A stretch of 64,000 nucleotides of DNA from Enterococcaceae bacterium (lineage in GTDB: Bacteria; Bacillota; Bacilli; Lactobacillales; Enterococcaceae), in NCBI GenBank assembly GCA_022649665.1, contig JALCOL010000001.1, positions 1 to 64,000 on the forward strand, written 5' to 3'. Of this stretch, positions 1 through 64,000 are shown in pieces (position 1 is the stretch's first letter; the number at the start of each line of letters is the position of its first letter). Below the pieces are notes generated by a model, which was given only the letters and a program-made list of their open reading frames with translations, searched no databases and was not told where the DNA came from. The position numbers and the translations under genes are program-made.

Positions 1-41
1 GGAAAAACTGCTTAAAAGGATCCATTTTCTTGAAATAAAAA

Positions 42-73
42 ATCCCAAGCGGGTTTTTCTGCTCGCCTGGGAT
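42..73 (-). terminator. Rho-independent terminator of the acid-sugar operon
   Basis: An inverted repeat (ATCCCAAGCG at 42-51, CGCCTGGGAT at 64-73, one G-U pair) reads on the minus strand as a hairpin followed by a T-rich run (complement of the A-rich 33-42). It lies 69 bp beyond the stop of the last operon gene. Confidence 0.75.
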
Positions 74-141
74 CCACTACATTTTATTCAGTTTGAAAGC
101 TCACCAACACTATTTGACGAAGAGCCTTTATTCCTTCAAAT

Positions 142-489
142 TTACTTCCTCATAATATGGATCGCGAAGCCGCCGAATTCGCCAGCTAGATAGATATTTT
201 TCAGCTTGCCTTCTTCGTCGTAGGCGGCAGTGTCCATATTAAAGTCGAGTCCTTTTTTCTTCAGTTCCTCGACAGCGCTTTCCAAATCGGGAGTTTTCAT
301 TGCGATGTGACCGTTTTTGCCTAAGAAAGGACTTTTCATGCATTCGAAATAATCGCCGGCAAATTCGGATTTTTGGCCGTGGCGCGGCTTCAAATTGAAG
401 ATGCTGCTTAAAAGCAATGCCAGCTTTTCTGCTTCTTGGGCATTTTCTGTATTGATACCGATATGTTCTAATTCAAATGTATTTGTCAT
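142..489 (-). CDS. VOC-family (glyoxalase-like) protein
   Basis: This 115-residue protein has the size of one vicinal-oxygen-chelate module. The N-terminal FELEHIGINTENAQEA strand/helix, a central GHIAMKTPDLESAVEELKKKG segment split by the first half of the module, and a C-terminal GEFGGFAIHIM strand fit the family, which includes lyases, isomerases and dioxygenases acting on small metabolites. The start has a good Shine-Dalgarno (GAGGTG, five bases before ATG). It is the last gene of the operon running from 7655, 21 bp after the permease. Its reaction cannot be read from the sequence; by context it may act on an intermediate of the acid-sugar pathway. Confidence 0.7.
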   Translation of the reverse strand: MTNTFELEHIGINTENAQEAEKLALLLSSIFNLKPRHGQKSEFAGDYFECMKSPFLGKNGHIAMKTPDLESAVEELKKKGLDFNMDTAAYDEEGKLKNIYLAGEFGGFAIHIMRK

Positions 490-510
490 TTTTGCACCTC
501 GTTTGTGTTT

Positions 511-1794
511 TTACATCGGGAACATCAACAATGAGCCGACGGTGAGCGCTAATAAGCGAATGAAATATTGCGGAATGGTGAATTTCCAAAATTCTTTCGC
601 GGTATATTTCCCGTAGCCCAAGACCATGGCCGGCATGCCGTCGATCGGCAAGAAGTGTCCGCACCAGCCGGAAATAACGATCGCACAAGCTGCGGCGGTC
701 GGGTCGAGCCCAAGATTGGAGCAGACCGCGATGGCGAGCGGCGTGAAGACATAGACGGTCCCGATCGTTGAGCCGGTCAAAGTGGCGAGGAGACTGGTCA
801 AAATACAGAAGGCAAAGATCATGAGGAAGGGATTGATGTTCGTTCCTAGCATATTTGCGACTGTTTGGCCGACTAAATTCGTCAAGCCAGTGCTGCCGAG
901 TGCATCAGCGACACCGATAACGCCGGCCGACATTAAAATGATCGGCGCACTTAGCGCGTCTCTGATTTCGGTAAAGTTGAGGACTTTCGTGAATAAAATG
1001 ACGGCAACAGACAGACCGGCCATTGCGTAGCCGGCGTCGCCGATTCGGCTTTGCAAAAGCATCCCGACCACTGCGAAAATAAATGCGCCATAAGTGACGA
1101 TTTCTTTCCATTTTGGCAGGGACGGCGTGTTTTCGCTTTCTACTTCTTCCAGTTCTTCTTCATCTTCGCCTTTGATCGGATGATCAGGCAAAAATTTATA
1201 CTGGATCACGCAGTTCAGTAAAAACCCAAGGGATAAAAATAAATTGACGATGGCAAATTTGAAGACGGAAATATGAACGGATTGTCCGGCAGCGCCAAGA
1301 ACAGCGATCACGATCCCGTATTGGAGCGCGGTGTTAAAAGGGATCAGCGGGTGGTTGGCCGCAAATCCGGCAGTCATGATCACTTTTGAAGGCGGGAGCT
1401 TTTTATTATACGGCAAGGTCGACAGCAGACCGATCGCCAAGACATAATAAGCGGTGGAACCGGTGCCGAACATGCTGCAGCCCAGCATGACCACGAGGAT
1501 GATCAGCATATACGATTTAAAGCCGCCTTTGTTCGCCATGGCAAACATCGCTTTTTTGAACACGACGATGAAATTGGTTTTTTGCAGTGCGGCGATAATG
1601 GCCATAAATTCAGCCAGCATGATGATCGTTGAATTTGAAAATCCGGCGAAGGCGCCTTTGATGTCCGTGATCCCGAAGATTACTAACAGCAAGCAGGCAA
1701 GCAGCGGCGGAGCTCCAAATGGTAGTTTTTCGATCATGATCAAAACGATCATCAGTGCGGTGATCGCCAAAGCAATAATCATTTGGATAGTCAT
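511..1794 (-). CDS. Ion-transporter superfamily permease (SLC13/CitM-like), probable organic-acid uptake
   Basis: The 427-residue protein is very hydrophobic, with about ten to eleven predicted membrane segments and a short acidic cytoplasmic loop (EDEEELEEVE, near residue 215). Two similar halves each carry a hairpin-like polar segment (for example MFGTGSTAYYV near residue 110 and TLTGSTIGTVYV near 345), as in ion-transporter superfamily carriers of di- and tricarboxylates. The start has GGAGG seven bases upstream. It sits after the aldolase gene in the acid-sugar operon, so it is the likely importer of the pathway substrate. The exact substrate and coupling ion are not evident. Confidence 0.75.
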   Translation of the reverse strand: MTIQMIIALAITALMIVLIMIEKLPFGAPPLLACLLLVIFGITDIKGAFAGFSNSTIIMLAEFMAIIAALQKTNFIVVFKKAMFAMANKGGFKSYMLIILVVMLGCSMFGTGSTAYYVLAIGLLSTLPYNKKLPPSKVIMTAGFAANHPLIPFNTALQYGIVIAVLGAAGQSVHISVFKFAIVNLFLSLGFLLNCVIQYKFLPDHPIKGEDEEELEEVESENTPSLPKWKEIVTYGAFIFAVVGMLLQSRIGDAGYAMAGLSVAVILFTKVLNFTEIRDALSAPIILMSAGVIGVADALGSTGLTNLVGQTVANMLGTNINPFLMIFAFCILTSLLATLTGSTIGTVYVFTPLAIAVCSNLGLDPTAAACAIVISGWCGHFLPIDGMPAMVLGYGKYTAKEFWKFTIPQYFIRLLALTVGSLLMFPM

Positions 1795-1832
1795 AATAGC
1801 CTCCTATATATTCTTTACATCATTATCAGAAA

Positions 1833-1871
1833 GATAGAATATCCGCTTCATTAAGAAGAAAATATTCTATC
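1833..1871 (-). other. Intra-operon hairpin between aldolase and permease genes
   Basis: GATAGAATAT and ATATTCTATC form a 10-bp stem around a 19-base loop in the 98-bp gap before the permease. Only a short T-run follows on the minus strand, so it may be a weak attenuator or a processing site that lowers permease expression. Confidence 0.4.
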
Positions 1872-1892
1872 CCGAGGCAGCACTTGCGGCAG

Positions 1893-2801
1893 TTAATTCA
1901 TGCCTTTTGCTTTGTTTTCTTCCAAGACCGCTTTGATCGCTTCGATGCCTTCTTCAGGGATCTGATTGAATGGCGCGCGGCAAGGGCCGACGTGATAGCC
2001 TAAAAGGCGGGTGGCAGCTTTGACGATCGTATTTGGATTTCCGTACTTAAAGCAGGCGCGGAAACTTTGGATACTTTCATTGGCTTTTTTCGCTTCTTCG
2101 ATCTTGCCTTCGATGAACAGATCATAAATCGAAGCCATCGTGTGCGGATACACATTTGCACAACCTGCAATGCCGCCGGTCCCGCCTGCTAACAGCGTCC
2201 AAATGATCAATTGGTCATTTCCGGACAATGTATAAAATTTCCCGTTTTGTTTCTTTTTGCCGGCTTCGATATAGCCGAGGATATTCGTGAAGTTCCCGCT
2301 GGAATCTTTTGCCCCGATGATGTTTTCGATTTCTGCTAAGCGTCCGACAGTTGCCGGAGCGATCGCGTTTCCGGTGCGGGCCGGGATGTTATACAAAACG
2401 ATCGGCATATCGACTGCTTCTGCGACGGTTTTGTAGTGAGTGTACAATTCTTCTTGGCTGGCAGCGGCGAAACTCGGAGTAATGATCGAAAGAACATCAG
2501 CGCCGGCGGCTTGCGCCATCTTGCTTTGTTCGATCGTTTCTTTTGTCGAAAGTGTCCCGGTCCCGGCATATACAGGGACGCGGCCGGCAGCTTGGTCCAC
2601 GACCGCTTCGAGCACCGCTTTCTTTTCTTGCGCGGTCAAAATGTAGCCTTCGCCGTTTGTTCCAAATGGGAAGATCCCGTGGATGCCGTTTTCGATCATT
2701 CGTTCGACTTGTACACGCAGCTCTTCCAAATTAATGCTTTCATCCTCATGCATCGGGGTCAAGATCGGGACAATAATTCCTTTCAATTCTGTTGGTTTCA
2801 T
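1893..2801 (-). CDS. DapA/NanA-family class I aldolase
   Basis: The 302-residue length matches the dihydrodipicolinate synthase/N-acetylneuraminate lyase family. The GTNGEG loop (residues 47-52), the catalytic Tyr137 in VLYNIPARTG and the Schiff-base Lys165 in GAKDSSGN are all present. Members either condense pyruvate with an aldehyde or split 2-keto-3-deoxy acids into pyruvate and an aldehyde. Its place in a degradative operon with an acid-sugar kinase and dehydrogenases argues for a catabolic 2-keto acid aldolase and not a lysine-pathway DapA. GGAGCG precedes the ATG. The substrate is inferred from context only. Confidence 0.85.
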   Translation of the reverse strand: MKPTELKGIIVPILTPMHEDESINLEELRVQVERMIENGIHGIFPFGTNGEGYILTAQEKKAVLEAVVDQAAGRVPVYAGTGTLSTKETIEQSKMAQAAGADVLSIITPSFAAASQEELYTHYKTVAEAVDMPIVLYNIPARTGNAIAPATVGRLAEIENIIGAKDSSGNFTNILGYIEAGKKKQNGKFYTLSGNDQLIIWTLLAGGTGGIAGCANVYPHTMASIYDLFIEGKIEEAKKANESIQSFRACFKYGNPNTIVKAATRLLGYHVGPCRAPFNQIPEEGIEAIKAVLEENKAKGMN

Positions 2802-2858
2802 ACGAATCGCTCCTCTGATTTTTTAGTTTGGGTAAGATAAGAATGCGCTAACAATTAT

Positions 2859-2958
2859 ACGGTGTTCCAAAAGCAGCTTCTCGGAATAATCCGGAAAACC
2901 GCAAAAATATGACAGACTATTTTCGGTTTTCCTTCTTATTTCTCGAAGCTGAGCGTTT
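2859..2958. repeat. Dispersed palindromic element, copy 1
   Basis: It begins ACGGTGTTCCAAAAGCAGCT and ends with GAAGCTGAGCG and a T-run. Inside are a long inverted repeat (GGAAAACCG at 2892-2900 against CGGTTTTCC at 2923-2931) and outer arms AGCTTCTCG/CGAAGCT. Related copies occur at 27413, 60388 and 63922. This copy lies in the 174-bp gap between the sialidase-like and aldolase genes, where it could act as an attenuator or RNA-stability element. There is no ORF in it. Confidence 0.65.
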
Positions 2959-2975
2959 TTGTTACAATCTTTGTA

Positions 2976-4148
2976 TTACTTTTTCACGCCTTCGCCGGAG
3001 GTCGGGTTGTACAAGCCTTCTGTTTCGCGTTTTTTGCCGAACAGGTCTTCAACGGTAAAGCGGACATATTTGATGCAAAGGCGATTTTTATATGCATAGA
3101 CTAAATGCAGTGTGCCTTGCTGATCTTGATAGAGTGTCGGGTATTCAAACTGCGAGTTGTTTGTTTTGTTTTCGATGCCGATATAGCCTTCTGCCGGCTC
3201 AAAGATCCGTCCGAGCGGCCAAGTTTTTCCGAGGTCTTCGGTGACTGAAACGACGACGGGGTTCCGCAGCCCCGGCCAAGTAACTTTGCCGAATTCGGCG
3301 TGGTTTGCGGCGTTCATATTGTAGGCCAAAGCGATTTCGCCCGACTGCAATTTGATCGCACTGATACTGGCGTTGTTGTTCGGCAAAGTATTCGCTTCCG
3401 GAATGCTCCAGCTGTCGCCGTAATCAAAGGATTCGCTCGTGTATACGTGATCGGCAAAGCGGCTGCGCATAAAGGCGAGCAGGTGTCCGTCAGCGACTTC
3501 GACGACATTGGCATGGACGCGGCCGTTGCTTTCCGGCATGCGGACGGCCCGCCAAGTTTTGCCTTGGTCATCGGACAGCTGAAATTCGGTCGGGTCGTTC
3601 GTCAAGCCTTCCGGGGAGTCTTCGCACAGCCAAGTGCTGAAGAGCCAGCGGCCGTTGCTTAAAATCTGGATCGCTTGGCGGGAGAAAGTTCCTTCGTTGG
3701 CGAACAATACTTCCGGGTCCCCCCACGTATTGCCTTCGTCATTTGATTTTTGGACCATGATGATCGAAGTAAACTGCATATTGTCTTTGCCGGCTTGGCG
3801 GCTCAGCTGAGAAGTATAGATCAGCCAGATCTGGCCATCCGGCGCTCTGAAGAATGCCGGATTTTGTTCGCTGCGGTCTTTTCCTTGCGAGATCGTTTGC
3901 GGGACGGACCAGATTTGTGTTTCCGGATCAAGTTTGGAGACTACGATAGAGATGTCGCCGCTGCCTTCAAAACTGCCGGCAAACCAGGCACATAACATTC
4001 CGCCATCGTGCGTTTCGATCAAGGCAGGGGCGTGCGCCGTATTGTGATCGCCAGTAGGGATCAGCCCGAAGTCGATATTTAAAAAGTCGTCGCGGTACAT
4101 CACGCCATTCGGCTCTGATTTTCTTACTTTCGGCAAGTGTGCTGCCAT
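2976..4148 (-). CDS. Cytoplasmic sialidase-fold (BNR/Asp-box) protein
   Basis: The 390-residue protein carries four Asp-box-like motifs of the six-bladed propeller family: SNDEGNTW (135-142), SDDQGKTW (192-199), ESFDYGDSW (239-247) and TEDLGKTW (303-310). The N-terminal part and the GRVHANVVE and NNSQFEYPTL segments also fit the BNR_2/sialidase family. There is no signal peptide, so it should act in the cytoplasm, on an imported substrate. It sits 28 bp after the PdxA-type gene with a GGAGG ribosome site. A true sialidase role is doubtful: the operon lacks NanE, NanK and NagA/B. It may be a hydrolase or lyase acting on a small acidic sugar conjugate. Confidence 0.75.
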   Translation of the reverse strand: MAAHLPKVRKSEPNGVMYRDDFLNIDFGLIPTGDHNTAHAPALIETHDGGMLCAWFAGSFEGSGDISIVVSKLDPETQIWSVPQTISQGKDRSEQNPAFFRAPDGQIWLIYTSQLSRQAGKDNMQFTSIIMVQKSNDEGNTWGDPEVLFANEGTFSRQAIQILSNGRWLFSTWLCEDSPEGLTNDPTEFQLSDDQGKTWRAVRMPESNGRVHANVVEVADGHLLAFMRSRFADHVYTSESFDYGDSWSIPEANTLPNNNASISAIKLQSGEIALAYNMNAANHAEFGKVTWPGLRNPVVVSVTEDLGKTWPLGRIFEPAEGYIGIENKTNNSQFEYPTLYQDQQGTLHLVYAYKNRLCIKYVRFTVEDLFGKKRETEGLYNPTSGEGVKK

Positions 4149-4176
4149 TTCAAATCCTCCTTTTGGATTGCTGTTC

Positions 4177-5202
4177 TTAAGAGTTTTCAGCTAAGCGGAT
4201 CGCGTAATCGATCGCATTCTCAAGGCTTAATTCGCTGGCGCTCCATTTTCCGGCTTGGTCGAATGCGGTTCCGTGATCGACTGAGGTGCGGATGATCGGC
4301 AGGTTCAAAGTGATATTGACGCCTTGAACGGCTTTCCAGCTGCCAGCTTTCTGATCGTAGACAAAGCCTAAAACTTTTAACGGGATATGCCCTTGATCGT
4401 GATACATTGCGACCACGATGTCGTACATGCCGCCATTTGCTTTTGAGAAGACGGTGTCAGGCGGAAGTGCCCCGACGGCATCGATGCCTTCTGCACGGGC
4501 GGCTGCGACGGCCGGATTGATTTCATTGATTTCTTCCTGCCCGAACAAGCCGTTTTCGCCTGCATGCGGATTCAATCCGGCAACTGCGATCCGCGGATTT
4601 TTGATGCCCAATTTCTTGCAGGCGGCATTCGCGATCCGGATCACATCGAGCACTCGTTCTTTCGTGACTAAGTCGCAAGCTTCGCGCAAAGAAACATGAG
4701 TAGAGACGTGAACGACGCGCAGATTTCTGTCTGCCAGCATCATCGTATATTTGTCAGTGCCGGTGAACTTCGCATAGATCTCCGTATGGCCGGCATAGTG
4801 ATGACCAGCCGCATTCATCGCTTCTTTGTTCAGCGGATTCGTCACGGTCGCATCGACTTCTTTGGCCAAGGCTAATTCGATGACTTTTTTTACATATTGA
4901 AAAGCGGCGTTTCCAGCCATTTTGGAGACTTCGCCGATCGGCAGCTCTGCCATGTCAACGACATTCATGTCGATCAAATCGATCGTCCCGAACGTGTATT
5001 TTCCTTCGCTGGGTTTTTGGATAGGATGGATCGTGAGCTTCACTTCCGGATGCTTCGCTAAATAATAGGCTAAGACACTTTTGTCGCCGATCAATAGCGG
5101 TTTGCAGCGTTCATACAACGCCGGCTTTTGAAATTCTTTTAATGAGATTTCAGGGCCGATCCCGGCTGGGTCGCCCATTGTGATCCCAATGATTTTTTTC
5201 AT
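4177..5202 (-). CDS. pdxA2: PdxA2-type 4-phospho-acid-sugar dehydrogenase
   Basis: The 341-residue protein opens with GITMGDPAGIGPEI and has the metal-site histidines of the PdxA family (AGHTEIYAKFTGTD, HVSTHVSL, MYHDQGHIPLK). PdxA itself oxidises 4-phosphohydroxythreonine in vitamin B6 synthesis, but PdxA2 proteins next to a DUF1537 kinase oxidise 4-phospho-D-threonate or 4-phospho-D-erythronate, giving dihydroxyacetone phosphate after decarboxylation. Here the kinase is two genes upstream and no other B6 gene is nearby, so the PdxA2 role is favoured. AAGGAG precedes the ATG. The stereochemistry of the substrate is not determinable. Confidence 0.85.
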   Translation of the reverse strand: MKKIIGITMGDPAGIGPEISLKEFQKPALYERCKPLLIGDKSVLAYYLAKHPEVKLTIHPIQKPSEGKYTFGTIDLIDMNVVDMAELPIGEVSKMAGNAAFQYVKKVIELALAKEVDATVTNPLNKEAMNAAGHHYAGHTEIYAKFTGTDKYTMMLADRNLRVVHVSTHVSLREACDLVTKERVLDVIRIANAACKKLGIKNPRIAVAGLNPHAGENGLFGQEEINEINPAVAAARAEGIDAVGALPPDTVFSKANGGMYDIVVAMYHDQGHIPLKVLGFVYDQKAGSWKAVQGVNITLNLPIIRTSVDHGTAFDQAGKWSASELSLENAIDYAIRLAENS

Positions 5203-5245
5203 AGCATGAAAACTCCTTTTCAGCGATTTAGTGCCAAGGTGCTTC

Positions 5246-6403
5246 TTACAGAATTTCTAAATAGATCTTGCGGGCGTCTTCCGGCGTGACTTCGCGTTGA
5301 TTGTTGACGAGAAGCCGTGTGACTTCCATCCCGGCGGCAACTAAACCATCCAGATCTTCTTCCGGCACATTGAAAGTTTTTAGACTTGTCGGGATTTCCA
5401 ATACTTCGACGATTTCTTCCAGCTGATTGATCATGTAATGCGCTTTTTCATCAACGCTCAAGCCTTTATTTCCGTCTTTGATGACGCGGTCGTAAGCGGC
5501 TGCCAAGAGATCCTTGATCGCTGGTTCATTGAAGCGCATCACCGGTGTCAATAAGATCGCATTCGAAACGCCGTGGGGAATGTGGTATTTGCCGCCAAGC
5601 GGATAAGAAAGTGCGTGGACTGCAGTCGTTCCGGATGAAGTGATCGCAACCCCGGCGTAAAACGAACCCAATAACATATTGCTTTTGGCTTCCAATGCCT
5701 CAGGATTCGTGCACGCTTCAATGATATTGTTCATGATCAAGTCGAGTGCCTCTAAGGCGAATGTATTGCTGATCGGATTCGCTTTGGCAGAGGTGAAGCA
5801 TTCGATCGCGTGGCATAAGGCATCTACACCAGTCGCTGCAGCGATCGCTTTCGGCAGGTTTTTGATCATCCGGCTTTCCAAGATCACGTAATCAGCGATC
5901 ATTTCCGGATTGACGATCCCGATCTTGAGTTCTTTTTCAGGCACGCCGACGATACTGTTTGGCGTAGCTTCAGAGCCGGTCCCGGCAGTCGTCGGGATCA
6001 TCAAGGTCGTCGTTTGTTTTTTCGCAAGCAGCGGATCATCCAGCAGATCTTTTACGGTATAGTCATCGGTCGTGAGGATCGAAGCAAGTTTCGCGACATC
6101 CATCACGCTGCCGCCGCCGATCGCGATAATGAGATCGGCATTTTCTTTTTTGCATTCGTCGATCATCATTTGCGCTTCCAGATAGCTGGGTTCTGCGGGG
6201 ATGTCGGAAATGATCGTATAATCGATGCCGGCTTCTTCGATCAAAGCTTGCGGCTGTGCGACCAGTCCAGCGCCTAAAATTCCTTTGTCCGTGAAGATCA
6301 CGATTTTTTGAACATCATTTTTGATGATCGTGCTCAACTGTTCCATGGCGTGTTCGCCCGCGATCACATTGCGCGGCATTTTTAAACTATAATCTGTTAA
6401 CAT
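5246..6403 (-). CDS. Iron-containing (group III) alcohol dehydrogenase
   Basis: The 385-residue protein has the Rossmann-like GGGSVMDVAK motif near residue 97, the TAGTGSE loop and the metal-ligand region with DALCHAIECF and HALSYPLGGKYHIPHG. The start at 6403 is chosen because AGGAGG lies seven bases before it and it follows the kinase stop by one base; a longer frame to 6469 would run into the kinase. Family members interconvert alcohols and aldehydes with NAD(P)H, such as lactaldehyde/1,2-propanediol. Here it may reduce the aldehyde released by the DapA-like aldolase, or oxidise a hydroxy acid substrate. It belongs to the same operon. Confidence 0.85.
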   Translation of the reverse strand: MLTDYSLKMPRNVIAGEHAMEQLSTIIKNDVQKIVIFTDKGILGAGLVAQPQALIEEAGIDYTIISDIPAEPSYLEAQMMIDECKKENADLIIAIGGGSVMDVAKLASILTTDDYTVKDLLDDPLLAKKQTTTLMIPTTAGTGSEATPNSIVGVPEKELKIGIVNPEMIADYVILESRMIKNLPKAIAAATGVDALCHAIECFTSAKANPISNTFALEALDLIMNNIIEACTNPEALEAKSNMLLGSFYAGVAITSSGTTAVHALSYPLGGKYHIPHGVSNAILLTPVMRFNEPAIKDLLAAAYDRVIKDGNKGLSVDEKAHYMINQLEEIVEVLEIPTSLKTFNVPEEDLDGLVAAGMEVTRLLVNNQREVTPEDARKIYLEIL

Positions 6404-6404
6404 A

Positions 6405-7655
6405 TTATTCCTCCTGATCTGTATGGATCTGACTGATTTCTTCAAACAATTCTGCATTGCCGAAACCACCGGATTTGGTGATCACCTGCATTTTTTTGTG
6501 ATCCCATTCGATCGTGGCCAGCACGACCCCCGGGCTGATTTCAGCAACCGGCTCGATTTTATTCACTCCTAAGACTTTCATCGACTGAAACAAAGTGTCG
6601 CCGCCGGTAAAGAGAAACGTATTTTCCAAATGTTCCGCCCACAAAGCTTGGGTCAATGCCCCTAAAGATTTGCCGATGCGAAAACGATATTCCGAAGGGG
6701 ATAAATGATTTTCTGCGCTGTACATCGCGATTCCTTTGGTCGTTTCGTCATTCAGCGTTTCGAAGACTATCAATGGATATTCTTTCATCAACGATAAATA
6801 ATTTTGCAGTTCTTTTTTGCCCTCAGCACTCTTCCAATATTCGCTGCTCAATAATTGGTGCGGTGTCAGCGAGATCCGCGGATATTTTCTTTTTTCAGCG
6901 TATTCGATCTGCATTTTAGTGATCGGGTTGACGCTGCCGCAGATGACGACTAACGGATTCTTTAATGTATAGGCAGGCGGTTGGCCATTTGGAAACAAAT
7001 GCTTCGCCAGCACTTTGGCAAAACCAGCGCAGCCGACTGAAACACCGAGCAGCTTGGTCTTTTCTAAAGCTTTCAGCTGTTCGACCAGCATTTCATCAGT
7101 TTGTGCATCGAAGACCAGAACGTTTTGCGGATTTTTCGGGAGCGTGCTGCCTTTGACCAGCTGTGCATCGATATCAGCTTCATTTTTCAAACGCCGCAAT
7201 ACATTGCTTTCGGTCACCGGCTCATACGGATCATCTGCGAAGACACTTTCGCTCACCAAGGTTTGGCCGATATATAAATTTCCGTCGATCAATACGCGGT
7301 TCATTTCCGGATAAGCCGGCAGAAAAGGAATGACCGCTTGCCGGCTCGCATCTGCGACCGCTTTGATCTCAGCGCTGATATTGCCCCGCAAGCCTGAATC
7401 GACTTTTTTATATATGTAAGGAATACCCGCTTGTTCAGCGCTTACAATTATTTGTTTGATCAGTTGGTAAGCTGCTTCAAAACGCAGGTAGCGGCTTTCA
7501 GTGTTGATCACTAAGACGTCAATGGAGTCATCGACTTTTTTGTAATCCAAATCTGTCGCGGTCGAAACTAAGGTTTTGATCCCTTGATTAGAGAATTGTA
7601 CGCCGGTATCAAGCGCGCCTGTAAAGTCATCGGCAATGACTAATAGCTTTAACAT
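6405..7655 (-). CDS. Four-carbon acid-sugar kinase (DUF1537 family)
   Basis: The 416-residue protein starts with the LLVIADDFTGALDTG signature of the DUF1537 kinases; a YKKVDSGLRGN segment near residue 83 and GGDTLF with a C-terminal TKSGGFG segment complete the two-domain fold. The family (DtnK, DenK, OtnK) phosphorylates D-threonate, D-erythronate or 3-oxo-tetronates with ATP at O4. It is the first gene of the minus-strand operon and faces the regulator across 168 bp. Together with the PdxA2-like gene it indicates acid-sugar breakdown to triose phosphate. Confidence 0.88.
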   Translation of the reverse strand: MLKLLVIADDFTGALDTGVQFSNQGIKTLVSTATDLDYKKVDDSIDVLVINTESRYLRFEAAYQLIKQIIVSAEQAGIPYIYKKVDSGLRGNISAEIKAVADASRQAVIPFLPAYPEMNRVLIDGNLYIGQTLVSESVFADDPYEPVTESNVLRRLKNEADIDAQLVKGSTLPKNPQNVLVFDAQTDEMLVEQLKALEKTKLLGVSVGCAGFAKVLAKHLFPNGQPPAYTLKNPLVVICGSVNPITKMQIEYAEKRKYPRISLTPHQLLSSEYWKSAEGKKELQNYLSLMKEYPLIVFETLNDETTKGIAMYSAENHLSPSEYRFRIGKSLGALTQALWAEHLENTFLFTGGDTLFQSMKVLGVNKIEPVAEISPGVVLATIEWDHKKMQVITKSGGFGNAELFEEISQIHTDQEE

Positions 7656-7730
7656 TTATTCACCACCTTTTTCTTCTTGCCCTCATTCTAATCGGTTCCA
7701 AAGAATTTTGATATTGAAAAAAGATAAAAT

Positions 7731-7810
7731 TTGTTTATATTTGAAACGTTTTCAATAAAATAGAGTATTTTTCAGCTTGCCCGCGATATAATTGTTTATA
7801 TATGAAACAA
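7731..7810. promoter_or_regulatory. Divergent control region with two candidate operators
   Basis: The 168-bp gap holds TTGTTTATATTTGAAAC (7731-7747) and TTGTTTATATATGAAAC (7792-7808), which match at 16 of 17 positions. The second extends to a TTGTTT...AAACAA inverted repeat. The second copy overlaps the candidate -10 box TATAAT (7787-7792) of the regulator, so autoregulation is plausible. Overlapping the first is TTGAAA-CGT-TTTCAA (7741-7755), one base shorter than a standard cre site. No -24/-12 promoter was seen. Binding by the adjacent regulator is inferred. Confidence 0.55.
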
Positions 7811-7823
7811 TAGGAGGGGTTAG

Positions 7824-9608
7824 ATGCTGTCTAAAATCAAACTGTTGGGGATCGCCCCGTATGAGGAATTAAACAATTCCATGAATATCGTCAGCAAACA
7901 ATTTGCGGAAGTACACTCAGACATTTACACAGCAGATCTCGAAGAAGGACAGCGTTTGGCTGCCGAACTTTACAGCAACGGCTATGACGCGATCATTTCG
8001 CGCGGCGGTACTGCTGATCTGATCCGCCGTTCTGTCTCGATCCCGGTCATCGATGTCTCGATTTCGATTTACGATATTTTAGGTGCGATCCGTTTAGCGG
8101 AAAACTATACGAAGAACTTTGCGATCGTCGGCTATTCCAGCATTACTGCGAATGCGCATTTGCTTTGCGATATTTTGGGGTACAATATCAAAATCATTAC
8201 GCTGGATGACGCGCTCGACGCCGGCGAGATTCTAGATACACTTTCCAAAGAACACTATGAAATGATTTTGTGCGACGCCATTACGAATCGCTTGGCCATC
8301 ACGAAATCGCTCAATACGCTTTTGATCACTTCCGGTTTTGAAAGCATCAAGCATGCGTATCAAGAGGCGCTGACGATCGCGCAGCATTTAAAAAGAGTCA
8401 AGCATGAAAAAAACATTTTGGCACAGGGGATCGACAGTCAAAAGCAAGATTTTTTGATTTTTGATGAAGCGTTTCAGATCATTTTTTCGAATCTGGAGGA
8501 GGCGACCGAGCAAGCGCTGATGAAACATCTCGCTGCGAAAAAGAATTTAGACAAAGAAAGCCAGACTTATGCAACGATCAAAAACAAGATCTACCGCTTG
8601 CACCTCAAACGCTTTTCAGCGGATGGCGTGAGTTACTACAGCTGCCTGATCAAAGTTTCAGCACCGCCGGTCACGAACAATCGGCTGGGCATCCGTTACC
8701 AAAATCATGCGGAAGTCGCGGATATCTTTGCCACTAAGCTGCTTTTTACCAAATTTATCCCTGAACAGGCCAAGCAGGAGCTGCAAAAAATCAAAAATGA
8801 TTATCACGCGATCATCATTATGGGCGAGACCGGTACCGCCAAAACAAGCATTGCCTATCAAGCGTATTTGCATCAAGAGATCCATAATAATCATTTGATC
8901 GCGATCGATGCGAAGCTGATCAATGAAAAAATGTGGAAATTCCTTGTAAATCCTTCAAACGGGCCGTTAGTCGATGCGAATAATACGATCTTGTTTGAGC
9001 ATGTTGAGCAGTTTTCACTGGCAGACGCGGAACGCTTGATCGCGATCGTCAAAAATACCAAGCTTCTCCAAAGGAATCAGCTGCTTTTCACCTTCGACAC
9101 CAATCGGTCAAAAGATGAAGCGATCTATCATCGGCTTTTGGTCGAGTTGAACTGTGCCAGTATTTACGCGCCGTCGCTCAAAGAACGCAAAAACGAACTC
9201 AGCATCATCACGACGCTGCTGTTGAATAAAATAAATATTGAATGCAACAAAGAAATCGTCGGCTTCGGGCCGAACGCGCTGAATGAGTTTTTGGCATATG
9301 ACTGGCCCGGCAACTTGAATCAGCTGCAAGCCGCCATTAAAGAGCTCGTCATCAATGCAGCGACGCACTATATCTCAGAACATCAAGTGCTGATGCTTCT
9401 CAGAAAAGAACGGCTGATCCAAAACTTTTCGACGAATAAGAGTGCCTCGTTTACTTTTCAAAATACGGTCGAGCAGCCGACCCTTTTCGACTACACAAAA
9501 GAAATCATTTCAACGATCTTGGAGCAAAACGGCGGCAATCAAACAAAAACCGCCGAGCAGCTCGGGATCAGCCGAACAACGCTCTGGCGGTATTTGAAGG
9601 AAGACTAG
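7824..9608 (+). CDS. PrpR_N-domain transcriptional regulator with degenerate AAA domain and Fis-type HTH
   Basis: The 594-residue protein has three parts. Residues about 10-185 form a PrpR_N ligand-binding domain (YDAIISRGGTADLIR, IPVIDVSISIYDI, FAIVGYSS). Residues about 310-520 are an AAA domain with Walker A GETGTAKTS. The C-terminus is a Fis-type helix-turn-helix (NQTKTAEQLGISRTTLWRYL). The GAFTGA loop that contacts sigma-54 is absent and the Walker B acidic pair is altered (TILFEHVEQF), so it is unlikely to be a sigma-54 activator. It is divergent from the acid-sugar operon and is its probable regulator, sensing a small organic acid. AGGAGGGG precedes the ATG. Confidence 0.85.
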   Translation: MLSKIKLLGIAPYEELNNSMNIVSKQFAEVHSDIYTADLEEGQRLAAELYSNGYDAIISRGGTADLIRRSVSIPVIDVSISIYDILGAIRLAENYTKNFAIVGYSSITANAHLLCDILGYNIKIITLDDALDAGEILDTLSKEHYEMILCDAITNRLAITKSLNTLLITSGFESIKHAYQEALTIAQHLKRVKHEKNILAQGIDSQKQDFLIFDEAFQIIFSNLEEATEQALMKHLAAKKNLDKESQTYATIKNKIYRLHLKRFSADGVSYYSCLIKVSAPPVTNNRLGIRYQNHAEVADIFATKLLFTKFIPEQAKQELQKIKNDYHAIIIMGETGTAKTSIAYQAYLHQEIHNNHLIAIDAKLINEKMWKFLVNPSNGPLVDANNTILFEHVEQFSLADAERLIAIVKNTKLLQRNQLLFTFDTNRSKDEAIYHRLLVELNCASIYAPSLKERKNELSIITTLLLNKINIECNKEIVGFGPNALNEFLAYDWPGNLNQLQAAIKELVINAATHYISEHQVLMLLRKERLIQNFSTNKSASFTFQNTVEQPTLFDYTKEIISTILEQNGGNQTKTAEQLGISRTTLWRYLKED

Positions 9609-9692
9609 AAAGTTCGATTTTCACTACTTATATCCGTGAAAGCAGTTTATAATGAATATCAACAACGAAAATTGTTCGCGGAGGTGCAGGGA

Positions 9693-9881
9693 ATGGAAAA
9701 AGAATTTCGCACAATGACTTACGGCGCTGCCTCAAAAGACGTTGGCAAAATGCGACTTAAGCTAGACATCGAGAAAGGCGTCTTTTTTCCAAAAGGCGTT
9801 GAAGTAAAAGCCAAGGTTGATCTGGAGACGGGAAATGTTCAGTTCTATGTGGAAAAAGAGGATCTGGCGAAATTACAATAA
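9693..9881 (+). CDS. Small conserved hypothetical protein
   Basis: The frame reads 62 residues from an ATG with GGAGG eight bases upstream; a longer frame from 9636 lacks such a site. The protein is charged and likely beta-rich (KMRLKLDIEKG, VEVKAKVDLETGNVQFYVEKED), without signal peptide or membrane segment. A TATAAT box at 9648-9653 could be its own -10 element, and a strong terminator follows at 9967. I do not recognise the family. Its compact single-gene transcription unit makes it a plausible real gene. Confidence 0.6.
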   Translation: MEKEFRTMTYGAASKDVGKMRLKLDIEKGVFFPKGVEVKAKVDLETGNVQFYVEKEDLAKLQ

Positions 9882-9966
9882 ATGAAGAAAAATGACCTTT
9901 TTGGTCTGGACGTCCAAAAAGATAAAGCCCATTTTTCCAGCACTAAATATTATAGAACCAAAGCTC

Positions 9967-9998
9967 AAGCACTTCTCAGAATCTGAGGAGTGCTTTTT
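9967..9998 (+). terminator. Rho-independent terminator
   Basis: AAGCACTTCTCAG and CTGAGGAGTGCTT form a 13-bp stem with one mismatch and an AAT loop, followed by a T-run. It ends the 9693 transcript. The rest of 9999-10182 is AT-rich and shows no gene. Confidence 0.9.
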
Positions 9999-10182
9999 GC
10001 TGTTTACAAGAAAAATGCATTAATTATATTTTTTAAATGTATTTTAATAACGATTATATAGACTTCGAATGCGCTTTCTATTAAGATAAATATCTCAGCA
10101 AACAATCTAATGTTTAACAGATAGCCAATTTAAAGAGATGTAATTATTTGATGGACTAAAAAACATATGTTGGAGGCAGATT

Positions 10183-11322
10183 ATGGAAAAGAAAAAATGG
10201 TCATTGTTTGGGGGCGTCTTGCTTGCAGTATGTTTATTGAGCGGCTGTGGCAGCCAGAAGCAGTCAAACGCTTCATCATCTGCCGCGAAGCCGGTAGCTG
10301 CTCCAATAGAGAAGTCTGCCGAAAACCGAACAAGTTCGGATAAGCGATCAAGTTCATCTGCAGAAGAGAAAGAAGTTACAGAGCAATCTAACATGAAGCA
10401 AGAGATGAATTTTGACCAAATTAAGCAGGGCAACTACTCAAGTTTGTTGGGAGAATGGGAAGAGATTGCAGTATCGCTGAATCGGCACGATGGAAATGGA
10501 AATATTTGGGTAGCGAGTAAAGGGGAAACGATTTCAATTTCTCAAAATAAAATTTCTAATGAGTCGATGACACTGCAAGGAGGGACTATTAATGACGGCG
10601 AAAGTAAAACTGTTTCATTTAGTGAAAGAGATAATGCCTTGACTGCTGACACCGTTGCCGGTTCGATCCTTTGGAACATCTGCTTTTATCCGAAAGCTGC
10701 AGCAATGATCGGCTGGGGAGAAGAATTGCCAGCTTCGATCGATAACACCAAGGATCGAATCGTGATACGTACGAGTAATAATAGCTATGTTCAAGTTTTT
10801 CAAAGAAATAGTTCGACTTCGCTGAAAAAGCAAGATTCTGGCGACGAGACGTCAAATCGATCAGCTATGAAGCTAAGTGAAATTAAAACTGGGGATTATT
10901 CTAGCATCAGAGGGACCTGGAAAAATGCGCTCGAGCAGGAAATTGTTGTCAAGAATAATTCAATGAGCTTTTCTGATATTACTAATTTCGGAGAGGCAGG
11001 AAAAATAACTGGGTTGGATCTGAGTATTCCCGATTGGACTGAGCCGGACGGAACACCGAAAAGAGTTCCTTATATGGATGACAGTAATCTGGTCGCAGCG
11101 TATGAACAAAAATTGGTGTCTCATGAATATGAAGGCTTCTTTTCACTGAGAAGCGGGCTCCCAGGAGCAGCCATTTATATATCTTTTTTGCCGAAAGGAG
11201 TAAGCGGGGATATTCAAGAAGGGAACAATGGGGAGGACAGGATCGTGGCTGTTGGAACACAAAATAGTCCAACTGCAGTACCGGAAAAATGTGTTTACTA
11301 TATGGTAAATAATTCGAAATAA
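10183..11322 (+). CDS. Lipoprotein with tandem DUF6287-like repeats
   Basis: The 379-residue protein has a lipoprotein signal peptide with lipobox LLSGC (Cys22), then a Ser/Lys/Glu-rich linker to about residue 72. Two related units follow: MNFDQIKQGNYSSLLGEWE (near 75) and MKLSEIKTGDYSSIRGTWK (near 228). Each reads as the start of a small domain also found in streptococcal and enterococcal lipoproteins, which I place as DUF6287-like. It should be anchored to the outer face of the membrane. GGAGG precedes the ATG. Its AT-rich codon use differs from the catabolic genes, suggesting acquisition. The function is unknown. Confidence 0.65.
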   Translation: MEKKKWSLFGGVLLAVCLLSGCGSQKQSNASSSAAKPVAAPIEKSAENRTSSDKRSSSSAEEKEVTEQSNMKQEMNFDQIKQGNYSSLLGEWEEIAVSLNRHDGNGNIWVASKGETISISQNKISNESMTLQGGTINDGESKTVSFSERDNALTADTVAGSILWNICFYPKAAAMIGWGEELPASIDNTKDRIVIRTSNNSYVQVFQRNSSTSLKKQDSGDETSNRSAMKLSEIKTGDYSSIRGTWKNALEQEIVVKNNSMSFSDITNFGEAGKITGLDLSIPDWTEPDGTPKRVPYMDDSNLVAAYEQKLVSHEYEGFFSLRSGLPGAAIYISFLPKGVSGDIQEGNNGEDRIVAVGTQNSPTAVPEKCVYYMVNNSK

Positions 11323-11997
11323 AAATCAAAACAAAGTTCATATGTCAGATTTTTTGATGAAAGCACTTTTTTAGTTGATCTTTACAATAAAGAAGATTAA
11401 AGAGTTCTGTAATAGCGGAAAATCTAAATATTCATGTTTTGTGACTAGATCATGTGAGGCAAGCAACATTTTTTTCGGATTATCCATGAATTTTGATAAA
11501 TTACTTTTCGCTAAACTCCGAATTTTAGGTGAGTTTTCATTGAAGTGCAGTGCTTTGATAATGGCTGTTTGTATGATCTTAGAGACTATTGTTTTTATGA
11601 TAAAAATGAAATAGAGTAGGGGATAATTTTTTCGGGTGTTTCATAAGTAACGTTAAAATTAAAAAATAGGCGAACTTTTCAATCATCTTTATTGATAAAA
11701 AGGCAATAAAAATACGATTGTTCCTTTTTTAATATTTAAGAAAACGATTCCACAAAACCTAAATGTTATGAAATGAATAAAATCAAAAATATAATGTTTT
11801 TTTAGATGCTGATATATTGTATCAGAATAAAAAAACGAGTTAAGGATTACGGTTAAAATAGTGCAAAAAAGTGCTTGTTTTTCAGAAAATACCAATTATT
11901 TATATTGATTGATAAATATCGTTTTTTAATTTAAGATAAGTATATTAAAAGTGTTATTGGATTACTGCAAGTCAATAATTTAATTGGGGGAATGGAT
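11323..11997. other. AT-rich intergenic stretch without a supported gene
   Basis: These 675 bases are strongly AT-rich. The only frames (79 residues at 11375 on plus, 68 residues at 11689 on minus) lack ribosome sites and recognisable content. The stretch may hold the promoter of the zinc-ribbon gene, but no clear -35/-10 pair stands out. Confidence 0.5.
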
Positions 11998-12681
11998 ATG
12001 GCGGATTCAAAATTATTTAAATTAGAAGACGGAATGACTGCTGAAACAATCGGAATCGGTGTCGAAGGCTACTTAAGAGAAAAGAAAAATTTAATCGCTG
12101 AGGGAATGAAAACGCCCGAAGGCTATCTTGTTCAAGGGAAAGAAGAGAGCAAGTGGAAAAAAATTGCTGGTTTAGATCAGGCAACACAAGTGCAAATATT
12201 TCAATCAACACCTGATACGATAACAGTAAATGTTGGAACAGGTAAATGGGTGGATAAAGCAGCAAGCGCGGGAGTTGGAGCGGTTGTTTTCGCACCGCTT
12301 ATGGCTACTGCAGCTTATGGAGCCTTTAAACAGCAAAAATTACCAAAAGAAATTTTTGATTTTGTAGAAAACTTTATTTTAACTGGTGGGAGAACAGCAT
12401 CTGTCAGCATGGGACATAGTCTGGGTGCTAAGGAACAAGGAAAGGTTTCTTGTCCGAAATGTCATGCTTTAAATGACAAAGGGATGAAATTTTGCAGCTC
12501 CTGCGGCACGGAGTTGGGCACTACATGTCCAAATTGTAAAGAAACAGTGGATCTTGGAACTAAGTTTTGTCCACATTGCGGCACAAATATTGAAGAAGCT
12601 TCCGAACAGCACTGCAGCAATTGTGGAAATGTCATGGAAGCAGATGCCAAATTTTGTCCAGAATGTGGTACACCAGCGTAA
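11998..12681 (+). CDS. Zinc-ribbon protein (double/triple zinc-ribbon type)
   Basis: The 227-residue protein has an N-terminal domain of about 100 residues, a short hydrophobic Ala/Gly-rich segment (AASAGVGAVVFAPLMATAAYGAF, split here by its centre near residue 95) and three C-terminal zinc ribbons: CPKC...FCSSCG, CPNC...FCPHCG and CSNC...FCPECG. The start at 11998 is preferred because the GGGGG ribosome site is seven bases before it; the ATG at 11992 is too close. Zinc ribbons of this type usually mediate protein or nucleic-acid contacts. The hydrophobic segment may give membrane association. The partner and function are unknown. Confidence 0.7.
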   Translation: MADSKLFKLEDGMTAETIGIGVEGYLREKKNLIAEGMKTPEGYLVQGKEESKWKKIAGLDQATQVQIFQSTPDTITVNVGTGKWVDKAASAGVGAVVFAPLMATAAYGAFKQQKLPKEIFDFVENFILTGGRTASVSMGHSLGAKEQGKVSCPKCHALNDKGMKFCSSCGTELGTTCPNCKETVDLGTKFCPHCGTNIEEASEQHCSNCGNVMEADAKFCPECGTPA

Positions 12682-12753
12682 AAATTTTTGCTGGCTTTAA
12701 AACTTCGATAGAGTTAAACACTTCACGGATTGAAACTGGGAATATAAAATAAT

Positions 12754-12803
12754 AAAAACCGCCCTGAATGCCAGAGTTTTATCGGCCATTCAGGGTGGTT
12801 TTT
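12754..12803. terminator. Bidirectional terminator
   Basis: AAAAACCGCCCTGAATG (12754-12770) pairs with CATTCAGGGTGGTTTTT (12787-12803). T-runs are present in both directions, so it serves the zinc-ribbon gene on plus and the DUF262 gene on minus. Confidence 0.9.
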
Positions 12804-12812
12804 GCTGATTTT

Positions 12813-14849
12813 TTATCTTTTCACCGCTTCACCGATCGCCACACCGTCTGCGTTTTTCCAATATTCCCAGCCGTTGCGCTGGCCGCCTAAAAGCAAAGCA
12901 GCTGCTTTAGAAACAGAGGAAGCGGTATAGTCTTGGACGAAAACCAAGCCGCCGATCGTGTCTTCGATGATCCCTTTTTCGATCAGGTCTTGACGCTCGT
13001 CGTTCAAAGAGTCCGAAGCGATATCTTTGATTTTGGAATAAAGCTGTGAGCCGGCGTAGATCGTCACGGTTTTATTTTTATTCAAGTAGCCTTCCGCTTG
13101 GACGCCTTTAGCTTCGAGATAAATATTCCGCTGGTCTTCGTGATCATAGTTGCCGTTTGAGCGGATATACGGATACATCGCGATCAGTTCGCGGATGATC
13201 TTTTTGCTGCGTGCGGCGATCGATTTCTTCGTCCATTCGCTTTTCGCATAGATTTCTTTATTCATGTGGATGTGGAGCGTATCGGCGAATATTTTCTTCT
13301 TTGCGGCGAAGTCTTTATTGCCCGCAGCGGAGTTGTCGGGTTTAGTGACCAGCGTCAAGTTGCCGATCGTATTGACGAGTTCAGTATACTCTTCACCGGA
13401 CAAACGCGAGGCCTTTTCCCAATAAGCGGTACTGGACTGCGGCATGATATGTTCGATCGAAAGGTTGCTCATATCGAGTTTGGCGCTGTTTTCATGATTT
13501 TCGATCTTTTCCAGCAGCCAGCGGGTCAAACGCATCGAGTAGGCATTCGCGTTCGACATGTTCGCGATCAGACTGCGGTCGATCGGCAGTGCCATATTGT
13601 TCGACTGGTTGCGTGTCGCGAGCACGTAGGTGACGATGTCTTCAATTTTTTGATAACTGTTCTGATCGATATATTTTTTGACATTTTTCAAATAAGTCGG
13701 GAAAGCTTTGGAAACGTTGCTGGTGTCGCTGCCGTTAAAATACCGCCGGATCTGATAAATATTGACGATCCGCAAAACACTGTAGAACTGTGCCTCGGTG
13801 ATCGCGTGATCGTGATAATACCACTCGGAGATCCCGAGCATAAAGGGCGCCGGCATCATGCTTTCAAAACTTTGGAAATCAGCCAGGACTTCCGCATATT
13901 TTCCAGCCGGTTCGCTGTAATACAATTTGGCAAAATAGTCAGAGTAGCGGACCAGCTTTTCAAGGAGCGCCGCATCGCTTTCAGTCTTCCGTGCTTCGTG
14001 ATAATAATCTTTAAACGCTTGATAAGTTACATGTTTGGCAGAATATTCACCGGTGATCGCCGCAAGATAGTAGCGGAAGAAGTCTTCCATCCCTTTCGAG
14101 TTGTCGAAAACGTCTTCTAAGCGGCGCCAATATTTCTGATACAGCGCTGTTTGCTCTTCGTTAGTTTTATCCATCATGATGAAGTTGCGGATCAAGTCCG
14201 AAGCGGTCAAACGTTCACCTGTCGAGTTGATGCTCTCAAAGATCTGCTGCGCGTTGTCCTTTTCATCAAGCTTGATATAAACGATCGTAAAGCGTTTGAG
14301 AGCATAGAGCACTTGGTCAAAAGAATAGGTTTCGATCAAGGTTTTCAAATGCTCTTGCAGATACAGAAAGTTTTTGACGATATTGCTTTTGCTGTCTGTA
14401 TTCAGTTCATCATAGCGCCCTTCCGTGATCAGCGCATAATCATTTCCATCGGCAACGGAAGGGTAGAGGCGCTGGCGAAAACGCGAATCTGCCGGTTCGG
14501 CATAATTTTGCAGATAGGTTTCATCGATCTCGCGGGCGCGGTATTCATTTCCGGCGAGCGATTTCATAGCGTGGGCGATCAAAAACATCGTGACCAGCCG
14601 CTGCTGACCATCGACGATCGAGCGTTCGGTTTTGTAGTCGACGATCGTTTCCAGATAGACGATCGTTCCCAAAAAATGCTGTTTCGATGCGGTTTTGTCG
14701 TTGATGAGCGAAACGAGATCATTCATCAGCTGAACGAGCTGCTTGCGGATCGTCCAAGTATATTTGCGCTGATAGATGGGAATCACAAATTGTTTCCCCA
14801 GCGCTTCCGGAATAAATTCATCTAATAATTTCCGCGGATTTGCTTCCAT
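12813..14849 (-). CDS. GmrSD-like DUF262/DUF1524 defence protein
   Basis: The 678-residue protein has an N-terminal DUF262 (GmrS-like) domain with IPIYQRKYTW near residue 25 and the nucleotide-handling motif IVDGQQRLVTM near 85. A DUF1524 (HNH-type, GmrD-like) domain has LSIEHIMPQS with its histidine near 466, and a DUF4357-like domain ends the chain (about 565-670). GmrSD proteins are type IV restriction enzymes that cut glucosylated or otherwise modified phage DNA using NTP. The start at 14849 has GGAG eight bases upstream; a longer frame to 14957 has no site. It stands alone after the WxL operon terminator, without a methylase, as expected for type IV. Confidence 0.85.
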   Translation of the reverse strand: MEANPRKLLDEFIPEALGKQFVIPIYQRKYTWTIRKQLVQLMNDLVSLINDKTASKQHFLGTIVYLETIVDYKTERSIVDGQQRLVTMFLIAHAMKSLAGNEYRAREIDETYLQNYAEPADSRFRQRLYPSVADGNDYALITEGRYDELNTDSKSNIVKNFLYLQEHLKTLIETYSFDQVLYALKRFTIVYIKLDEKDNAQQIFESINSTGERLTASDLIRNFIMMDKTNEEQTALYQKYWRRLEDVFDNSKGMEDFFRYYLAAITGEYSAKHVTYQAFKDYYHEARKTESDAALLEKLVRYSDYFAKLYYSEPAGKYAEVLADFQSFESMMPAPFMLGISEWYYHDHAITEAQFYSVLRIVNIYQIRRYFNGSDTSNVSKAFPTYLKNVKKYIDQNSYQKIEDIVTYVLATRNQSNNMALPIDRSLIANMSNANAYSMRLTRWLLEKIENHENSAKLDMSNLSIEHIMPQSSTAYWEKASRLSGEEYTELVNTIGNLTLVTKPDNSAAGNKDFAAKKKIFADTLHIHMNKEIYAKSEWTKKSIAARSKKIIRELIAMYPYIRSNGNYDHEDQRNIYLEAKGVQAEGYLNKNKTVTIYAGSQLYSKIKDIASDSLNDERQDLIEKGIIEDTIGGLVFVQDYTASSVSKAAALLLGGQRNGWEYWKNADGVAIGEAVKR

Positions 14850-14949
14850 TACCCCATCTCCTTTGTTCAATCTAGTTGTGGTCATTATATCATATCGCGG
14901 CTGATTCGCTTTATTATGAAGGGGAGACAGTGATGGATGAATACAAAAA

Positions 14950-15000
14950 AAGAGCACGTTTTGATCAGCGCAATGCTGGCCAAAAAACGTACTCGCTCTT
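14950..15000 (-). terminator. Terminator of the WxL operon
   Basis: AAGAGCACGTTTT (14950-14962) pairs with AAAACGTACTCGCTCTT (14984-15000), with a small bulge. A T7 run follows on the minus strand. It separates the WxL operon from the DUF262 gene. Confidence 0.85.
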
Positions 15001-15008
15001 GGAACAAC

Positions 15009-18000
15009 TTATTTCACTACACCGGATTCCAACGTCCAAATGATCTCAGAATGGTAGCTTTCGCCGGCTTTCCCTTGGTTGGCGGCCAGCTCCAGCTGGA
15101 CTTTGTTTTTGTTCCAGTGATAGTTCGTTTGCTTTTGGGCCTGCTTGCCTTTCGCAGAGAAGATCGTTTGATCTTCTTTCGACAAATGGATCTCGCCTGG
15201 GGCATTGAGGGCCAATGGATCGGTGAATTCGCCTTTTGGCAGAACGAGCTGGGCGTCCTTCAAGACTTTTCGCGGATCTTTTGTGCTGACAAAATCCGTC
15301 ATTCGGGCTTTGACGGTCCAAGCTGCTTCGCCGGGGCGGTCATCATACACTTTGATCTGCTGCGTTTCAGCAGGGGAGGCTGCGCGGGCACTGACGACTT
15401 GCGCTTTCGGTGAAAGGGCCGTGGTTCCGAATTCAAAGTCGGCGGGAACCTCATCGAAACGCAATGTTCCCGGGTCCGGCAATGCCTCAGTGACGAGGAG
15501 TGTCTTTCCCGCGAGAAAAACAGCATCGTGATATGGAAGATCCGCAGTCGGCTGCAGGTTCCCAGCTGTATCTTGCAGGCGCAGCTGCAAATGGTCGTCC
15601 TTTTTCAAAGCGAGGCTTTGCGGCAAATCCAGCGTGAAACAGCCATCTGCAGAGACAATTGTTTCAACTGCCGTCGCTTGCCCATTTTTCTCGAGCCGCA
15701 CTGTGCTGCCGGCTTCGCCGAAACCTTCGATCATCGTCGCGGAAGCTGAGATTTCCGTCAAGTCATCTTTGAGGCGGCCGTCTTGCGGCGGCGTGACATC
15801 GACGACCGTCGATGCTTCTGCGAGGTCGGCTCCTGGAGTAGGCAAGTGCCACTGTTTGCCGTCGACTCCGCGCCACGCGTTCAATACTTTGATCTTGTGG
15901 CCGGCGGTTAGAAATTCATTGTTCGGGGCTGCGATCTTGACGATCCCGGCGCGGGCTGGTTCGCCGTAGATCGACTCCGGCACACCGGAAGTCATTCCTG
16001 TCAGCGTCACAAGCAGCTGATCGTTTTCATCGAAAAGCCCGACTTCGAGCTTGACTTCATCAGTATACGCGTCGCGCAGCTTGTTTTTCGCTTCGGGAAT
16101 GCTGACATGCGCATAGATGAATTTGTCAGCATCTGTCGGCGGCCGCAGCTCATCGATGAGCGCGGTCATATTGTTCGCAGTCATCCGCGAATAGTTCGTC
16201 ATATGACCGAATTCGTGCGCCATCTGCCAATCGCTCGTAGACCAGAGATGACTCAGATCATAACCGGCTAAAGTGAAGTCCATCAGTGTATTCCAAACAT
16301 GTGACGGATCCCCGGTGACGTCGCTGCCTTTGTACCAGACATTCAAGCTGGAGCTTTGATTGACAAAAGTCGAAGCGGGGCTGTTTGTTTCAAATACTTT
16401 TCCAAAATTGTAATTACAGAAATCATAGTATTTTGGAGCAGTCATTTTGAAATCCAGCATCCCGGCATTAAAGATCCCGCTTGTACGCGCCGCTGTTTTT
16501 CCGCGGGCGACGAAATACGTGCCTTCATCAGCGCGGATCTTGAGACTGTTATGCGTTGCATCGATCGCAGCGCCATTGTCTGCCGTGATGTCGATGGAGG
16601 AGTCCGCGTCTTTCACGTTGAATTCATTCGCATTGCCGGCCGCGTATTGGATCGCTTGATTCTCACCATCCCTGCCGGGGTCGCGGATGACGCCGTCGCC
16701 GTAGTTGCGTACGACAAAATTCGAGCCGCCGGATACATTGATCTTGTTATTGCCGCCGTACATCCGGATCGCGGGCGCATACCCAGCGGTTTTTAATACG
16801 TTGATCTCTGAAGCGCGGGTGATATTGAAAGTCATGTCGCCGGCGAAACGGAAGCGCAGTGTCGCGGTGAGCGAATTATAGTCGCCGTCCGAGATCAAAT
16901 CGATCCGGGAACCGTCATCGACATTGAATGCGCCGCCCGCACTTTGCAAAAGCACTGCACAAGTGTGTTTTGAATGGCTTTCCAAAACAGAATGATTGAA
17001 AACATTCAAGGTGGAGCCGGGCGCGTTGATCACGAACAATCCGCCGTTATTGCCGTCATTTTTGATATTGCCGTTCATGCTCAAACGGGAATGATCGGCG
17101 ATCGTGATCGCAGAGGTCCCTTCGATCTGCCAAACTTGGCCGTTGAAGGTATGGCGGTTGCTGTTGGTTTCGACAGTTGAGGCGCCGTTGATCAAAACGG
17201 TACTGCCGTTTTCTTGCGTATAATAAAATTTGACCGCATTGGATAAGACTTCGGAGCGGGTGATCGTCAAATTCTTCGCTATGATCGCCGGCTCATCGCT
17301 TTTCCCGCGGTCATAAGTCACGGCGGCGTTTTCGATCGCAAGTGATCCTTCTTTCATGTTGGCGAGCCCGGTTTTATTATTTGCGGCAGCGCCGATCGTA
17401 CCAGTCAAAAGGGCTTTCCCGCTGCCTTTGAACAAATAGGCATTTTTGCTGCCGCTCAGTACGACGTTCGCGAGGGTCAATTCGCCGCTGGGAGCGACTT
17501 CGAATGATTTTTCTTTGATGTTCAGTGCGTGTCCGTCAAAATCGATCATTGTTTTTGCGGAAATTTTTGGAAGCCGCTCCTTTGCAGTCAGATCCGCCGC
17601 GACAGTGATGTGGGGCTCCTGGGCAAGCAAAGCGTTTTTCAGCGCTGACCAAGAGCGGACTTCTGCTGTCGGCGGGGCGGCGTCAAGACTTCTTTTGCTT
17701 CGTCCGCTTTCAGGTGCCGGCGTTTCCGGCGTTTCTGCACTGGGGACTGTTGCCTCTGCGGTGCTGCTGGTAGTCGCGGCGTTTTCTGTGGCTGAACTTG
17801 GTGTCGTGCTTTCGCTGCTGGGCGTTTCGCTTGTATTTGCGCTTTCCGCAGTTTCTTGCGTGAAAGTGAGCTCTTTGAGGCGGCTGATCGTTTCGCCATT
17901 TCGCTGATGTTCGCCGGTGATTTTTGCTTCTTTCGGCAAACGGTCATGTTCGACAGAAAAATGAAGCCGGGTCTTCTGGGTGAGTTCATCTAACGAAATC

Positions 18001-18305
18001 ACAAGCTCATTTTCAGCAGCTGCTACTAGTTTTTCCAAACCGGGATTGCGGCTTGCTTCATAAGTAAGGCCCGGCGGCAAACTGATCTTCAACCGATCTT
18101 CATTTTGAGCGCTCATCAGTGTATCCGGTGTGTATACCAGCTCGACCGTGAGCTGTTCGGTGTCCGTGGAAAGTGTTTTTTCAGGTGCCTCAAAGGAAAT
18201 CTGCGGGTCTTCTGGCAATTCTGCGGCATAGAAAGTGCAAAGCGGCGTGAAGGTGCTCAAAAGCAGCAAGCCGCAAGTTGCCAGCAGCAGTAATTTATTT
18301 TTCAT
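15009..18305 (-). CDS. Large WxL-domain surface protein with pectate-lyase-like adhesive region
   Basis: The 1098-residue protein has a signal peptide (to about residue 28), an early domain rich in beta strands, a Ser/Thr/Pro/Glu linker (about 150-205), and a long region with parallel beta-helix-like repeats resembling the pectate-lyase-like adhesive domain (about 215-640). A bacterial Ig-like module (near 860-930) and a C-terminal WxL domain follow, with W-T-V near 1010 and W-T-L near 1092. WxL domains bind peptidoglycan non-covalently. The ATG at 18305 has GGAGGAGG upstream and overlaps the preceding gene by 11 bp. It is the last gene of the WxL operon and probably an adhesin. Confidence 0.85.
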   Translation of the reverse strand: MKNKLLLLATCGLLLLSTFTPLCTFYAAELPEDPQISFEAPEKTLSTDTEQLTVELVYTPDTLMSAQNEDRLKISLPPGLTYEASRNPGLEKLVAAAENELVISLDELTQKTRLHFSVEHDRLPKEAKITGEHQRNGETISRLKELTFTQETAESANTSETPSSESTTPSSATENAATTSSTAEATVPSAETPETPAPESGRSKRSLDAAPPTAEVRSWSALKNALLAQEPHITVAADLTAKERLPKISAKTMIDFDGHALNIKEKSFEVAPSGELTLANVVLSGSKNAYLFKGSGKALLTGTIGAAANNKTGLANMKEGSLAIENAAVTYDRGKSDEPAIIAKNLTITRSEVLSNAVKFYYTQENGSTVLINGASTVETNSNRHTFNGQVWQIEGTSAITIADHSRLSMNGNIKNDGNNGGLFVINAPGSTLNVFNHSVLESHSKHTCAVLLQSAGGAFNVDDGSRIDLISDGDYNSLTATLRFRFAGDMTFNITRASEINVLKTAGYAPAIRMYGGNNKINVSGGSNFVVRNYGDGVIRDPGRDGENQAIQYAAGNANEFNVKDADSSIDITADNGAAIDATHNSLKIRADEGTYFVARGKTAARTSGIFNAGMLDFKMTAPKYYDFCNYNFGKVFETNSPASTFVNQSSSLNVWYKGSDVTGDPSHVWNTLMDFTLAGYDLSHLWSTSDWQMAHEFGHMTNYSRMTANNMTALIDELRPPTDADKFIYAHVSIPEAKNKLRDAYTDEVKLEVGLFDENDQLLVTLTGMTSGVPESIYGEPARAGIVKIAAPNNEFLTAGHKIKVLNAWRGVDGKQWHLPTPGADLAEASTVVDVTPPQDGRLKDDLTEISASATMIEGFGEAGSTVRLEKNGQATAVETIVSADGCFTLDLPQSLALKKDDHLQLRLQDTAGNLQPTADLPYHDAVFLAGKTLLVTEALPDPGTLRFDEVPADFEFGTTALSPKAQVVSARAASPAETQQIKVYDDRPGEAAWTVKARMTDFVSTKDPRKVLKDAQLVLPKGEFTDPLALNAPGEIHLSKEDQTIFSAKGKQAQKQTNYHWNKNKVQLELAANQGKAGESYHSEIIWTLESGVVK

Positions 18306-18600
18306 CACGCCTCCTCCTATTCTGCCGGATCAGGAAAAAGAGGGCGAGGACCACGAGTCCAATTCCCAAGTATTGGAAGCCGCGTCCAAACATTTCGCCC
18401 ATGGCCGGCAAGTTTTTTTCTGCGCCGGTTTTCGCAGGGGTTTTGCGACTGGCTCCTTCGTTTCCAGCGGGCGCTGCATCCCCCCACTCGCTCAATTCGA
18501 TTGTGACCTCGCTATCAGCGTCAGCCGCAAAAGCAAGCTGAGGAAACAGCGCAAGTGTGCAAAGCAGAGTGATGAATATCTTCAAACATCGATTCAACAA
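18295..18600 (-). CDS. Small cell-wall-anchor-like protein of the WxL operon
   Basis: The 101-residue protein has a signal peptide (cut near residue 26), a short acidic extracellular part, LPAMG at 64-68, a hydrophobic helix (about 75-90) and a basic tail (RRRR). This is the layout of a sortase substrate, but the conserved Thr of LPxTG is Met. Short LPxTG proteins are a regular part of WxL/DUF916 loci. The start is TTG at 18600 with GGTGG upstream, 19 bp after the DUF916 gene. If the sorting signal is inactive, the protein would stay as a membrane protein. Confidence 0.75.
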   Translation of the reverse strand: MLNRCLKIFITLLCTLALFPQLAFAADADSEVTIELSEWGDAAPAGNEGASRKTPAKTGAEKNLPAMGEMFGRGFQYLGIGLVVLALFFLIRQNRRRRDEK

Positions 18601-18619
18601 TGGATTCCACCCGCTTTCA

Positions 18620-19678
18620 TCAATTATTCTTTTTTCGTGGTTTTTTGATCAGGAGAACGAGCAGGATCACCAGCAGAATACAGAAGATCCCGAGCAATAG
18701 ATACAGCAAATAGTTCGGCTTCGGCTTTGGATCATTGAGCGAATTTTCATTCAGCTTCTCGGCATCTGCAGCCTTGACGGTGAAATCCTGATCCCACTTC
18801 CAATTTTTTTCCTGCCATTTCGGATCTTTTGTTTTGGCGTTCAAGTGCAGCGTATAGTCGCCGGCTTTGAGCTGTCCTTCTTTCAAAAAGATCGAAAAGT
18901 CGAAATGTGAGTTCGGTGCCATGATTTTATCCGCCGAATCGCTGCGATAGAGCACTTTCTTGCTTCCTTTTTTTGTAACTTCCCCTTGGAAGCTCAAGTT
19001 GGTCGTCACAGCTCGGCGATCGTTTTGGATCTTGGCATTGATGACTTTATGGTAATTGTTTAAGTCCGGCTTGATCGTCAATAAGTTTAAATGCGGGTCG
19101 CTGACTTCTTTGGCGACCGTTAATTTGACCGCCAGTGCATAAGCAAAACGGTTTTCGATATTGACGCCGGTCTTTGCCTTCTTATTCTCATCATCCGCTG
19201 CTTTGTCAAAATACCAAGAACCCAAAATGACCCCTTCTTCGGCGTTTTCCGGCACATGGATCTTCAGCGAAACGGTCTTTTTCGCACCGGCGGGAATCAA
19301 AAGCGGATTTTGCTCAACGACTTCCGCGATCGATGAAAATGGGATCGTGAGACTTTGATCCAATTCTTTTTTCGCCGGTTCTTTCGTGTAGCTGATCTCA
19401 CCGTTATTATTTGTCGAGGCGGTGAAGGCTTGCGTGCTGAAAGCAGAATCTTGTTCGCTGCTGTTGGTGAGCTGTGCTTGGATCATAAGCTCATCTCCTG
19501 GTTTTACTAAAAGATCATAAAAAGAACTGGCTGGATCGACTTGAGGGACCTCGGGATCCAATTTCATCACGCTGAACCCAGCCGCCGACGGATTATCTGT
19601 TTGTTCGGCGAATGCCGATGTTCCGGAAAAGAAAAGTATCCCGAGTATACTGATAAGGAAATATTTGATCGTTTTCAC
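18620..19678 (-). CDS. DUF916/DUF3324 WxL-binding membrane protein
   Basis: The 352-residue protein has a signal peptide (to about 25), a DUF916 domain (about 35-160; FYDLLVKPGDELMIQAQLTNSS, interrupted here, with AKKTVSLKIHVPENAEEG later), a DUF3324 domain (about 165-305), a transmembrane helix (about 323-345) and a basic tail. In this family the two domains bind peptidoglycan and WxL partner proteins, tethering them to the cell envelope. It lies between the two small WxL genes and the LPxTG-like gene, as is typical. Confidence 0.9.
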   Translation of the reverse strand: MKTIKYFLISILGILFFSGTSAFAEQTDNPSAAGFSVMKLDPEVPQVDPASSFYDLLVKPGDELMIQAQLTNSSEQDSAFSTQAFTASTNNNGEISYTKEPAKKELDQSLTIPFSSIAEVVEQNPLLIPAGAKKTVSLKIHVPENAEEGVILGSWYFDKAADDENKKAKTGVNIENRFAYALAVKLTVAKEVSDPHLNLLTIKPDLNNYHKVINAKIQNDRRAVTTNLSFQGEVTKKGSKKVLYRSDSADKIMAPNSHFDFSIFLKEGQLKAGDYTLHLNAKTKDPKWQEKNWKWDQDFTVKAADAEKLNENSLNDPKPKPNYLLYLLLGIFCILLVILLVLLIKKPRKKNN

Positions 19679-19704
19679 TCGTCATCCCTCCAAAGTCATT
19701 CCGG

Positions 19705-20454
19705 CTATTTAAAGACGGAAGCGGTCATCGTCCAAGTCAAATCAGAAACGAAGCAGCCTTCTTTGGCTTGCCCGGCTGGAATCGTCAATTCAGTCGGCGC
19801 AACGGTCAATCGGCCTTTGTCGTCGCGGCCTTCGCCTAACAGGCTGGTCGTCGTTGCTTTGCCGAGATCGCTGTCAGCAGTTTTGGTGCCGAAGATCTTC
19901 TGCTCTTCACCATCAGCTAGAGCGACTGCCGGTGAAGCGATCCGGTCAGGGCCGACCGGAGTTTGAGGATTGCTGATCTCATTTCTGACCGCGCCGGCCG
20001 GGATACTCAACGTCGTGCCTTTGATCGCTTTGTTTTTGGCAGTATCAACAAATGCAGTGCGTTTTACACTGACTGTCCAGCCGTTTTTGTCGGTCCGGTG
20101 ATCCGAAACTTGCAAGTAGCTTTGGCTCGTGCGAGCTGGATCTGCTTTGGTTTTATAGGTTGCGCCGCTCAGATCGACTTCATGTGTGCCAAAGTGAAAA
20201 TTCGGGACAACGTCTAAAGAAAGCGGGCCATTTTGACCAGTGATGGTCGGTTTGTCGGGATCTTTTGGATCGATCGTGATCGGAGTGCCTGGATTTTCGG
20301 GATTGACCGGACCGGTCGGGCTATCGTGAGTAGTGAAACCGATCGTTGCATCAGATGTGGATGCCTCGCCTTCTGCGGCGAAAGCGGCTGGAGCGGCGGC
20401 CAATGCGAAAGTACTGAAAAGCAGAGTGGTAGTGATCAATTTTGTTGTTTTCAT
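19705..20454 (-). CDS. WxL-domain surface protein
   Basis: The 249-residue protein has a signal peptide ending near residue 26 (ALAAAPAAFA). A Pro/Asp-rich linker with PENPGTPITIDPKDPDKP follows, then a WxL domain with LSLDVVPNFHFG, the first motif W-T-V (NGWTVSVK) and a final LTWTM in place of the second WxL. It should be secreted and bound to the wall through the WxL domain. It is the second gene of the operon, 21 bp after the first WxL gene. Confidence 0.9.
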   Translation of the reverse strand: MKTTKLITTTLLFSTFALAAAPAAFAAEGEASTSDATIGFTTHDSPTGPVNPENPGTPITIDPKDPDKPTITGQNGPLSLDVVPNFHFGTHEVDLSGATYKTKADPARTSQSYLQVSDHRTDKNGWTVSVKRTAFVDTAKNKAIKGTTLSIPAGAVRNEISNPQTPVGPDRIASPAVALADGEEQKIFGTKTADSDLGKATTTSLLGEGRDDKGRLTVAPTELTIPAGQAKEGCFVSDLTWTMTASVFK

Positions 20455-20475
20455 GGGAGATCTCCTTTTTGATAA

Positions 20476-21171
20476 TTATTTTGCTGCTTCAGCGGAAAGA
20501 ATCCAAAAAAGCTGGGTGGTGTAGCTGCCGGGTTGCGCAGTATTTGCAGGAATGCGGAGACTAACGTTTCGCGCTTCCCATTCGTTCGTTGTGGTTCCTT
20601 TGCTTGCCAGAGATTTCGAATGGGCCGCGGCTTCAAAAATGGTTTGTTCGTCAGTGGTGATCTGGACCATTTTAGAAGAAAGACTAGAATCATCCGCCTT
20701 TGAGGTGCTGTGTACCGTCCCAGCCGGCAGCGTCAGGTACGCCCCTGTTAATACATGCTTCGTCGCCTGATCCGTCAGCGGGCGGTCTTGTTTGACCTTG
20801 ACTTTCCAGCCGTAAATCTCAGTGTCGCGGTTATCGGTCACTTGCAGATACTGGCGTTCCCCGCGGTTGCCGCGTGCTTGATAGTCATGAGCGGCATGGT
20901 ACATTTTCTGTTGTCCGAATGAAAAGCTTGCGGGGACGACATCCAGCGACAACGGGCCCGCCATATCCGTCTTTTTATTCAAATCATCCGGCGAGCCTTC
21001 TTTCGTTGGATCACGTGGATCGCGCGGGGGCGTCGGACTCAGATGCGGTTCAAAATCAATGCTGATCTGCGAGTCGATCGAGGGAGCAGTTTCCGAAGCT
21101 GCCTCAGCACTGCTTGACAGCGCTAAACTGATGCACGAAAGCATCAAAGTGCCGAACAAAATTTTTTTCAT
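20476..21171 (-). CDS. WxL-domain surface protein, first gene of the operon
   Basis: The 231-residue protein has a signal peptide (cut near residue 24), a short Pro-rich linker (HLSPTPPRDPRDP) and a WxL domain with GPLSLDVVPASFSFG, YGWKVKVKQ and a C-terminal LFWIL. It resembles the 19705 protein in layout and is likely a paralogue. The 328-bp gap upstream (21172-21499) contains the presumed operon promoter, with a minus-strand TATACT at 21264-21269 and no clear -35 box, as might suit a promoter that needs an activator. Confidence 0.9.
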   Translation of the reverse strand: MKKILFGTLMLSCISLALSSSAEAASETAPSIDSQISIDFEPHLSPTPPRDPRDPTKEGSPDDLNKKTDMAGPLSLDVVPASFSFGQQKMYHAAHDYQARGNRGERQYLQVTDNRDTEIYGWKVKVKQDRPLTDQATKHVLTGAYLTLPAGTVHSTSKADDSSLSSKMVQITTDEQTIFEAAAHSKSLASKGTTTNEWEARNVSLRIPANTAQPGSYTTQLFWILSAEAAK

Positions 21172-21400
21172 TTTTTCACCTCCCGCCCACGTATTTTGCC
21201 GCTTGGAACAATGGATCGATTTGGCCGCGCCTCCGTTAAAAAACGATTCTCCGGCTTATTTTCAGTATAATAGCCATTTAAAACTCATAACTTTCACATT
21301 TTTTTGAGATGGATAAAAAAATGCGAGTTTTTCTGCGGATGCTTTTGTTTGGCAGATGTAAATAAAAATTCCATTTGCTTTTACGATCATTGGCAAAAAA

Positions 21401-21452
21401 AATAAACCCGTTCTTCCGCTTTCAATAGTTCATTGAGGAAGAACGAGTTATT
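21401..21452 (-). terminator. Terminator after the Mga-like regulator gene
   Basis: AATAAACCCGTTCTTCC (21401-21417) pairs with GGAAGAACGAGTTATT (21437-21452), and the minus strand continues into a T-rich run. It isolates the regulator from the WxL operon. Confidence 0.8.
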
Positions 21453-21499
21453 TTCATTTATTTTTCATTTATTGTGCGGCACATCGCCGAAGAACGGGT

Positions 21500-23008
21500 T
21501 CATTCATACCGTTCTTCATAAATTTGATCAAGCAGCCCTTTGATATTTTCTAAATCATAATTCGTATCGACTTTCGGCAAGTAGTAAAATGTGCGGTATC
21601 GAATGCCCAACAGAGATTTTCGCGAGTTTGTCAGCAGAAGATCATAATGGCCGCTTGGTGCGGCGCGCTCGATCTTGACATGATAAGAAGTTTCTAAAAA
21701 TGTGCGCAAACGCGAAATGACCGCGGCAACGATCGGCCAGTCGTCATAGATCAAGACACCGATCTTCAAGCGATCGAATGAATGATCGTGTACTTGGATC
21801 AAAATATCGAAATATCTTCTGGAAATGATTTCTCTCATCTGTTCGGAAGCGGGAAGATCCAAGGCTGCCAAAGTCGTTGTCATCTGTTGGACAGAAAGCC
21901 GCCAAAGCCGCTGATAGATTTCTTCGTTGAGGACTCGCGTGATGCTTTCACCGGAAAACAAATAGAAAGTCCCGTGAAAATAGATGATTTTGTGATGCAG
22001 CTGAGTGATCAGGTATTTGATCCGGACCGTGTCGAGATGAGAAATATTTTCTTCATTGAGCGGATAATACTGATCGATGCGTTGTATGAAAAGTTCATTG
22101 ACCTGATCGACCGGCCGACTTGCTAGTTGCAGATAGTTTTCGAGTGCTTGGACATTTGGATTTGCCAAGTCGATGGTTTCCATCGAACAAAGAAAAATAT
22201 AGATATTATAGACTTCAAAATCATTGAAACGAAAGGCATATTGGCTCAAAAAACCAAAGATCCAGTTTTTCAGCGCGCGATAGAGCTCATTGGTCTCCAA
22301 GGAGCTGATCTCTGCGGGATCGAGCAGGTTCTTTTTGCGGTCCATCATCGCGAAGCGGGCAAACGAGACGTCCAGCCAAATGCTTAAATGCAGCTTGCCG
22401 GTCAGCGAGATTTGGAGATGCTGCTTTTTTTCAAAAAAGGCGACAAAAGCTTTGATCGGATACTTTTCCCCGTAATACTCCTGCAGCTCATCGATCGAAT
22501 AGACGGCAACGATCAAACTATAGGCAAGAAAGCGGATCTGGCTTTCCGGACCGATGATCGTACCATTTTTGATCTGCAGCGAAAATTCTTTCAAAAGGAG
22601 ATTCAGCTTTTTGATCCGCCGAAAGAGGGTCGCTTCACTCATGTACAACAGCTTCGATAATTTTAAAACCGTGCATTTCCCGCGCTTTAAGATCGTCCGC
22701 AAAATTTGATAATTTTTGGAATTTCGCAAAAAGCGGTGGTAGATCGCGGAGAAATCGAAACTGTCAGACGGCAGCAGGATAATGCGTTTATTTGCAAAAG
22801 AATCTTCAGTCGTGATTTTTATGTCAGGAGCTTGTTTTTTCAGCAGCTCTTCGGTTTGGGCCAGCAATTGATTGAGATTATTGACGCTCAAATTGAGAGT
22901 GCTCCGCAACTGATGATAAGAGCAGCCGCGCACGCCGGTTTTCTGCAGCATTTTGAGCAGTTGGATCTGTTTTTTTTCGGTTCCTTCGACAAAATCAAAA
23001 ATATCCAT
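21500..23008 (-). CDS. Mga-like transcriptional regulator
   Basis: The 502-residue protein has two N-terminal helix-turn-helix segments (about 20-50 and 105-135; KLSKLLYMSEATLFRRIKKLN is cut to its centre SEATLFRRIKKL), then a long helical region like PRD domains, and an EIIB-like C-terminal part (about 415-500). This is the layout of Mga/AtxA-type virulence regulators. Mga-like genes are often next to WxL operons in enterococci, so it is the likely activator of the five-gene operon downstream. Phosphotransferase-dependent control through the PRDs is inferred from the family. Confidence 0.8.
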   Translation of the reverse strand: MDIFDFVEGTEKKQIQLLKMLQKTGVRGCSYHQLRSTLNLSVNNLNQLLAQTEELLKKQAPDIKITTEDSFANKRIILLPSDSFDFSAIYHRFLRNSKNYQILRTILKRGKCTVLKLSKLLYMSEATLFRRIKKLNLLLKEFSLQIKNGTIIGPESQIRFLAYSLIVAVYSIDELQEYYGEKYPIKAFVAFFEKKQHLQISLTGKLHLSIWLDVSFARFAMMDRKKNLLDPAEISSLETNELYRALKNWIFGFLSQYAFRFNDFEVYNIYIFLCSMETIDLANPNVQALENYLQLASRPVDQVNELFIQRIDQYYPLNEENISHLDTVRIKYLITQLHHKIIYFHGTFYLFSGESITRVLNEEIYQRLWRLSVQQMTTTLAALDLPASEQMREIISRRYFDILIQVHDHSFDRLKIGVLIYDDWPIVAAVISRLRTFLETSYHVKIERAAPSGHYDLLLTNSRKSLLGIRYRTFYYLPKVDTNYDLENIKGLLDQIYEERYE

Positions 23009-23116
23009 CTTTATTCATATCCTTCAAGGAGTACAAAAAGCGGCAGGCAAATTCTTCCTCTTCAGTTTCTCAAAATTTTCAGCCGGGCGCAACCAGTTCC
23101 GCCGAAACGCTATTCC

Positions 23117-24922
23117 TTATCGGCTCAGCGGGATCACGATCGTGAAAGTCGTGCCGCCCTTTGAGCTGTCAAGCTGGAGCAGCCAATCATTTTTCTTGAT
23201 GATCGAGGCAACGGTGAAAAGCCCCAGCCCTGTCCCGCCGTTTTCTGAACGCGTCGTGAAAAACGGGGTGAAGATCTTTTTCTCGATCGCTTTCGGGATC
23301 CCGGGACCGTTGTCTTGGACTTGGATCATTGCGAAGTCTTTATTGCGGTAGACAAATGAATGTTTCCGGAATTTTTTCCGCAGTTCAGGGGAGGCTTTAG
23401 CGATCGTGACGGTGATCTCGGCGACTTTATCGGCCGCTTGATACGCATTGGTGATCAAGTTGTAGAGGATCACCAAAAGATCTTCTTTTTCAAACGCTGC
23501 GGTCCCGGCCGAATGGGGCTCGAACGCTAAATGAACGGACTTCGGCGTCAAAAGCTTCATTGTTTCGACCGCTTCAGCGACGACGTCTTCTACGGTGAGT
23601 GCTTCTTTTTTGCCGGCGCTTGCTTTGGAAAAACGCAGCACATTGCCGGACAGTTTTTGGCCGCGCTGGGCTGCTTCGTATACTTCGGTCAGATCAGCCA
23701 CCAACTCAGGATCGCCTTGATGTTCATCGATCAAAAGCTGGAGATTGCCGAGCAGCGGTGTCAAAAAATTGTTCATGTCATGGACGATCGAAGTCGTCAA
23801 AAGGCCGATCGTTTCCAATTTCGACTCCTGCAGCATTTGTTTTTCCAAGTCGTGTTTTTCTTCTTGGATCTTTTGCCGCTCTAAAAGCCGCTGATTTTCG
23901 AGAAACGCTTGATTTTTTTTCGAATAATTCCGGAAATTGATGATGGTCAAGAGCAAGACAGCTAAAAGAATCGCTAAGATCCCGAGATTGATCAAGAGGT
24001 CCTGCAAAATAATGCCGGAACGTTCATTGAAATCAGCTGTGCTGGCGACGACCCAATGCGCTTTGCCGATCGTGATCCAGCGAAAGGCGCTGATCTTAAG
24101 GACCTGCTTCCGCTCAGGACTGGTCCACCAATAGGAGTTGTAGCTCATCACGCCTTCTTTACGGCTGGCTTGGGCATGCTCGACTTTTTCCAGATCACGA
24201 TAATCGAGTTCGGGATATTTCTTTTTCCGGTCTTCAACGATCGACAGACCCAGCTGCTCATTTTCGGGATGGATCACGACTTTCATCGCCGCGTTTTTGA
24301 CCATCGTGTAGCCGTGCAGATCATTATTTTTGCCGTTGATCTCTTGGCGGAACAACTGCTGGAGGTCGAGCGGGACGACGAGCAGGCCGCGCAGCACTCC
24401 GTTTTCGGTTTTGATCGGCTGATACAAGTTGATATAAGAAGAATCATCGGCGAAATATTCTGCGCCGTTTTGCAAGACTTTTCCCGCAAGCGCTTTGTCA
24501 AAATAGCGATCTCGTTGTATACTTTTGGGAGGGACGGCTTGGGAAGATAACATGGTGTTTTGCTCTTCAAGACCGGCTAATGCGTTTCCGTTCGGATCAA
24601 AGAGATAAATGCCTTCCAGCGGGCAATCATCGCTGAAGAGCGCCTGCCGCACCTTTTCCGGATCAGCAAATGTCAGCGGGGCGCCGTCTGGAAAGTCATC
24701 AACTGCAAAAGTTGCTAAGGCATTTGCGTGGCTTTTGATCTCTAAAGACAAGATTTTTGTAGCATAATCATTGACTTTAACGAGCTGCTCCTGTCCGCGT
24801 TTGAGCGCGTTTTTTTGTGTCGAGCGGTAGCTGGCCGCGGTAAAGAAGATCCCGGCAACGATCAACAGCAAAACTGCTGCCAAACTGAGATTCAGCCATT
24901 TTTCAGAAGGTTTGTTAGACAT
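23117..24922 (-). CDS. Cache-domain sensor histidine kinase
   Basis: The 601-residue protein has a transmembrane helix (about 11-29), an extracellular region of about 265 residues that looks like a double Cache domain, a second helix (about 297-318) and a coiled linker. The H-box SIVHDMNN has His381, and the ATPase domain has the N-box NLITNAYQAADK, DNGPGIP and GGTGLGLF. The start at 24922 has AAGGA upstream; a longer frame would run into the response regulator gene. Cache domains bind small ligands such as amino or carboxylic acids. It is divergent from its probable partner at 24969 and close to the citrate genes. Confidence 0.85.
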   Translation of the reverse strand: MSNKPSEKWLNLSLAAVLLLIVAGIFFTAASYRSTQKNALKRGQEQLVKVNDYATKILSLEIKSHANALATFAVDDFPDGAPLTFADPEKVRQALFSDDCPLEGIYLFDPNGNALAGLEEQNTMLSSQAVPPKSIQRDRYFDKALAGKVLQNGAEYFADDSSYINLYQPIKTENGVLRGLLVVPLDLQQLFRQEINGKNNDLHGYTMVKNAAMKVVIHPENEQLGLSIVEDRKKKYPELDYRDLEKVEHAQASRKEGVMSYNSYWWTSPERKQVLKISAFRWITIGKAHWVVASTADFNERSGIILQDLLINLGILAILLAVLLLTIINFRNYSKKNQAFLENQRLLERQKIQEEKHDLEKQMLQESKLETIGLLTTSIVHDMNNFLTPLLGNLQLLIDEHQGDPELVADLTEVYEAAQRGQKLSGNVLRFSKASAGKKEALTVEDVVAEAVETMKLLTPKSVHLAFEPHSAGTAAFEKEDLLVILYNLITNAYQAADKVAEITVTIAKASPELRKKFRKHSFVYRNKDFAMIQVQDNGPGIPKAIEKKIFTPFFTTRSENGGTGLGLFTVASIIKKNDWLLQLDSSKGGTTFTIVIPLSR

Positions 24923-24968
24923 AGCATTCCTTTCTTTGCGAAAAGCATCATTACCTAGGAGGAAACCA

Positions 24969-25679
24969 ATGCGAGATGAGAAAATATTAGTTGTCGACGA
25001 TGACCCGGCGATCCGCCGGCTGATTTGGAAATCGCTGCAATCTACCGGCATCCTCATTTACCAAAGCGATTCGATCGAAAAAACTCTCGACATCATGTCG
25101 CGCGTCAAGTTCGATTTATTTCTGCTCGACATCAGCTTGGAACATGAAAAAGACGGCTATCACTTGGCACAGATGATCCGTGAGCAGGATCCGCTGATCC
25201 CGATCATTTTTCTGAGCGGTAAAAAAAGCGAGGAAGATATCATCACCGGCCTTGAGACCGGTGCCGATTACTACATGACCAAACCTTTTTCACCGGCCCT
25301 CTTAAAAGCACAAGTTGTCGCGACGCTCGACCGCGCGCAGGTGATCCATGCCCAGCAGCAGAAGCGGCCGACTAATGAGATCAAAGTCGGTGATTTTCGT
25401 TTTGACAAAGTGCGGTATCAACTATTCAAAAAAGAGCAGCTGATCCACCTGTCGTCAAAGGAGATGCAGCTGATGCAATTCTTTATGGAAAACCCCGATC
25501 AAGTATTTTCGAAAGAACAGATCTACCGGAGCGTTTGGAACGACGGGAAAGTCGATGCCAATACGATCATGGTCTTTATCAATTATCTGCGCAACAAGAT
25601 CGAGGATAATCCGAAAGAAGCGAAATATCTGAAAACGATCTGGGGCGTCGGCTATACCTTTTTGCCGAGCGGCAAGTAG
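24969..25679 (+). CDS. OmpR/PhoB-family response regulator
   Basis: The 236-residue protein has a receiver domain with the acidic pocket VVDDD (9-12), phospho-acceptor Asp54, Ser83 in the Thr/Ser position and Lys105. A winged-helix trans_reg_C domain follows (about 140-235) with the recognition region TIMVFINYLRNKIE and WGVGYTF. The start has AGGAGG and lies 46 bp from the divergent kinase gene. Its stop is 4 bp from the convergent citG stop. Citrate regulators of the CitB/DcuR type have another output domain, so a role in citrate sensing is open. Confidence 0.88.
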   Translation: MRDEKILVVDDDPAIRRLIWKSLQSTGILIYQSDSIEKTLDIMSRVKFDLFLLDISLEHEKDGYHLAQMIREQDPLIPIIFLSGKKSEEDIITGLETGADYYMTKPFSPALLKAQVVATLDRAQVIHAQQQKRPTNEIKVGDFRFDKVRYQLFKKEQLIHLSSKEMQLMQFFMENPDQVFSKEQIYRSVWNDGKVDANTIMVFINYLRNKIEDNPKEAKYLKTIWGVGYTFLPSGK

Positions 25680-25683
25680 TGGC

Positions 25684-26547
25684 TTAAAAAATACCTTCCA
25701 AAAAGGCAAAATAGATCGCCAAAGCCAAGAGGTCGGCAGAACCGCCCGGACTCAAGTGGCGGCGGATCAATCGCTGATCATAGCGCTTTAATTCATCAAG
25801 CAGCTTTTCTTTTGAGAGGTCGGCTTGGTGGATTTTTTTTGTTTCTTCTTGGACTTTGCGCCAGCCCGCCACATCGCCGCGGTGCAGAAGATTGCCGTCT
25901 TCGACTTCGCTCATCGATAAAACAAGCGTCCGCAAAAGGCGTGTTTCAGGATCTTCATGCGGCAAAGCGCGCAAGTGCGGCAATAATAATTCGCGCAGCG
26001 CTGGATAGCCTTTGGACGCTTCGCCGCGGATCCCGGTCAGGCCCTTTTCTAAATAAAGCTGCTCGCCGTATGTCAGCTTTTTTTTCAAATGAAGATCGGC
26101 AAAGTCTTCTTCAAGCAAGTGTTGTGTCATTTGCGCTGCGATCTGAAAAATCTGCTCGCTGTCGGCGGCTTCGAGCGGGAGTGTCGGCTGCTTTTGGAGA
26201 AAGCGAGCGGTCGCAGCGAGCAGGATCGCGAATGAAAAGTTTGCACCTTTATGCGTGTTGATGCCATTTGTCGCGCGCATCATCGCTTTTTCCGCCGCGG
26301 CCCCGATGCAGCGGATCTTTTTAAAAAGCGCCTCTTCGCTGCCGCGGTGCATAAAGCCGGCTTCGGCATATTGCGGCAAAAAAGGGGCCAGCCCGACGAT
26401 GCTGTCGATGAATGTAAAAAAATCCATGTCGTCATGTGCACCGTTCGTTTCGCGGTCGACAAGCCCGGGCTTGGGCGTCAGTGTCACTTCATAAAGCAGT
26501 GCCTTTTGTGCATAAGCGGCGATCGTTTGGATCAGCGGATTAACCAA
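25684..26547 (-). CDS. citG: Triphosphoribosyl-dephospho-CoA synthase
   Basis: The 287-residue protein matches CitG: YEVTLTPKPGLVDRETNGAH near residue 20, the HDDMDFF segment, NTHKGANFSFAILLAA near 98 and a C-terminal RHLSPGGSADLLA. CitG joins ATP and dephospho-CoA to make the precursor of the citrate lyase prosthetic group, which CitX then attaches to CitD. The start is TTG at 26547, inside the citO 3' end (8-bp overlap), so the two are translationally coupled. It is the last gene of the citH-citO-citG minus-strand set. Confidence 0.9.
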   Translation of the reverse strand: MVNPLIQTIAAYAQKALLYEVTLTPKPGLVDRETNGAHDDMDFFTFIDSIVGLAPFLPQYAEAGFMHRGSEEALFKKIRCIGAAAEKAMMRATNGINTHKGANFSFAILLAATARFLQKQPTLPLEAADSEQIFQIAAQMTQHLLEEDFADLHLKKKLTYGEQLYLEKGLTGIRGEASKGYPALRELLLPHLRALPHEDPETRLLRTLVLSMSEVEDGNLLHRGDVAGWRKVQEETKKIHQADLSKEKLLDELKRYDQRLIRRHLSPGGSADLLALAIYFAFLEGIF

Positions 26548-27235
26548 TTTGACGTCGCTCCATTTCTTTGATGATAAATGCCAGCGAAAAATTCAAATGA
26601 TCATGCGTGATCAGCTGGATCTGTTCCGCATCGCGGTTTTTCATTCCGCGGTAGATCAGCCAGTGTTCTTCAAGCGCGATGTCCCGTCGATCAGATGAGC
26701 GGATCGCGATATCGCGAAAGTAGACCAAATAAGCTTGCAGATCGGTCACGATCGCTTTTAAACGGCGCATCTGGCTTTTTTCATAAATAAATGAGTTGAA
26801 ATCGGAAAAGTTTTGCAGGACTTGATCGACCTTGTTTGCTTTGTTGAGCGCTTCGCCGCGCTCTAAGAGCTGATAGAGCGCATCGAAGTCGGCAGGCGTC
26901 ATCAGCTGCATGGCTTTGACTGCCGCAAGGGTATCGAGTGCTTTGCGGATATCGTAGATCTCGTAAGCATCTTTGATGCTGATCCCTTTAACAACGATCC
27001 CGATCCGAGGGACACGTTCGACCAGCTGTTCTTTCGCGAGTTCCTGCAGAGCGTAACGGATCGGCGTACGGCTGATGTTCAAGACATCGGCGAATTCTTT
27101 TTCATTGATCCGGGAGCCGGCCGGCAGATCGCCAAGCACGATCGTTTTTCTGAATGCTTCATAGACGGAGATTTTGAGCGGTTTATTTTGCGTCAGGTCC
27201 AAATTTTTTTTGACGGCCTCGATTGTTGAACTCAT
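26540..27235 (-). CDS. citO: GntR/FCD-family citrate regulator
   Basis: The 231-residue protein has an N-terminal GntR winged helix (VYEAFRKTIVLGDLPAGSRI, NEKEFADVLNISRTPIRYAL) and an all-helical FCD ligand domain (about 85-225; DIRKALDTLAAV, TDLQAYLVYFRDIAIR). In Enterococcus faecalis the GntR protein CitO activates both cit promoters when citrate is bound; position and family here agree. AGGAG precedes the ATG. It sits between citG and citH, downstream of a terminator-like hairpin at 27366. Confidence 0.9.
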   Translation of the reverse strand: MSSTIEAVKKNLDLTQNKPLKISVYEAFRKTIVLGDLPAGSRINEKEFADVLNISRTPIRYALQELAKEQLVERVPRIGIVVKGISIKDAYEIYDIRKALDTLAAVKAMQLMTPADFDALYQLLERGEALNKANKVDQVLQNFSDFNSFIYEKSQMRRLKAIVTDLQAYLVYFRDIAIRSSDRRDIALEEHWLIYRGMKNRDAEQIQLITHDHLNFSLAFIIKEMERRQIG

Positions 27236-27365
27236 GAGCTCACTCCTTCACAATTGTCTGCGACTTTCGAAAATGCCCGACTCCTTGTTATTTGAATCAT
27301 ATAACATCTATTTGAAAATATCCATATGCAGTCTGAGATCTCGCGCAAAAAATCCAAATAAAAAG

Positions 27366-27394
27366 GGACCGCGACAAAAGTCTTGTCACGGTCC
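27366..27394 (-). terminator. Terminator between citH and citO
   Basis: GGACCGCGACA and TGTCACGGTCC form a stem with one mismatch. On the minus strand it continues into CCCTTTTTATTT. It would end most citH transcripts and reduce citO-citG expression, although some read-through is likely. Confidence 0.8.
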
Positions 27395-27412
27395 GGGTCC
27401 CAGCGATGTGGT

Positions 27413-27460
27413 CTCTCAAAAGCTGCTTCTTTGAGAATAAGCGGAGCACTTTTGCCGCAA
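27413..27460. repeat. Dispersed palindromic element, diverged copy
   Basis: TCTCAAAAGCTGCTTCTTTG with following AGAATAA aligns with TTCCAAAAGCAGCTTCTTCG plus GAAATAA of the copy at 63922. It lies just beyond a GC-rich hairpin, as do the copies at 60388 and 63922. The match is weaker than among the other three copies. Confidence 0.45.
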
Positions 27461-27480
27461 TCTCTCATAGTAAAACTTCT

Positions 27481-28845
27481 TTATTGCGGAAGATAGAAAG
27501 GAACATACCCTAACAGCATGACGGTAATGACGAAGATTGCGAAGACACCGAGAGCATATTTCGCAGATTCACGCTGCCATTGACCCATGTCAAGTCCAGT
27601 CAGGCGGAGCAGGAGGTAAATAAAGGCCACTAATGGAGAAAGCAAGTGGAATGCTTGTCCCATCAAAGAAGCGAGCGCCATTTGCATATTCGTGAAGCCG
27701 TATGCGTGCCCTGCTTCGGCCAAGACCGGCATCACGCCGAAGTAGAAGCCGTCATTGGAAATGAAGAACGTTCCCGGTGCGGAGATCAAGGCGATCACGA
27801 GTCCCCAGAAACCGGCCAGCTGTTTCGGAATGATCTGGGTAAAGCTGTGAGCCAGCGCGTCGGCCATCCCGGAGCCTTGGAAAAGGCCCATGAATACCCC
27901 GGCTGCGAAGACCAAGATCACGACTTGCACTGCATCGCCGCCATTTGCGCCGATTCGTGCGGATTGGTCTTTCAAGATCGGGTAGTTGACCATCAGTGCG
28001 ATACAAGTACCCACAAGGAACAACAAAAGCGGCGGTTGCGGGAACCAGCCAGGAAGTCCAAGCTGTTCAGAGAAAGAGCTGAGAACGAGCCAAGCGATCA
28101 GACCGATCGTCAAGATCGCGTTGAACAAGAATTTGTTCGGGCGGCGGATCTCAAGCGTATTCGGATCGGTCACTTTGACCATCTCATCGATTTCAGCATC
28201 GCTCAATTCAGTCACTCCTAAACGCGCACGTTCTTGTTTCCCCATGCGGCGGGCAACGAAAAAGATCACGTATAATAAGGAAAGGACCATTCCCGGAGCC
28301 AGATAGGATAAAATCTCAGCGTCAACGTTCAAAACGGCCATTGCGCGGGCAGTCGGACCGCCCCATGGAAGCAGGTTCATGATCGTATTTTGCAAAATGA
28401 TCAAAACACCCAAGTTCATCATTTTCATTCCGAGTTTTTTATAGATCGGAATGAACGCCGAGCAGCAGATCAAGGTCGTCGTTGTACCGTCCCCGTTCAG
28501 CGAAACGGCTGCCGCAACGACGGCGGTCGCCATCAAGACTTTCATCGGATCGCCTTTTGCGAAGTGGATCATTTTTTTCGTAACTGGATCGAACAAGCCG
28601 GCGTCCAGCATGATCGAGAAGTAAAGGATCGCAAACAATAACATGATCCCGGTGTTCGAAGTCGTCTTGATTCCTTCCAGGACGAATTCTCCGATATTTC
28701 CTTTTTTCGAGACACCGGCGATCATTGCGACGAGCGTGAAGAGGATCGGGATCACGACCAGCGAAGTGAACGGCGACAATTTTTTCTTCATGATGACATA
28801 CATGAAGACGACGATCATAGCATAAGCGAGAATGGTGAGCAGCAT
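27481..28845 (-). CDS. citH: CitMHS-family citrate/metal symporter
   Basis: The 454-residue protein has about twelve membrane segments and the features of the CitMHS family (SLNGDGTTTTLICCSAF near 118, LPWGGPTARA near 158 and ISAPGTFFISNDGFYFG near 360, each a re-entrant or substrate segment). These carriers import citrate complexed with a divalent metal, together with protons. In E. faecalis CitH is the citrate transporter of this locus. It is transcribed from the shared region at 28846-29273, away from the oad/cit operon. AGGAAG precedes the ATG. Confidence 0.92.
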   Translation of the reverse strand: MLLTILAYAMIVVFMYVIMKKKLSPFTSLVVIPILFTLVAMIAGVSKKGNIGEFVLEGIKTTSNTGIMLLFAILYFSIMLDAGLFDPVTKKMIHFAKGDPMKVLMATAVVAAAVSLNGDGTTTTLICCSAFIPIYKKLGMKMMNLGVLIILQNTIMNLLPWGGPTARAMAVLNVDAEILSYLAPGMVLSLLYVIFFVARRMGKQERARLGVTELSDAEIDEMVKVTDPNTLEIRRPNKFLFNAILTIGLIAWLVLSSFSEQLGLPGWFPQPPLLLFLVGTCIALMVNYPILKDQSARIGANGGDAVQVVILVFAAGVFMGLFQGSGMADALAHSFTQIIPKQLAGFWGLVIALISAPGTFFISNDGFYFGVMPVLAEAGHAYGFTNMQMALASLMGQAFHLLSPLVAFIYLLLRLTGLDMGQWQRESAKYALGVFAIFVITVMLLGYVPFYLPQ

Positions 28846-28895
28846 GTTTTTTCTTCCTTTCTGATTTTCGATTTTTTACAAAGATCTAGGCAAAA

Positions 28896-28911
28896 ATGCA
28901 AGCGCTAACAA
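28896..28911. promoter_or_regulatory. cre site (CcpA) in the divergent cit control region
   Basis: ATGCAAGCGCTAACAA fits the cre consensus WTGNAANCGNWNNCWW at every fixed position. It lies 51 bp from the citH start and so is placed to repress citH. A weaker match (TTGAAAACGCTGAT, 29115-29128) lies nearer the oad/cit operon. Glucose repression of cit genes through CcpA is established for E. faecalis. Confidence 0.75.
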
Positions 28912-29173
28912 CATCTACCGATAAAAAACGGGGTTTATATGATAATGATTTCACAATAGCGATTTGACACCGTCTCTATCTGCTTTGTTGGCAATAGAAT
29001 AATAAAAATCTGAAAGTATTGAAAGGAAAAGTTATAAAAAAAACACGAAAAAAACAATTTCGGATCGATCTTCTTAGCAAGTGCTTAAAATGTTATTAAT
29101 GAAATCTTAGTGCGTTGAAAACGCTGATTTATCAAGGGTTCCGGCGATTTTTTGGCGATCGGTCCCGAAATGA

Positions 29174-29236
29174 ACAATAAAAAAACAATATTTAACAGTA
29201 CAAAAGACTGGGAGTTTAGCCGATCAGCACTATAAT
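29174..29236 (+). promoter_or_regulatory. Promoter region of the oad/cit operon with AT-rich candidate operator
   Basis: A TATAAT -10 box is at 29231-29236 with no good -35 hexamer, as expected for a promoter that needs an activator (CitO). About 40 bases upstream is ACAATAAAAAAACAATAT (29174-29191), an ACAATA direct repeat that recurs exactly at 37536. It may be a CitO site; this is inferred. Confidence 0.55.
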
Positions 29237-29273
29237 GTAGGTGATAAGAGCAAGTTTGGAAGGGAGTGAGACC

Positions 29274-29618
29274 ATGGGATTGTTTGAAAGGTTATTCGGA
29301 AAAAAACAGGAACCAAGTATTCCAAAGAACGAAGAAGAATCCGCTGCTCATCAGTCCGCCGCCCCTGCGAGTGAATGGGAAGAGCTTCCGGCTTTCATTG
29401 AAGCTGATCCAGCGGAGTACGAGCTGGTCAGCGTCATCGCGACTGCGATCGCAGCCGGCGAGCAGCCGGACAGCAAGTTTATTGTTAAAAAGATCTTGAA
29501 GCGCAATCCGGAAGCAAAAATCGTTTCGCTGGTCGCTGCGAGCCTCGCAGCCGGCGCGATCGATGATTGTCAATTAGTCGTGAAAAAAATATCAAAGAAA
29601 AAACAAATTGGAGGATAA
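29274..29618 (+). CDS. oadH: Oxaloacetate decarboxylase small soluble subunit, OadH-like
   Basis: The 114-residue protein has a charged N-terminus, a low-complexity Ala/Ser/Glu part (about 16-45) and a C-terminal segment (ELVSVIATAIAAG, FIVKKILKRN, VSLVAASLAAG) that resembles the soluble tail of sodium-pump decarboxylase gamma/delta subunits. There is no membrane helix. The ATG at 29274 is chosen for GGAAGGGAGTG upstream. As first gene of the operon before oadD and oadB it takes the place of E. faecalis oadH, part of the decarboxylase complex. The assignment rests mainly on position. Confidence 0.7.
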   Translation: MGLFERLFGKKQEPSIPKNEEESAAHQSAAPASEWEELPAFIEADPAEYELVSVIATAIAAGEQPDSKFIVKKILKRNPEAKIVSLVAASLAAGAIDDCQLVVKKISKKKQIGG

Positions 29619-29621
29619 ATC

Positions 29622-30017
29622 ATGTTACGAAAATTTAAAATCTCAATTGATGGAAAAGAATATTTAGTTGAAATGGAAGAAATCGGCGGCACGCCGCAGC
29701 CGGCTCCAGCGCCCGCTGCTCCCGCACCGCAAGCCCAAGCCGCTCCTGTACAACCGGCTCCGGCGGAACCTGAAGCCCCGGCACCGGCAGCGACACCCGC
29801 CGGCGCCGATGCGATCACCGCACCGATGCCCGGAACGATTTTGAAGATCTTAGTCAACGTCGGCGATGAAGTCAAAGAAAATCAGCCGGTCATGATCTTG
29901 GAAGCGATGAAGATGGAAAATGAAGTGGTTGCCAATCATGCGGGGGTCGTCAAAGGGATCCATGTGAACCAGGGCGAGATGGTCAATCCAGGCGAGGCAC
30001 TGATCACGATCAGCTGA
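29622..30017 (+). CDS. oadD: Biotin carboxyl carrier subunit of oxaloacetate decarboxylase
   Basis: The 131-residue protein has a short N-terminal domain, a Pro/Ala linker (about 24-60) and a biotinyl domain with the EAMKMENE motif, biotin on Lys97. It carries CO2 from OadA to OadB. Having the carrier as a separate protein explains why OadA lacks a biotinyl domain. Biotin need links it to bioY at 37822. It follows oadH by 3 bp. Confidence 0.92.
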   Translation: MLRKFKISIDGKEYLVEMEEIGGTPQPAPAPAAPAPQAQAAPVQPAPAEPEAPAPAATPAGADAITAPMPGTILKILVNVGDEVKENQPVMILEAMKMENEVVANHAGVVKGIHVNQGEMVNPGEALITIS

Positions 30018-30062
30018 GTGTGAACGCTTGGCTGTTAAATAATCGAAGAGGAAGTGAAGTTA

Positions 30063-31178
30063 GTGGAAACACTTATTCAAGGGGTTTTAGGAATGGGCCA
30101 AGAGCCCGGCCGCTTAGTGATGATGCTGGTCGGTGCGGTCTTGATGTATTTAGGGATCAAAAAAGAATATGAACCGACCTTGCTGGTGCCGATGGGACTA
30201 GGCGCGATTTTAGTCAACTTTCCCAATTCAGGAGTATTGAGTGCGGGCGGTGAACCGGGACCGTTTCAAGTGCTGTTCGACGCCGGGATCAGTACGGAAT
30301 TATTCCCATTATTGCTGTTCATCGGGATCGGCGCGATGATCGATTTCGGCCCGCTGCTCCAAAATCCATTTTTGCTGATGTTCGGCGCAGCGGCACAGTT
30401 CGGGATCTTTTTCACGATCGTGGTCGCTGTCTTGCTGGGTTTTGATATCAACGATGCTGCTTCGATCGGGATCATCGGCGCCGCTGACGGCCCGACATCG
30501 ATCTTTGTGGCGAATACACTGAATTCGAAATATATGGGGGCGATCATGGTCGCTGCATACTCCTATATGGCGCTTGTCCCGATCATTCAGCCAGTCGCGA
30601 TCAAAGCGGTCACGACCAAACACGAACGGCGGATCCGGATGACTTACCGCGCCGGCGAAGTTTCCAAAACAGCGAAGATCTTGTTCCCGATCGTGATCTC
30701 GATCGTCGCGGGCTTGATCGCGCCAGTTTCGCTGCCGCTGGTGGGCTTCCTGATGTTTGGGAATCTGCTGCGGGAATGCGGCGTCTTGGACCGGCTTTCA
30801 GTCTCTGCGCAAAATGAATTGGTCAACTTGATCAGCATCTTGCTGGGGCTGACGATCTCAGTGAAATTGCAATATGAAGAGTTCTTGCAGCTCGATACCT
30901 TGATGGTCATCGGCTTGGGGCTGGTCGCTTTCGTGATGGATTCGATCGGCGGCGTCTTGTTCGCGAAATTCTTGAATTTGTTCCGCAAAGAAAAAATCAA
31001 TCCAATGATCGGTGCTGCCGGAATCTCAGCATTCCCGATGTCCAGCCGCGTGATCCAAAGAATGGCGACAGAAGAAGATCCGCAGAACTTTATCTTGATG
31101 CACGCTGCCGGAGCGAATGTCTCTGGTCAGATCGCTTCTGTAATTGCCGGCGGCCTGGTGTTGGCGCTGCTTGTCTAA
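30063..31178 (+). CDS. oadB: Oxaloacetate decarboxylase beta subunit (Na+ pump)
   Basis: The 371-residue membrane protein has the beta-subunit signature (GIGAMIDFGPLL, GIIGAADGPTSIFVANTL, NLISILLGLTISVKL, HAAGANVSGQI). OadB decarboxylates carboxybiotin and exports sodium, driving the oxaloacetate step of citrate fermentation. GTG at 30063 is preferred since AGAGGA is about ten bases upstream; GTG at 30054 is too near. It follows oadD by 45 bp. Confidence 0.92.
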   Translation: METLIQGVLGMGQEPGRLVMMLVGAVLMYLGIKKEYEPTLLVPMGLGAILVNFPNSGVLSAGGEPGPFQVLFDAGISTELFPLLLFIGIGAMIDFGPLLQNPFLLMFGAAAQFGIFFTIVVAVLLGFDINDAASIGIIGAADGPTSIFVANTLNSKYMGAIMVAAYSYMALVPIIQPVAIKAVTTKHERRIRMTYRAGEVSKTAKILFPIVISIVAGLIAPVSLPLVGFLMFGNLLRECGVLDRLSVSAQNELVNLISILLGLTISVKLQYEEFLQLDTLMVIGLGLVAFVMDSIGGVLFAKFLNLFRKEKINPMIGAAGISAFPMSSRVIQRMATEEDPQNFILMHAAGANVSGQIASVIAGGLVLALLV

Positions 31179-31199
31179 CCATCGAAAGGAGAATCATTC

Positions 31200-31322
31200 A
31201 TGTCAGCAGATCTATCGAAAGCATTTGAACTTTTAGTATTAGGTTGGGGCGGCGTTTTCGTCGTGATCTTCATCATTTATCTCGCATCGATCGCACTCTC
31301 CAAAATCTTCAAAAATAAATAA
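31200..31322 (+). CDS. Minimal gamma-type subunit of the decarboxylase (single helix)
   Basis: This 40-residue frame has AGGAG before its ATG and encodes a single membrane helix: FELLVLGWGGVFVVIFIIYL, then a basic tail. The pattern is the N-terminal part of OadG subunits (LMVLGMGVVF-like), which anchor the complex to the membrane. The usual soluble tail is missing; oadH may supply it. It lies between oadB and citC with 21 and 18 bp gaps. Confidence 0.7.
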   Translation: MSADLSKAFELLVLGWGGVFVVIFIIYLASIALSKIFKNK

Positions 31323-31340
31323 TCCAAGAAGGGTTTGCCG

Positions 31341-32336
31341 ATGTTCGAAATCAAAAGACTCTGGCTGGACCGCGATAAAAAAGCACAGCGTCAGTGGACG
31401 GAATTGCTGAAAGAAGCCGGGCTCGATCCGCATGAAGAAGTGGAATATACCGTCGGCGCTTATGACGGTGAAACACTTGCGGCAAGTGCATCATACGATC
31501 GCAACATCATCAAGTGTTTGGCGGTCAACGCTCATTACCGTTCTGCGAATCTTTTGACGCAGCTGATGATCTTGTTGATGGAGCGTTTGCGCGAAGAAGG
31601 AAAGCGGCATTTCTTCGTCTATACCAAGCCGCAGAACAAACAGATCTTTTCTTCTTTGGGATTTCGCCAGATCATTGAAAATGACCGGATCCTTTTTATG
31701 GAACAAGGTACGCCCGACTTTAACGACTATCGGCACTTGCTTGAAAAAGCCAAAAAACCGGGGCGCGGGGCAGCGATCGTGATGAATGCCAACCCCTTCA
31801 CGAAAGGGCATCAGTATCTCGCGGAGCGCGCTGCCAGCGTCACGCCGGAAGTCTACGTGTTCGTTTTATCGGCCGACCGCTCTGAATTTTCAGATCAAGA
31901 TCGTTTCGCGATGGTCCAGGCAGGACTTGCGCATTTGAAAAATGTGACCGTTCTGCCGACCAATGATTATCTGGTGTCTTCAGCAACTTTCCCTTCATAT
32001 TTTTTGAAGGAGAAGGCGCAGGCGGACTTGGCACGCGTCCAAGCAGATCTCGATAGTCAGCTCTTCAAGGAAAAAATCGCGCCGATTTTAGCGATCGACA
32101 CACGTTTTGTCGGTGAAGAGCCTTATTCACAAGTGACAGCGATCTACAATCAAGAGATGAAAAAGGTCTTTCAGCCGGAGCTGCAGTTAGTCGTTGTTCC
32201 GCGCCTTGAAGCTGATCAAGCGATCATCAGTGCGACAAAGGTCCGGCAAGCACTGAAAGAAAAAGATGAAACGGTACTCAAAACATTTTTGCCGGAAACG
32301 ACTCTGCACTATTTAAAAAACAAAAATCTTCTATAG
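31341..32336 (+). CDS. citC: [Citrate (pro-3S)-lyase] ligase
   Basis: The 331-residue protein has an N-terminal GNAT-like domain (about 1-125) and a nucleotidyltransferase domain with [15 protein letters not shown] near residue 148 and the ISATKVR motif near 298. CitC acetylates the prosthetic group of citrate lyase with acetate and ATP, switching the lyase on. ATG at 31341 with AAGAAGGG upstream is preferred over TTG at 31335. Confidence 0.92.
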
Positions 32337-32347
32337 AGGTGAGAAAA

Positions 32348-32656
32348 GTGGAAATTACAAAAAATGCGGTCGCCGGAACGGTTGAATCGAGCGATATCAT
32401 GATCACAGTCGACCCGAATGAATCAGCCGAGATCACCATCGAGCTCGAAAGCAGCGTCGAAAAGCAGTTCGGCCGCCAGATCCGCGAGGTGATCCAAACG
32501 ACGTTGAAAAAAATGGGGGTCACAGCCGCCAAAGTCACAGCTGTCGACAAAGGTGCTTTGAATTGTACGATCGAGGCCCGGACGATCACCGCAATCCACC
32601 GTTCGACCGGTCAAGAAGCCTATAACTGGGAGGAGATCGATTCATGGAACGTTTAA
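32348..32656 (+). CDS. citD: Citrate lyase acyl carrier protein (gamma subunit)
   Basis: The 102-residue protein starts [18 protein letters not shown]; Ser14 is the expected attachment site of the phosphoribosyl-dephospho-CoA group. GTG at 32348, with GAGGTGAG eight bases upstream, gives the usual CitD N-terminus. It overlaps citE by 13 bp. Confidence 0.92.
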
Positions 32657-33531
32657 GAAGAACGATGATGTTTGTCCCCGGATCCAATGCTGCGATGCTG
32701 CGCGATGCACCGTTATACGGTTCAGACTCGATCATGTTCGACTTGGAAGACGCGGTTTCGCTCAAAGAAAAAGATTCCGCCCGGACACTGGTGCACTTCG
32801 CTTTGAAGACGTTTGATTACAGTCAAGTCGAAACGGTCGTCCGGATCAATGGGCTGGATTCTGTCGGCGCGCTTGATGTTGAGGCGATGGTTTTAGCTGG
32901 CGTCAATGTGATCCGGCTGCCGAAAACTGAAACCGCACAAGACATCATCGATGTAGATGCGGTGATCACAAAAGTTGAAAAAGAAAACGGGATCGCCGTC
33001 GGGACCACTAAAATGATGGCAGCGATCGAATCCGCGGAAGGAACGTTGAATGCGCTGGCGATCGCCCAAGCTTCAGAGCGTCTGATCGGGATCGCGCTCG
33101 GCGCGGAAGACTATGTGACGAACTTGAAAACGAAGCGCTACGCGGATGGGCAAGAACTGTTCTTTGCCCGCAGCATGATCTTGCACGCGGCTCGCACCGC
33201 CGGAATCGCAGCGATCGACACGGTCTATTCCGATGTCGACAATACTGCAGGCTTTAAGCAAGAAGTCGAATTGATCAAACAGCTGGGCTTTGACGGCAAA
33301 TCAGTCATCAATCCGCGGCAGATCCCGATCGTGAATGCGATCTATGCTCCGACCGAAAAAGAGATCCAAAACGCAAAAGAAGTGATCTGGGCGATCCGTG
33401 AAGCCGAAGAAAAGGGTTCGGGTGTGATCGCGCTGAACGGTAAAATGATCGATAAGCCGATCGTTGAACGCGCTGAACGTGTGATCGCGTTGGCGAAAGC
33501 GGCGAAACTGATTGCTGAGGAGGACATTTGA
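32644..33531 (+). CDS. citE: Citrate lyase beta subunit (citryl-ACP lyase)
   Basis: The 295-residue HpcH/HpaI-type aldolase has [15 protein letters not shown], the metal-binding [25 protein letters not shown] and GIALGAEDY motifs. It splits citryl-ACP into oxaloacetate and acetyl-ACP. GGAGGAG lies upstream inside citD, and it overlaps citF's frame start region by a few bases. Confidence 0.95.
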
Positions 33532-33533
33532 TC

Positions 33534-35066
33534 ATGGTGATGAATAAAATTGGCAGAGAGATCCCGGAAGAATATGCCGCACAATACGGCGTTTTTGAAG
33601 GAGAGCTCGCGCATATCGATACATACCAAGAGGCAAGCCGCCGGATCACACCGGTAAAGCCGCGTGATAACAAGCTTTTGGGCGGGATCCGTGAAGCGAT
33701 CGAGAAGACCGGCTTGAAAGATGGTGCGACGATCTCCTTCCACCATCATTTTCGTGAAGGCGACTATGTGATGAACATGGTCTTAAAAGAAATCGCGGAA
33801 ATGGGCTTCAAAAACATTTCGATCGCGCCAAGTTCGATCGCAAATGTCCATGAGCCGTTGATCGAACACATCAAAAATGGGGTCGTGACCAATATCACTT
33901 CAAGCGGTCTGCGTGATAAAGTTGGAGCCGCGATCTCGAGCGGCATTATGGAAAACCCGGTCGTGATCCGATCGCACGGCGGTCGTGCCCGTGCGATCGC
34001 CGCCGGGGATGTGCATATCGACGTCGCCTTTTTAGGAGTTCCGAGTTCAGATGCCTACGGGAATGCGAATGGGACGGTCGGCAAAGCGACATGCGGCTCG
34101 CTGGGCTACGCGATGGTCGATGCGCGCTATGCGGATAAAGTCGTACTGATCACGGATACATTGATGCCATATCCGAATACCCCGATCAGCATCCCGCAAA
34201 CAGATGTCGATTATGTCGTGGAAGTCGAAGCGATCGGCGACCCGAATGGAATCGCCAAAGGGGCGACACGGTTCACGAAAAATCCGAAAGAATTGCTGAT
34301 CGCTGAATATGCATCCAAAGTGATCACGCATTCGCCGTATTATCAAGACGGCTTTTCTTTTCAAACAGGAACAGGCGGCGCCTCGCTTGCGGTGACCCGT
34401 TTCCTGCGTGAAGCAATGATCAAAGACGGCATCAAAGCGAGCTTTGCGCTGGGCGGCATCACGAACGCGATCGTTGAACTTTTAGATGAGGGACTCGTAC
34501 AAAAAGTGATCGATGTCCAAGATTTCGATCATCCATCGGCGATTTCGCTCGGAGAAGATGCCAATCACTATGAGATCGACGCGAATATGTATGCTTCACC
34601 GCTCAGCAAAGGGGCGGCGATCAATCAGCTCGATACCGCGATCCTTTCCGCGCTTGAGATCGACACAGCTTTCAATGTCAATGTCATGACCGGCTCAGAC
34701 GGCGTGATCCGCGGTGCTTCCGGCGGACACTCTGATACGAGCATGGCGTCTAAGATGAGTTTGGTGATCGCACCGCTTGTCCGCGGCCGGATCCCAACAG
34801 TTGTTGAGACCGTCAATACTGTAGTTACTCCCGGATCAAGCGTCGATGTCGTTGTGACAGAGATCGGGATCGCGATCAACCCGGCGCGTCAGGACTTGCT
34901 CGAACATTTTAAAAAATTGGATGTGCCGCAATACACGATCGAAGAACTGAAAGAAAAAGCGTACCGCGTGGTCGGTGATCCGGATCCGATCCAATACGGC
35001 GATAAAGTCGTTGCGTTGATCGAGTATCGCGATGGGACTTTGATCGATGTGGTGAAAAATGTGTAA
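33534..35066 (+). CDS. citF: Citrate lyase alpha subunit (acetyl-ACP:citrate ACP transferase)
   Basis: The 510-residue protein has the CitF features: ISFHHHFREGDYVMNMV near 68, VIRSHGGRARAI near 144 and SGGHSDTSMASKM near 400. It exchanges acetyl for citryl on the acyl carrier. ATG at 33534 with GAGGAGG ten bases upstream is chosen; ATG at 33540 is also possible. Confidence 0.95.
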   Translation: MVMNKIGREIPEEYAAQYGVFEGELAHIDTYQEASRRITPVKPRDNKLLGGIREAIEKTGLKDGATISFHHHFREGDYVMNMVLKEIAEMGFKNISIAPSSIANVHEPLIEHIKNGVVTNITSSGLRDKVGAAISSGIMENPVVIRSHGGRARAIAAGDVHIDVAFLGVPSSDAYGNANGTVGKATCGSLGYAMVDARYADKVVLITDTLMPYPNTPISIPQTDVDYVVEVEAIGDPNGIAKGATRFTKNPKELLIAEYASKVITHSPYYQDGFSFQTGTGGASLAVTRFLREAMIKDGIKASFALGGITNAIVELLDEGLVQKVIDVQDFDHPSAISLGEDANHYEIDANMYASPLSKGAAINQLDTAILSALEIDTAFNVNVMTGSDGVIRGASGGHSDTSMASKMSLVIAPLVRGRIPTVVETVNTVVTPGSSVDVVVTEIGIAINPARQDLLEHFKKLDVPQYTIEELKEKAYRVVGDPDPIQYGDKVVALIEYRDGTLIDVVKNV

Positions 35067-35610
35067 TGAACTATTTGACGGACCGGTCGTCAATTTGAAT
35101 GAAATGATGGCAGCTCGGGAATACCGGGCGTTCCGGCAGATGGAATTGCTGAAGACCGATCCGTCGAATTCACTGCTTTCAGCAACGATGAATATCCCGG
35201 GTCCGGTAAAAGTTTCCGCAGAACTCCGCGCGATTTTTTCAACGATCACTGATGAAGTCGAAGAGGCGACCCGCGATGTGATCCCGCTAGCGAATTTGTA
35301 TCTTAGTGAAAAGACCGGTCTGGAATATTATTTATTAGTGCCGCTGCCGGCACTGGAGCTGAAGCGCCGGATGATCGCCATCGAAGAGCAGCAGCCGTTT
35401 GGCCGGCTGGTCGATTTGGATGTTTTGCGGCTGAAAGACGGTCATTTGGAAATCTTGGGCCGCAAAGATCTCGATCTGCCGCGGAGAAAATGCTTTATTT
35501 GCGAGCGCGACGCCAAAGAGTGCGGCCGCACGCGGCGCCATTCAGTGGAAGAGATGCAAGCAAAAATCATTGAAATCGTAAAAAAAGGAAAGGAGCACCG
35601 GAATGTCTAA
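35059..35610 (+). CDS. citX: Citrate lyase holo-ACP synthase
   Basis: The 183-residue protein matches CitX: MMAAREYRAFRQMELL near residue 15, LVDLDVLRL and the Cys-rich RRKCFICERDAKECGRTRRH near 147. CitX transfers the prosthetic group made by CitG to Ser14 of CitD. It overlaps both citF (8 bp) and oadA (8 bp). CitG is encoded apart, on the minus strand, and is not fused as in some bacteria. Confidence 0.93.
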   Translation: MCNELFDGPVVNLNEMMAAREYRAFRQMELLKTDPSNSLLSATMNIPGPVKVSAELRAIFSTITDEVEEATRDVIPLANLYLSEKTGLEYYLLVPLPALELKRRMIAIEEQQPFGRLVDLDVLRLKDGHLEILGRKDLDLPRRKCFICERDAKECGRTRRHSVEEMQAKIIEIVKKGKEHRNV

Positions 35611-36997
35611 AAAAATTCGTTTTACCGAAACGGTCCTGCGCGACGGCCAGCAAAGCCAGATCGCGACACGGATGCCGACTTCTGATATGCTGCCGATCAT
35701 CAAGACGATGGACGAAGCAGGCTATCATGCGATCGAAATGTGGGGCGGCGCGACGTTTGATGCTTGTCTCCGCTATTTGAACGAAGATCCGTGGGAAAGA
35801 CTGCGCAAGATCCGTGCGGAAGTCAAAAATACCAAACTGCAAATGCTCCTGCGTGGTCAAAACCTGCTGGGCTATAAAAACTATGCGGACGATGTCGTGC
35901 GCGATGTCGTTGAAAAATCGATCAAAAACGGGATCGATGTGATCCGCGTGTTCGATGCTTTGAATGATCTCCGCAACTTGAAAACTTCGGTCGTCGCTGC
36001 CAAAGAAGCAGGCGGCGAGTGTCAAACGGCGATCTCTTATACGACGAGTGCGATCCATACGATCGACTACTTCGTTCAATTAGCCAAAGAGATGGCGCAG
36101 CTGGGGGCGGACTCGATCTGTATCAAAGATATGGCAGGCGTATTGACACCAGAGACCGGCTTTGAGCTGGTCAGCCGTATCAAAGACGCGGTTGATCTGC
36201 CGCTGGAAGTTCATACGCATGCGACGAGCGGGATCGCTGAAATGACCTATTTGAAAGCCGCTGAAGCCGGGGCGGACATCCTTGATACTGCGATCTCTTC
36301 TTTTTCTGGCGGCACCAGCCAGCCGGCCACCGAATCGATGGCGATCGCTTTAGAGGGAATGGGATTTGATACGGGACTCAAAACAGACAAACTGGCAGCG
36401 ATCGCTGATTATTTCAATCCGATCCGCGACCGTTTCCGCAAAGAAGGGCTCTTAAATCCGAAAGTCAAAGATACTGAACCGAAAACGCTGATCTATCAGG
36501 TTCCGGGCGGGATGCTGTCCAATTTGCTGAGCCAGCTTACCGAACAAGGACTGCAGGACAAATATGATGAAGTGCTTGCCGAAGTACCGAAAGTCCGGGC
36601 GGATCTGGGTTATCCGCCGCTTGTGACGCCGCTGTCGCAAATGGTCGGCACGCAAGCTTTGATGAACGTCATTTCCGGTGCCCGCTACAAAATGGTCCCG
36701 AATGAGATCAAAGATTATGTCCGCGGACTTTATGGGCGTCCGCCGGCACCGATCGCTAAAGAGATCCAGGAAAAGATCATCGGCAACGAAAAAGTGATCA
36801 CCGAGCGCCCGGCAGATTTGATCGCACCGCAATTGCCGGAGTTCCGCAAAGAAATCAAACAGTATGCACACTCTGAAGAAGATGTGCTGATGTATGCGTT
36901 GTTCCCGCAGCAAGCGAAAGATTTCCTCGGCCGCCGGGAAGATCCATTCTATGATGTACCGCTTCAAACGATCGAAGTATCGATCGATATCCCTTAA
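35603..36997 (+). CDS. oadA: Oxaloacetate decarboxylase alpha subunit (carboxyltransferase)
   Basis: The 464-residue protein has the carboxyltransferase TIM barrel with TETVLRDGQQS near residue 8, RVFDALNDLRN, the metal-linked CIKDMAGVLTPE (Lys near 174) and HTHATSGI near 203. It transfers CO2 from oxaloacetate to biotin on OadD. The C-terminal biotinyl domain of the Klebsiella subunit is absent. GGAAAGGAG precedes the ATG. It closes the operon. Confidence 0.93.
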   Translation: MSKKIRFTETVLRDGQQSQIATRMPTSDMLPIIKTMDEAGYHAIEMWGGATFDACLRYLNEDPWERLRKIRAEVKNTKLQMLLRGQNLLGYKNYADDVVRDVVEKSIKNGIDVIRVFDALNDLRNLKTSVVAAKEAGGECQTAISYTTSAIHTIDYFVQLAKEMAQLGADSICIKDMAGVLTPETGFELVSRIKDAVDLPLEVHTHATSGIAEMTYLKAAEAGADILDTAISSFSGGTSQPATESMAIALEGMGFDTGLKTDKLAAIADYFNPIRDRFRKEGLLNPKVKDTEPKTLIYQVPGGMLSNLLSQLTEQGLQDKYDEVLAEVPKVRADLGYPPLVTPLSQMVGTQALMNVISGARYKMVPNEIKDYVRGLYGRPPAPIAKEIQEKIIGNEKVITERPADLIAPQLPEFRKEIKQYAHSEEDVLMYALFPQQAKDFLGRREDPFYDVPLQTIEVSIDIP

Positions 36998-37003
36998 TAA
37001 AAA

Positions 37004-37045
37004 ACGCGCTGCGAGCGTGAGAAACATTTCACTGCTCGAGCGCGT
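37004..37045. terminator. Bidirectional terminator after oadA
   Basis: ACGCGCTGCGAGC pairs with GCTCGAGCGCGT (one bulge). A T-run follows on plus and an A-run precedes it, so it can serve oadA and the convergent psiE-like gene. Confidence 0.88.
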
Positions 37046-37050
37046 ATTTT

Positions 37051-37467
37051 TTAATATTTTTGCTGCGGATCATGAAACGCTTTGACGCGCTCCAAAATGA
37101 ACAAGACCGCGACTAAGATCAAGATCGCCCCGGACAGAAAGAATGTATCGATCCCGCTGCCGTGCGCCAGCAGAAATTCGCGCAAGATCGCGGTGATGCT
37201 GATCAAGATCAAATAGCGGACCGGAATGTGGTGTCCTTCTTTAACGTAGCGCAGAAGCATCAAGATCACTTCCAGCAAGATGAAAAGGGTCGCGATCCCG
37301 TCGACCAAGATCGACAGCTCAGTAAACGAGCGCAGCGGGATCACTTGGATCGTCAATTTGTAGATCGCTTCACCCATCACGAAAATCATGACCAAGATCA
37401 AAAAAGCCAGCATCAAATCGACAAAAGAGCTGATGATTTTTTCAAAATTTTTAAAAAGTTTTTCCAA
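37051..37467 (-). CDS. psiE: PsiE-family membrane protein
   Basis: The 138-residue protein has four membrane helices (about 15-38, 55-73, 80-100 and 107-127) and the family's IPVRYLILISITAILREF segment. PsiE was named for phosphate-starvation induction in E. coli; its biochemical role is unknown. It is a single minus-strand gene convergent with oadA. The 18-bp motif shared with the oad/cit promoter lies 69 bp upstream of its start, which may mean common regulation. Confidence 0.8.
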   Translation of the reverse strand: MEKLFKNFEKIISSFVDLMLAFLILVMIFVMGEAIYKLTIQVIPLRSFTELSILVDGIATLFILLEVILMLLRYVKEGHHIPVRYLILISITAILREFLLAHGSGIDTFFLSGAILILVAVLFILERVKAFHDPQQKY

Positions 37468-37527
37468 TGTTTCCCTCCCGCAGTTTGTCCTCTATTTTCA
37501 TTATATTCAATCTGTGTTTACATTACG

Positions 37528-37556
37528 TTGAAAAGACAATAAAAAAACAATATAAT
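37528..37556 (+). promoter_or_regulatory. Strong plus-strand promoter-like sequence with shared 18-bp motif
   Basis: TTGAAA (37528-37533), a 17-bp spacer and TATAAT (37551-37556) form a near-consensus promoter. The spacer and -10 contain ACAATAAAAAAACAATAT (37536-37553), identical to 29174-29191. No gene starts until bioY at 37822, so a long leader or small RNA would be transcribed; the motif could equally regulate psiE on the other strand. Confidence 0.55.
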
Positions 37557-37747
37557 ATTTATTTTTCTGCGAATAGATCACTTTTTTAATGAATATTTCA
37601 AGAGATTCTTCCGTGCTATACATCGACTTGCTGCAGAAAGCATGTCTTTTTTGGAATGATGATGCAAAAGAGATTTAATTTCAAATTTGAGGCGCAGTAC
37701 ATAGAGAAAAACGCTACATAAAAAGAATAAATAAATAAAATTTTCTA

Positions 37748-37805
37748 TTTACATTCAGAAAATATATGCTATAATTTCGTTAACTTAAAAAAATGAATGG
37801 TTAAC
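37748..37805 (+). promoter_or_regulatory. bioY promoter with BirA-type biotin operator
   Basis: TTTACA (37748-37753), 16 bp, TATAAT (37770-37775) form the promoter. GTTAAC-N15-GTTAAC (37779-37784 and 37800-37805) overlaps the start of transcription and matches the BirA operator spacing. Biotin-loaded BirA would repress bioY. Confidence 0.85.
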
Positions 37806-37821
37806 AAAAAGGAGAAATGTT

Positions 37822-38376
37822 ATGCAAAAAAATATTCGGTCAGTCATTTTAGCGGGGATGTTCGCAGCGGTGATCGGCGTTTTGGCACAATTTTCGATTC
37901 CGCTCCCATTCAGCCCAGTGCCGTTGACACTGCAGACATTCGCGATCGGTTTGACGGCAACGATCTTGGGCAGCAAGACCGGCACCTACGCGATCGTCGG
38001 CTATTTATTGATGGGGATGATCGGGCTGCCGGTTTTTGCAGGCGGCGGTGCCGGGATCTCTTCACTAGTCGGTCCGACCGGCGGCTTTTTAGTCGGCTTT
38101 ATCTTCAATGGACTGATCACCGGGCTGATCATTGAAAAAACCAAATTCAACTATTTCTGGGCGATCGTCGCAAATATCGTCGGTGCGGTGGTTACGCTGG
38201 CCTTCGGGACTGCCTGGCTGAAAGTCAGCGGCAGCATGCCTTGGCCACACGCATTTACGGCTGGGTTCTTCCCATTCGTTCTGCCGGGCATCATCAAAGC
38301 GGTCGCTGCCTCATACATCGGCGTCCTTGTCGGCAAACGGCTGCCATTTATCAACAAAATCTATCGCCACGCTTAA
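37822..38376 (+). CDS. bioY: Biotin transporter substrate-binding component BioY
   Basis: The 184-residue protein has six membrane helices and the BioY pattern (SIPLPFSPVPLTLQTFAIGLT centre PLTLQTFA near residue 40, GGGAGISSLVGPTGGFLVGF centre PTGGFLVGF near 85). It is the S component of an ECF biotin importer; the shared ECF module is not in the window. GGAG precedes the ATG. A BirA operator lies upstream. It should supply biotin for OadD. Confidence 0.93.
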   Translation: MQKNIRSVILAGMFAAVIGVLAQFSIPLPFSPVPLTLQTFAIGLTATILGSKTGTYAIVGYLLMGMIGLPVFAGGGAGISSLVGPTGGFLVGFIFNGLITGLIIEKTKFNYFWAIVANIVGAVVTLAFGTAWLKVSGSMPWPHAFTAGFFPFVLPGIIKAVAASYIGVLVGKRLPFINKIYRHA

Positions 38377-38454
38377 AGTGGAATTTTGCTTGATCGTGGC
38401 AAAAGGATTTTCATCCTGCCGCTTTTGGTGTATTCTATCAGAGGTGGTGGAAAA

Positions 38455-38583
38455 ATGAATTCTAAAGAAAAAATGCTTGAATTGATCAAAAAGAAGCAGG
38501 GCGGCGGAAGATCCAAACGGATGAGCGCGCCGAAAAATGATCGCAAAAATATGCGAAAAGGACCAAAAATCTTTAATAAGTAA
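38455..38583 (+). CDS. Small basic conserved protein
   Basis: The 42-residue product (NSKEKMLELIKKK at the N-terminus, RKGPKIFNK at the end) is highly basic. GAGGTGG lies before the ATG and a strong terminator follows at once. Similar short basic proteins occur in lactobacillales genomes without assigned function; nucleic-acid or ribosome binding is possible from charge alone. Confidence 0.65.
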   Translation: MNSKEKMLELIKKKQGGGRSKRMSAPKNDRKNMRKGPKIFNK

Positions 38584-38590
38584 ACTGCGG

Positions 38591-38624
38591 CACTTCCCGA
38601 AATCGGGAAGTGTTTTTTTTTTTG
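38591..38624 (+). terminator. Rho-independent terminator
   Basis: CACTTCCCG and CGGGAAGTG form a perfect 9-bp stem with an AAAT loop, followed by eleven T. It ends the bioY/small basic protein unit. Confidence 0.93.
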
Positions 38625-38784
38625 CGGCAAGGCTTCCTTTTTGACTTTCTTTCCAAAGAACAATAGCATGGGGATTGAGGACAAGAATAATTCTCGTTGT
38701 CTGGAATTTTCATGATCAGGTTCATTTGTTTTGTTACACAGCAAATTTCCATAGAGACCAGGATTTTGAAAGGAGCGGCAAAAA

Positions 38785-39213
38785 ATGCAAGTTGTTTTAG
38801 GTTCTGATAAGGATGGTTTCGAACTGAAAGAATTCGTTAAAGGGTATTTGGAAAAGCAGGGGATCGACGTGATCGATGTTACGCCCGAACCAGCGAAAAA
38901 CTTTATCGACTCTTCCCTGGCAGTCACGAAAAAAGTGCTGCAAGACGGAATCAAAAAAGCAATCATGTTCGACGAATACGGTGTCGGCAGTACGATGGCT
39001 TCCGGGAAAGTCAAAGGGATGGTCACCGCAAACGTTGAAGAAGAGCGCACTGCACACATGACAGCGCTGCATAACGGGGCGAAAGCGATCGCGCTTGGTT
39101 CAGGGATCGTCAGCAAGGAACTTGCGAAAACGATCATCAAACGGTATTTAGAAACGGATTATGCCGGCGGACGCCACCAAGTTCGCTTGAATATGTTAGA
39201 GGAGATGATCTAA
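38785..39213 (+). CDS. lacA: Galactose-6-phosphate isomerase subunit A (RpiB/LacAB family)
   Basis: The 142-residue protein has the family fold ([20 protein letters not shown] start, [18 protein letters not shown] near 73, [15 protein letters not shown] near 100). With LacB it converts galactose 6-phosphate to tagatose 6-phosphate. GGAG precedes the ATG and lacB follows after 2 bp. The next pathway genes lacC and lacD are not in the window, so the substrate may be another aldose/ketose phosphate. Confidence 0.83.
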
Positions 39214-39215
39214 AC

Positions 39216-39809
39216 ATGGCCAAAGATATTTTTGAATATGATGAAGATCGCGCACAACCAGAATTTGTAGATCCGAAAATCGACAAACATAAAATCATCG
39301 CACTGGCAAATGATCATATCGTGACCAGTGTCAAAATGGAGCTTTCCGATCATTTGAAAGCAGAAGGCTACCGCGTCCTTGATCTGGGGACGTATGACAA
39401 TACGCGGACCCATTATCCGATCTACGGCAAGCGTGCTGCAGAAGCGGTCGCTGACGGCCGGGCAGACTGCGCGATCGTGATGTGCGGGACCGGGATCGGG
39501 ATCGGGACTGCTGCCAATAAAAACGAAGGCGTGCGCTGTGCGATCGCCGGCGACATCACCCAAGCGGTTTATGCCAAAGAAGAGCTCAATGCGAATATCT
39601 TGGCAGTTGCCGGGATTGTTCTCGGGCGCGATTTCATTTTTGATATCGCAGATTATTATCTCAACGCTGAATACAAACCAAGCGCTGAAAATGAAGAGCT
39701 GATCCGGCAGATCGATCAGATCGCCAAACCGAATCCGGAACAAAAAGATAATCCGCATTTCTTTGACAGCGAAAACAAGAAATGGGCCGAGGGTGTCTAC
39801 CACGACTAG
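39216..39809 (+). CDS. lacB: Galactose-6-phosphate isomerase subunit B (RpiB/LacAB family)
   Basis: The 197-residue protein has [32 protein letters not shown] near 58 and the active-site loop [15 protein letters not shown] near 90. It is about 25 residues longer than usual LacB, with an N-terminal extension of about 20 residues and a charged tail. It pairs with the lacA product just upstream, and a terminator follows. Confidence 0.83.
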
Positions 39810-39826
39810 CGGTAAAACAACATCTA

Positions 39827-39867
39827 AAACCTGCATTTGCACAAACCGCATTTGCAGGTTTTTTTCT
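39827..39867 (+). terminator. Rho-independent terminator after lacB
   Basis: AAACCTGCA (39827-39835) pairs with TGCAGGTTT (39853-39861), and a T7 run follows. Confidence 0.85.
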
Positions 39868-39877
39868 GTAAAGACAC

Positions 39878-39906
39878 TTGACAATTTTTTTTTGAGTTGT
39901 TATAGT
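39878..39906 (+). promoter_or_regulatory. Promoter of the M-box/mgtA transcript
   Basis: TTGACA (39878-39883), 17 bp, TATAGT (39901-39906): an almost consensus vegetative promoter, placed about 25 bases before the aptamer. Confidence 0.88.
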
Positions 39907-39927
39907 GAACAAGGAAAATCGAATAGA

Positions 39928-40092
39928 TGATTTGTTAGGTGAGATTCCTATACAAACACAGGCTGCTGCCCAAAAATGTCGAGAGACGCCAATGGGTAGA
40001 ACAGGAATTGTCGAAGATAAGGCTTTTCTTAAGGCAGCTAAAAGAGGCAGCTCTTTTTACGTTGTATAGTGTCAAAGCTCAACGATGAGATC
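39928..40092 (+). promoter_or_regulatory. M-box (ykoK-type) magnesium riboswitch aptamer
   Basis: The conserved M-box segments appear in order: GTTAGGTGAGATTCCTATAC (from 39934), CAGGCTGCTGCCC, TGTCGAGAGACGCCAATGGG, ACAGGAATTGTCGA, AAGGCTTTTCTTAAGGCAGC and ATAGTGTCAAAGCTCAACGA. High Mg2+ folds the aptamer and favours the terminator at 40119, switching mgtA off. This is one of the clearest RNA calls in the window. Confidence 0.95.
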
Positions 40093-40118
40093 GAGATACT
40101 TTTTTTGTGTGTATTTTC

Positions 40119-40153
40119 AACCTTTCGCTGAGTATTTGGCGAGAGGTTTTTTT
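40119..40153 (+). terminator. Riboswitch-controlled terminator
   Basis: AACCTTTCGC pairs with GCGAGAGGTT (one mismatch), followed by a T7 run. It lies between the M-box and the leader ORF and is the likely expression platform. Confidence 0.85.
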
Positions 40154-40189
40154 GTTATGAAAAGGATCATTTTTCAGGAGGTGAGGCAG

Positions 40190-40273
40190 ATGGAAGACGA
40201 TAGTCGAGCGAGCAAGCGGGAGAACAGCGAAGCGAGAGGGCATTTCCCTGCCTTGCCGCCGCGCTTTCTCTAA
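40190..40273 (+). CDS. Putative mgtA leader peptide (27 residues)
   Basis: An ATG with AGGAGGTGA eight bases upstream opens a 27-codon frame ending 22 bases before mgtA. The peptide starts M-E-D-D, is rich in charged residues, and ends PALPPRFL. A hairpin (CTTTCTCT at 40264-40271, AGAGAAAG at 40280-40287) covers the stop codon and reaches the mgtA ribosome site. Acidic and proline residues early in a leader are the hallmark of MgtL of E. coli, where they destabilise translating ribosomes at low Mg2+. Homology is not claimed; the analogy is inferred. Confidence 0.55.
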   Translation: MEDDSRASKRENSEARGHFPALPPRFL

Positions 40274-40295
40274 AAAAACAGAGAAAGAAGGAAAA

Positions 40296-42935
40296 ATGAT
40301 GAAATATACAGTAAATTACACGGCTTTTGCGCAAAACAAGATCGAAACGCTGCTTGAAACGTTTCAAACGAATGATCAAGGGCTGAGCGCTGAACAAGTA
40401 TTGCGTGCGCGGACGGCTTACGGTGAAAATAAGCTGAGCACAACACGCAAAACGCCTTTTCTCATTGAAATGTTCAAAGCATACATCACGCCCTTTACCC
40501 TAGTATTGATCGCGCTCGGAGTTATTTCGTTCGTTACGGATTATTTATTGGCTTCACCAGCAGAGCGGGATCTGTTCGGTGTCGTGATCATTTTCGCAAT
40601 GGTCTTTGTGAGCGGGACGATGACGATGATCCAAGCAGTCCGTTCCACCCAAGCAGCCGAAAAATTGAAATCATTAGTCAAAGTAACGGCCACGGTCAAA
40701 CGCGGCGGGAAATTTGGCGAGATCCCGACAGAGGAGCTCGTCTGCGGGGATGTCGTAAAGCTGGCAGCGGGCGATATGATCCCCGCTGACTTGCGGCTCA
40801 TTTCGACCAAAGATCTTTTTGTTTCGCAAGCCGCGTTGACAGGGGAGAGCTATCCAGTCGAAAAAAATGCCCAAGCGGTCCCAAATGAAGCCGCGGCGGA
40901 AACAAGCTATCACAACTTGGCCTTCACCGGCAGCAATGTGATCAGCGGCAGTGCCGAGGGAATCGTGATCGCGACCGGGAATCAAACATTGTTCGGCAAG
41001 ACGGCACAAGACTTGACGGCGCGTCCCGTACAAACGAATTTTGAGCTGGGACTGAAGAAGACTTCGTTTTTATTGATCAAATTCATGGCACTGATGGCAC
41101 CAACGGTCATTGTGATCAATGGTTTGACAAAAGGCGATTGGATGGAAGCTTTTTTGTTCGGCTTGTCCGTCGCAGTCGGCTTGACCCCTGAAATGCTGCC
41201 GATGATCGTTACGACGAATCTCGTCAAAGGGGCTTCCAAGATGGCAAAAAAAGGCACGATCATCAAAAATTTGAACGCGATCCAAAATTTTGGTGCGATC
41301 GATGTCTTGTGCACCGACAAAACGGGGACTCTAACACAAGACAAGATCATTTTAGAATATCATTTGAGCTGCGACGGCAAAGAAGATCCGCGCGTATTGC
41401 GGCACGCTTTTTTGAACAGCTATTACCAGACCGGCCTGAAAAATCTGCTGGATGTCGCGATCATCGAAGCAGCCGATCAGGAACTTGATCAGGCCGAATA
41501 TCATTATCAAAAAGTCGATGAGATCCCCTTTGATTTTGAACGCCGGCGCATGAGTGTCGTCGTCGCCGATCAGGCGGGCAAGACCCAAATGATCACGAAA
41601 GGCGCTGTTGAAGAAATGCTCGCGATTTCAAGCTTTGTCGAATTGAACGGCCGGGTCGTACCGCTGAGTGCTGAAGTAAAAAAAGCCGTCTTAGCGAAAG
41701 TCAAAGAACTGAACAGCGGCGGAATGCGGGTCTTAGGTGTCGCGCAAAAAACGAACCCCAGTGTGGTCGGCGAATTTTCAGTCAAAGATGAAACCGAAAT
41801 GGTTTTGATCGGCTATCTGGCCTTTTTGGATCCGCCGAAAACAACGACGCAAGCCGCACTGAACGCCCTGAAAGAACAAGGGATCGCAGTGAAAGTCTTG
41901 ACGGGTGATAACGGTCTGGTGACGCAAGCCGTCTGCCGGCAAGTCGGCATCGATGCTGAGCACTTGGTGACGGGCGAAGAAGTCGAAAAAATGAGCGACT
42001 GGGAACTCGGCCAAGTCCTTGAAAAATATCAGATCCTCGTGAAACTTAATCCGCAGCAAAAAGCGCGGATCACAAAAATCCTGCGCAGTAATGGACATGC
42101 TGTCGGCTTTCTCGGCGATGGGATCAACGATGCACCGGCAATGAAAGCCGCGGATGTCGGGATCTCGGTCGATACGGCAGTTGATATCGCAAAAGAATCT
42201 GCAGATGTCATTTTGCTTGAAAAAGATCTGATGGTTTTGGAGCGCGGGATCGTCTCGGGGCGCAACGTCTTTGGCAATATTATGAAATATATCAAAGCAA
42301 CAGTCAGCTCAAACTTCGGCAATATGTTTTCGGTCCTCGTAGCGAGCACCTTCCTGCCGTTTCTGCCGATGCTGCCGCTGCAGCTTTTGTTCTTGAATTT
42401 GATCTATGACATTTCCTGCATTTCGATCCCGTGGGATAAAATGGATCAGGAATACCTGGCAAAACCAAAAAAATGGCAGGCGCAAAGCATCGGCAAGTTC
42501 ATGATCTGGTTTGGACCGACTAGCTCGGTCTTCGATATCACGACGTATTTGGCAATGTATTTTGTGATCTGCCCGCTCGTGATCGGCGGAAGCTATCACA
42601 GTTTGAGCGGCACCCAGCAGCTTGCTTTTATTGCGCTTTTCCATGCCGGCTGGTTCGTCGAATCGCTTTGGACGCAGACGCTTGTGCTGCATGCTCTGCG
42701 GACGCCGAAGATCCCGTTTTTGGAAAGCCGTGCCGCTTTCGGGATGACGTTCGTCACGTCCGCCGGCATTTTGACCGGTTCAGTGCTGCCGTTCACATCG
42801 TTCGGCCGAAATTTGGGATTGGCACAGCTGCCGCTTGCTTATTGGCTTGTTTTAGGCGCGACGATCCTTTTGTACTTGCTGTTAGTCACCATGGTGAAAA
42901 AACACTTTATCCAAAGAAACGGTGAACTGCTGTGA
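40296..42935 (+). CDS. mgtA: Mg2+-importing P-type ATPase
   Basis: The 879-residue P3B-type ATPase has an N-terminal cation ATPase domain, the TGES loop near residue 183, CTDKTGTLTQD with phospho-acceptor Asp341, the KVLTGDNG nucleotide-binding motif and GDGINDAPAM near 610, and ten predicted membrane helices. It imports Mg2+ across the cell membrane. An ATG pair lies at 40296/40299; the second has the better distance from AAGGA. Control by the M-box, terminator and leader ORF upstream fits its role. Confidence 0.95.
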   Translation: MMKYTVNYTAFAQNKIETLLETFQTNDQGLSAEQVLRARTAYGENKLSTTRKTPFLIEMFKAYITPFTLVLIALGVISFVTDYLLASPAERDLFGVVIIFAMVFVSGTMTMIQAVRSTQAAEKLKSLVKVTATVKRGGKFGEIPTEELVCGDVVKLAAGDMIPADLRLISTKDLFVSQAALTGESYPVEKNAQAVPNEAAAETSYHNLAFTGSNVISGSAEGIVIATGNQTLFGKTAQDLTARPVQTNFELGLKKTSFLLIKFMALMAPTVIVINGLTKGDWMEAFLFGLSVAVGLTPEMLPMIVTTNLVKGASKMAKKGTIIKNLNAIQNFGAIDVLCTDKTGTLTQDKIILEYHLSCDGKEDPRVLRHAFLNSYYQTGLKNLLDVAIIEAADQELDQAEYHYQKVDEIPFDFERRRMSVVVADQAGKTQMITKGAVEEMLAISSFVELNGRVVPLSAEVKKAVLAKVKELNSGGMRVLGVAQKTNPSVVGEFSVKDETEMVLIGYLAFLDPPKTTTQAALNALKEQGIAVKVLTGDNGLVTQAVCRQVGIDAEHLVTGEEVEKMSDWELGQVLEKYQILVKLNPQQKARITKILRSNGHAVGFLGDGINDAPAMKAADVGISVDTAVDIAKESADVILLEKDLMVLERGIVSGRNVFGNIMKYIKATVSSNFGNMFSVLVASTFLPFLPMLPLQLLFLNLIYDISCISIPWDKMDQEYLAKPKKWQAQSIGKFMIWFGPTSSVFDITTYLAMYFVICPLVIGGSYHSLSGTQQLAFIALFHAGWFVESLWTQTLVLHALRTPKIPFLESRAAFGMTFVTSAGILTGSVLPFTSFGRNLGLAQLPLAYWLVLGATILLYLLLVTMVKKHFIQRNGELL

Positions 42936-42953
42936 AACGCTGTTTATCGGCTA

Positions 42954-42992
42954 GCGGGCCGTGACATCACATATGTCACAGGCCCGTTTTTC
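42954..42992 (+). terminator. Rho-independent terminator after mgtA
   Basis: GCGGGCC-GTGACAT pairs with ATGTCAC-A-GGCCCGT (one bulged base), followed by TTTTT. Confidence 0.9.
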
Positions 42993-43131
42993 GATTATTT
43001 CACAAAACTGCTTGCCTTTGCCGCAACTTCGTCAGTCTTGCGGCCGCTCATATATAGATAACGCCGGAAACCTGGTATAATTAGGGAAATATGCAATAAT
43101 TCTTTTGAAAAAAGACACGGAGGTGCTTATG

Positions 43132-44067
43132 ATGAAGCAATATATCGGGATCGATATCGGCGGAACGATGATCAAATTCGCTTTGATCGATCAAGCAGGG
43201 AAGATCGGAAAAAAATGGCGGATCCCAACGAACCTTGCAGAGAACGGCGCTTATATTCCAAGCGAAATCGCTGAAAGCATTGAAAACGAGCTGCCGACTG
43301 CGCTTGAGAGCGTCAAAGGGATCGGCATCGGAGTCCCTGGACCGATCTCGCGTTCGGGGGAAACCGTTTTGGAGGCAGTCAATCTTGGCTGGAAAAAGCT
43401 GCCGCTCAAAAAAGGGCTCGAGGAGCGGCTCGGGATCCCAGTTGCGCTGATCAATGACGCGAATGCGGCCGCGCTCGGCGAAATGTGGCAAGGGGTTTCC
43501 AAGGGCAAACGAAATTTGCTGTTTGTGACACTCGGGACTGGTGTTGGCGGCGGGATCGTGCTCAACGGAAAAATCTTGAACGGTGTCCACTCTTCCGGCG
43601 GCGAAATCGGCCATATCCCGATCTCCTCATCTGAACACCGGCTTTGCGGTTGCGGAAATATCAATTGCTTAGAAACTTTCTGTTCGGCGAATGGCCTGGT
43701 CAAAACGATGAAAGTCGTTGATCCGGAACGCGCAGCCGTTCATCCGGGATTTACCGCAGTCGATATTTTCAAGTGGGTTGCCGCGGGTGACCTTCGCGCG
43801 CAAGAAGCACTTGCGGCCACGATCGAGCGCTTGGGGATGGTACTGGCAGGGATCATGAATACGATCGATGTTGAAGAGATCGTGATCGGCGGCGGCTTGT
43901 CTGAAGCAGGCGACGCTTTGCTTGCTCCGCTGCGGCTCGTGGTCGACGCACACATTTTTCCGCAGATCCGCGGGAATTACCATGTGAAAAAGGCGGCGCT
44001 CGGCAATGATGCCGGGATCTATGGCGCTGTATACTATTGTCAGTCTGTTCATGAGATGATCGATTAA
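43132..44067 (+). CDS. ROK-family sugar kinase or regulator-like kinase
   Basis: The 311-residue protein has the ATP motif YIGIDIGGTMIKFALID at the N-terminus, GIGVPGPIS, NDANAAALGE, TLGTGVGGG, GEIGHIPI with the catalytic-region histidine, and the zinc motif CGCGNINCLE near 170. It lacks an N-terminal DNA-binding domain, so it is a kinase such as a glucokinase or N-acetylmannosamine/fructokinase-type enzyme, not a repressor. GGAGG is eight bases before the ATG at 43132. The sugar cannot be told from sequence. Confidence 0.85.
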   Translation: MKQYIGIDIGGTMIKFALIDQAGKIGKKWRIPTNLAENGAYIPSEIAESIENELPTALESVKGIGIGVPGPISRSGETVLEAVNLGWKKLPLKKGLEERLGIPVALINDANAAALGEMWQGVSKGKRNLLFVTLGTGVGGGIVLNGKILNGVHSSGGEIGHIPISSSEHRLCGCGNINCLETFCSANGLVKTMKVVDPERAAVHPGFTAVDIFKWVAAGDLRAQEALAATIERLGMVLAGIMNTIDVEEIVIGGGLSEAGDALLAPLRLVVDAHIFPQIRGNYHVKKAALGNDAGIYGAVYYCQSVHEMID

Positions 44068-44110
44068 AAAGTTCAAGAGTTGCTAAAAATCAAAGAGTGC
44101 CGGGAGTACA

Positions 44111-44296
44111 ATGAAAGAAAACTTTGTCGCACGGCGGCTGATTTTTCTGCCGGCGCTTTTTCTCATTGTCAGCGGCCGCTTGTTCCATCAATGGATCTCG
44201 CTAACCGCAAGTATTGTTTTATATCTTTTCTTTATCGTCTCTTCATATATTTTTTGTTATTTTTTGATAAAGAAGAAAAAGCTGGTAATGAAATGA
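44111..44296 (+). CDS. Small two-helix membrane protein
   Basis: The 61-residue product has two hydrophobic helices (about 10-25 and 30-52) and a lysine-rich end. GGGAG precedes the ATG. I do not recognise it. Its last 19 codons and the downstream terminator form the left copy of the 109-bp direct repeat that recurs after the CRISPR array, so the gene marks the left edge of the defence island. A frame at 44080 overlapping it is less likely. Confidence 0.6.
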   Translation: MKENFVARRLIFLPALFLIVSGRLFHQWISLTASIVLYLFFIVSSYIFCYFLIKKKKLVMK

Positions 44297-44347
44297 AGAA
44301 ACTGAAGAAATATCAATAAGCCTGAGCGGAGTTGTTGGACCGCTCAG
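44239..44347. repeat. 109-bp direct repeat, left copy
   Basis: The 109 bases from CTCTTCATATATTTTTTG to GTTGGACCGCTCAG are identical to 59700-59808. They comprise the 3' end of the small membrane-protein gene, its stop and the terminator stem. The two copies bracket 15.35 kb holding all CRISPR-Cas and accessory defence genes. Confidence 0.95.
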
Positions 44348-44354
44348 GTTTTTT
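44321..44354 (+). terminator. Rho-independent terminator (inside the direct repeat)
   Basis: CCTGAGCGG and CCGCTCAGG form a 9-bp stem followed by six T. The second copy at 59782-59815 has one base pair fewer. Confidence 0.9.
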
Positions 44355-44399
44355 AGTTAAAATTTTGTTTATTTTGGAAAAATTACTTAAATACTTTAA

Positions 44400-46217
44400 T
44401 TGGCTTTCATCTACAGATATGATAGGGAAAATAAGATTTTTTTAGGAAGTGATAATTTGAAGAAAATATCTGCACCGCTCATATGTGAAATTGATTATGA
44501 AAAAGAAGCCATTTTAAATTTAGAAAAATTAGTTGGGAAAGGTGACCATGCAAAGTACCTTCTTCGTTTTCCGACAGTCTATATAGTGAATAATCAAGAG
44601 CACAATAATAAGTATGCAGTGTATGTAGGAGAAACAACTGATATTAAAAGACGATCACTTGAACATTTACAGATTGATCCAGAGCATAGAGAAGATTGGC
44701 AGCGATTAGTTGCTTCAAAGACGACAAAAATGTTTTTGATTGGGCATGATCATTTTAACAAATCGCTAGCCCTAGATATCGAGAACAAATTAATGCATTA
44801 TCTGTCCAGTGTGGATGCGATCAGCTTTGTTTATAATCGCAGAACTAATCAGCAAAATGAATATTATACATCCGATGAGATGGATACTATTTTTTCTAAA
44901 ATATGGCGCAATCTACACATGAGAAACAAAGAATTATTCCCACTTGAACAAGTGATCCGCGACTCGGCGCTATTCAAAGCATCGCCTTTTCATAAATTAA
45001 CTAGGGAACAATTCGATGCCCAAGATATGATAATTATGAAGATTGAGGAGGCACTGAATCGGGAGAAAGAAGGCCAATTGATTTTGGTAAGTGGAGAAGC
45101 TGGATCAGGAAAAACTGTTTTAATGAGCAGTTTATTTTATGAGCTTTTTCAACTTTCTGCGAAAACAAGCGATAATCCGATCCTAAGAAACAGTTCACAA
45201 TGTTTGTTGGTAAACCATGATCAGCAGCTAACTGTCTATCAGCAGATTGCGAAAAAACTAGGAATTTTATCAAAACGAAATCCAAAAGTGGTCGATAAAC
45301 CGACCCCGTTTATCACGCGGCATACTACGGATGAAAAAACTGATGTAATCATCGTGGATGAAGCGCATCTGCTCTGGACACAAGGAAAACAAGCTTATCA
45401 AGGACAAAACCAACTGAAGGATCTGTTAAACCGGGCAAAAGTGGTTGTGGCGATTTTTGATCAAAATCAAATTCTTTCACGTGAACAATATTGGGAAAAT
45501 GATGAATTGTTAGAGGTAATCCATCAAGCAAACTTAGCTGGAAATTATATTAAATTGCATGATCAGCTGCGCATCAATGGGAATGCAGAAACTGTGAATT
45601 GGATCCGGGATGTAGTCGATAAGCAGAGAATTATGAACATTCCAAAAGATGAAAAATATGACTTGCAAGTTTTTCGATCTCCAGAACAAATGTATGAAGC
45701 AATCAAAAAGAAAGCAAAAAATGAAAAGTCTGGAATTTCCCGGATATTGGCAACTTTTGATTGGCCTTATGTCGATAAGGGCAGACCTGAGAATCATAAT
45801 AATTGGAATGTAACTGTCGGAGACTTTCAATTACCGTGGAATTTGCAGCTGCCAGTCTCAAAAGAACTGAAATTCAAAAATAGAACGTTAGCGTGGGCAG
45901 AACAACCGCAAACGATTGGGGAGGTCGGCTCTACATTTACGATTCAAGGTTTCGATTTAAACTATGCCGGAGTGATTATCGGCCCGTCGGTAAAATATCG
46001 GAGAGGAAAAATCATCTTTGATGCAAACGAGAGTAAAAATAAAAAAGCAACTCAGAGACGCACCCTCAAGTCAGGGGAGAAAACCTACGTATATGACCAA
46101 CTGCTGAAAAATGAATTGAACGTTCTTTTGACACGAGGGGTCAACGGACTGTACTTGTATGCTGTAGATGATGCACTACAAGAAAAGTTATTGGCAGCAC
46201 AAAGAGGTGATTTATAA
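44400..46217 (+). CDS. GIY-YIG nuclease fused to DUF2075 helicase-like ATPase
   Basis: Up to 605 residues: a GIY-YIG domain (about 60-150; KYAVYVGETTDIKRRSLEH) and a P-loop ATPase of the DUF2075/Schlafen-like helicase group, with Walker A SGEAGSGKTV near 237, Walker B VIIVDEAHLL near 325 and a C-terminal LLTRGVNGLYLY motif. An in-frame stop lies just before the TTG at 44400, which has no ribosome site; TTG at 44457 with AGGAAGTG upstream is a better start. Such proteins are found in antiphage loci. AT-rich, unlike the mgtA region. It is followed after 2 bp by the MazG-like gene. Confidence 0.8.
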   Translation: MAFIYRYDRENKIFLGSDNLKKISAPLICEIDYEKEAILNLEKLVGKGDHAKYLLRFPTVYIVNNQEHNNKYAVYVGETTDIKRRSLEHLQIDPEHREDWQRLVASKTTKMFLIGHDHFNKSLALDIENKLMHYLSSVDAISFVYNRRTNQQNEYYTSDEMDTIFSKIWRNLHMRNKELFPLEQVIRDSALFKASPFHKLTREQFDAQDMIIMKIEEALNREKEGQLILVSGEAGSGKTVLMSSLFYELFQLSAKTSDNPILRNSSQCLLVNHDQQLTVYQQIAKKLGILSKRNPKVVDKPTPFITRHTTDEKTDVIIVDEAHLLWTQGKQAYQGQNQLKDLLNRAKVVVAIFDQNQILSREQYWENDELLEVIHQANLAGNYIKLHDQLRINGNAETVNWIRDVVDKQRIMNIPKDEKYDLQVFRSPEQMYEAIKKKAKNEKSGISRILATFDWPYVDKGRPENHNNWNVTVGDFQLPWNLQLPVSKELKFKNRTLAWAEQPQTIGEVGSTFTIQGFDLNYAGVIIGPSVKYRRGKIIFDANESKNKKATQRRTLKSGEKTYVYDQLLKNELNVLLTRGVNGLYLYAVDDALQEKLLAAQRGDL

Positions 46218-46219
46218 AA

Positions 46220-46555
46220 ATGGGAACAAAGAATATGATGAATGAAATAAATAATTTTCGGGATGAGCGTAACTGGCGTCAATTTCATAATGAGAAAGAT
46301 TTGGCAATCTCGATTTCTATCGAAGCAGCTGAACTTTTAGAACTTTATCAATGGAAAAAGCCGGCAGAGGTCAAGAAGAAAAACTTTGAAAGGCTCGAAG
46401 AGGAACTGGCTGATGTGCTGATCTATTCATATATGCTCACAGATAATTTAAATATGGATATTGATGAAATTATCGCTAAAAAGCTGAAAAAGAATAGCCT
46501 GAAATATCCTGTCAAAAAAAGCTGTGGGAAAAGTTTGAAATACGATGAATTATAA
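46220..46555 (+). CDS. MazG-like nucleotide pyrophosphohydrolase
   Basis: The 111-residue protein has the all-alpha NTP-PPase core: ISIEAAELLELYQW near residue 33 and EELADVLIYSYML near 67, the E-x-x-E / E-x-x-D metal ligands. Family members hydrolyse NTPs or dNTPs to monophosphates. It starts 2 bp after the DUF2075 gene and must be co-transcribed, suggesting a joint role, possibly nucleotide depletion or signal removal during phage attack; this is inferred. Confidence 0.85.
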   Translation: MGTKNMMNEINNFRDERNWRQFHNEKDLAISISIEAAELLELYQWKKPAEVKKKNFERLEEELADVLIYSYMLTDNLNMDIDEIIAKKLKKNSLKYPVKKSCGKSLKYDEL

Positions 46556-47183
46556 GTGACAGACTGAATTTTCCTTGTGGTTTAAAAAAATATAAAAAAT
46601 AGTTATATTATAATATAACTAAAAATAAATAAAATTATGAATAAATGCTGAAATAGAAAAATCGGAAAACTGGAATCATTGGCCATTACTTTGTGCGCCA
46701 ACAAGTGCCAGTTTTATGGATAACACGCGGCTGGCGGCACATGTTGAAAAAATAAAAAAATTTCAATGGAGGGACCGTCGGTAAAAAATGCAAGGAATTG
46801 CTAACAGACAGCAGGTCTGAAAACTGCATTTGCCAAGACCATTAATGTTGTCTCTGAGTGTAAATAAATCAATGCAGATGAGCATTGGAGAATAAGCGGC
46901 GAATGCTCGATCATCCGCTGCTTATTCTTTATTTGCAATATTTAAAAGGAAACAGAAATTTGATAGTAAATTAAAAATGCTTGCATTAAATAAATATGAG
47001 CTTGAACTAATAAAAAACACTTTATAAAATACTGATTTAAGGATGAATATTTTAGATCAAAATTTGATTTTTGGAATAGATGTGTTAATGCTATATTAGA
47101 GATAGGATGAATTTGTAGATACCTTTTTAATGTGTATTGCTTACTGCAAAAGATAAGCGATTTTTTGAAAGTAGGAACAAAAA
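46556..47183. other. Non-coding AT-rich region with palindrome and hairpins
   Basis: This 628-bp gap before cas3 holds a 22-bp perfect palindrome (46600-46621, half-site TAGTTATATTA) that contains a TATAAT. An imperfect inverted repeat follows (CAACAAGTGCCAG at 46699 against CTGGCGGCACATGTTG ending 46746), then a strong hairpin (46889-46928, AGAATAAGC...GCTTATTCT) with a T-rich tail. No ORF has a ribosome site. It may hold a regulated promoter and a structured small RNA; the promoter of cas3 should lie in 47040-47170. Confidence 0.5.
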
Positions 47184-49610
47184 ATGACATTTATTGCACA
47201 TATTCGCAAAAAGGATGAGGAAGAGCAATTATTAAAAAATCATTTATATGAAAGTGCGAAAATTTCTGGTGTTTGTGGTGAAAAAATCGGTTTGGAAAAA
47301 ATTTGTTTCTTGGCTGGACTAATGCATGATGCTGGCAAATTCTCGACGGAATTCCAACGATATTTGCAAGCAGCATATCAAGATAGCGACAGCGTGGTAG
47401 TTGGAAGTGTAGATCATTCCACTTATGGCGCGCGTATCGTGGCGCAAGCAGCGGAACCAGGTGGCCGAATCGGTAAATTACTTACTGAACTTGTTGGTAA
47501 CGCGATAATGTCTCACCATAGCCGAAAAGGATTATTAGACTATGTCTCTGCAGTGGATCAGAACGCTGCGCCTTATTGGGAACGGATTACAGTAAAGGAT
47601 CTGCCTGCATATTTAGAAGTAAGGGAACGTTTTTTTAGTGAGGTTATTTCTGAAAGCGCATTCAAAAAACTGATTGTTCAAGCTGCAAATGAACTTGAAT
47701 CATTATTCAGGCAATTCAAACCAACAAAATATGATTTATTTTTTACTGCAAAATTTATTTACAGCTGTCTATTAGAGGGAGACCGCTCCAGTACACGATT
47801 ATTTGAAGAGAAATCAAAACCAGAAATTTTTGATTATTCAGCTGCGCTAGTCATTTGTCAAAAGCATGTCGCGGCGAAATTTCTAGAATTTCAAACAGGT
47901 AAAAAGACTTCGATCAATGAATGGCGGATGAAACTTGCAGATCAGGCACTTGAAAAAGCAGGAGAAAAAACGGGAATTTTTAGCTTGCCAATTCCGACAG
48001 GTGGCGGAAAAACATTTACTAGTTTGCGTTTTGCAATTGAACATGCTCTGATCCGGAAAAAAGAACGCATCATTTACGTGGCACCGTATACTACGATTTT
48101 GGAGCAGAATGCTGCAGAAGTTCGTGAAGTAATCCAGCAAGATAGTTGGGTCTTTGAACATCATTCAAATGTGTTTCGCGATGAAGAGAAAAGCAGCGAA
48201 GATAATGAACGGCAAGAAGCGCTTTTGCGCGATACATGGGAAGCCCCGTTGATTTTTACCACGATGGTCCAATTTCTGGACAATGCTTTTGGCGGGGGTA
48301 CGCGAAATCCACGACGTTTTCATCAGTTAGTGAATGCTGTGATTATTTTTGATGAGGCTCAAGCACTTCCGGTCAAATGTACAAGCCTTTTCAATTGTTT
48401 AAATAATTTTTTAGCAAAATATTGTAATACCAGCATTATTTTGTGTACCGCAACCCAACCTGATTTCAGCGAACTGAAAATCGGAATGCAGGAAGCGGAA
48501 CCGTTGATTGCCGATCTTCAAAAAGTTGAATGCGCTTTTCGACGAGTCAAAGTTGTAAATGAATGTAAAGATCAAGGGTGGAATCAAGCAGAAATCGTAG
48601 ATAAAATATGCGCGATTTTGAAGAAAGAATCTAGCTTATTAGTGATTTTAAATACAAAGAAAATCGTACAAGAAGTATATCGAAAGGTTCATGATTTAGC
48701 AGACAAAGATCTGTATATCGTGCATCTAAGTACCGGTATGTGTCCAGCGCATCGCAAAGAAAAAATTGATGAATTGCGAAAACTGCTAAAACAAGATCCA
48801 ACCAAACGGAAAAAAATTTGCTGCATCACGACACCGCTGATTGAAGCAGGAGTAGATATCAGCTTTTCAAGTGTTCTTCGTTCAATTTCTGGATTGGATT
48901 CCATAGCACAGGCCGCAGGTAGATGTAATCGCCACGGAGAATTTGCAGAAAGAAAGCCGATTTACCTAATTAATCCACAAGCCGATATCGAAAACCTCAG
49001 TCATCTGAAAGAAATTAAAATAAGACGCGATTTAACGGAGAGACTGCTGAAGGATCTAACGCTCCGTGGGGAGACAGATCTTTTGGGGAGCGGCGCGGTC
49101 AATGAGTATTTTCATAAATTATATCAAGGACATGAGCAAAACGGCGGATCGCTAAACTATCCGCTAAAAAAAGAAGAACAAACAACACCTTTTCATTTGT
49201 TTGAAATGATCGGGCCCAATAAGCAGAGCGTGAATATTTACAGTTTGGCCCACCAAAACCAACCGCTTCCTTCCGTCTTTTCTTACAGCTCTGCGACGAT
49301 CGCGAAATACTTTTCAGTAATTGATACCGTTGCGACAGGAGTCGTGGTTCCATACAGGGAAGGGAAGCATCTAATCGAACAGTTGAATGGATCGTTCGAC
49401 CCGCAAAAAAGAAAAGGATTGTTTAAGGCACTTCAACCATATACGGTGAATCTTTTCCGATATGAATTTGAAAACTTGGATAAGCAAAGAGCGATCATGG
49501 AGCTTAATGTTGGAAATATTTATGCTTTGGAAGATTTTGCATACAACGAGGAATTTGGCTTGGACATTGCAGCTGAAAGTCCGATGCCGGATTTAATCAA
49601 TGGAGGTTAA
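47184..49610 (+). CDS. cas3: Type I-C Cas3 helicase-nuclease
   Basis: The 808-residue protein has an N-terminal HD nuclease domain (MHDAGKFS, His48-Asp49; DHSTYGARI; SHHSRKG) and a superfamily 2 helicase with Walker A PTGGGKTFTS near residue 272, the IIFDEAQALP box (Asp390) and LCTATQP. A C-terminal helicase motif AAGRCNRHGE is near 580. Cas3 is recruited by Cascade to unwind and degrade target DNA. AGGA precedes the ATG. It is the first gene of a seven-gene cas operon. Confidence 0.97.
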   Translation: MTFIAHIRKKDEEEQLLKNHLYESAKISGVCGEKIGLEKICFLAGLMHDAGKFSTEFQRYLQAAYQDSDSVVVGSVDHSTYGARIVAQAAEPGGRIGKLLTELVGNAIMSHHSRKGLLDYVSAVDQNAAPYWERITVKDLPAYLEVRERFFSEVISESAFKKLIVQAANELESLFRQFKPTKYDLFFTAKFIYSCLLEGDRSSTRLFEEKSKPEIFDYSAALVICQKHVAAKFLEFQTGKKTSINEWRMKLADQALEKAGEKTGIFSLPIPTGGGKTFTSLRFAIEHALIRKKERIIYVAPYTTILEQNAAEVREVIQQDSWVFEHHSNVFRDEEKSSEDNERQEALLRDTWEAPLIFTTMVQFLDNAFGGGTRNPRRFHQLVNAVIIFDEAQALPVKCTSLFNCLNNFLAKYCNTSIILCTATQPDFSELKIGMQEAEPLIADLQKVECAFRRVKVVNECKDQGWNQAEIVDKICAILKKESSLLVILNTKKIVQEVYRKVHDLADKDLYIVHLSTGMCPAHRKEKIDELRKLLKQDPTKRKKICCITTPLIEAGVDISFSSVLRSISGLDSIAQAAGRCNRHGEFAERKPIYLINPQADIENLSHLKEIKIRRDLTERLLKDLTLRGETDLLGSGAVNEYFHKLYQGHEQNGGSLNYPLKKEEQTTPFHLFEMIGPNKQSVNIYSLAHQNQPLPSVFSYSSATIAKYFSVIDTVATGVVVPYREGKHLIEQLNGSFDPQKRKGLFKALQPYTVNLFRYEFENLDKQRAIMELNVGNIYALEDFAYNEEFGLDIAAESPMPDLINGG

Positions 49611-49613
49611 AAA

Positions 49614-50342
49614 ATGAAGAACCAGATTTCTTATCGCGTTTGGGGAAAATACGCACTGTTCACCGATCCGCTCACGAAGCTCGGTGGTGAAAAAGCTTCA
49701 TATCAAGTACCGACGTATCAAGCGCTGAAAGGCATCACAGAATCAATTTACTGGAAGCCGACGATTATTTATGTGATAGATGAAGTTCGGATCGTAAATC
49801 CGATCCGAATGGAATCAAAAGGGATCCGGCCACTGGTTTACAACAAAGTAAGCAAGGGTGATCTCGCATACTATAGTTATTTGCGAAACCCATGTTACGA
49901 GGTGAAGGTTCATTTTGAATTTAATCTACATCGACCGGATTTGAAAAAAGACTGGAATGAAAACAAACATTATCAAATTTTAAAGCGCTCGGTCGAACGC
50001 GGCGGGCGGCGTGATATCTTTTTGGGGACGCGTGAATGTCAAGGATATGTTGAGCCTTGCGAGTTTGGAAAAGAACGGGGCTTTTATGATGATTATCCTG
50101 GAACGATCGATCTTGGAACGATGGTGCACGGGCTTTCTTATCCGGACGAAACGGGAAGCGATAAGTTGTCAGTCCGCTTGTGGCGTCCAGCGATGGAAAA
50201 AGGTCGAATTCATTTTGTCCGACCAGAAGAGTGCACGATCACGCGTCCACTTCGTGAAATGCAGGCGAAGGAATTCACGGTTGAGACCATTGAACTTGCA
50301 GAGACATTGTTTGAAGAAATCGAAAAAGGTGAGCGGATATGA
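49614..50342 (+). CDS. cas5c: Type I-C Cas5c (crRNA endonuclease and Cascade subunit)
   Basis: The 242-residue RAMP protein has the Cas5 N-terminus ([32 protein letters not shown]) and the [11 protein letters not shown] loop near residue 139. In type I-C there is no Cas6; Cas5c cuts the pre-crRNA at the repeat. Indeed no cas6 is present here. It is 3 bp after cas3 and overlaps cas8c by 4 bp. Confidence 0.96.
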
Positions 50343-52228
50343 CGTGGATGCAAGATCTATATGCAACCTATGAAAAGAATCGTGATGCAATCGGCAAAAT
50401 CGAAACGAGTTTCAAAGGTGAGCAGATGCTGCTCCCGGTCGGCTACGCTTCGCCGCAAGCGCAAATCGAGGTGACGATCTCACCAGATGGAGAATTTCTG
50501 GATGCAAAAGTGATCGAAGAAAAATCAGAACGACTGACGCCGATCCCAGTGACGGAATCTTCTTCTAATCGGACAATCACGCCGGCACCGCATCCGCTGC
50601 ATGACTATTTAAAATATGTTGCTGGAGATTATGAAAAATATACTACTGCGTATAAAAAAGAAAATCTTCATAAACTTTATCTGGATTTTTTAGGAAGCTG
50701 GTCAGAAAGCGAATTTTCCGATCCACGGGTGAAGGCGATCTATGAATATTTGAAGAAAGGAACTTTGATCAAGGATCTAATTGAAAAAGGGGTCCTGCAT
50801 GAAAAAGAGGGAAAACTATTCAGCAAATGGGATAAATCAATGGTGGAAGAACGCGGAGAAAAACCAGCGATTTTTAAAGCCGTCAGCAGTGCGGATGGAG
50901 AAATAGGCGCATTTGTCCGCTTTACGACACATGACTCCAATAGTAAGGAACAGGAAGTAAAAGTTTGGCAAGATTTGGCAGTGGCGGAAAGTTTCAATCG
51001 ATTTTATCAAACACGGCTGGGTTCTCAAGGAATCGATTATATTTCTGGAAGATCAGAACCATTTACTTCAGCTTTTGGGTCAGGGATCCGCTATGGTGGC
51101 GATCAGGCAAAATTGATCTCAGCAAACGATCCGAAAAATTTTACGTATCGAGGACGTTTCATCACGAAAGAACAAGTCGCACAGATCGGCTACTTGACGA
51201 TTCAAAAGTCTCAAAATGCATTAAAATGGTTGATCCAAAAGCAAGGTTATCTGCAAGACGGCCGGGTATTTCTCATTTGGGACGAGGCAGCTAAAAAGAT
51301 CCCACAGCTGCAAGACGATTATGCAGACCTTTTTGCGCCAGAAGAAGAGGAACAAAACGAAAAAATCGATCTGACACAGGCGGAGTATGCTCATAAAGTT
51401 AGAGCTGCCCTAAACGGTTATCGTACAAGTTTAGACAATAGCAGCAAAATCAACATCATGATCATCGATGCCGCAACTCCTGGGAGAATGGGTGTACTCT
51501 ACTATAATTCACTCAATAAAGAAGATTATTTCAAACGAATCGAAACTTGGCACCGGAAAGGCTGGTGGCACCACAGCCGGTATGTGAACAAGCACTGGTA
51601 CCGCTATTGGGGAGTTCCAAACATTCGCGAAATCGCGCAGCTGGCTTATGGTGCAAGAGCAAATGAAAAGATGCTCAATCAGGTCGTCGAAAATTTATTC
51701 ACTTGCATCGCGGATGGAAGACGTATCCCGACACAAATTTATCAGCAGCTGCTGCGCCGTACTTCAAATCCGGCCAGCATGGAGGAATGGGAATGGGCAA
51801 AAGCGCTGACTTGTGCCTGTTCGATCACCAAATTGTATTTTGATAAGGAGGAATTGACAGTGAGTTTGAATCAAGATTACATCGATCGCAGCTATTTATA
51901 TGGTCGGTTGCTGGCAGTCGCTGATGCAATGGAAAAGCGTGCCTTGAAAAACAGTGGGGCAGCTCGTACAACAAGCGCTAAGCGCTATATGAATGCTTTC
52001 AGCATGCAGCCATTTAAGACTTGGAAAATCATTCGTGAAAATTTGATCCCTTACGAAATGAAACTTGGCGATCAGGCGATCTTTTACCAGCAACTTTTTC
52101 AAGAAATCAGCAGTAAATTCGTGATCGATGAATTTAACGATAAGCCGCTCGATGGATGTTATTTACTGGGTTATGATAGCCAGTTGCAAGAAATATACAA
52201 TCATAATAAACCTCAGGAGGAACAATAA
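50339..52228 (+). CDS. cas8c: Type I-C Cas8c (Csd1) large subunit
   Basis: The 629-residue protein matches Csd1: [17 protein letters not shown] near residue 28, [14 protein letters not shown], the [15 protein letters not shown] segment and the C-terminal [18 protein letters not shown] region near 520. Cas8c recognises the PAM and starts R-loop formation. A shorter internally started Cas11c is often made from the 3' part of cas8c in type I-C; here GATAAGGAGGAATTGACAGTG (51843 onward, with GTG at 51861) would give a product of about 122 residues with a strong ribosome site. Confidence 0.96.
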
Positions 52229-52229
52229 A

Positions 52230-53099
52230 ATGAACCCAATCCAAAATAAAATCGATTTTACCGTGATTTTTTCAGTAAAGAATGCAAATCCGAACGGAGA
52301 TCCACTAAACGGTAACCGGCCGCGCCAAAATTTTGATGGATTCGGCGAAGTGTCCGATGTGTGTTTGAAACGAAAAATCAGGAATCGTTTGCAAGATATG
52401 GGAAAAAAGATTTTTGTCCAATCGGCTGACCGCGCCGAAGACGGAATCAACAATTTGTTTGAACGTGCTGAAAGCATTGATGGATTAAAAGAAATCCTCA
52501 AAGCAAATGAGAAAAAATCGAGCGGTCAAGCGGATGAATTCGCATATTTAGCAAGTAAAGAATGGATCGATGTCCGCTCATTCGGACAAGTCTTTGCTTT
52601 TGCTAAGAATAAACTTTCGGTAGGTGTACGCGGACCAGTTTCCATCCAACTGGCTGAAAGCATCGATCCGATCACAATCAATTCGATGCAGATCACCAAA
52701 AGCGTCAATTCAGTCCCTGGAGAAGGAAAAACTTCAGATACGATGGGGACAAAACATTTTGTCGACTTCGGATTGTATATTTTCCACGGATCGATCAATC
52801 CGCAGCTGGCGGAGAAAACGGGCTTTAGTACAGAAGACGCTGAATCGATCAAAGAAGCACTGCGCACTTTATTTGAAAATGATGCTTCCTCGGCTCGTCC
52901 AGAAGGGACAATGGCGGTCGAAAAACTTTATTGGTGGGAGCATCCAGGGAAAATGGGATCACATTCCGCTGCAAAAGTCCATCAATCAGTGAAGGTTCAT
53001 AAAAAAGAGGGAATCAATCAGCCACGTGCGGTTTCCGATTATGAGATTAGGGTCGAACCGCTGTCAAATGTTGAAATGACTGAAATCGAAGGAATTTAA
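52230..53099 (+). CDS. cas7: Type I-C Cas7 (Csd2) backbone subunit
   Basis: The 289-residue protein has the Csd2 pattern: FSVKNANPNGDPLNGNRPR (split by its core NPNGDPLNGN near residue 18), VCLKRKIRNR, VRGPVSIQLAESIDP near 138 and the C-terminal YEIRVEPLSN. Several copies coat the crRNA in Cascade. The ATG at 52230 has AGGAGG eight bases upstream; a longer frame would overlap cas8c. Confidence 0.96.
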   Translation: MNPIQNKIDFTVIFSVKNANPNGDPLNGNRPRQNFDGFGEVSDVCLKRKIRNRLQDMGKKIFVQSADRAEDGINNLFERAESIDGLKEILKANEKKSSGQADEFAYLASKEWIDVRSFGQVFAFAKNKLSVGVRGPVSIQLAESIDPITINSMQITKSVNSVPGEGKTSDTMGTKHFVDFGLYIFHGSINPQLAEKTGFSTEDAESIKEALRTLFENDASSARPEGTMAVEKLYWWEHPGKMGSHSAAKVHQSVKVHKKEGINQPRAVSDYEIRVEPLSNVEMTEIEGI

Positions 53100-53100
53100 A

Positions 53101-53754
53101 ATGTATGACGAAGCAGATTATTTGATGATCTCAGGAATCCAGCACTTTTTATTCTGTCGCCGCCAGTGGGCTTTGATTCATATTGAACAGCAGTGGGAAG
53201 AGAACCATTTGACCGTGGAAGGCGAGTACATCCACAAACGCGTTGACCAACCGCAAATCAAAGAGAAACGCGGAGAAAAAATAACGATCCGCGGCATGCG
53301 GATCCATTCTCCGGAACTGGGACTTACTGGGATCTGCGATGCGGTTGAATTGATCGAAGATGCACAAGGTATTGCGCTGGCCGGCTATGCGGGGCGGTAT
53401 CGTGTGCTCCCGATAGAGTATAAACATGGGAAAAAGAAATATGATCAGAGCGATGAAATGCAGCTGATCGCACAAATCGTTTGTCTGGAAGAAATGATGG
53501 CGACAGAGATCCCGTATGGTGAAATATTTTACCATGAGACTCGTAAGCGCGTACAGCTGGAAGCAACTGCTGAAAAACGGCGCAAATTAGCGGAGAGCGT
53601 GGGAGAGATGCATGATTATTTTGCGAGACGCTTTACACCAAAAGTAAAGCCGAGCCCAAAATGTAAAAAGTGTTCACTTCAAGAGATCTGTTTACCCACG
53701 CTTGCCGTCAAGCAGAAAGTGAGTACCTATCTTTCGAGGAAGCTAGCCGAGTGA
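53101..53754 (+). CDS. cas4: Cas4 (PAM-selecting nuclease of adaptation)
   Basis: The 217-residue protein has the first cysteine in FLFCRRQWALIH, a RecB-like nuclease core (GICDAVELIED, VLPIEYKHGKKK with the catalytic Glu and Lys) and the C-terminal iron-sulfur cluster cysteines in CKKCSLQEICLP. With Cas1-Cas2 it trims prespacers and selects those with the right PAM. It starts one base after the cas7 stop and overlaps cas1 by 4 bp. Confidence 0.95.
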   Translation: MYDEADYLMISGIQHFLFCRRQWALIHIEQQWEENHLTVEGEYIHKRVDQPQIKEKRGEKITIRGMRIHSPELGLTGICDAVELIEDAQGIALAGYAGRYRVLPIEYKHGKKKYDQSDEMQLIAQIVCLEEMMATEIPYGEIFYHETRKRVQLEATAEKRRKLAESVGEMHDYFARRFTPKVKPSPKCKKCSLQEICLPTLAVKQKVSTYLSRKLAE

Positions 53755-54782
53755 GAAAATTGCTGAACACATTATTTATCACTGCACCTGATGCTTATTT
53801 GCGTCTAGATGGGCAAAATATTGTTATTCAACAAGAGCAAAAGATTATCGGACGTGTCCCACTGCATAACTTGGAAGCAGTCGTGACCAATGGATATACA
53901 GGCGTGAGTCCAGGTTTGATGGGGGCATGCTGCGATCAGCAGATCGCCTTGACTTTCTTGACGAATTCCGGGCGATTTCGCTGCCGCGTTTCGGGGCCGA
54001 CTCGTGGAAACGTCTCGCTGCGGAAAAAGCAATATGCATTATCAGAGGAGGCAGCTGCCAGCTGCCAACTCGCAAATTATTTTATTATCGGCAAGTTATA
54101 CAATCAGCGATGGATGATCGAACGATTCACACGCGATTATCCCATGCGTGTCGACGTGGGACTGTTCAAGCAAATCTCACAAGAATTCAAGACCGGGATC
54201 GAGACGATCCGCGCGACAAAAGACTTAGAAACACTCCGAGGGATTGAAGGTCAGCTCGCGAACCGCTATTTCATGCTTTTTGATCAATTTATTTTACAGC
54301 AAAGAGAAGATTTTCGTTTTTATGGGCGAAATCGGCGACCGCCGCTTGACAATGTAAACGCACTGTTGTCACTTGCTTACTCTCTGCTCACAAATGACTG
54401 CGCAGCAGCACTTGAAACCGTGGGACTCGATCCGTATGTCGGTTTTTTGCATCAAGATCGTCCAGGAAGAAGTTCGCTTGCATTAGATTTAATTGAAGAG
54501 TTGCGAGGAGTTTATGCTGACCGCTTCGTGATCCAACTAATCAATAAAAAGATCATTCAAAAGAAACATTTCGATAAAAAACCGAATGGTGCGGTATTAT
54601 TGACAGATGATGGAAGAAAAATATTCTTTTCAAGTTGGCAGGAAAGAAAGCAGGAACGGCTCGTTCATCCTTATTTGGGAGAAAAAATTGAGTGGGGACT
54701 GGTTCCATACAGCCAAGCGTTGCTACTTGCCAGATATTTGCGTGATGATCTTGACGGCTATCCACCATTTTTATGGAAGTAG
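53751..54782 (+). CDS. cas1: Cas1 integrase
   Basis: The 343-residue protein (GTG start at 53751 overlapping the cas4 stop) has the Cas1 beta domain (LFITAPDAYLRLDGQNIVI core YLRLDGQNI), the helical domain with DNVNALLSLAYSLLTNDC core NALLSLAYSLL near 205, and the metal ligands in GFLHQDRPGRSSLALDLIE core LHQDRPGRSSLALDL near 230. It joins spacers to the leader-proximal repeat together with Cas2. Confidence 0.96.
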   Translation: MRKLLNTLFITAPDAYLRLDGQNIVIQQEQKIIGRVPLHNLEAVVTNGYTGVSPGLMGACCDQQIALTFLTNSGRFRCRVSGPTRGNVSLRKKQYALSEEAAASCQLANYFIIGKLYNQRWMIERFTRDYPMRVDVGLFKQISQEFKTGIETIRATKDLETLRGIEGQLANRYFMLFDQFILQQREDFRFYGRNRRPPLDNVNALLSLAYSLLTNDCAAALETVGLDPYVGFLHQDRPGRSSLALDLIEELRGVYADRFVIQLINKKIIQKKHFDKKPNGAVLLTDDGRKIFFSSWQERKQERLVHPYLGEKIEWGLVPYSQALLLARYLRDDLDGYPPFLWK

Positions 54783-54792
54783 GTGAGGAATT

Positions 54793-55083
54793 ATGTTGAT
54801 ATTAGCGACTTATGATGTCGCTACCGGTTCGAAAAGCGGTGCAAAACGCTTACGAAAAGTGGCAAAAATTTGTCAGAATTATGGCGTAAGGGTCCAAAAT
54901 TCAGTATTTGAATGTGTAGTGGATCAGACGCAGTACACCACACTTAAACTCCAACTTTTAGATATTATTGACCCTACAGCTGATTCGTTGCGCTTTTATC
55001 AATTAGGTAATCAATATCAAAACAAAGTGGAACATTTTGGTGCAAAAAAAGCATTAAAAGTCGAGGGAAATTTAATCTTCTGA
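54793..55083 (+). CDS. cas2: Cas2
   Basis: The 96-residue protein has the ferredoxin-like start LILATYDVATGSKSGAKRLR (Asp8 region), VAKICQNYGVRVQNSVFEC and RFYQLG. It is the structural core of the Cas1-Cas2 integrase. GAGG precedes the ATG. It closes the cas operon, 162 bp before the array. Confidence 0.96.
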   Translation: MLILATYDVATGSKSGAKRLRKVAKICQNYGVRVQNSVFECVVDQTQYTTLKLQLLDIIDPTADSLRFYQLGNQYQNKVEHFGAKKALKVEGNLIF

Positions 55084-55245
55084 ATTTGGTGCGAACCATA
55101 AGTAAACATAAAAATACGGGATATTCGCACCAAAATTTCAATGAAAAAACTTGAACACAGTGCCTTTTCCTCATTTTATTTTAATGAAACTTGCTATGAA
55201 TATGTAATTTTGTGAATAAATTCCTGATTTTGCGGATTATTCACG
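55084..55245 (+). promoter_or_regulatory. CRISPR leader
   Basis: This 162-bp AT-rich segment separates cas2 from the first repeat and has no ORF. Its position upstream of the conserved repeats, with degenerate repeats only at the far end, marks it as the leader with the array promoter and the spacer integration site. Confidence 0.8.
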
Positions 55246-59567
<4,322 letters not shown>

Positions 59568-59699
59568 ATTTAAAGCTTCATAAGAATTATCATTCGAATT
59601 TTTATGAGTATTTTTTATTACATACAAAAAATCTGGAAAAAGATCTACATAAAATGCTCTAAGCAGGTCGATCGTAGAAACCATTTTCTTTAGAGTCGC

Positions 59700-59808
59700 C
59701 TCTTCATATATTTTTTGTTATTTTTTGATAAAGAAGAAAAAGCTGGTAATGAAATGAAGAAACTGAAGAAATATCAATAAGCCTGAGCGGAGTTGTTGGA
59801 CCGCTCAG
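59700..59808. repeat. 109-bp direct repeat, right copy
   Basis: Identical to 44239-44347. It carries only the 3' end of the small membrane-protein gene and its terminator, so the complete gene exists only on the left. The 132 bp between the last CRISPR repeat and this copy (59568-59699) are AT-rich with no recognisable gene. Confidence 0.95.
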
Positions 59809-59992
59809 TTTTTTTGCGTAATTAAGTAGTGCAGATCAAGTACATTGATGTAGATTATTTGAATGGATAAGTCGTAAAAAAACTTTTATTATGTAATCTA
59901 TTCGTCTGGATTTGATGTTACTATGAAGTTAGAGAAAAACAAAAGGAATCATCGTCCGTTACTTTGCCTGTTAAAAAAGAGGGGCAGATTTG

Positions 59993-60334
59993 ATGAAGAA
60001 AAAGCGGCAAGAAGAGAAAAAACAAGCGATTACTTTATTTTTGGAATTGAAAATTTTGCTCGAAGAAGACCAAGCAAATGCGACAGAGTACTTTGGTGTG
60101 ATCCAGCTGCTTGACGGGGCGGTCCAGCGGGTATCCAAAGAGAAACAGATTCCCCAGCTGCAAGCCGGTGCTGTATTTGAGAATGTGTGCGCGCTCGCAC
60201 TTGTTGAAAAAGTAAAATTTTCAGCGGAAGCATCCGCAGCGCTGCAAAGAATCAAAGAATTCGCTCAACCAAAGGGTATTTTGGGTGGATTCAGTTTGTT
60301 CAATGTTGTCAATCTATTTCCACTATTCAGATAA
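59993..60334 (+). CDS. Bacteriocin immunity protein, enterocin A-type (probable)
   Basis: The 113-residue protein is predicted to be all-helical and soluble. Its later half (EKVKFSAEASAALQRIKEF, then GILGGF) aligns in pattern with the end of enterocin A immunity protein (NKIRF...LIRNLSEI...GINGLY). GAGGGG lies before the ATG at 59993. No bacteriocin precursor or transporter gene is close, so it would be an orphan immunity gene protecting against bacteriocins of neighbours. The alignment is from memory and partial, so the call is tentative. Confidence 0.55.
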   Translation: MKKKRQEEKKQAITLFLELKILLEEDQANATEYFGVIQLLDGAVQRVSKEKQIPQLQAGAVFENVCALALVEKVKFSAEASAALQRIKEFAQPKGILGGFSLFNVVNLFPLFR

Positions 60335-60342
60335 TAAAAAAG

Positions 60343-60380
60343 ATGGAGCCGCGACGATTTTTCTTGTCGCGGCTCCATTT
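60343..60380 (+). terminator. Rho-independent terminator
   Basis: ATGGAGCCGCGAC pairs perfectly with GTCGCGGCTCCAT around a 10-base loop. Short T-runs follow and an A-run precedes, so it may work in both directions. Confidence 0.85.
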
Positions 60381-60387
60381 GTTGGAT

Positions 60388-60462
60388 AAACGGTGTTCCA
60401 AAAGCAGCTTCTTCGGATTTTTTTCATACTTCCCGAAGTTGCGCAGCTTCAACGTTTTTTAT
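60388..60462. repeat. Dispersed palindromic element, short copy
   Basis: It begins AACGGTGTTCCAAAAGCAGC and ends AGCTTCAACGTTTTTT. Arms AAGCAGCTTCTTCGG and CCGAAGTTGCGCAGCTT pair. The inner hairpin of copy 1 is missing. It overlaps the last bases of the aldo/keto reductase gene and could terminate it on the minus strand. Confidence 0.65.
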
Positions 60463-61310
60463 ACGTTTAATTTCCGGCTGGCCATCCAGTGGACCATTTC
60501 AGGATCTGTGTGTGAGAAAAATTGACTTTCTTCTTGATCCAGAGTTTTGATGGCGGCTTGATCATCGGCCGTCAGCTCAAAATCAAAGATATCTAGATTT
60601 TGTGCCATTCGTTCCGGTTTGACTGATTTTGCCAGAACGATGATGTCTTGTTCGATCAGCCATCGCAAGATCACTTGCGCGATTGATTTGTGATGCTTTT
60701 CAGCAATTTTTGCCAAAGTTGGATTGGTAAAAAGGCCATGTTTTCCTTCTGCGAACGGGGCCCATGCCTCGGGGGCGACATTCGCGTCCCGCAGTGCCTG
60801 CAGCGTTTTTACCTGCTGCTGGAACGGATTGATCTCGATCTGGTCGACTTGCGGTGCAGTCTTATTGAATTCTGCCAAGTCGACAACTTGTGCGGCATCG
60901 AAATTCGACACGCCGATCGCTCGCACTTTTCCTTGGGTCTGCAATTCCTCCATTGCCCGCCAAGCACCGAAGACATCGTTATACGGCTGATGGATCAGCA
61001 GCAGATCGACATAATCCATTTTGAGGCGGGATAAGGAACGCTCAAAGGAAGTTTTGACTCCTTCATAACTGACATTTTCCACCCAGATCTTCGTTGTTAC
61101 AAACAATTCATCGCGGCGGACCGGGGCATCCGCGATCCCCCGCCCAACTGCTTCTTCATTCATATAGCTTTGTGCGGTATCGATATGACGGTATCCAGCG
61201 TCGATGGCATTTGCGACAGCAGTCTCCGCTTCTTGCGGATCGGTGATTTGAAAAGTCCCGAAGCCCAGCGCCGGTACTTCTACACCGTTACTCAATCTGA
61301 TCGTTTTCAT
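60459..61310 (-). CDS. Aldo/keto reductase (AKR5-like)
   Basis: The 283-residue TIM-barrel protein has the AKR catalytic tetrad context: GYRHIDTAQSYMNE (Asp, Tyr), TTKIWVENV (Lys) and LLIHQPYND (His), plus the cofactor motif AKSVKPERMAQN near 240. It reduces aldehydes or ketones with NADPH. ATG at 61310 is chosen for GGAGG eight bases upstream. It diverges from a second aldo/keto reductase across 167 bp. Confidence 0.9.
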   Translation of the reverse strand: MKTIRLSNGVEVPALGFGTFQITDPQEAETAVANAIDAGYRHIDTAQSYMNEEAVGRGIADAPVRRDELFVTTKIWVENVSYEGVKTSFERSLSRLKMDYVDLLLIHQPYNDVFGAWRAMEELQTQGKVRAIGVSNFDAAQVVDLAEFNKTAPQVDQIEINPFQQQVKTLQALRDANVAPEAWAPFAEGKHGLFTNPTLAKIAEKHHKSIAQVILRWLIEQDIIVLAKSVKPERMAQNLDIFDFELTADDQAAIKTLDQEESQFFSHTDPEMVHWMASRKLNV

Positions 61311-61477
61311 ATGATTTTCCTCCATTTTGATGTTCGTTTTCTTTACTATAAACCTTGGGGCCGGCTTGATGGCAAGAATTATGCCTCGCAGCGTCGCTAT
61401 TTATGTATCAAAGAAGTCTTTTTTCTTGCTTGCGTGCCGCACTCTATAGATAATAAAGGCAGAAAGCGGGGAAAAAC

Positions 61478-62350
61478 ATGTTGAATGAAACGTATACGTT
61501 GATGAATGGCGTGAAGATCCCGAAGATCGGCTTCGGGACTTGGATGATCGATAACGATCGAGCAGCGGAAGCCGTTCGCACGGCGGTCAAAATCGGTTAT
61601 CGGCATATCGATACGGCGGAAGCTTATGAAAATGAAGAAGGCGTCGGCGAAGGTGTCCGCACCGCGGGCGTGGACCGCAAAGAACTTTTTGTTACAACCA
61701 AACTGGCGGCGGAAATCAAAGATTATGACGGGGCACGAGCAGCAATCAATGAGTCGCTCAGAAAATTAGATATTGACTATCTTGATATGATGATCATCCA
61801 TAGTCCGAAACCGTGGGCAGAGTTTCAAGGAGACGAGCACTTTTTTGAGGGAAATATCGCGGCTTGGCGGGCTCTTGAAGAGGCCTACCGTGCCGGTAAA
61901 TTGCGCGCGATCGGGGTATCGAATTTCGAAATCGTTGATTTGGAGAATTTATTTAAACATACTGAAATCAAACCGATGGTCAATCAGATCTTAGCGCATA
62001 TCGGCCATACCCCGATCGATGTCATTGATTTCTCGCAAAAGAACGGGCTGATCGTCGAAGCATACTCGCCGATCGCGCATGGCGAGATGCTTCATAATGA
62101 AGTGATCGCTGCGATGGCGCAAAAATACAAAGTATCGATCCCGCAGCTTGCGATCCGCTATTGTCTGCAGCTGAATCTGCTGCCGCTGGCCAAAACGGAA
62201 AATCCGGCGCATATGAAAAACAATGCGGATGTCGATTTTGTGATCAGCGCTGAAGATATGGAGGCACTCGCGCATCTCGCGCACTTTGATTATGGGAATG
62301 ACCGCGAGATCCCAGTTTACCGGAAAGTTTCAGAAGATCCCAAAAAGTAA
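61478..62350 (+). CDS. Aldo/keto reductase
   Basis: The 290-residue protein has YRHIDTAEAYENEEGVG (Asp, Tyr), FVTTKLAAEI (Lys), MMIIHSPKPW (His) and the cofactor-binding LAKTENPAHMKNN near 240. It is clearly distinct from the divergent neighbour at 60459. The ribosome site is weak (GCGGGGA). Both are probably general carbonyl reductases; substrates unknown. Confidence 0.9.
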   Translation: MLNETYTLMNGVKIPKIGFGTWMIDNDRAAEAVRTAVKIGYRHIDTAEAYENEEGVGEGVRTAGVDRKELFVTTKLAAEIKDYDGARAAINESLRKLDIDYLDMMIIHSPKPWAEFQGDEHFFEGNIAAWRALEEAYRAGKLRAIGVSNFEIVDLENLFKHTEIKPMVNQILAHIGHTPIDVIDFSQKNGLIVEAYSPIAHGEMLHNEVIAAMAQKYKVSIPQLAIRYCLQLNLLPLAKTENPAHMKNNADVDFVISAEDMEALAHLAHFDYGNDREIPVYRKVSEDPKK

Positions 62351-62400
62351 CCATGGATCCGTGGGTGCGAAAGTTGCGAGATAAGAAAAAATCCGAAAAC

Positions 62401-62438
62401 AGGGACATGACAAGGCTTGACGTCATGTCCCTGCTTTT
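62401..62438 (+). terminator. Rho-independent terminator
   Basis: AGGGACATGAC pairs perfectly with GTCATGTCCCT around a 10-base loop, followed by a T5 run after GC. The rest of 62351-62650 shows no gene. Confidence 0.9.
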
Positions 62439-62650
62439 TGCGTTTTGTGGTAGAAACGATCACTAAAACCCTTATAAAATCAATTTGGAAGCGGATCCAA
62501 CTTAGAGATTTTTTTACTAAAAGGTAGAATTTTTGCACAAAGATAAAAGGTATTATGTTAAACTTATCTTTAACAAAAATAATGACAGTTGGGATGCGTA
62601 CTTTTTCAAATTGGAAAGCCACATTCGTTTGTCAGGACAGGGGAGATTCG

Positions 62651-63868
62651 ATGGGATTTATTGGGGTTTTGAGCCTGATTTTAATTTCCACGACTTTGGC
62701 GTCTCATTTTTCAAAAAAAATCGGGATACCAGCGGTCATCGGGCAATTGTTGGTAGGGGTCATTTTGGGGAAAGGGATGCTGGATATCGTTCATTCCGAT
62801 ATGCTTGTCCAAGAGTTTTCAGAAATCGGCGTGATTCTTTTGATGTTTTTAGCTGGAATTGAAAGCGATTTCGGTTTGCTGAAGAAATATATGAAGCCGG
62901 CGCTTTATGTGGCGTGTCTCGGAATGCTTTTTCCGATCGTGATGAGCTGGGGTTCCGGTGTGCTTTTGGGTGTGAACGGAAAAGAAGCGCTGTTTTTCGG
63001 GATCGTTTTGGCGGCAACTTCGGTCAGTATCTCGGTCGAAGTGATGAAAGAGCTGCATGTTGTCGATTCGAAAGAAGGGACGACGATTCTGGGAGCGGCG
63101 GTCATCGATGATATTTTAACGGTCTTGCTGGTCAGCCTTGGGATCTCATTTTTGACAGGTGAAAACGATACAAGCGCCGGCGAATCGCTTTTCGGGATCG
63201 GTCTGCAGCTTATTTACTTTATTTTGATCTATTTCGTCGTGCGCTGGATCGCCCCGTATTTGCTCAAGCTCAGCAAGCGCTTGTTTGCCAGCTCAGCGGT
63301 CATTATCACTTCGCTGATCATTTGTCTGGTAATGGCTTTTTTGGCAGACAAAGTCGGGCTCAGTTCGGTCATCGGCGCTTTCTTTGCCGGGATCGCGGTC
63401 GGACAGACCGATGTCCGCAAGGAAGTTCATTTCAATACTGAAGCGCTGGGCTATTCAGTATTTATTCCGGTATTTTTCGTCAGCATCGGTTTGAATGTCG
63501 AATTTGCGGCATTGGGGGAGCAATTGATCTTCATCGCACTCTTTGTGATCGTTGCCTTGATATCGAAGCTGATCGGCGGCTACTTCGGGGCCAAATTTTC
63601 AGGCTTTAGCAATCATAGTTCAATGATGATCGGCGCTGGGATGGTCTCACGCGGTGAAATGGCGCTGGTCATTTTGCAGCTCGGCGTTGCGGGCAAACTG
63701 CTTACGAACGAATATTATTCGGCGCTCGTGATCGTGATCCTTTTGACGACCTTGATCTCGCCTTTGGTATTGAAGTTTTTTACAAAGAAAGTATCACAAG
63801 CTGCAGCCGAACAAACTGCCGAACAAATGGTGCCGTTCACCGTCGAAGAGAACCACCAGACGATTTGA
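62651..63868 (+). CDS. CPA2-family cation/proton antiporter
   Basis: The 405-residue protein has about twelve membrane helices and the CPA2 features: KIGIPAVIGQLLVGVILGKGML (core PAVIGQLLVGVILG near 29), FLAGIESDFGLLKK near 72, GAAVIDDILTVLL with the Asp pair near 150 and SSVIGAFFAGIAVG near 240. It exchanges Na+ or K+ for protons, for pH and salt balance. ATG at 62651 with GGGGAG upstream is preferred over longer starts. A terminator follows at 63881. Confidence 0.9.
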   Translation: MGFIGVLSLILISTTLASHFSKKIGIPAVIGQLLVGVILGKGMLDIVHSDMLVQEFSEIGVILLMFLAGIESDFGLLKKYMKPALYVACLGMLFPIVMSWGSGVLLGVNGKEALFFGIVLAATSVSISVEVMKELHVVDSKEGTTILGAAVIDDILTVLLVSLGISFLTGENDTSAGESLFGIGLQLIYFILIYFVVRWIAPYLLKLSKRLFASSAVIITSLIICLVMAFLADKVGLSSVIGAFFAGIAVGQTDVRKEVHFNTEALGYSVFIPVFFVSIGLNVEFAALGEQLIFIALFVIVALISKLIGGYFGAKFSGFSNHSSMMIGAGMVSRGEMALVILQLGVAGKLLTNEYYSALVIVILLTTLISPLVLKFFTKKVSQAAAEQTAEQMVPFTVEENHQTI

Positions 63869-63880
63869 CCGGTGCAGTAA

Positions 63881-63916
63881 AAAAGCCTTCCAACCGAAAT
63901 GGTGGAAGGCTTTTTT
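63881..63916 (+). terminator. Rho-independent terminator
   Basis: AAAAGCCTTCCA pairs with TGGAAGGCTTTT, with T- and A-runs on both sides, so it is probably bidirectional. Confidence 0.92.
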
Positions 63917-63921
63917 GTAAA

Positions 63922-64000
63922 TAAACGGTGTTCCAAAAGCAGCTTCTTCGGAAATAATCCGAAAAATCTCAAAAATATAAGAAACTATTTTCGGATTTTT
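63922..64000. repeat. Dispersed palindromic element, copy cut by the window edge
   Basis: It starts AAACGGTGTTCCAAAAGCAG and shares CTTCTTCGGA with the other copies. Inner arms AATCCGAAAAAT and ATTTTCGGATT match the layout of copy 1 (2859). The right arm lies beyond the window. Confidence 0.65.

Follow-up and report, generated by a model that had tools for sequence, protein, structure and literature searches.

A seven-gene operon of an Enterococcaceae bacterium encodes what we consider, with an even chance of being right, a pathway that burns a seven-carbon (C7) 2-keto-3-deoxy diacid, most likely 3-deoxy-D-lyxo-2-heptulosarate (Dha), by way of D-threonate to pyruvate and triose phosphate. Dha is a signature sugar of plant rhamnogalacturonan II (RG-II). 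The enzymes that cut RG-II are known, and we know of no described route for the fate of Dha after this cutting; neither a described Dha pathway nor a described threonate/sialidase pathway was found in the openly accessible literature. The operon combines known enzyme families in a new way, and the chemistry of one of its products, the BNR (Asp-box) protein, is probably new. If this reading is true, it would supply a Dha route shared by many Firmicutes and Proteobacteria, account for numerous proteins that carry an 'exo-alpha-sialidase' annotation and yet probably are not sialidases, and predict one new reaction each for a DapA relative and the sialidase fold.

The operon spans positions 142 to 7,655 on the minus strand of the window, as we call the whole stretch of 64,000 nucleotides that was analyzed. 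All open reading frames and families were found where the original prediction had placed them, including the Asp-box protein that lacks a signal peptide. The genes are transcribed in the order kinase, iron alcohol dehydrogenase (Fe-ADH), PdxA2, BNR, DapA-type aldolase, CitMHS permease, VOC protein, and are separated by short gaps, except for 174 bp before the aldolase gene and 98 bp before the permease gene. The operon genes and the divergent regulator gene are the following:

142..489, minus strand: VOC-fold protein, candidate anomerase or isomerase in place of DUF386 (invariant metal-ligand positions; mutual exclusion of VOC and DUF386 in the loci)
511..1794, minus strand: CitMHS-family anion permease (Pfam CitMHS), candidate importer of a (metal-bound) sugar diacid
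1893..2801, minus strand: DapA-type class I Schiff-base aldolase (Pfam DHDPS, 245 bits), proposed to convert the C7 diacid to pyruvate and a tetruronate
2976..4148, minus strand: BNR_2/Asp-box protein (Pfam BNR_2, 194 bits), six-bladed sialidase fold, cytoplasmic, with an altered active site
4177..5202, minus strand: PdxA2-type dehydrogenase (Pfam PdxA, 368 bits), proposed to convert D-threonate 4-phosphate to DHAP and CO2
5246..6403, minus strand: iron alcohol dehydrogenase (Pfam Fe-ADH, 140/162 bits), proposed to reduce the tetruronate (aldehyde acid) to D-threonate
6405..7655, minus strand: DUF1537 four-carbon acid-sugar kinase (SBD_N and NBD_C domains), proposed to convert D-threonate to D-threonate 4-phosphate
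7824..9608, plus strand: divergent PrpR_N regulator (PrpR_N, 163 bits; HTH_8, 44 bits) with a degenerate AAA domain and a Fis-type HTH

The best start of the Fe-ADH gene is the ATG at 6403, which is preceded by AGGAGG and from which homologs align; the listed GTG at 6469 lies too early, given that the homolog alignment begins at 6403. The models matched by this protein include a lactaldehyde-type Fe-ADH. The permease scores 96.9 bits against the Pfam CitMHS model, above the cut-off of 31.9. The VOC protein has no Pfam match and weakly matches a lactoylglutathione-lyase model; H9, E49, H61 and E104, which we take to be its metal ligands from their position and from knowledge of the family, are invariant in 24 relatives.

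In the proposed pathway, the CitMHS permease would import the diacid dianion complexed with a metal. In the cytoplasm, the BNR protein would free or activate the diacid, and the VOC protein, replaced by DUF386 in sister operons, would bring the sugar to the open keto form. The DapA-type aldolase, to judge from the active site as read from its sequence, would then cleave between C3 and C4 to give pyruvate and a tetruronate (OHC-CHOH-CHOH-COO-), the aldehyde of which would be reduced by the Fe-ADH to D-threonate. The DUF1537 kinase would convert D-threonate to its 4-phosphate, and PdxA2 would oxidize and decarboxylate the latter to DHAP, for a predicted net reaction of C7 diacid + ATP -> pyruvate + DHAP + CO2 + ADP. 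Every catabolic gene except BNR and VOC is used by this scheme of aldolase, Fe-ADH, kinase and PdxA2. The conversion of an acidic sugar derivative to pyruvate and triose phosphate, as originally predicted, is supported. The prediction also had a reduced alcohol as a separate end product, which is not supported in that form: in the simplest reading, this alcohol is the D-threonate on which the kinase acts, and the route would thus be redox-neutral, because the Fe-ADH would consume the reducing power made by PdxA2. A stereochemical derivation shows that retro-aldol cleavage of a D-lyxo ulosarate between C3 and C4, followed by reduction at C4, gives (2S,3R)-trihydroxybutanoate, that is, D-threonate. 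We deduce the C7 diacid from the logic of the gene set, Dha being no more than the best-known member of this class in nature; other C7 ulosarates would fit the operon enzymes equally well.

The gene set is a conserved unit. Among the 80 database loci that match the BNR protein, 48 are at least 20 kb long, and in 44 of these long loci BNR is accompanied by homologs of the kinase, Fe-ADH, PdxA2 and DapA, so that the set recurs in more than 40 long loci of several phyla, far beyond chance. A neighborhood without conservation elsewhere would have refuted the original prediction, and this is not what we find. The 80 loci come from Enterococcus, Trichococcus, Streptococcus, Paenibacillus, Bacillus-type genera, Clostridia, Succinivibrio, Brenneria and Pectobacterium. 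The locus of genome G042 lacks DapA, and an 87% homolog lies elsewhere on the same contig; a DapA homolog of 67% was found at the genome level for L049, and the genomes of L052 and L061 carry DapA (44-45%) and kinase (26-27%) homologs near each other at another locus. BNR relatives of at least 80% identity are present in 10 of the 147 related genomes, besides the window's own, and the resulting 11 of 148 genomes with BNR are precisely those that have a close Fe-ADH and those that have a close kinase; weaker kinase matches (29-34% identity) were detected in five other related genomes. The same gene company, at 33-41% identity, exists in Pantoea, Agrobacterium, Sinorhizobium, Rhizobium, Azospirillum and Caballeronia, distant clusters in which ABC or SSS transporters take the place of CitMHS, and two Roseomonas-type clusters hold only part of the set. 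The cluster is common to gut, oral, soil and plant bacteria as one unit. A phylum-wide draw of 398 genomes yielded no match beyond the window's own genome, so the cluster is patchy in its distribution.

For the last steps of the route, phosphorylation of an acid at position 4, followed by oxidation and decarboxylation to DHAP, is established for DUF1537 kinases and PdxA2. The kinase belongs to the DUF1537 family (SBD_N, 154.1 bits, and NBD_C, 89 bits, against cut-offs of 25 and 28.3), and the best of three kinase models is that of D-threonate kinase, NF047819, on which it scores 207.8, below the cut-off of 450. PdxA2 likewise scores below the cut-off on the D-threonate 4-phosphate dehydrogenase model NF002891 (349.2 against 583); the closest solved structure is the D-threonate 4-phosphate dehydrogenase 6e85 (304.6 bits, against 178-180 for pyridoxine PdxA entries). 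In a Pantoea cluster with the same set, PdxA2 reaches 658.8 on NF002891, above the cut-off of 583, and in the Caballeronia cluster a D-threonate-kinase-like domain is fused to PdxA in one protein. Because of the proximity to 6e85, the Pantoea score and the Caballeronia fusion, the route very probably ends with conversion of a C4 acid to its 4-phosphate and on to DHAP and CO2, and D-threonate is the likeliest such acid. The C4-acid chemistry of an acid-sugar operon, as first proposed, is supported. Kinase and PdxA2 alone suffice for D-threonate, and in other pathways short aldehydes are handled by aldolases of the DapA type and by Fe-ADH of the lactaldehyde type; hence an unlikely reading, close to that of the original prediction, in which the operon serves D-threonate or a related C4 acid, with DapA and Fe-ADH forming a side branch, for example one that gives pyruvate and a short aldehyde, the aldehyde then being reduced to an alcohol. 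Against it, the kinase and PdxA2 are accompanied across phyla by DapA, Fe-ADH and BNR, a linkage that such a branch would not need, and the aldolase keeps an arginine that indicates a C4 aldehyde acid.

This arginine is Arg138 of lysine-biosynthetic DapA, where it binds the carboxylate of aspartate semialdehyde, itself a C4 aldehyde acid. In a comparison with reference sequences of E. coli DapA and NanA, the operon aldolase keeps Arg138 and the Schiff-base Lys161, and has Phe for Tyr107, the proton relay of lysine DapA; NanA has Leu at the position of Arg138. The Schiff-base Lys is kept throughout the DapA-like sequences of the loci, Tyr107 is replaced by Phe in 59 of the 60, and Arg138 is present in 58, the other two being distant, paralog-like sequences that are 30-31% identical and differ from the operon ones. 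Outside Firmicutes, this position is occupied by Arg in Pantoea, Azospirillum, Agrobacterium and Sinorhizobium and by Lys in Caballeronia; some Rhizobium and Roseomonas clusters have a different DapA that lacks Arg138. We rejected the lysine-pathway function for the operon aldolase itself: Tyr107 is lost, and a separate DapA adjoins an Asd-like gene in the window's own genome. A pyruvate aldolase that yields a C4 aldehyde acid implies that the substrate must be a C7 2-keto-3-deoxy diacid. Two other classes of substrate were dismissed: from a C6 ulosarate (2-keto-3-deoxyglucarate) the aldehyde product would be a C3 semialdehyde, for which a glycerate kinase would be required rather than DUF1537 and PdxA2, and Kdo would give arabinose, leaving the kinase and PdxA2 unused.

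The reaction of the BNR protein is the weakest step of the proposed pathway. Its N-terminus (MAAHLPKVRKSEPNG...) contains no signal peptide, as is also the case in its relatives, and its AF2 model (mean pLDDT 87.7) aligns with GH33 sialidases, human cytosolic Neu2 included, at a VIA-align Z of about 35 over more than 300 residues and Foldseek E values of 1e-15 to 4e-17, with a six-bladed propeller; the protein is thus of the cytoplasmic, sialidase-fold kind that had been claimed. The roles of the active-site residues of sialidases are those known for the family. In the alignment with the Micromonospora sialidase and NanB/NanC, His212 takes the place of the catalytic Glu (Glu260), and Arg2 and Arg3 correspond to R228 and R295. 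By sequence alignment and motif rather than superposed coordinates, Arg1 is replaced by H39, the nucleophilic Tyr is probably Y336, Glu386 is replaced by A352, and the acid/base Asp has no counterpart. The GH33 machinery (Arg triad, acid/base Asp and Tyr-Glu pair) is therefore incomplete, with Arg2, Arg3 and probably the Tyr kept. H39, H212, R228, R295 and Y336 do not vary among 13 sequences, the most distant of which are 33% identical, and BNR is therefore a sialidase-fold enzyme with a strictly conserved active site of its own. A plain sialidase was rejected because the catalytic residues are replaced. The chances are about equal that BNR hydrolyzes a small Dha glycoside or that it acts on free Dha. 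As a Dha hydrolase it is a weak candidate, its active site being unlike the described machinery of sialidases and GH143. Cutting by the Asp-box protein inside the cell, as first suggested, is possible, but several canonical sialidase residues are missing from its active site. The match of BNR to 5mqr, presumably BT1020, is weak (E 0.65, over a short stretch only). GH143 is absent among the fold matches listed for BNR, which excludes nothing.

DUF386, the N-acetylneuraminate-anomerase family, is present in 31 of the 80 loci, a company that suggests a ring-forming substrate of the ulosonic type. VOC without DUF386 was found in 22 loci, DUF386 without VOC in 29, and both in 2, and the window's own genome has no DUF386; because the two rarely co-occur and DUF386 is lacking here, the VOC protein may perform the anomerase-type step in this operon. 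Shared ancestry could also account for this exclusion, with the two families accompanying different versions of the operon. The combination of the BNR fold, DUF386 and a DapA-family lyase resembles nan operons and might point to scavenging of a sialic-acid-type sugar (a nonulosonate or Kdo) by a sialidase, an anomerase and a NanA-like lyase. We regard this as very improbable: there are no genes for a ManNAc kinase, an epimerase or GlcNAc-6-P, the lyase has Arg138 where NanA has Leu, the kinase and PdxA2 have no place in such a route, and BNR lacks the sialidase catalytic residues.

Returning to the C7 diacid, its uptake may involve metals. Three unrelated types of metal exporter adjoin the operon in different lineages, namely a Ca-type P-type ATPase (16 loci, concentrated in Enterococcus and Streptococcus, so that kinship inflates the count), a Na/Ca antiporter (4) and TerC (6), and in all but one of these 26 loci (25) a CitMHS permease is present. 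Citrate is transported together with Ca or Mg by some members of the CitMHS family, and the exporter neighbors would make sense if a chelating sugar diacid carried Ca into the cell. In relatives, the ATPase gene lies downstream of the operon and its product is 48-100% identical across loci to that of locus L015. The start of the window is the end of contig C1, and a 73% relative of the ATPase that follows the operon is the last gene on contig C17, oriented as it should be if the two contigs are adjacent.

A homolog of the PrpR_N regulator is encoded in 64 of the 80 loci. In the window, the 168 bp between the regulator and kinase genes contain two GTTTC...AAAC repeats 61 bp apart, at offsets 15 and 76. 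The regulatory features are:

7733..7747, minus strand: operator-like repeat GTTTCAAATATAAAC, promoter-proximal copy, GTTTC...AAAC, in the same position in all 11 Enterococcaceae intergenic regions
7794..7808, minus strand: operator-like repeat GTTTCATATATAAAC, distant copy, at a spacing of 61 bp, from the intergenic comparison of relatives
7740..7755, minus strand: possible catabolite-repression (cre-like) site TTGAAAACGTTTCAAA, overlapping an operator-like repeat, from sequence inspection
36..75, minus strand: intrinsic terminator 3' of the VOC gene, with a T run behind a long GC-containing stem (folding energy -19.8 kcal/mol, z -3.9 relative to shuffled sequences)

The distant repeat is kept with the same 61-bp spacing in 10 of the 11 Enterococcaceae regions, in some with 1-2 mismatches, and is lacking in L024; the cre-like sequence TGAAAACGTTT occurs in 3 of the 11. 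A generic scan for promoters and terminators performed no better than on shuffles. A sigma-54 promoter for the PrpR-like regulator was rejected: no GAFTGA motif was seen in its AAA domain, and inspection by eye showed no clear -24/-12 element. The divergent regulator, the conserved pair of operator-like repeats and the Ca-type ATPase are features absent from the original prediction.

The identity of the C7 diacid is the point on which a further, rather unlikely reading diverges. The same enzymes would here act on another C7 substrate, a 2-keto-3-deoxy-heptarate that derives from bacterial surface polysaccharide or algal scales, or is made in the cell from an imported acid by BNR as a dehydratase, hydratase or epimerase. 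The transporters are mostly of small-anion types (CitMHS, TRAP, SSS), so that a monosaccharide may be what BNR acts on; other residues stand in for the catalytic Glu, Asp and first Arg of BNR; and many carriers are devoid of GH28 pectinases. Counting against this reading, no alternative of known abundance was identified, and to our knowledge Dha is the sole abundant natural compound whose configuration yields D-threonate. Against the Dha reading, GH28 pectinases are not enriched in the carriers of this family (2 of 11, against 28 of 147), so the carriers may be scavengers; no pectin-degrading genes were recognized beside the clusters inspected. A bolder form of the Dha pathway, which we hold possible and yet rather unlikely, would have it widespread and complete, with BNR representing no glycosidase but a new catalytic class of the sialidase fold (His/His/Tyr/two-Arg) that acts on the free diacid, and with metal-coupled uptake balanced by Ca/Mn exporters.

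The operon can be compared with four known systems. With sialic acid catabolism (NanA, NanQ/DUF386 and sialidase) it shares a front end that consists of a sialidase-fold protein, an anomerase family and a pyruvate-forming lyase of the DapA family, whereas here the predicted product is a C4-acid aldehyde rather than ManNAc, amino-sugar genes are absent and the active sites are changed. GH143, the sialidase-like Dha hydrolase of Bacteroides thetaiotaomicron (BT1020), is described as acting on a seven-carbon analog of sialic acid, and its likeness to BNR lies in the sialidase-like propeller, which in GH143 acts on Dha (PMC6811678). However, the propeller of GH143 has five blades and retains the Tyr-Glu pair, whereas BNR has a GH33-type propeller with His for Glu, is cytoplasmic and displays no recognized sequence kinship. 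With DapA (dihydrodipicolinate synthase), the operon aldolase has in common the fold, the Schiff-base Lys and Arg138, and the proposed substrate has the C7 diacid skeleton of the DapA aldol adduct; it differs by Phe for Tyr107 and by the catabolic direction proposed, and lysine DapA is separate in the genome. Finally, the D-threonate pathway of DUF1537 (DtnK and PdxA2) shares the kinase and PdxA2 families and the expected DHAP and CO2, but in the operon described here these two enzymes are preceded by an aldolase, an Fe-ADH and a sialidase-fold protein, through which D-threonate would be obtained from a larger sugar.

In the Brenneria and Pectobacterium loci matched by the BNR protein (L026 and L036), this protein is 84-85% identical to that of Enterococcus, whereas the Fe-ADH, DapA and kinase are just ~25-43% identical, a disparity suggesting that BNR was acquired horizontally by another version of the operon. 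Across the 80 loci, VOC (142-489 in the window) and DUF386 proteins are nearly mutually exclusive in these operons, which suggests that one substitutes for the other.

Two intergenic regions within the window contain repeats:
7733-7808, two GTTTC...AAAC repeats between the regulator and kinase genes
2802-2975, nested inverted repeats in the gap between the BNR and DapA genes

The GTTTC...AAAC repeats are separated by 61 bp, an arrangement kept across Enterococcaceae, and one of them overlaps a cre-like site. No GAFTGA motif is visible in the PrpR-like regulator (7824-9608), which, judging from its sequence, may therefore work independently of sigma-54. In the BNR-DapA gap, GGAAAACCG...CGGTTTTCC is nested within CAGCTTC...GAAGCTG, possibly forming an attenuator or processing site.

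Depending on the lineage, the operon neighbors a Ca-type P-type ATPase, TerC or a Na/Ca antiporter, three unrelated metal exporters; nearly all loci with such a neighbor also encode the CitMHS permease. These and a further DapA-like gene are located as follows:
L025-L104 (26 loci), metal exporter genes adjoining the operon, for example, L015:12419-15232, L026:12586-13311 and L082:14938-15921
G000:C25:5914-6765 (genome:contig; locus L107), additional DapA-like gene adjoining an altronate-dehydratase-type gene (the latter judged by eye)

This DapA-like gene is perhaps part of another acid-sugar route. A BD-FAE-type alpha/beta hydrolase, in which no signal peptide was seen, is encoded beside or near the operon in about 15 loci (among them L052, L060-L062, L064 and L082), hinting at an esterified form of the substrate.
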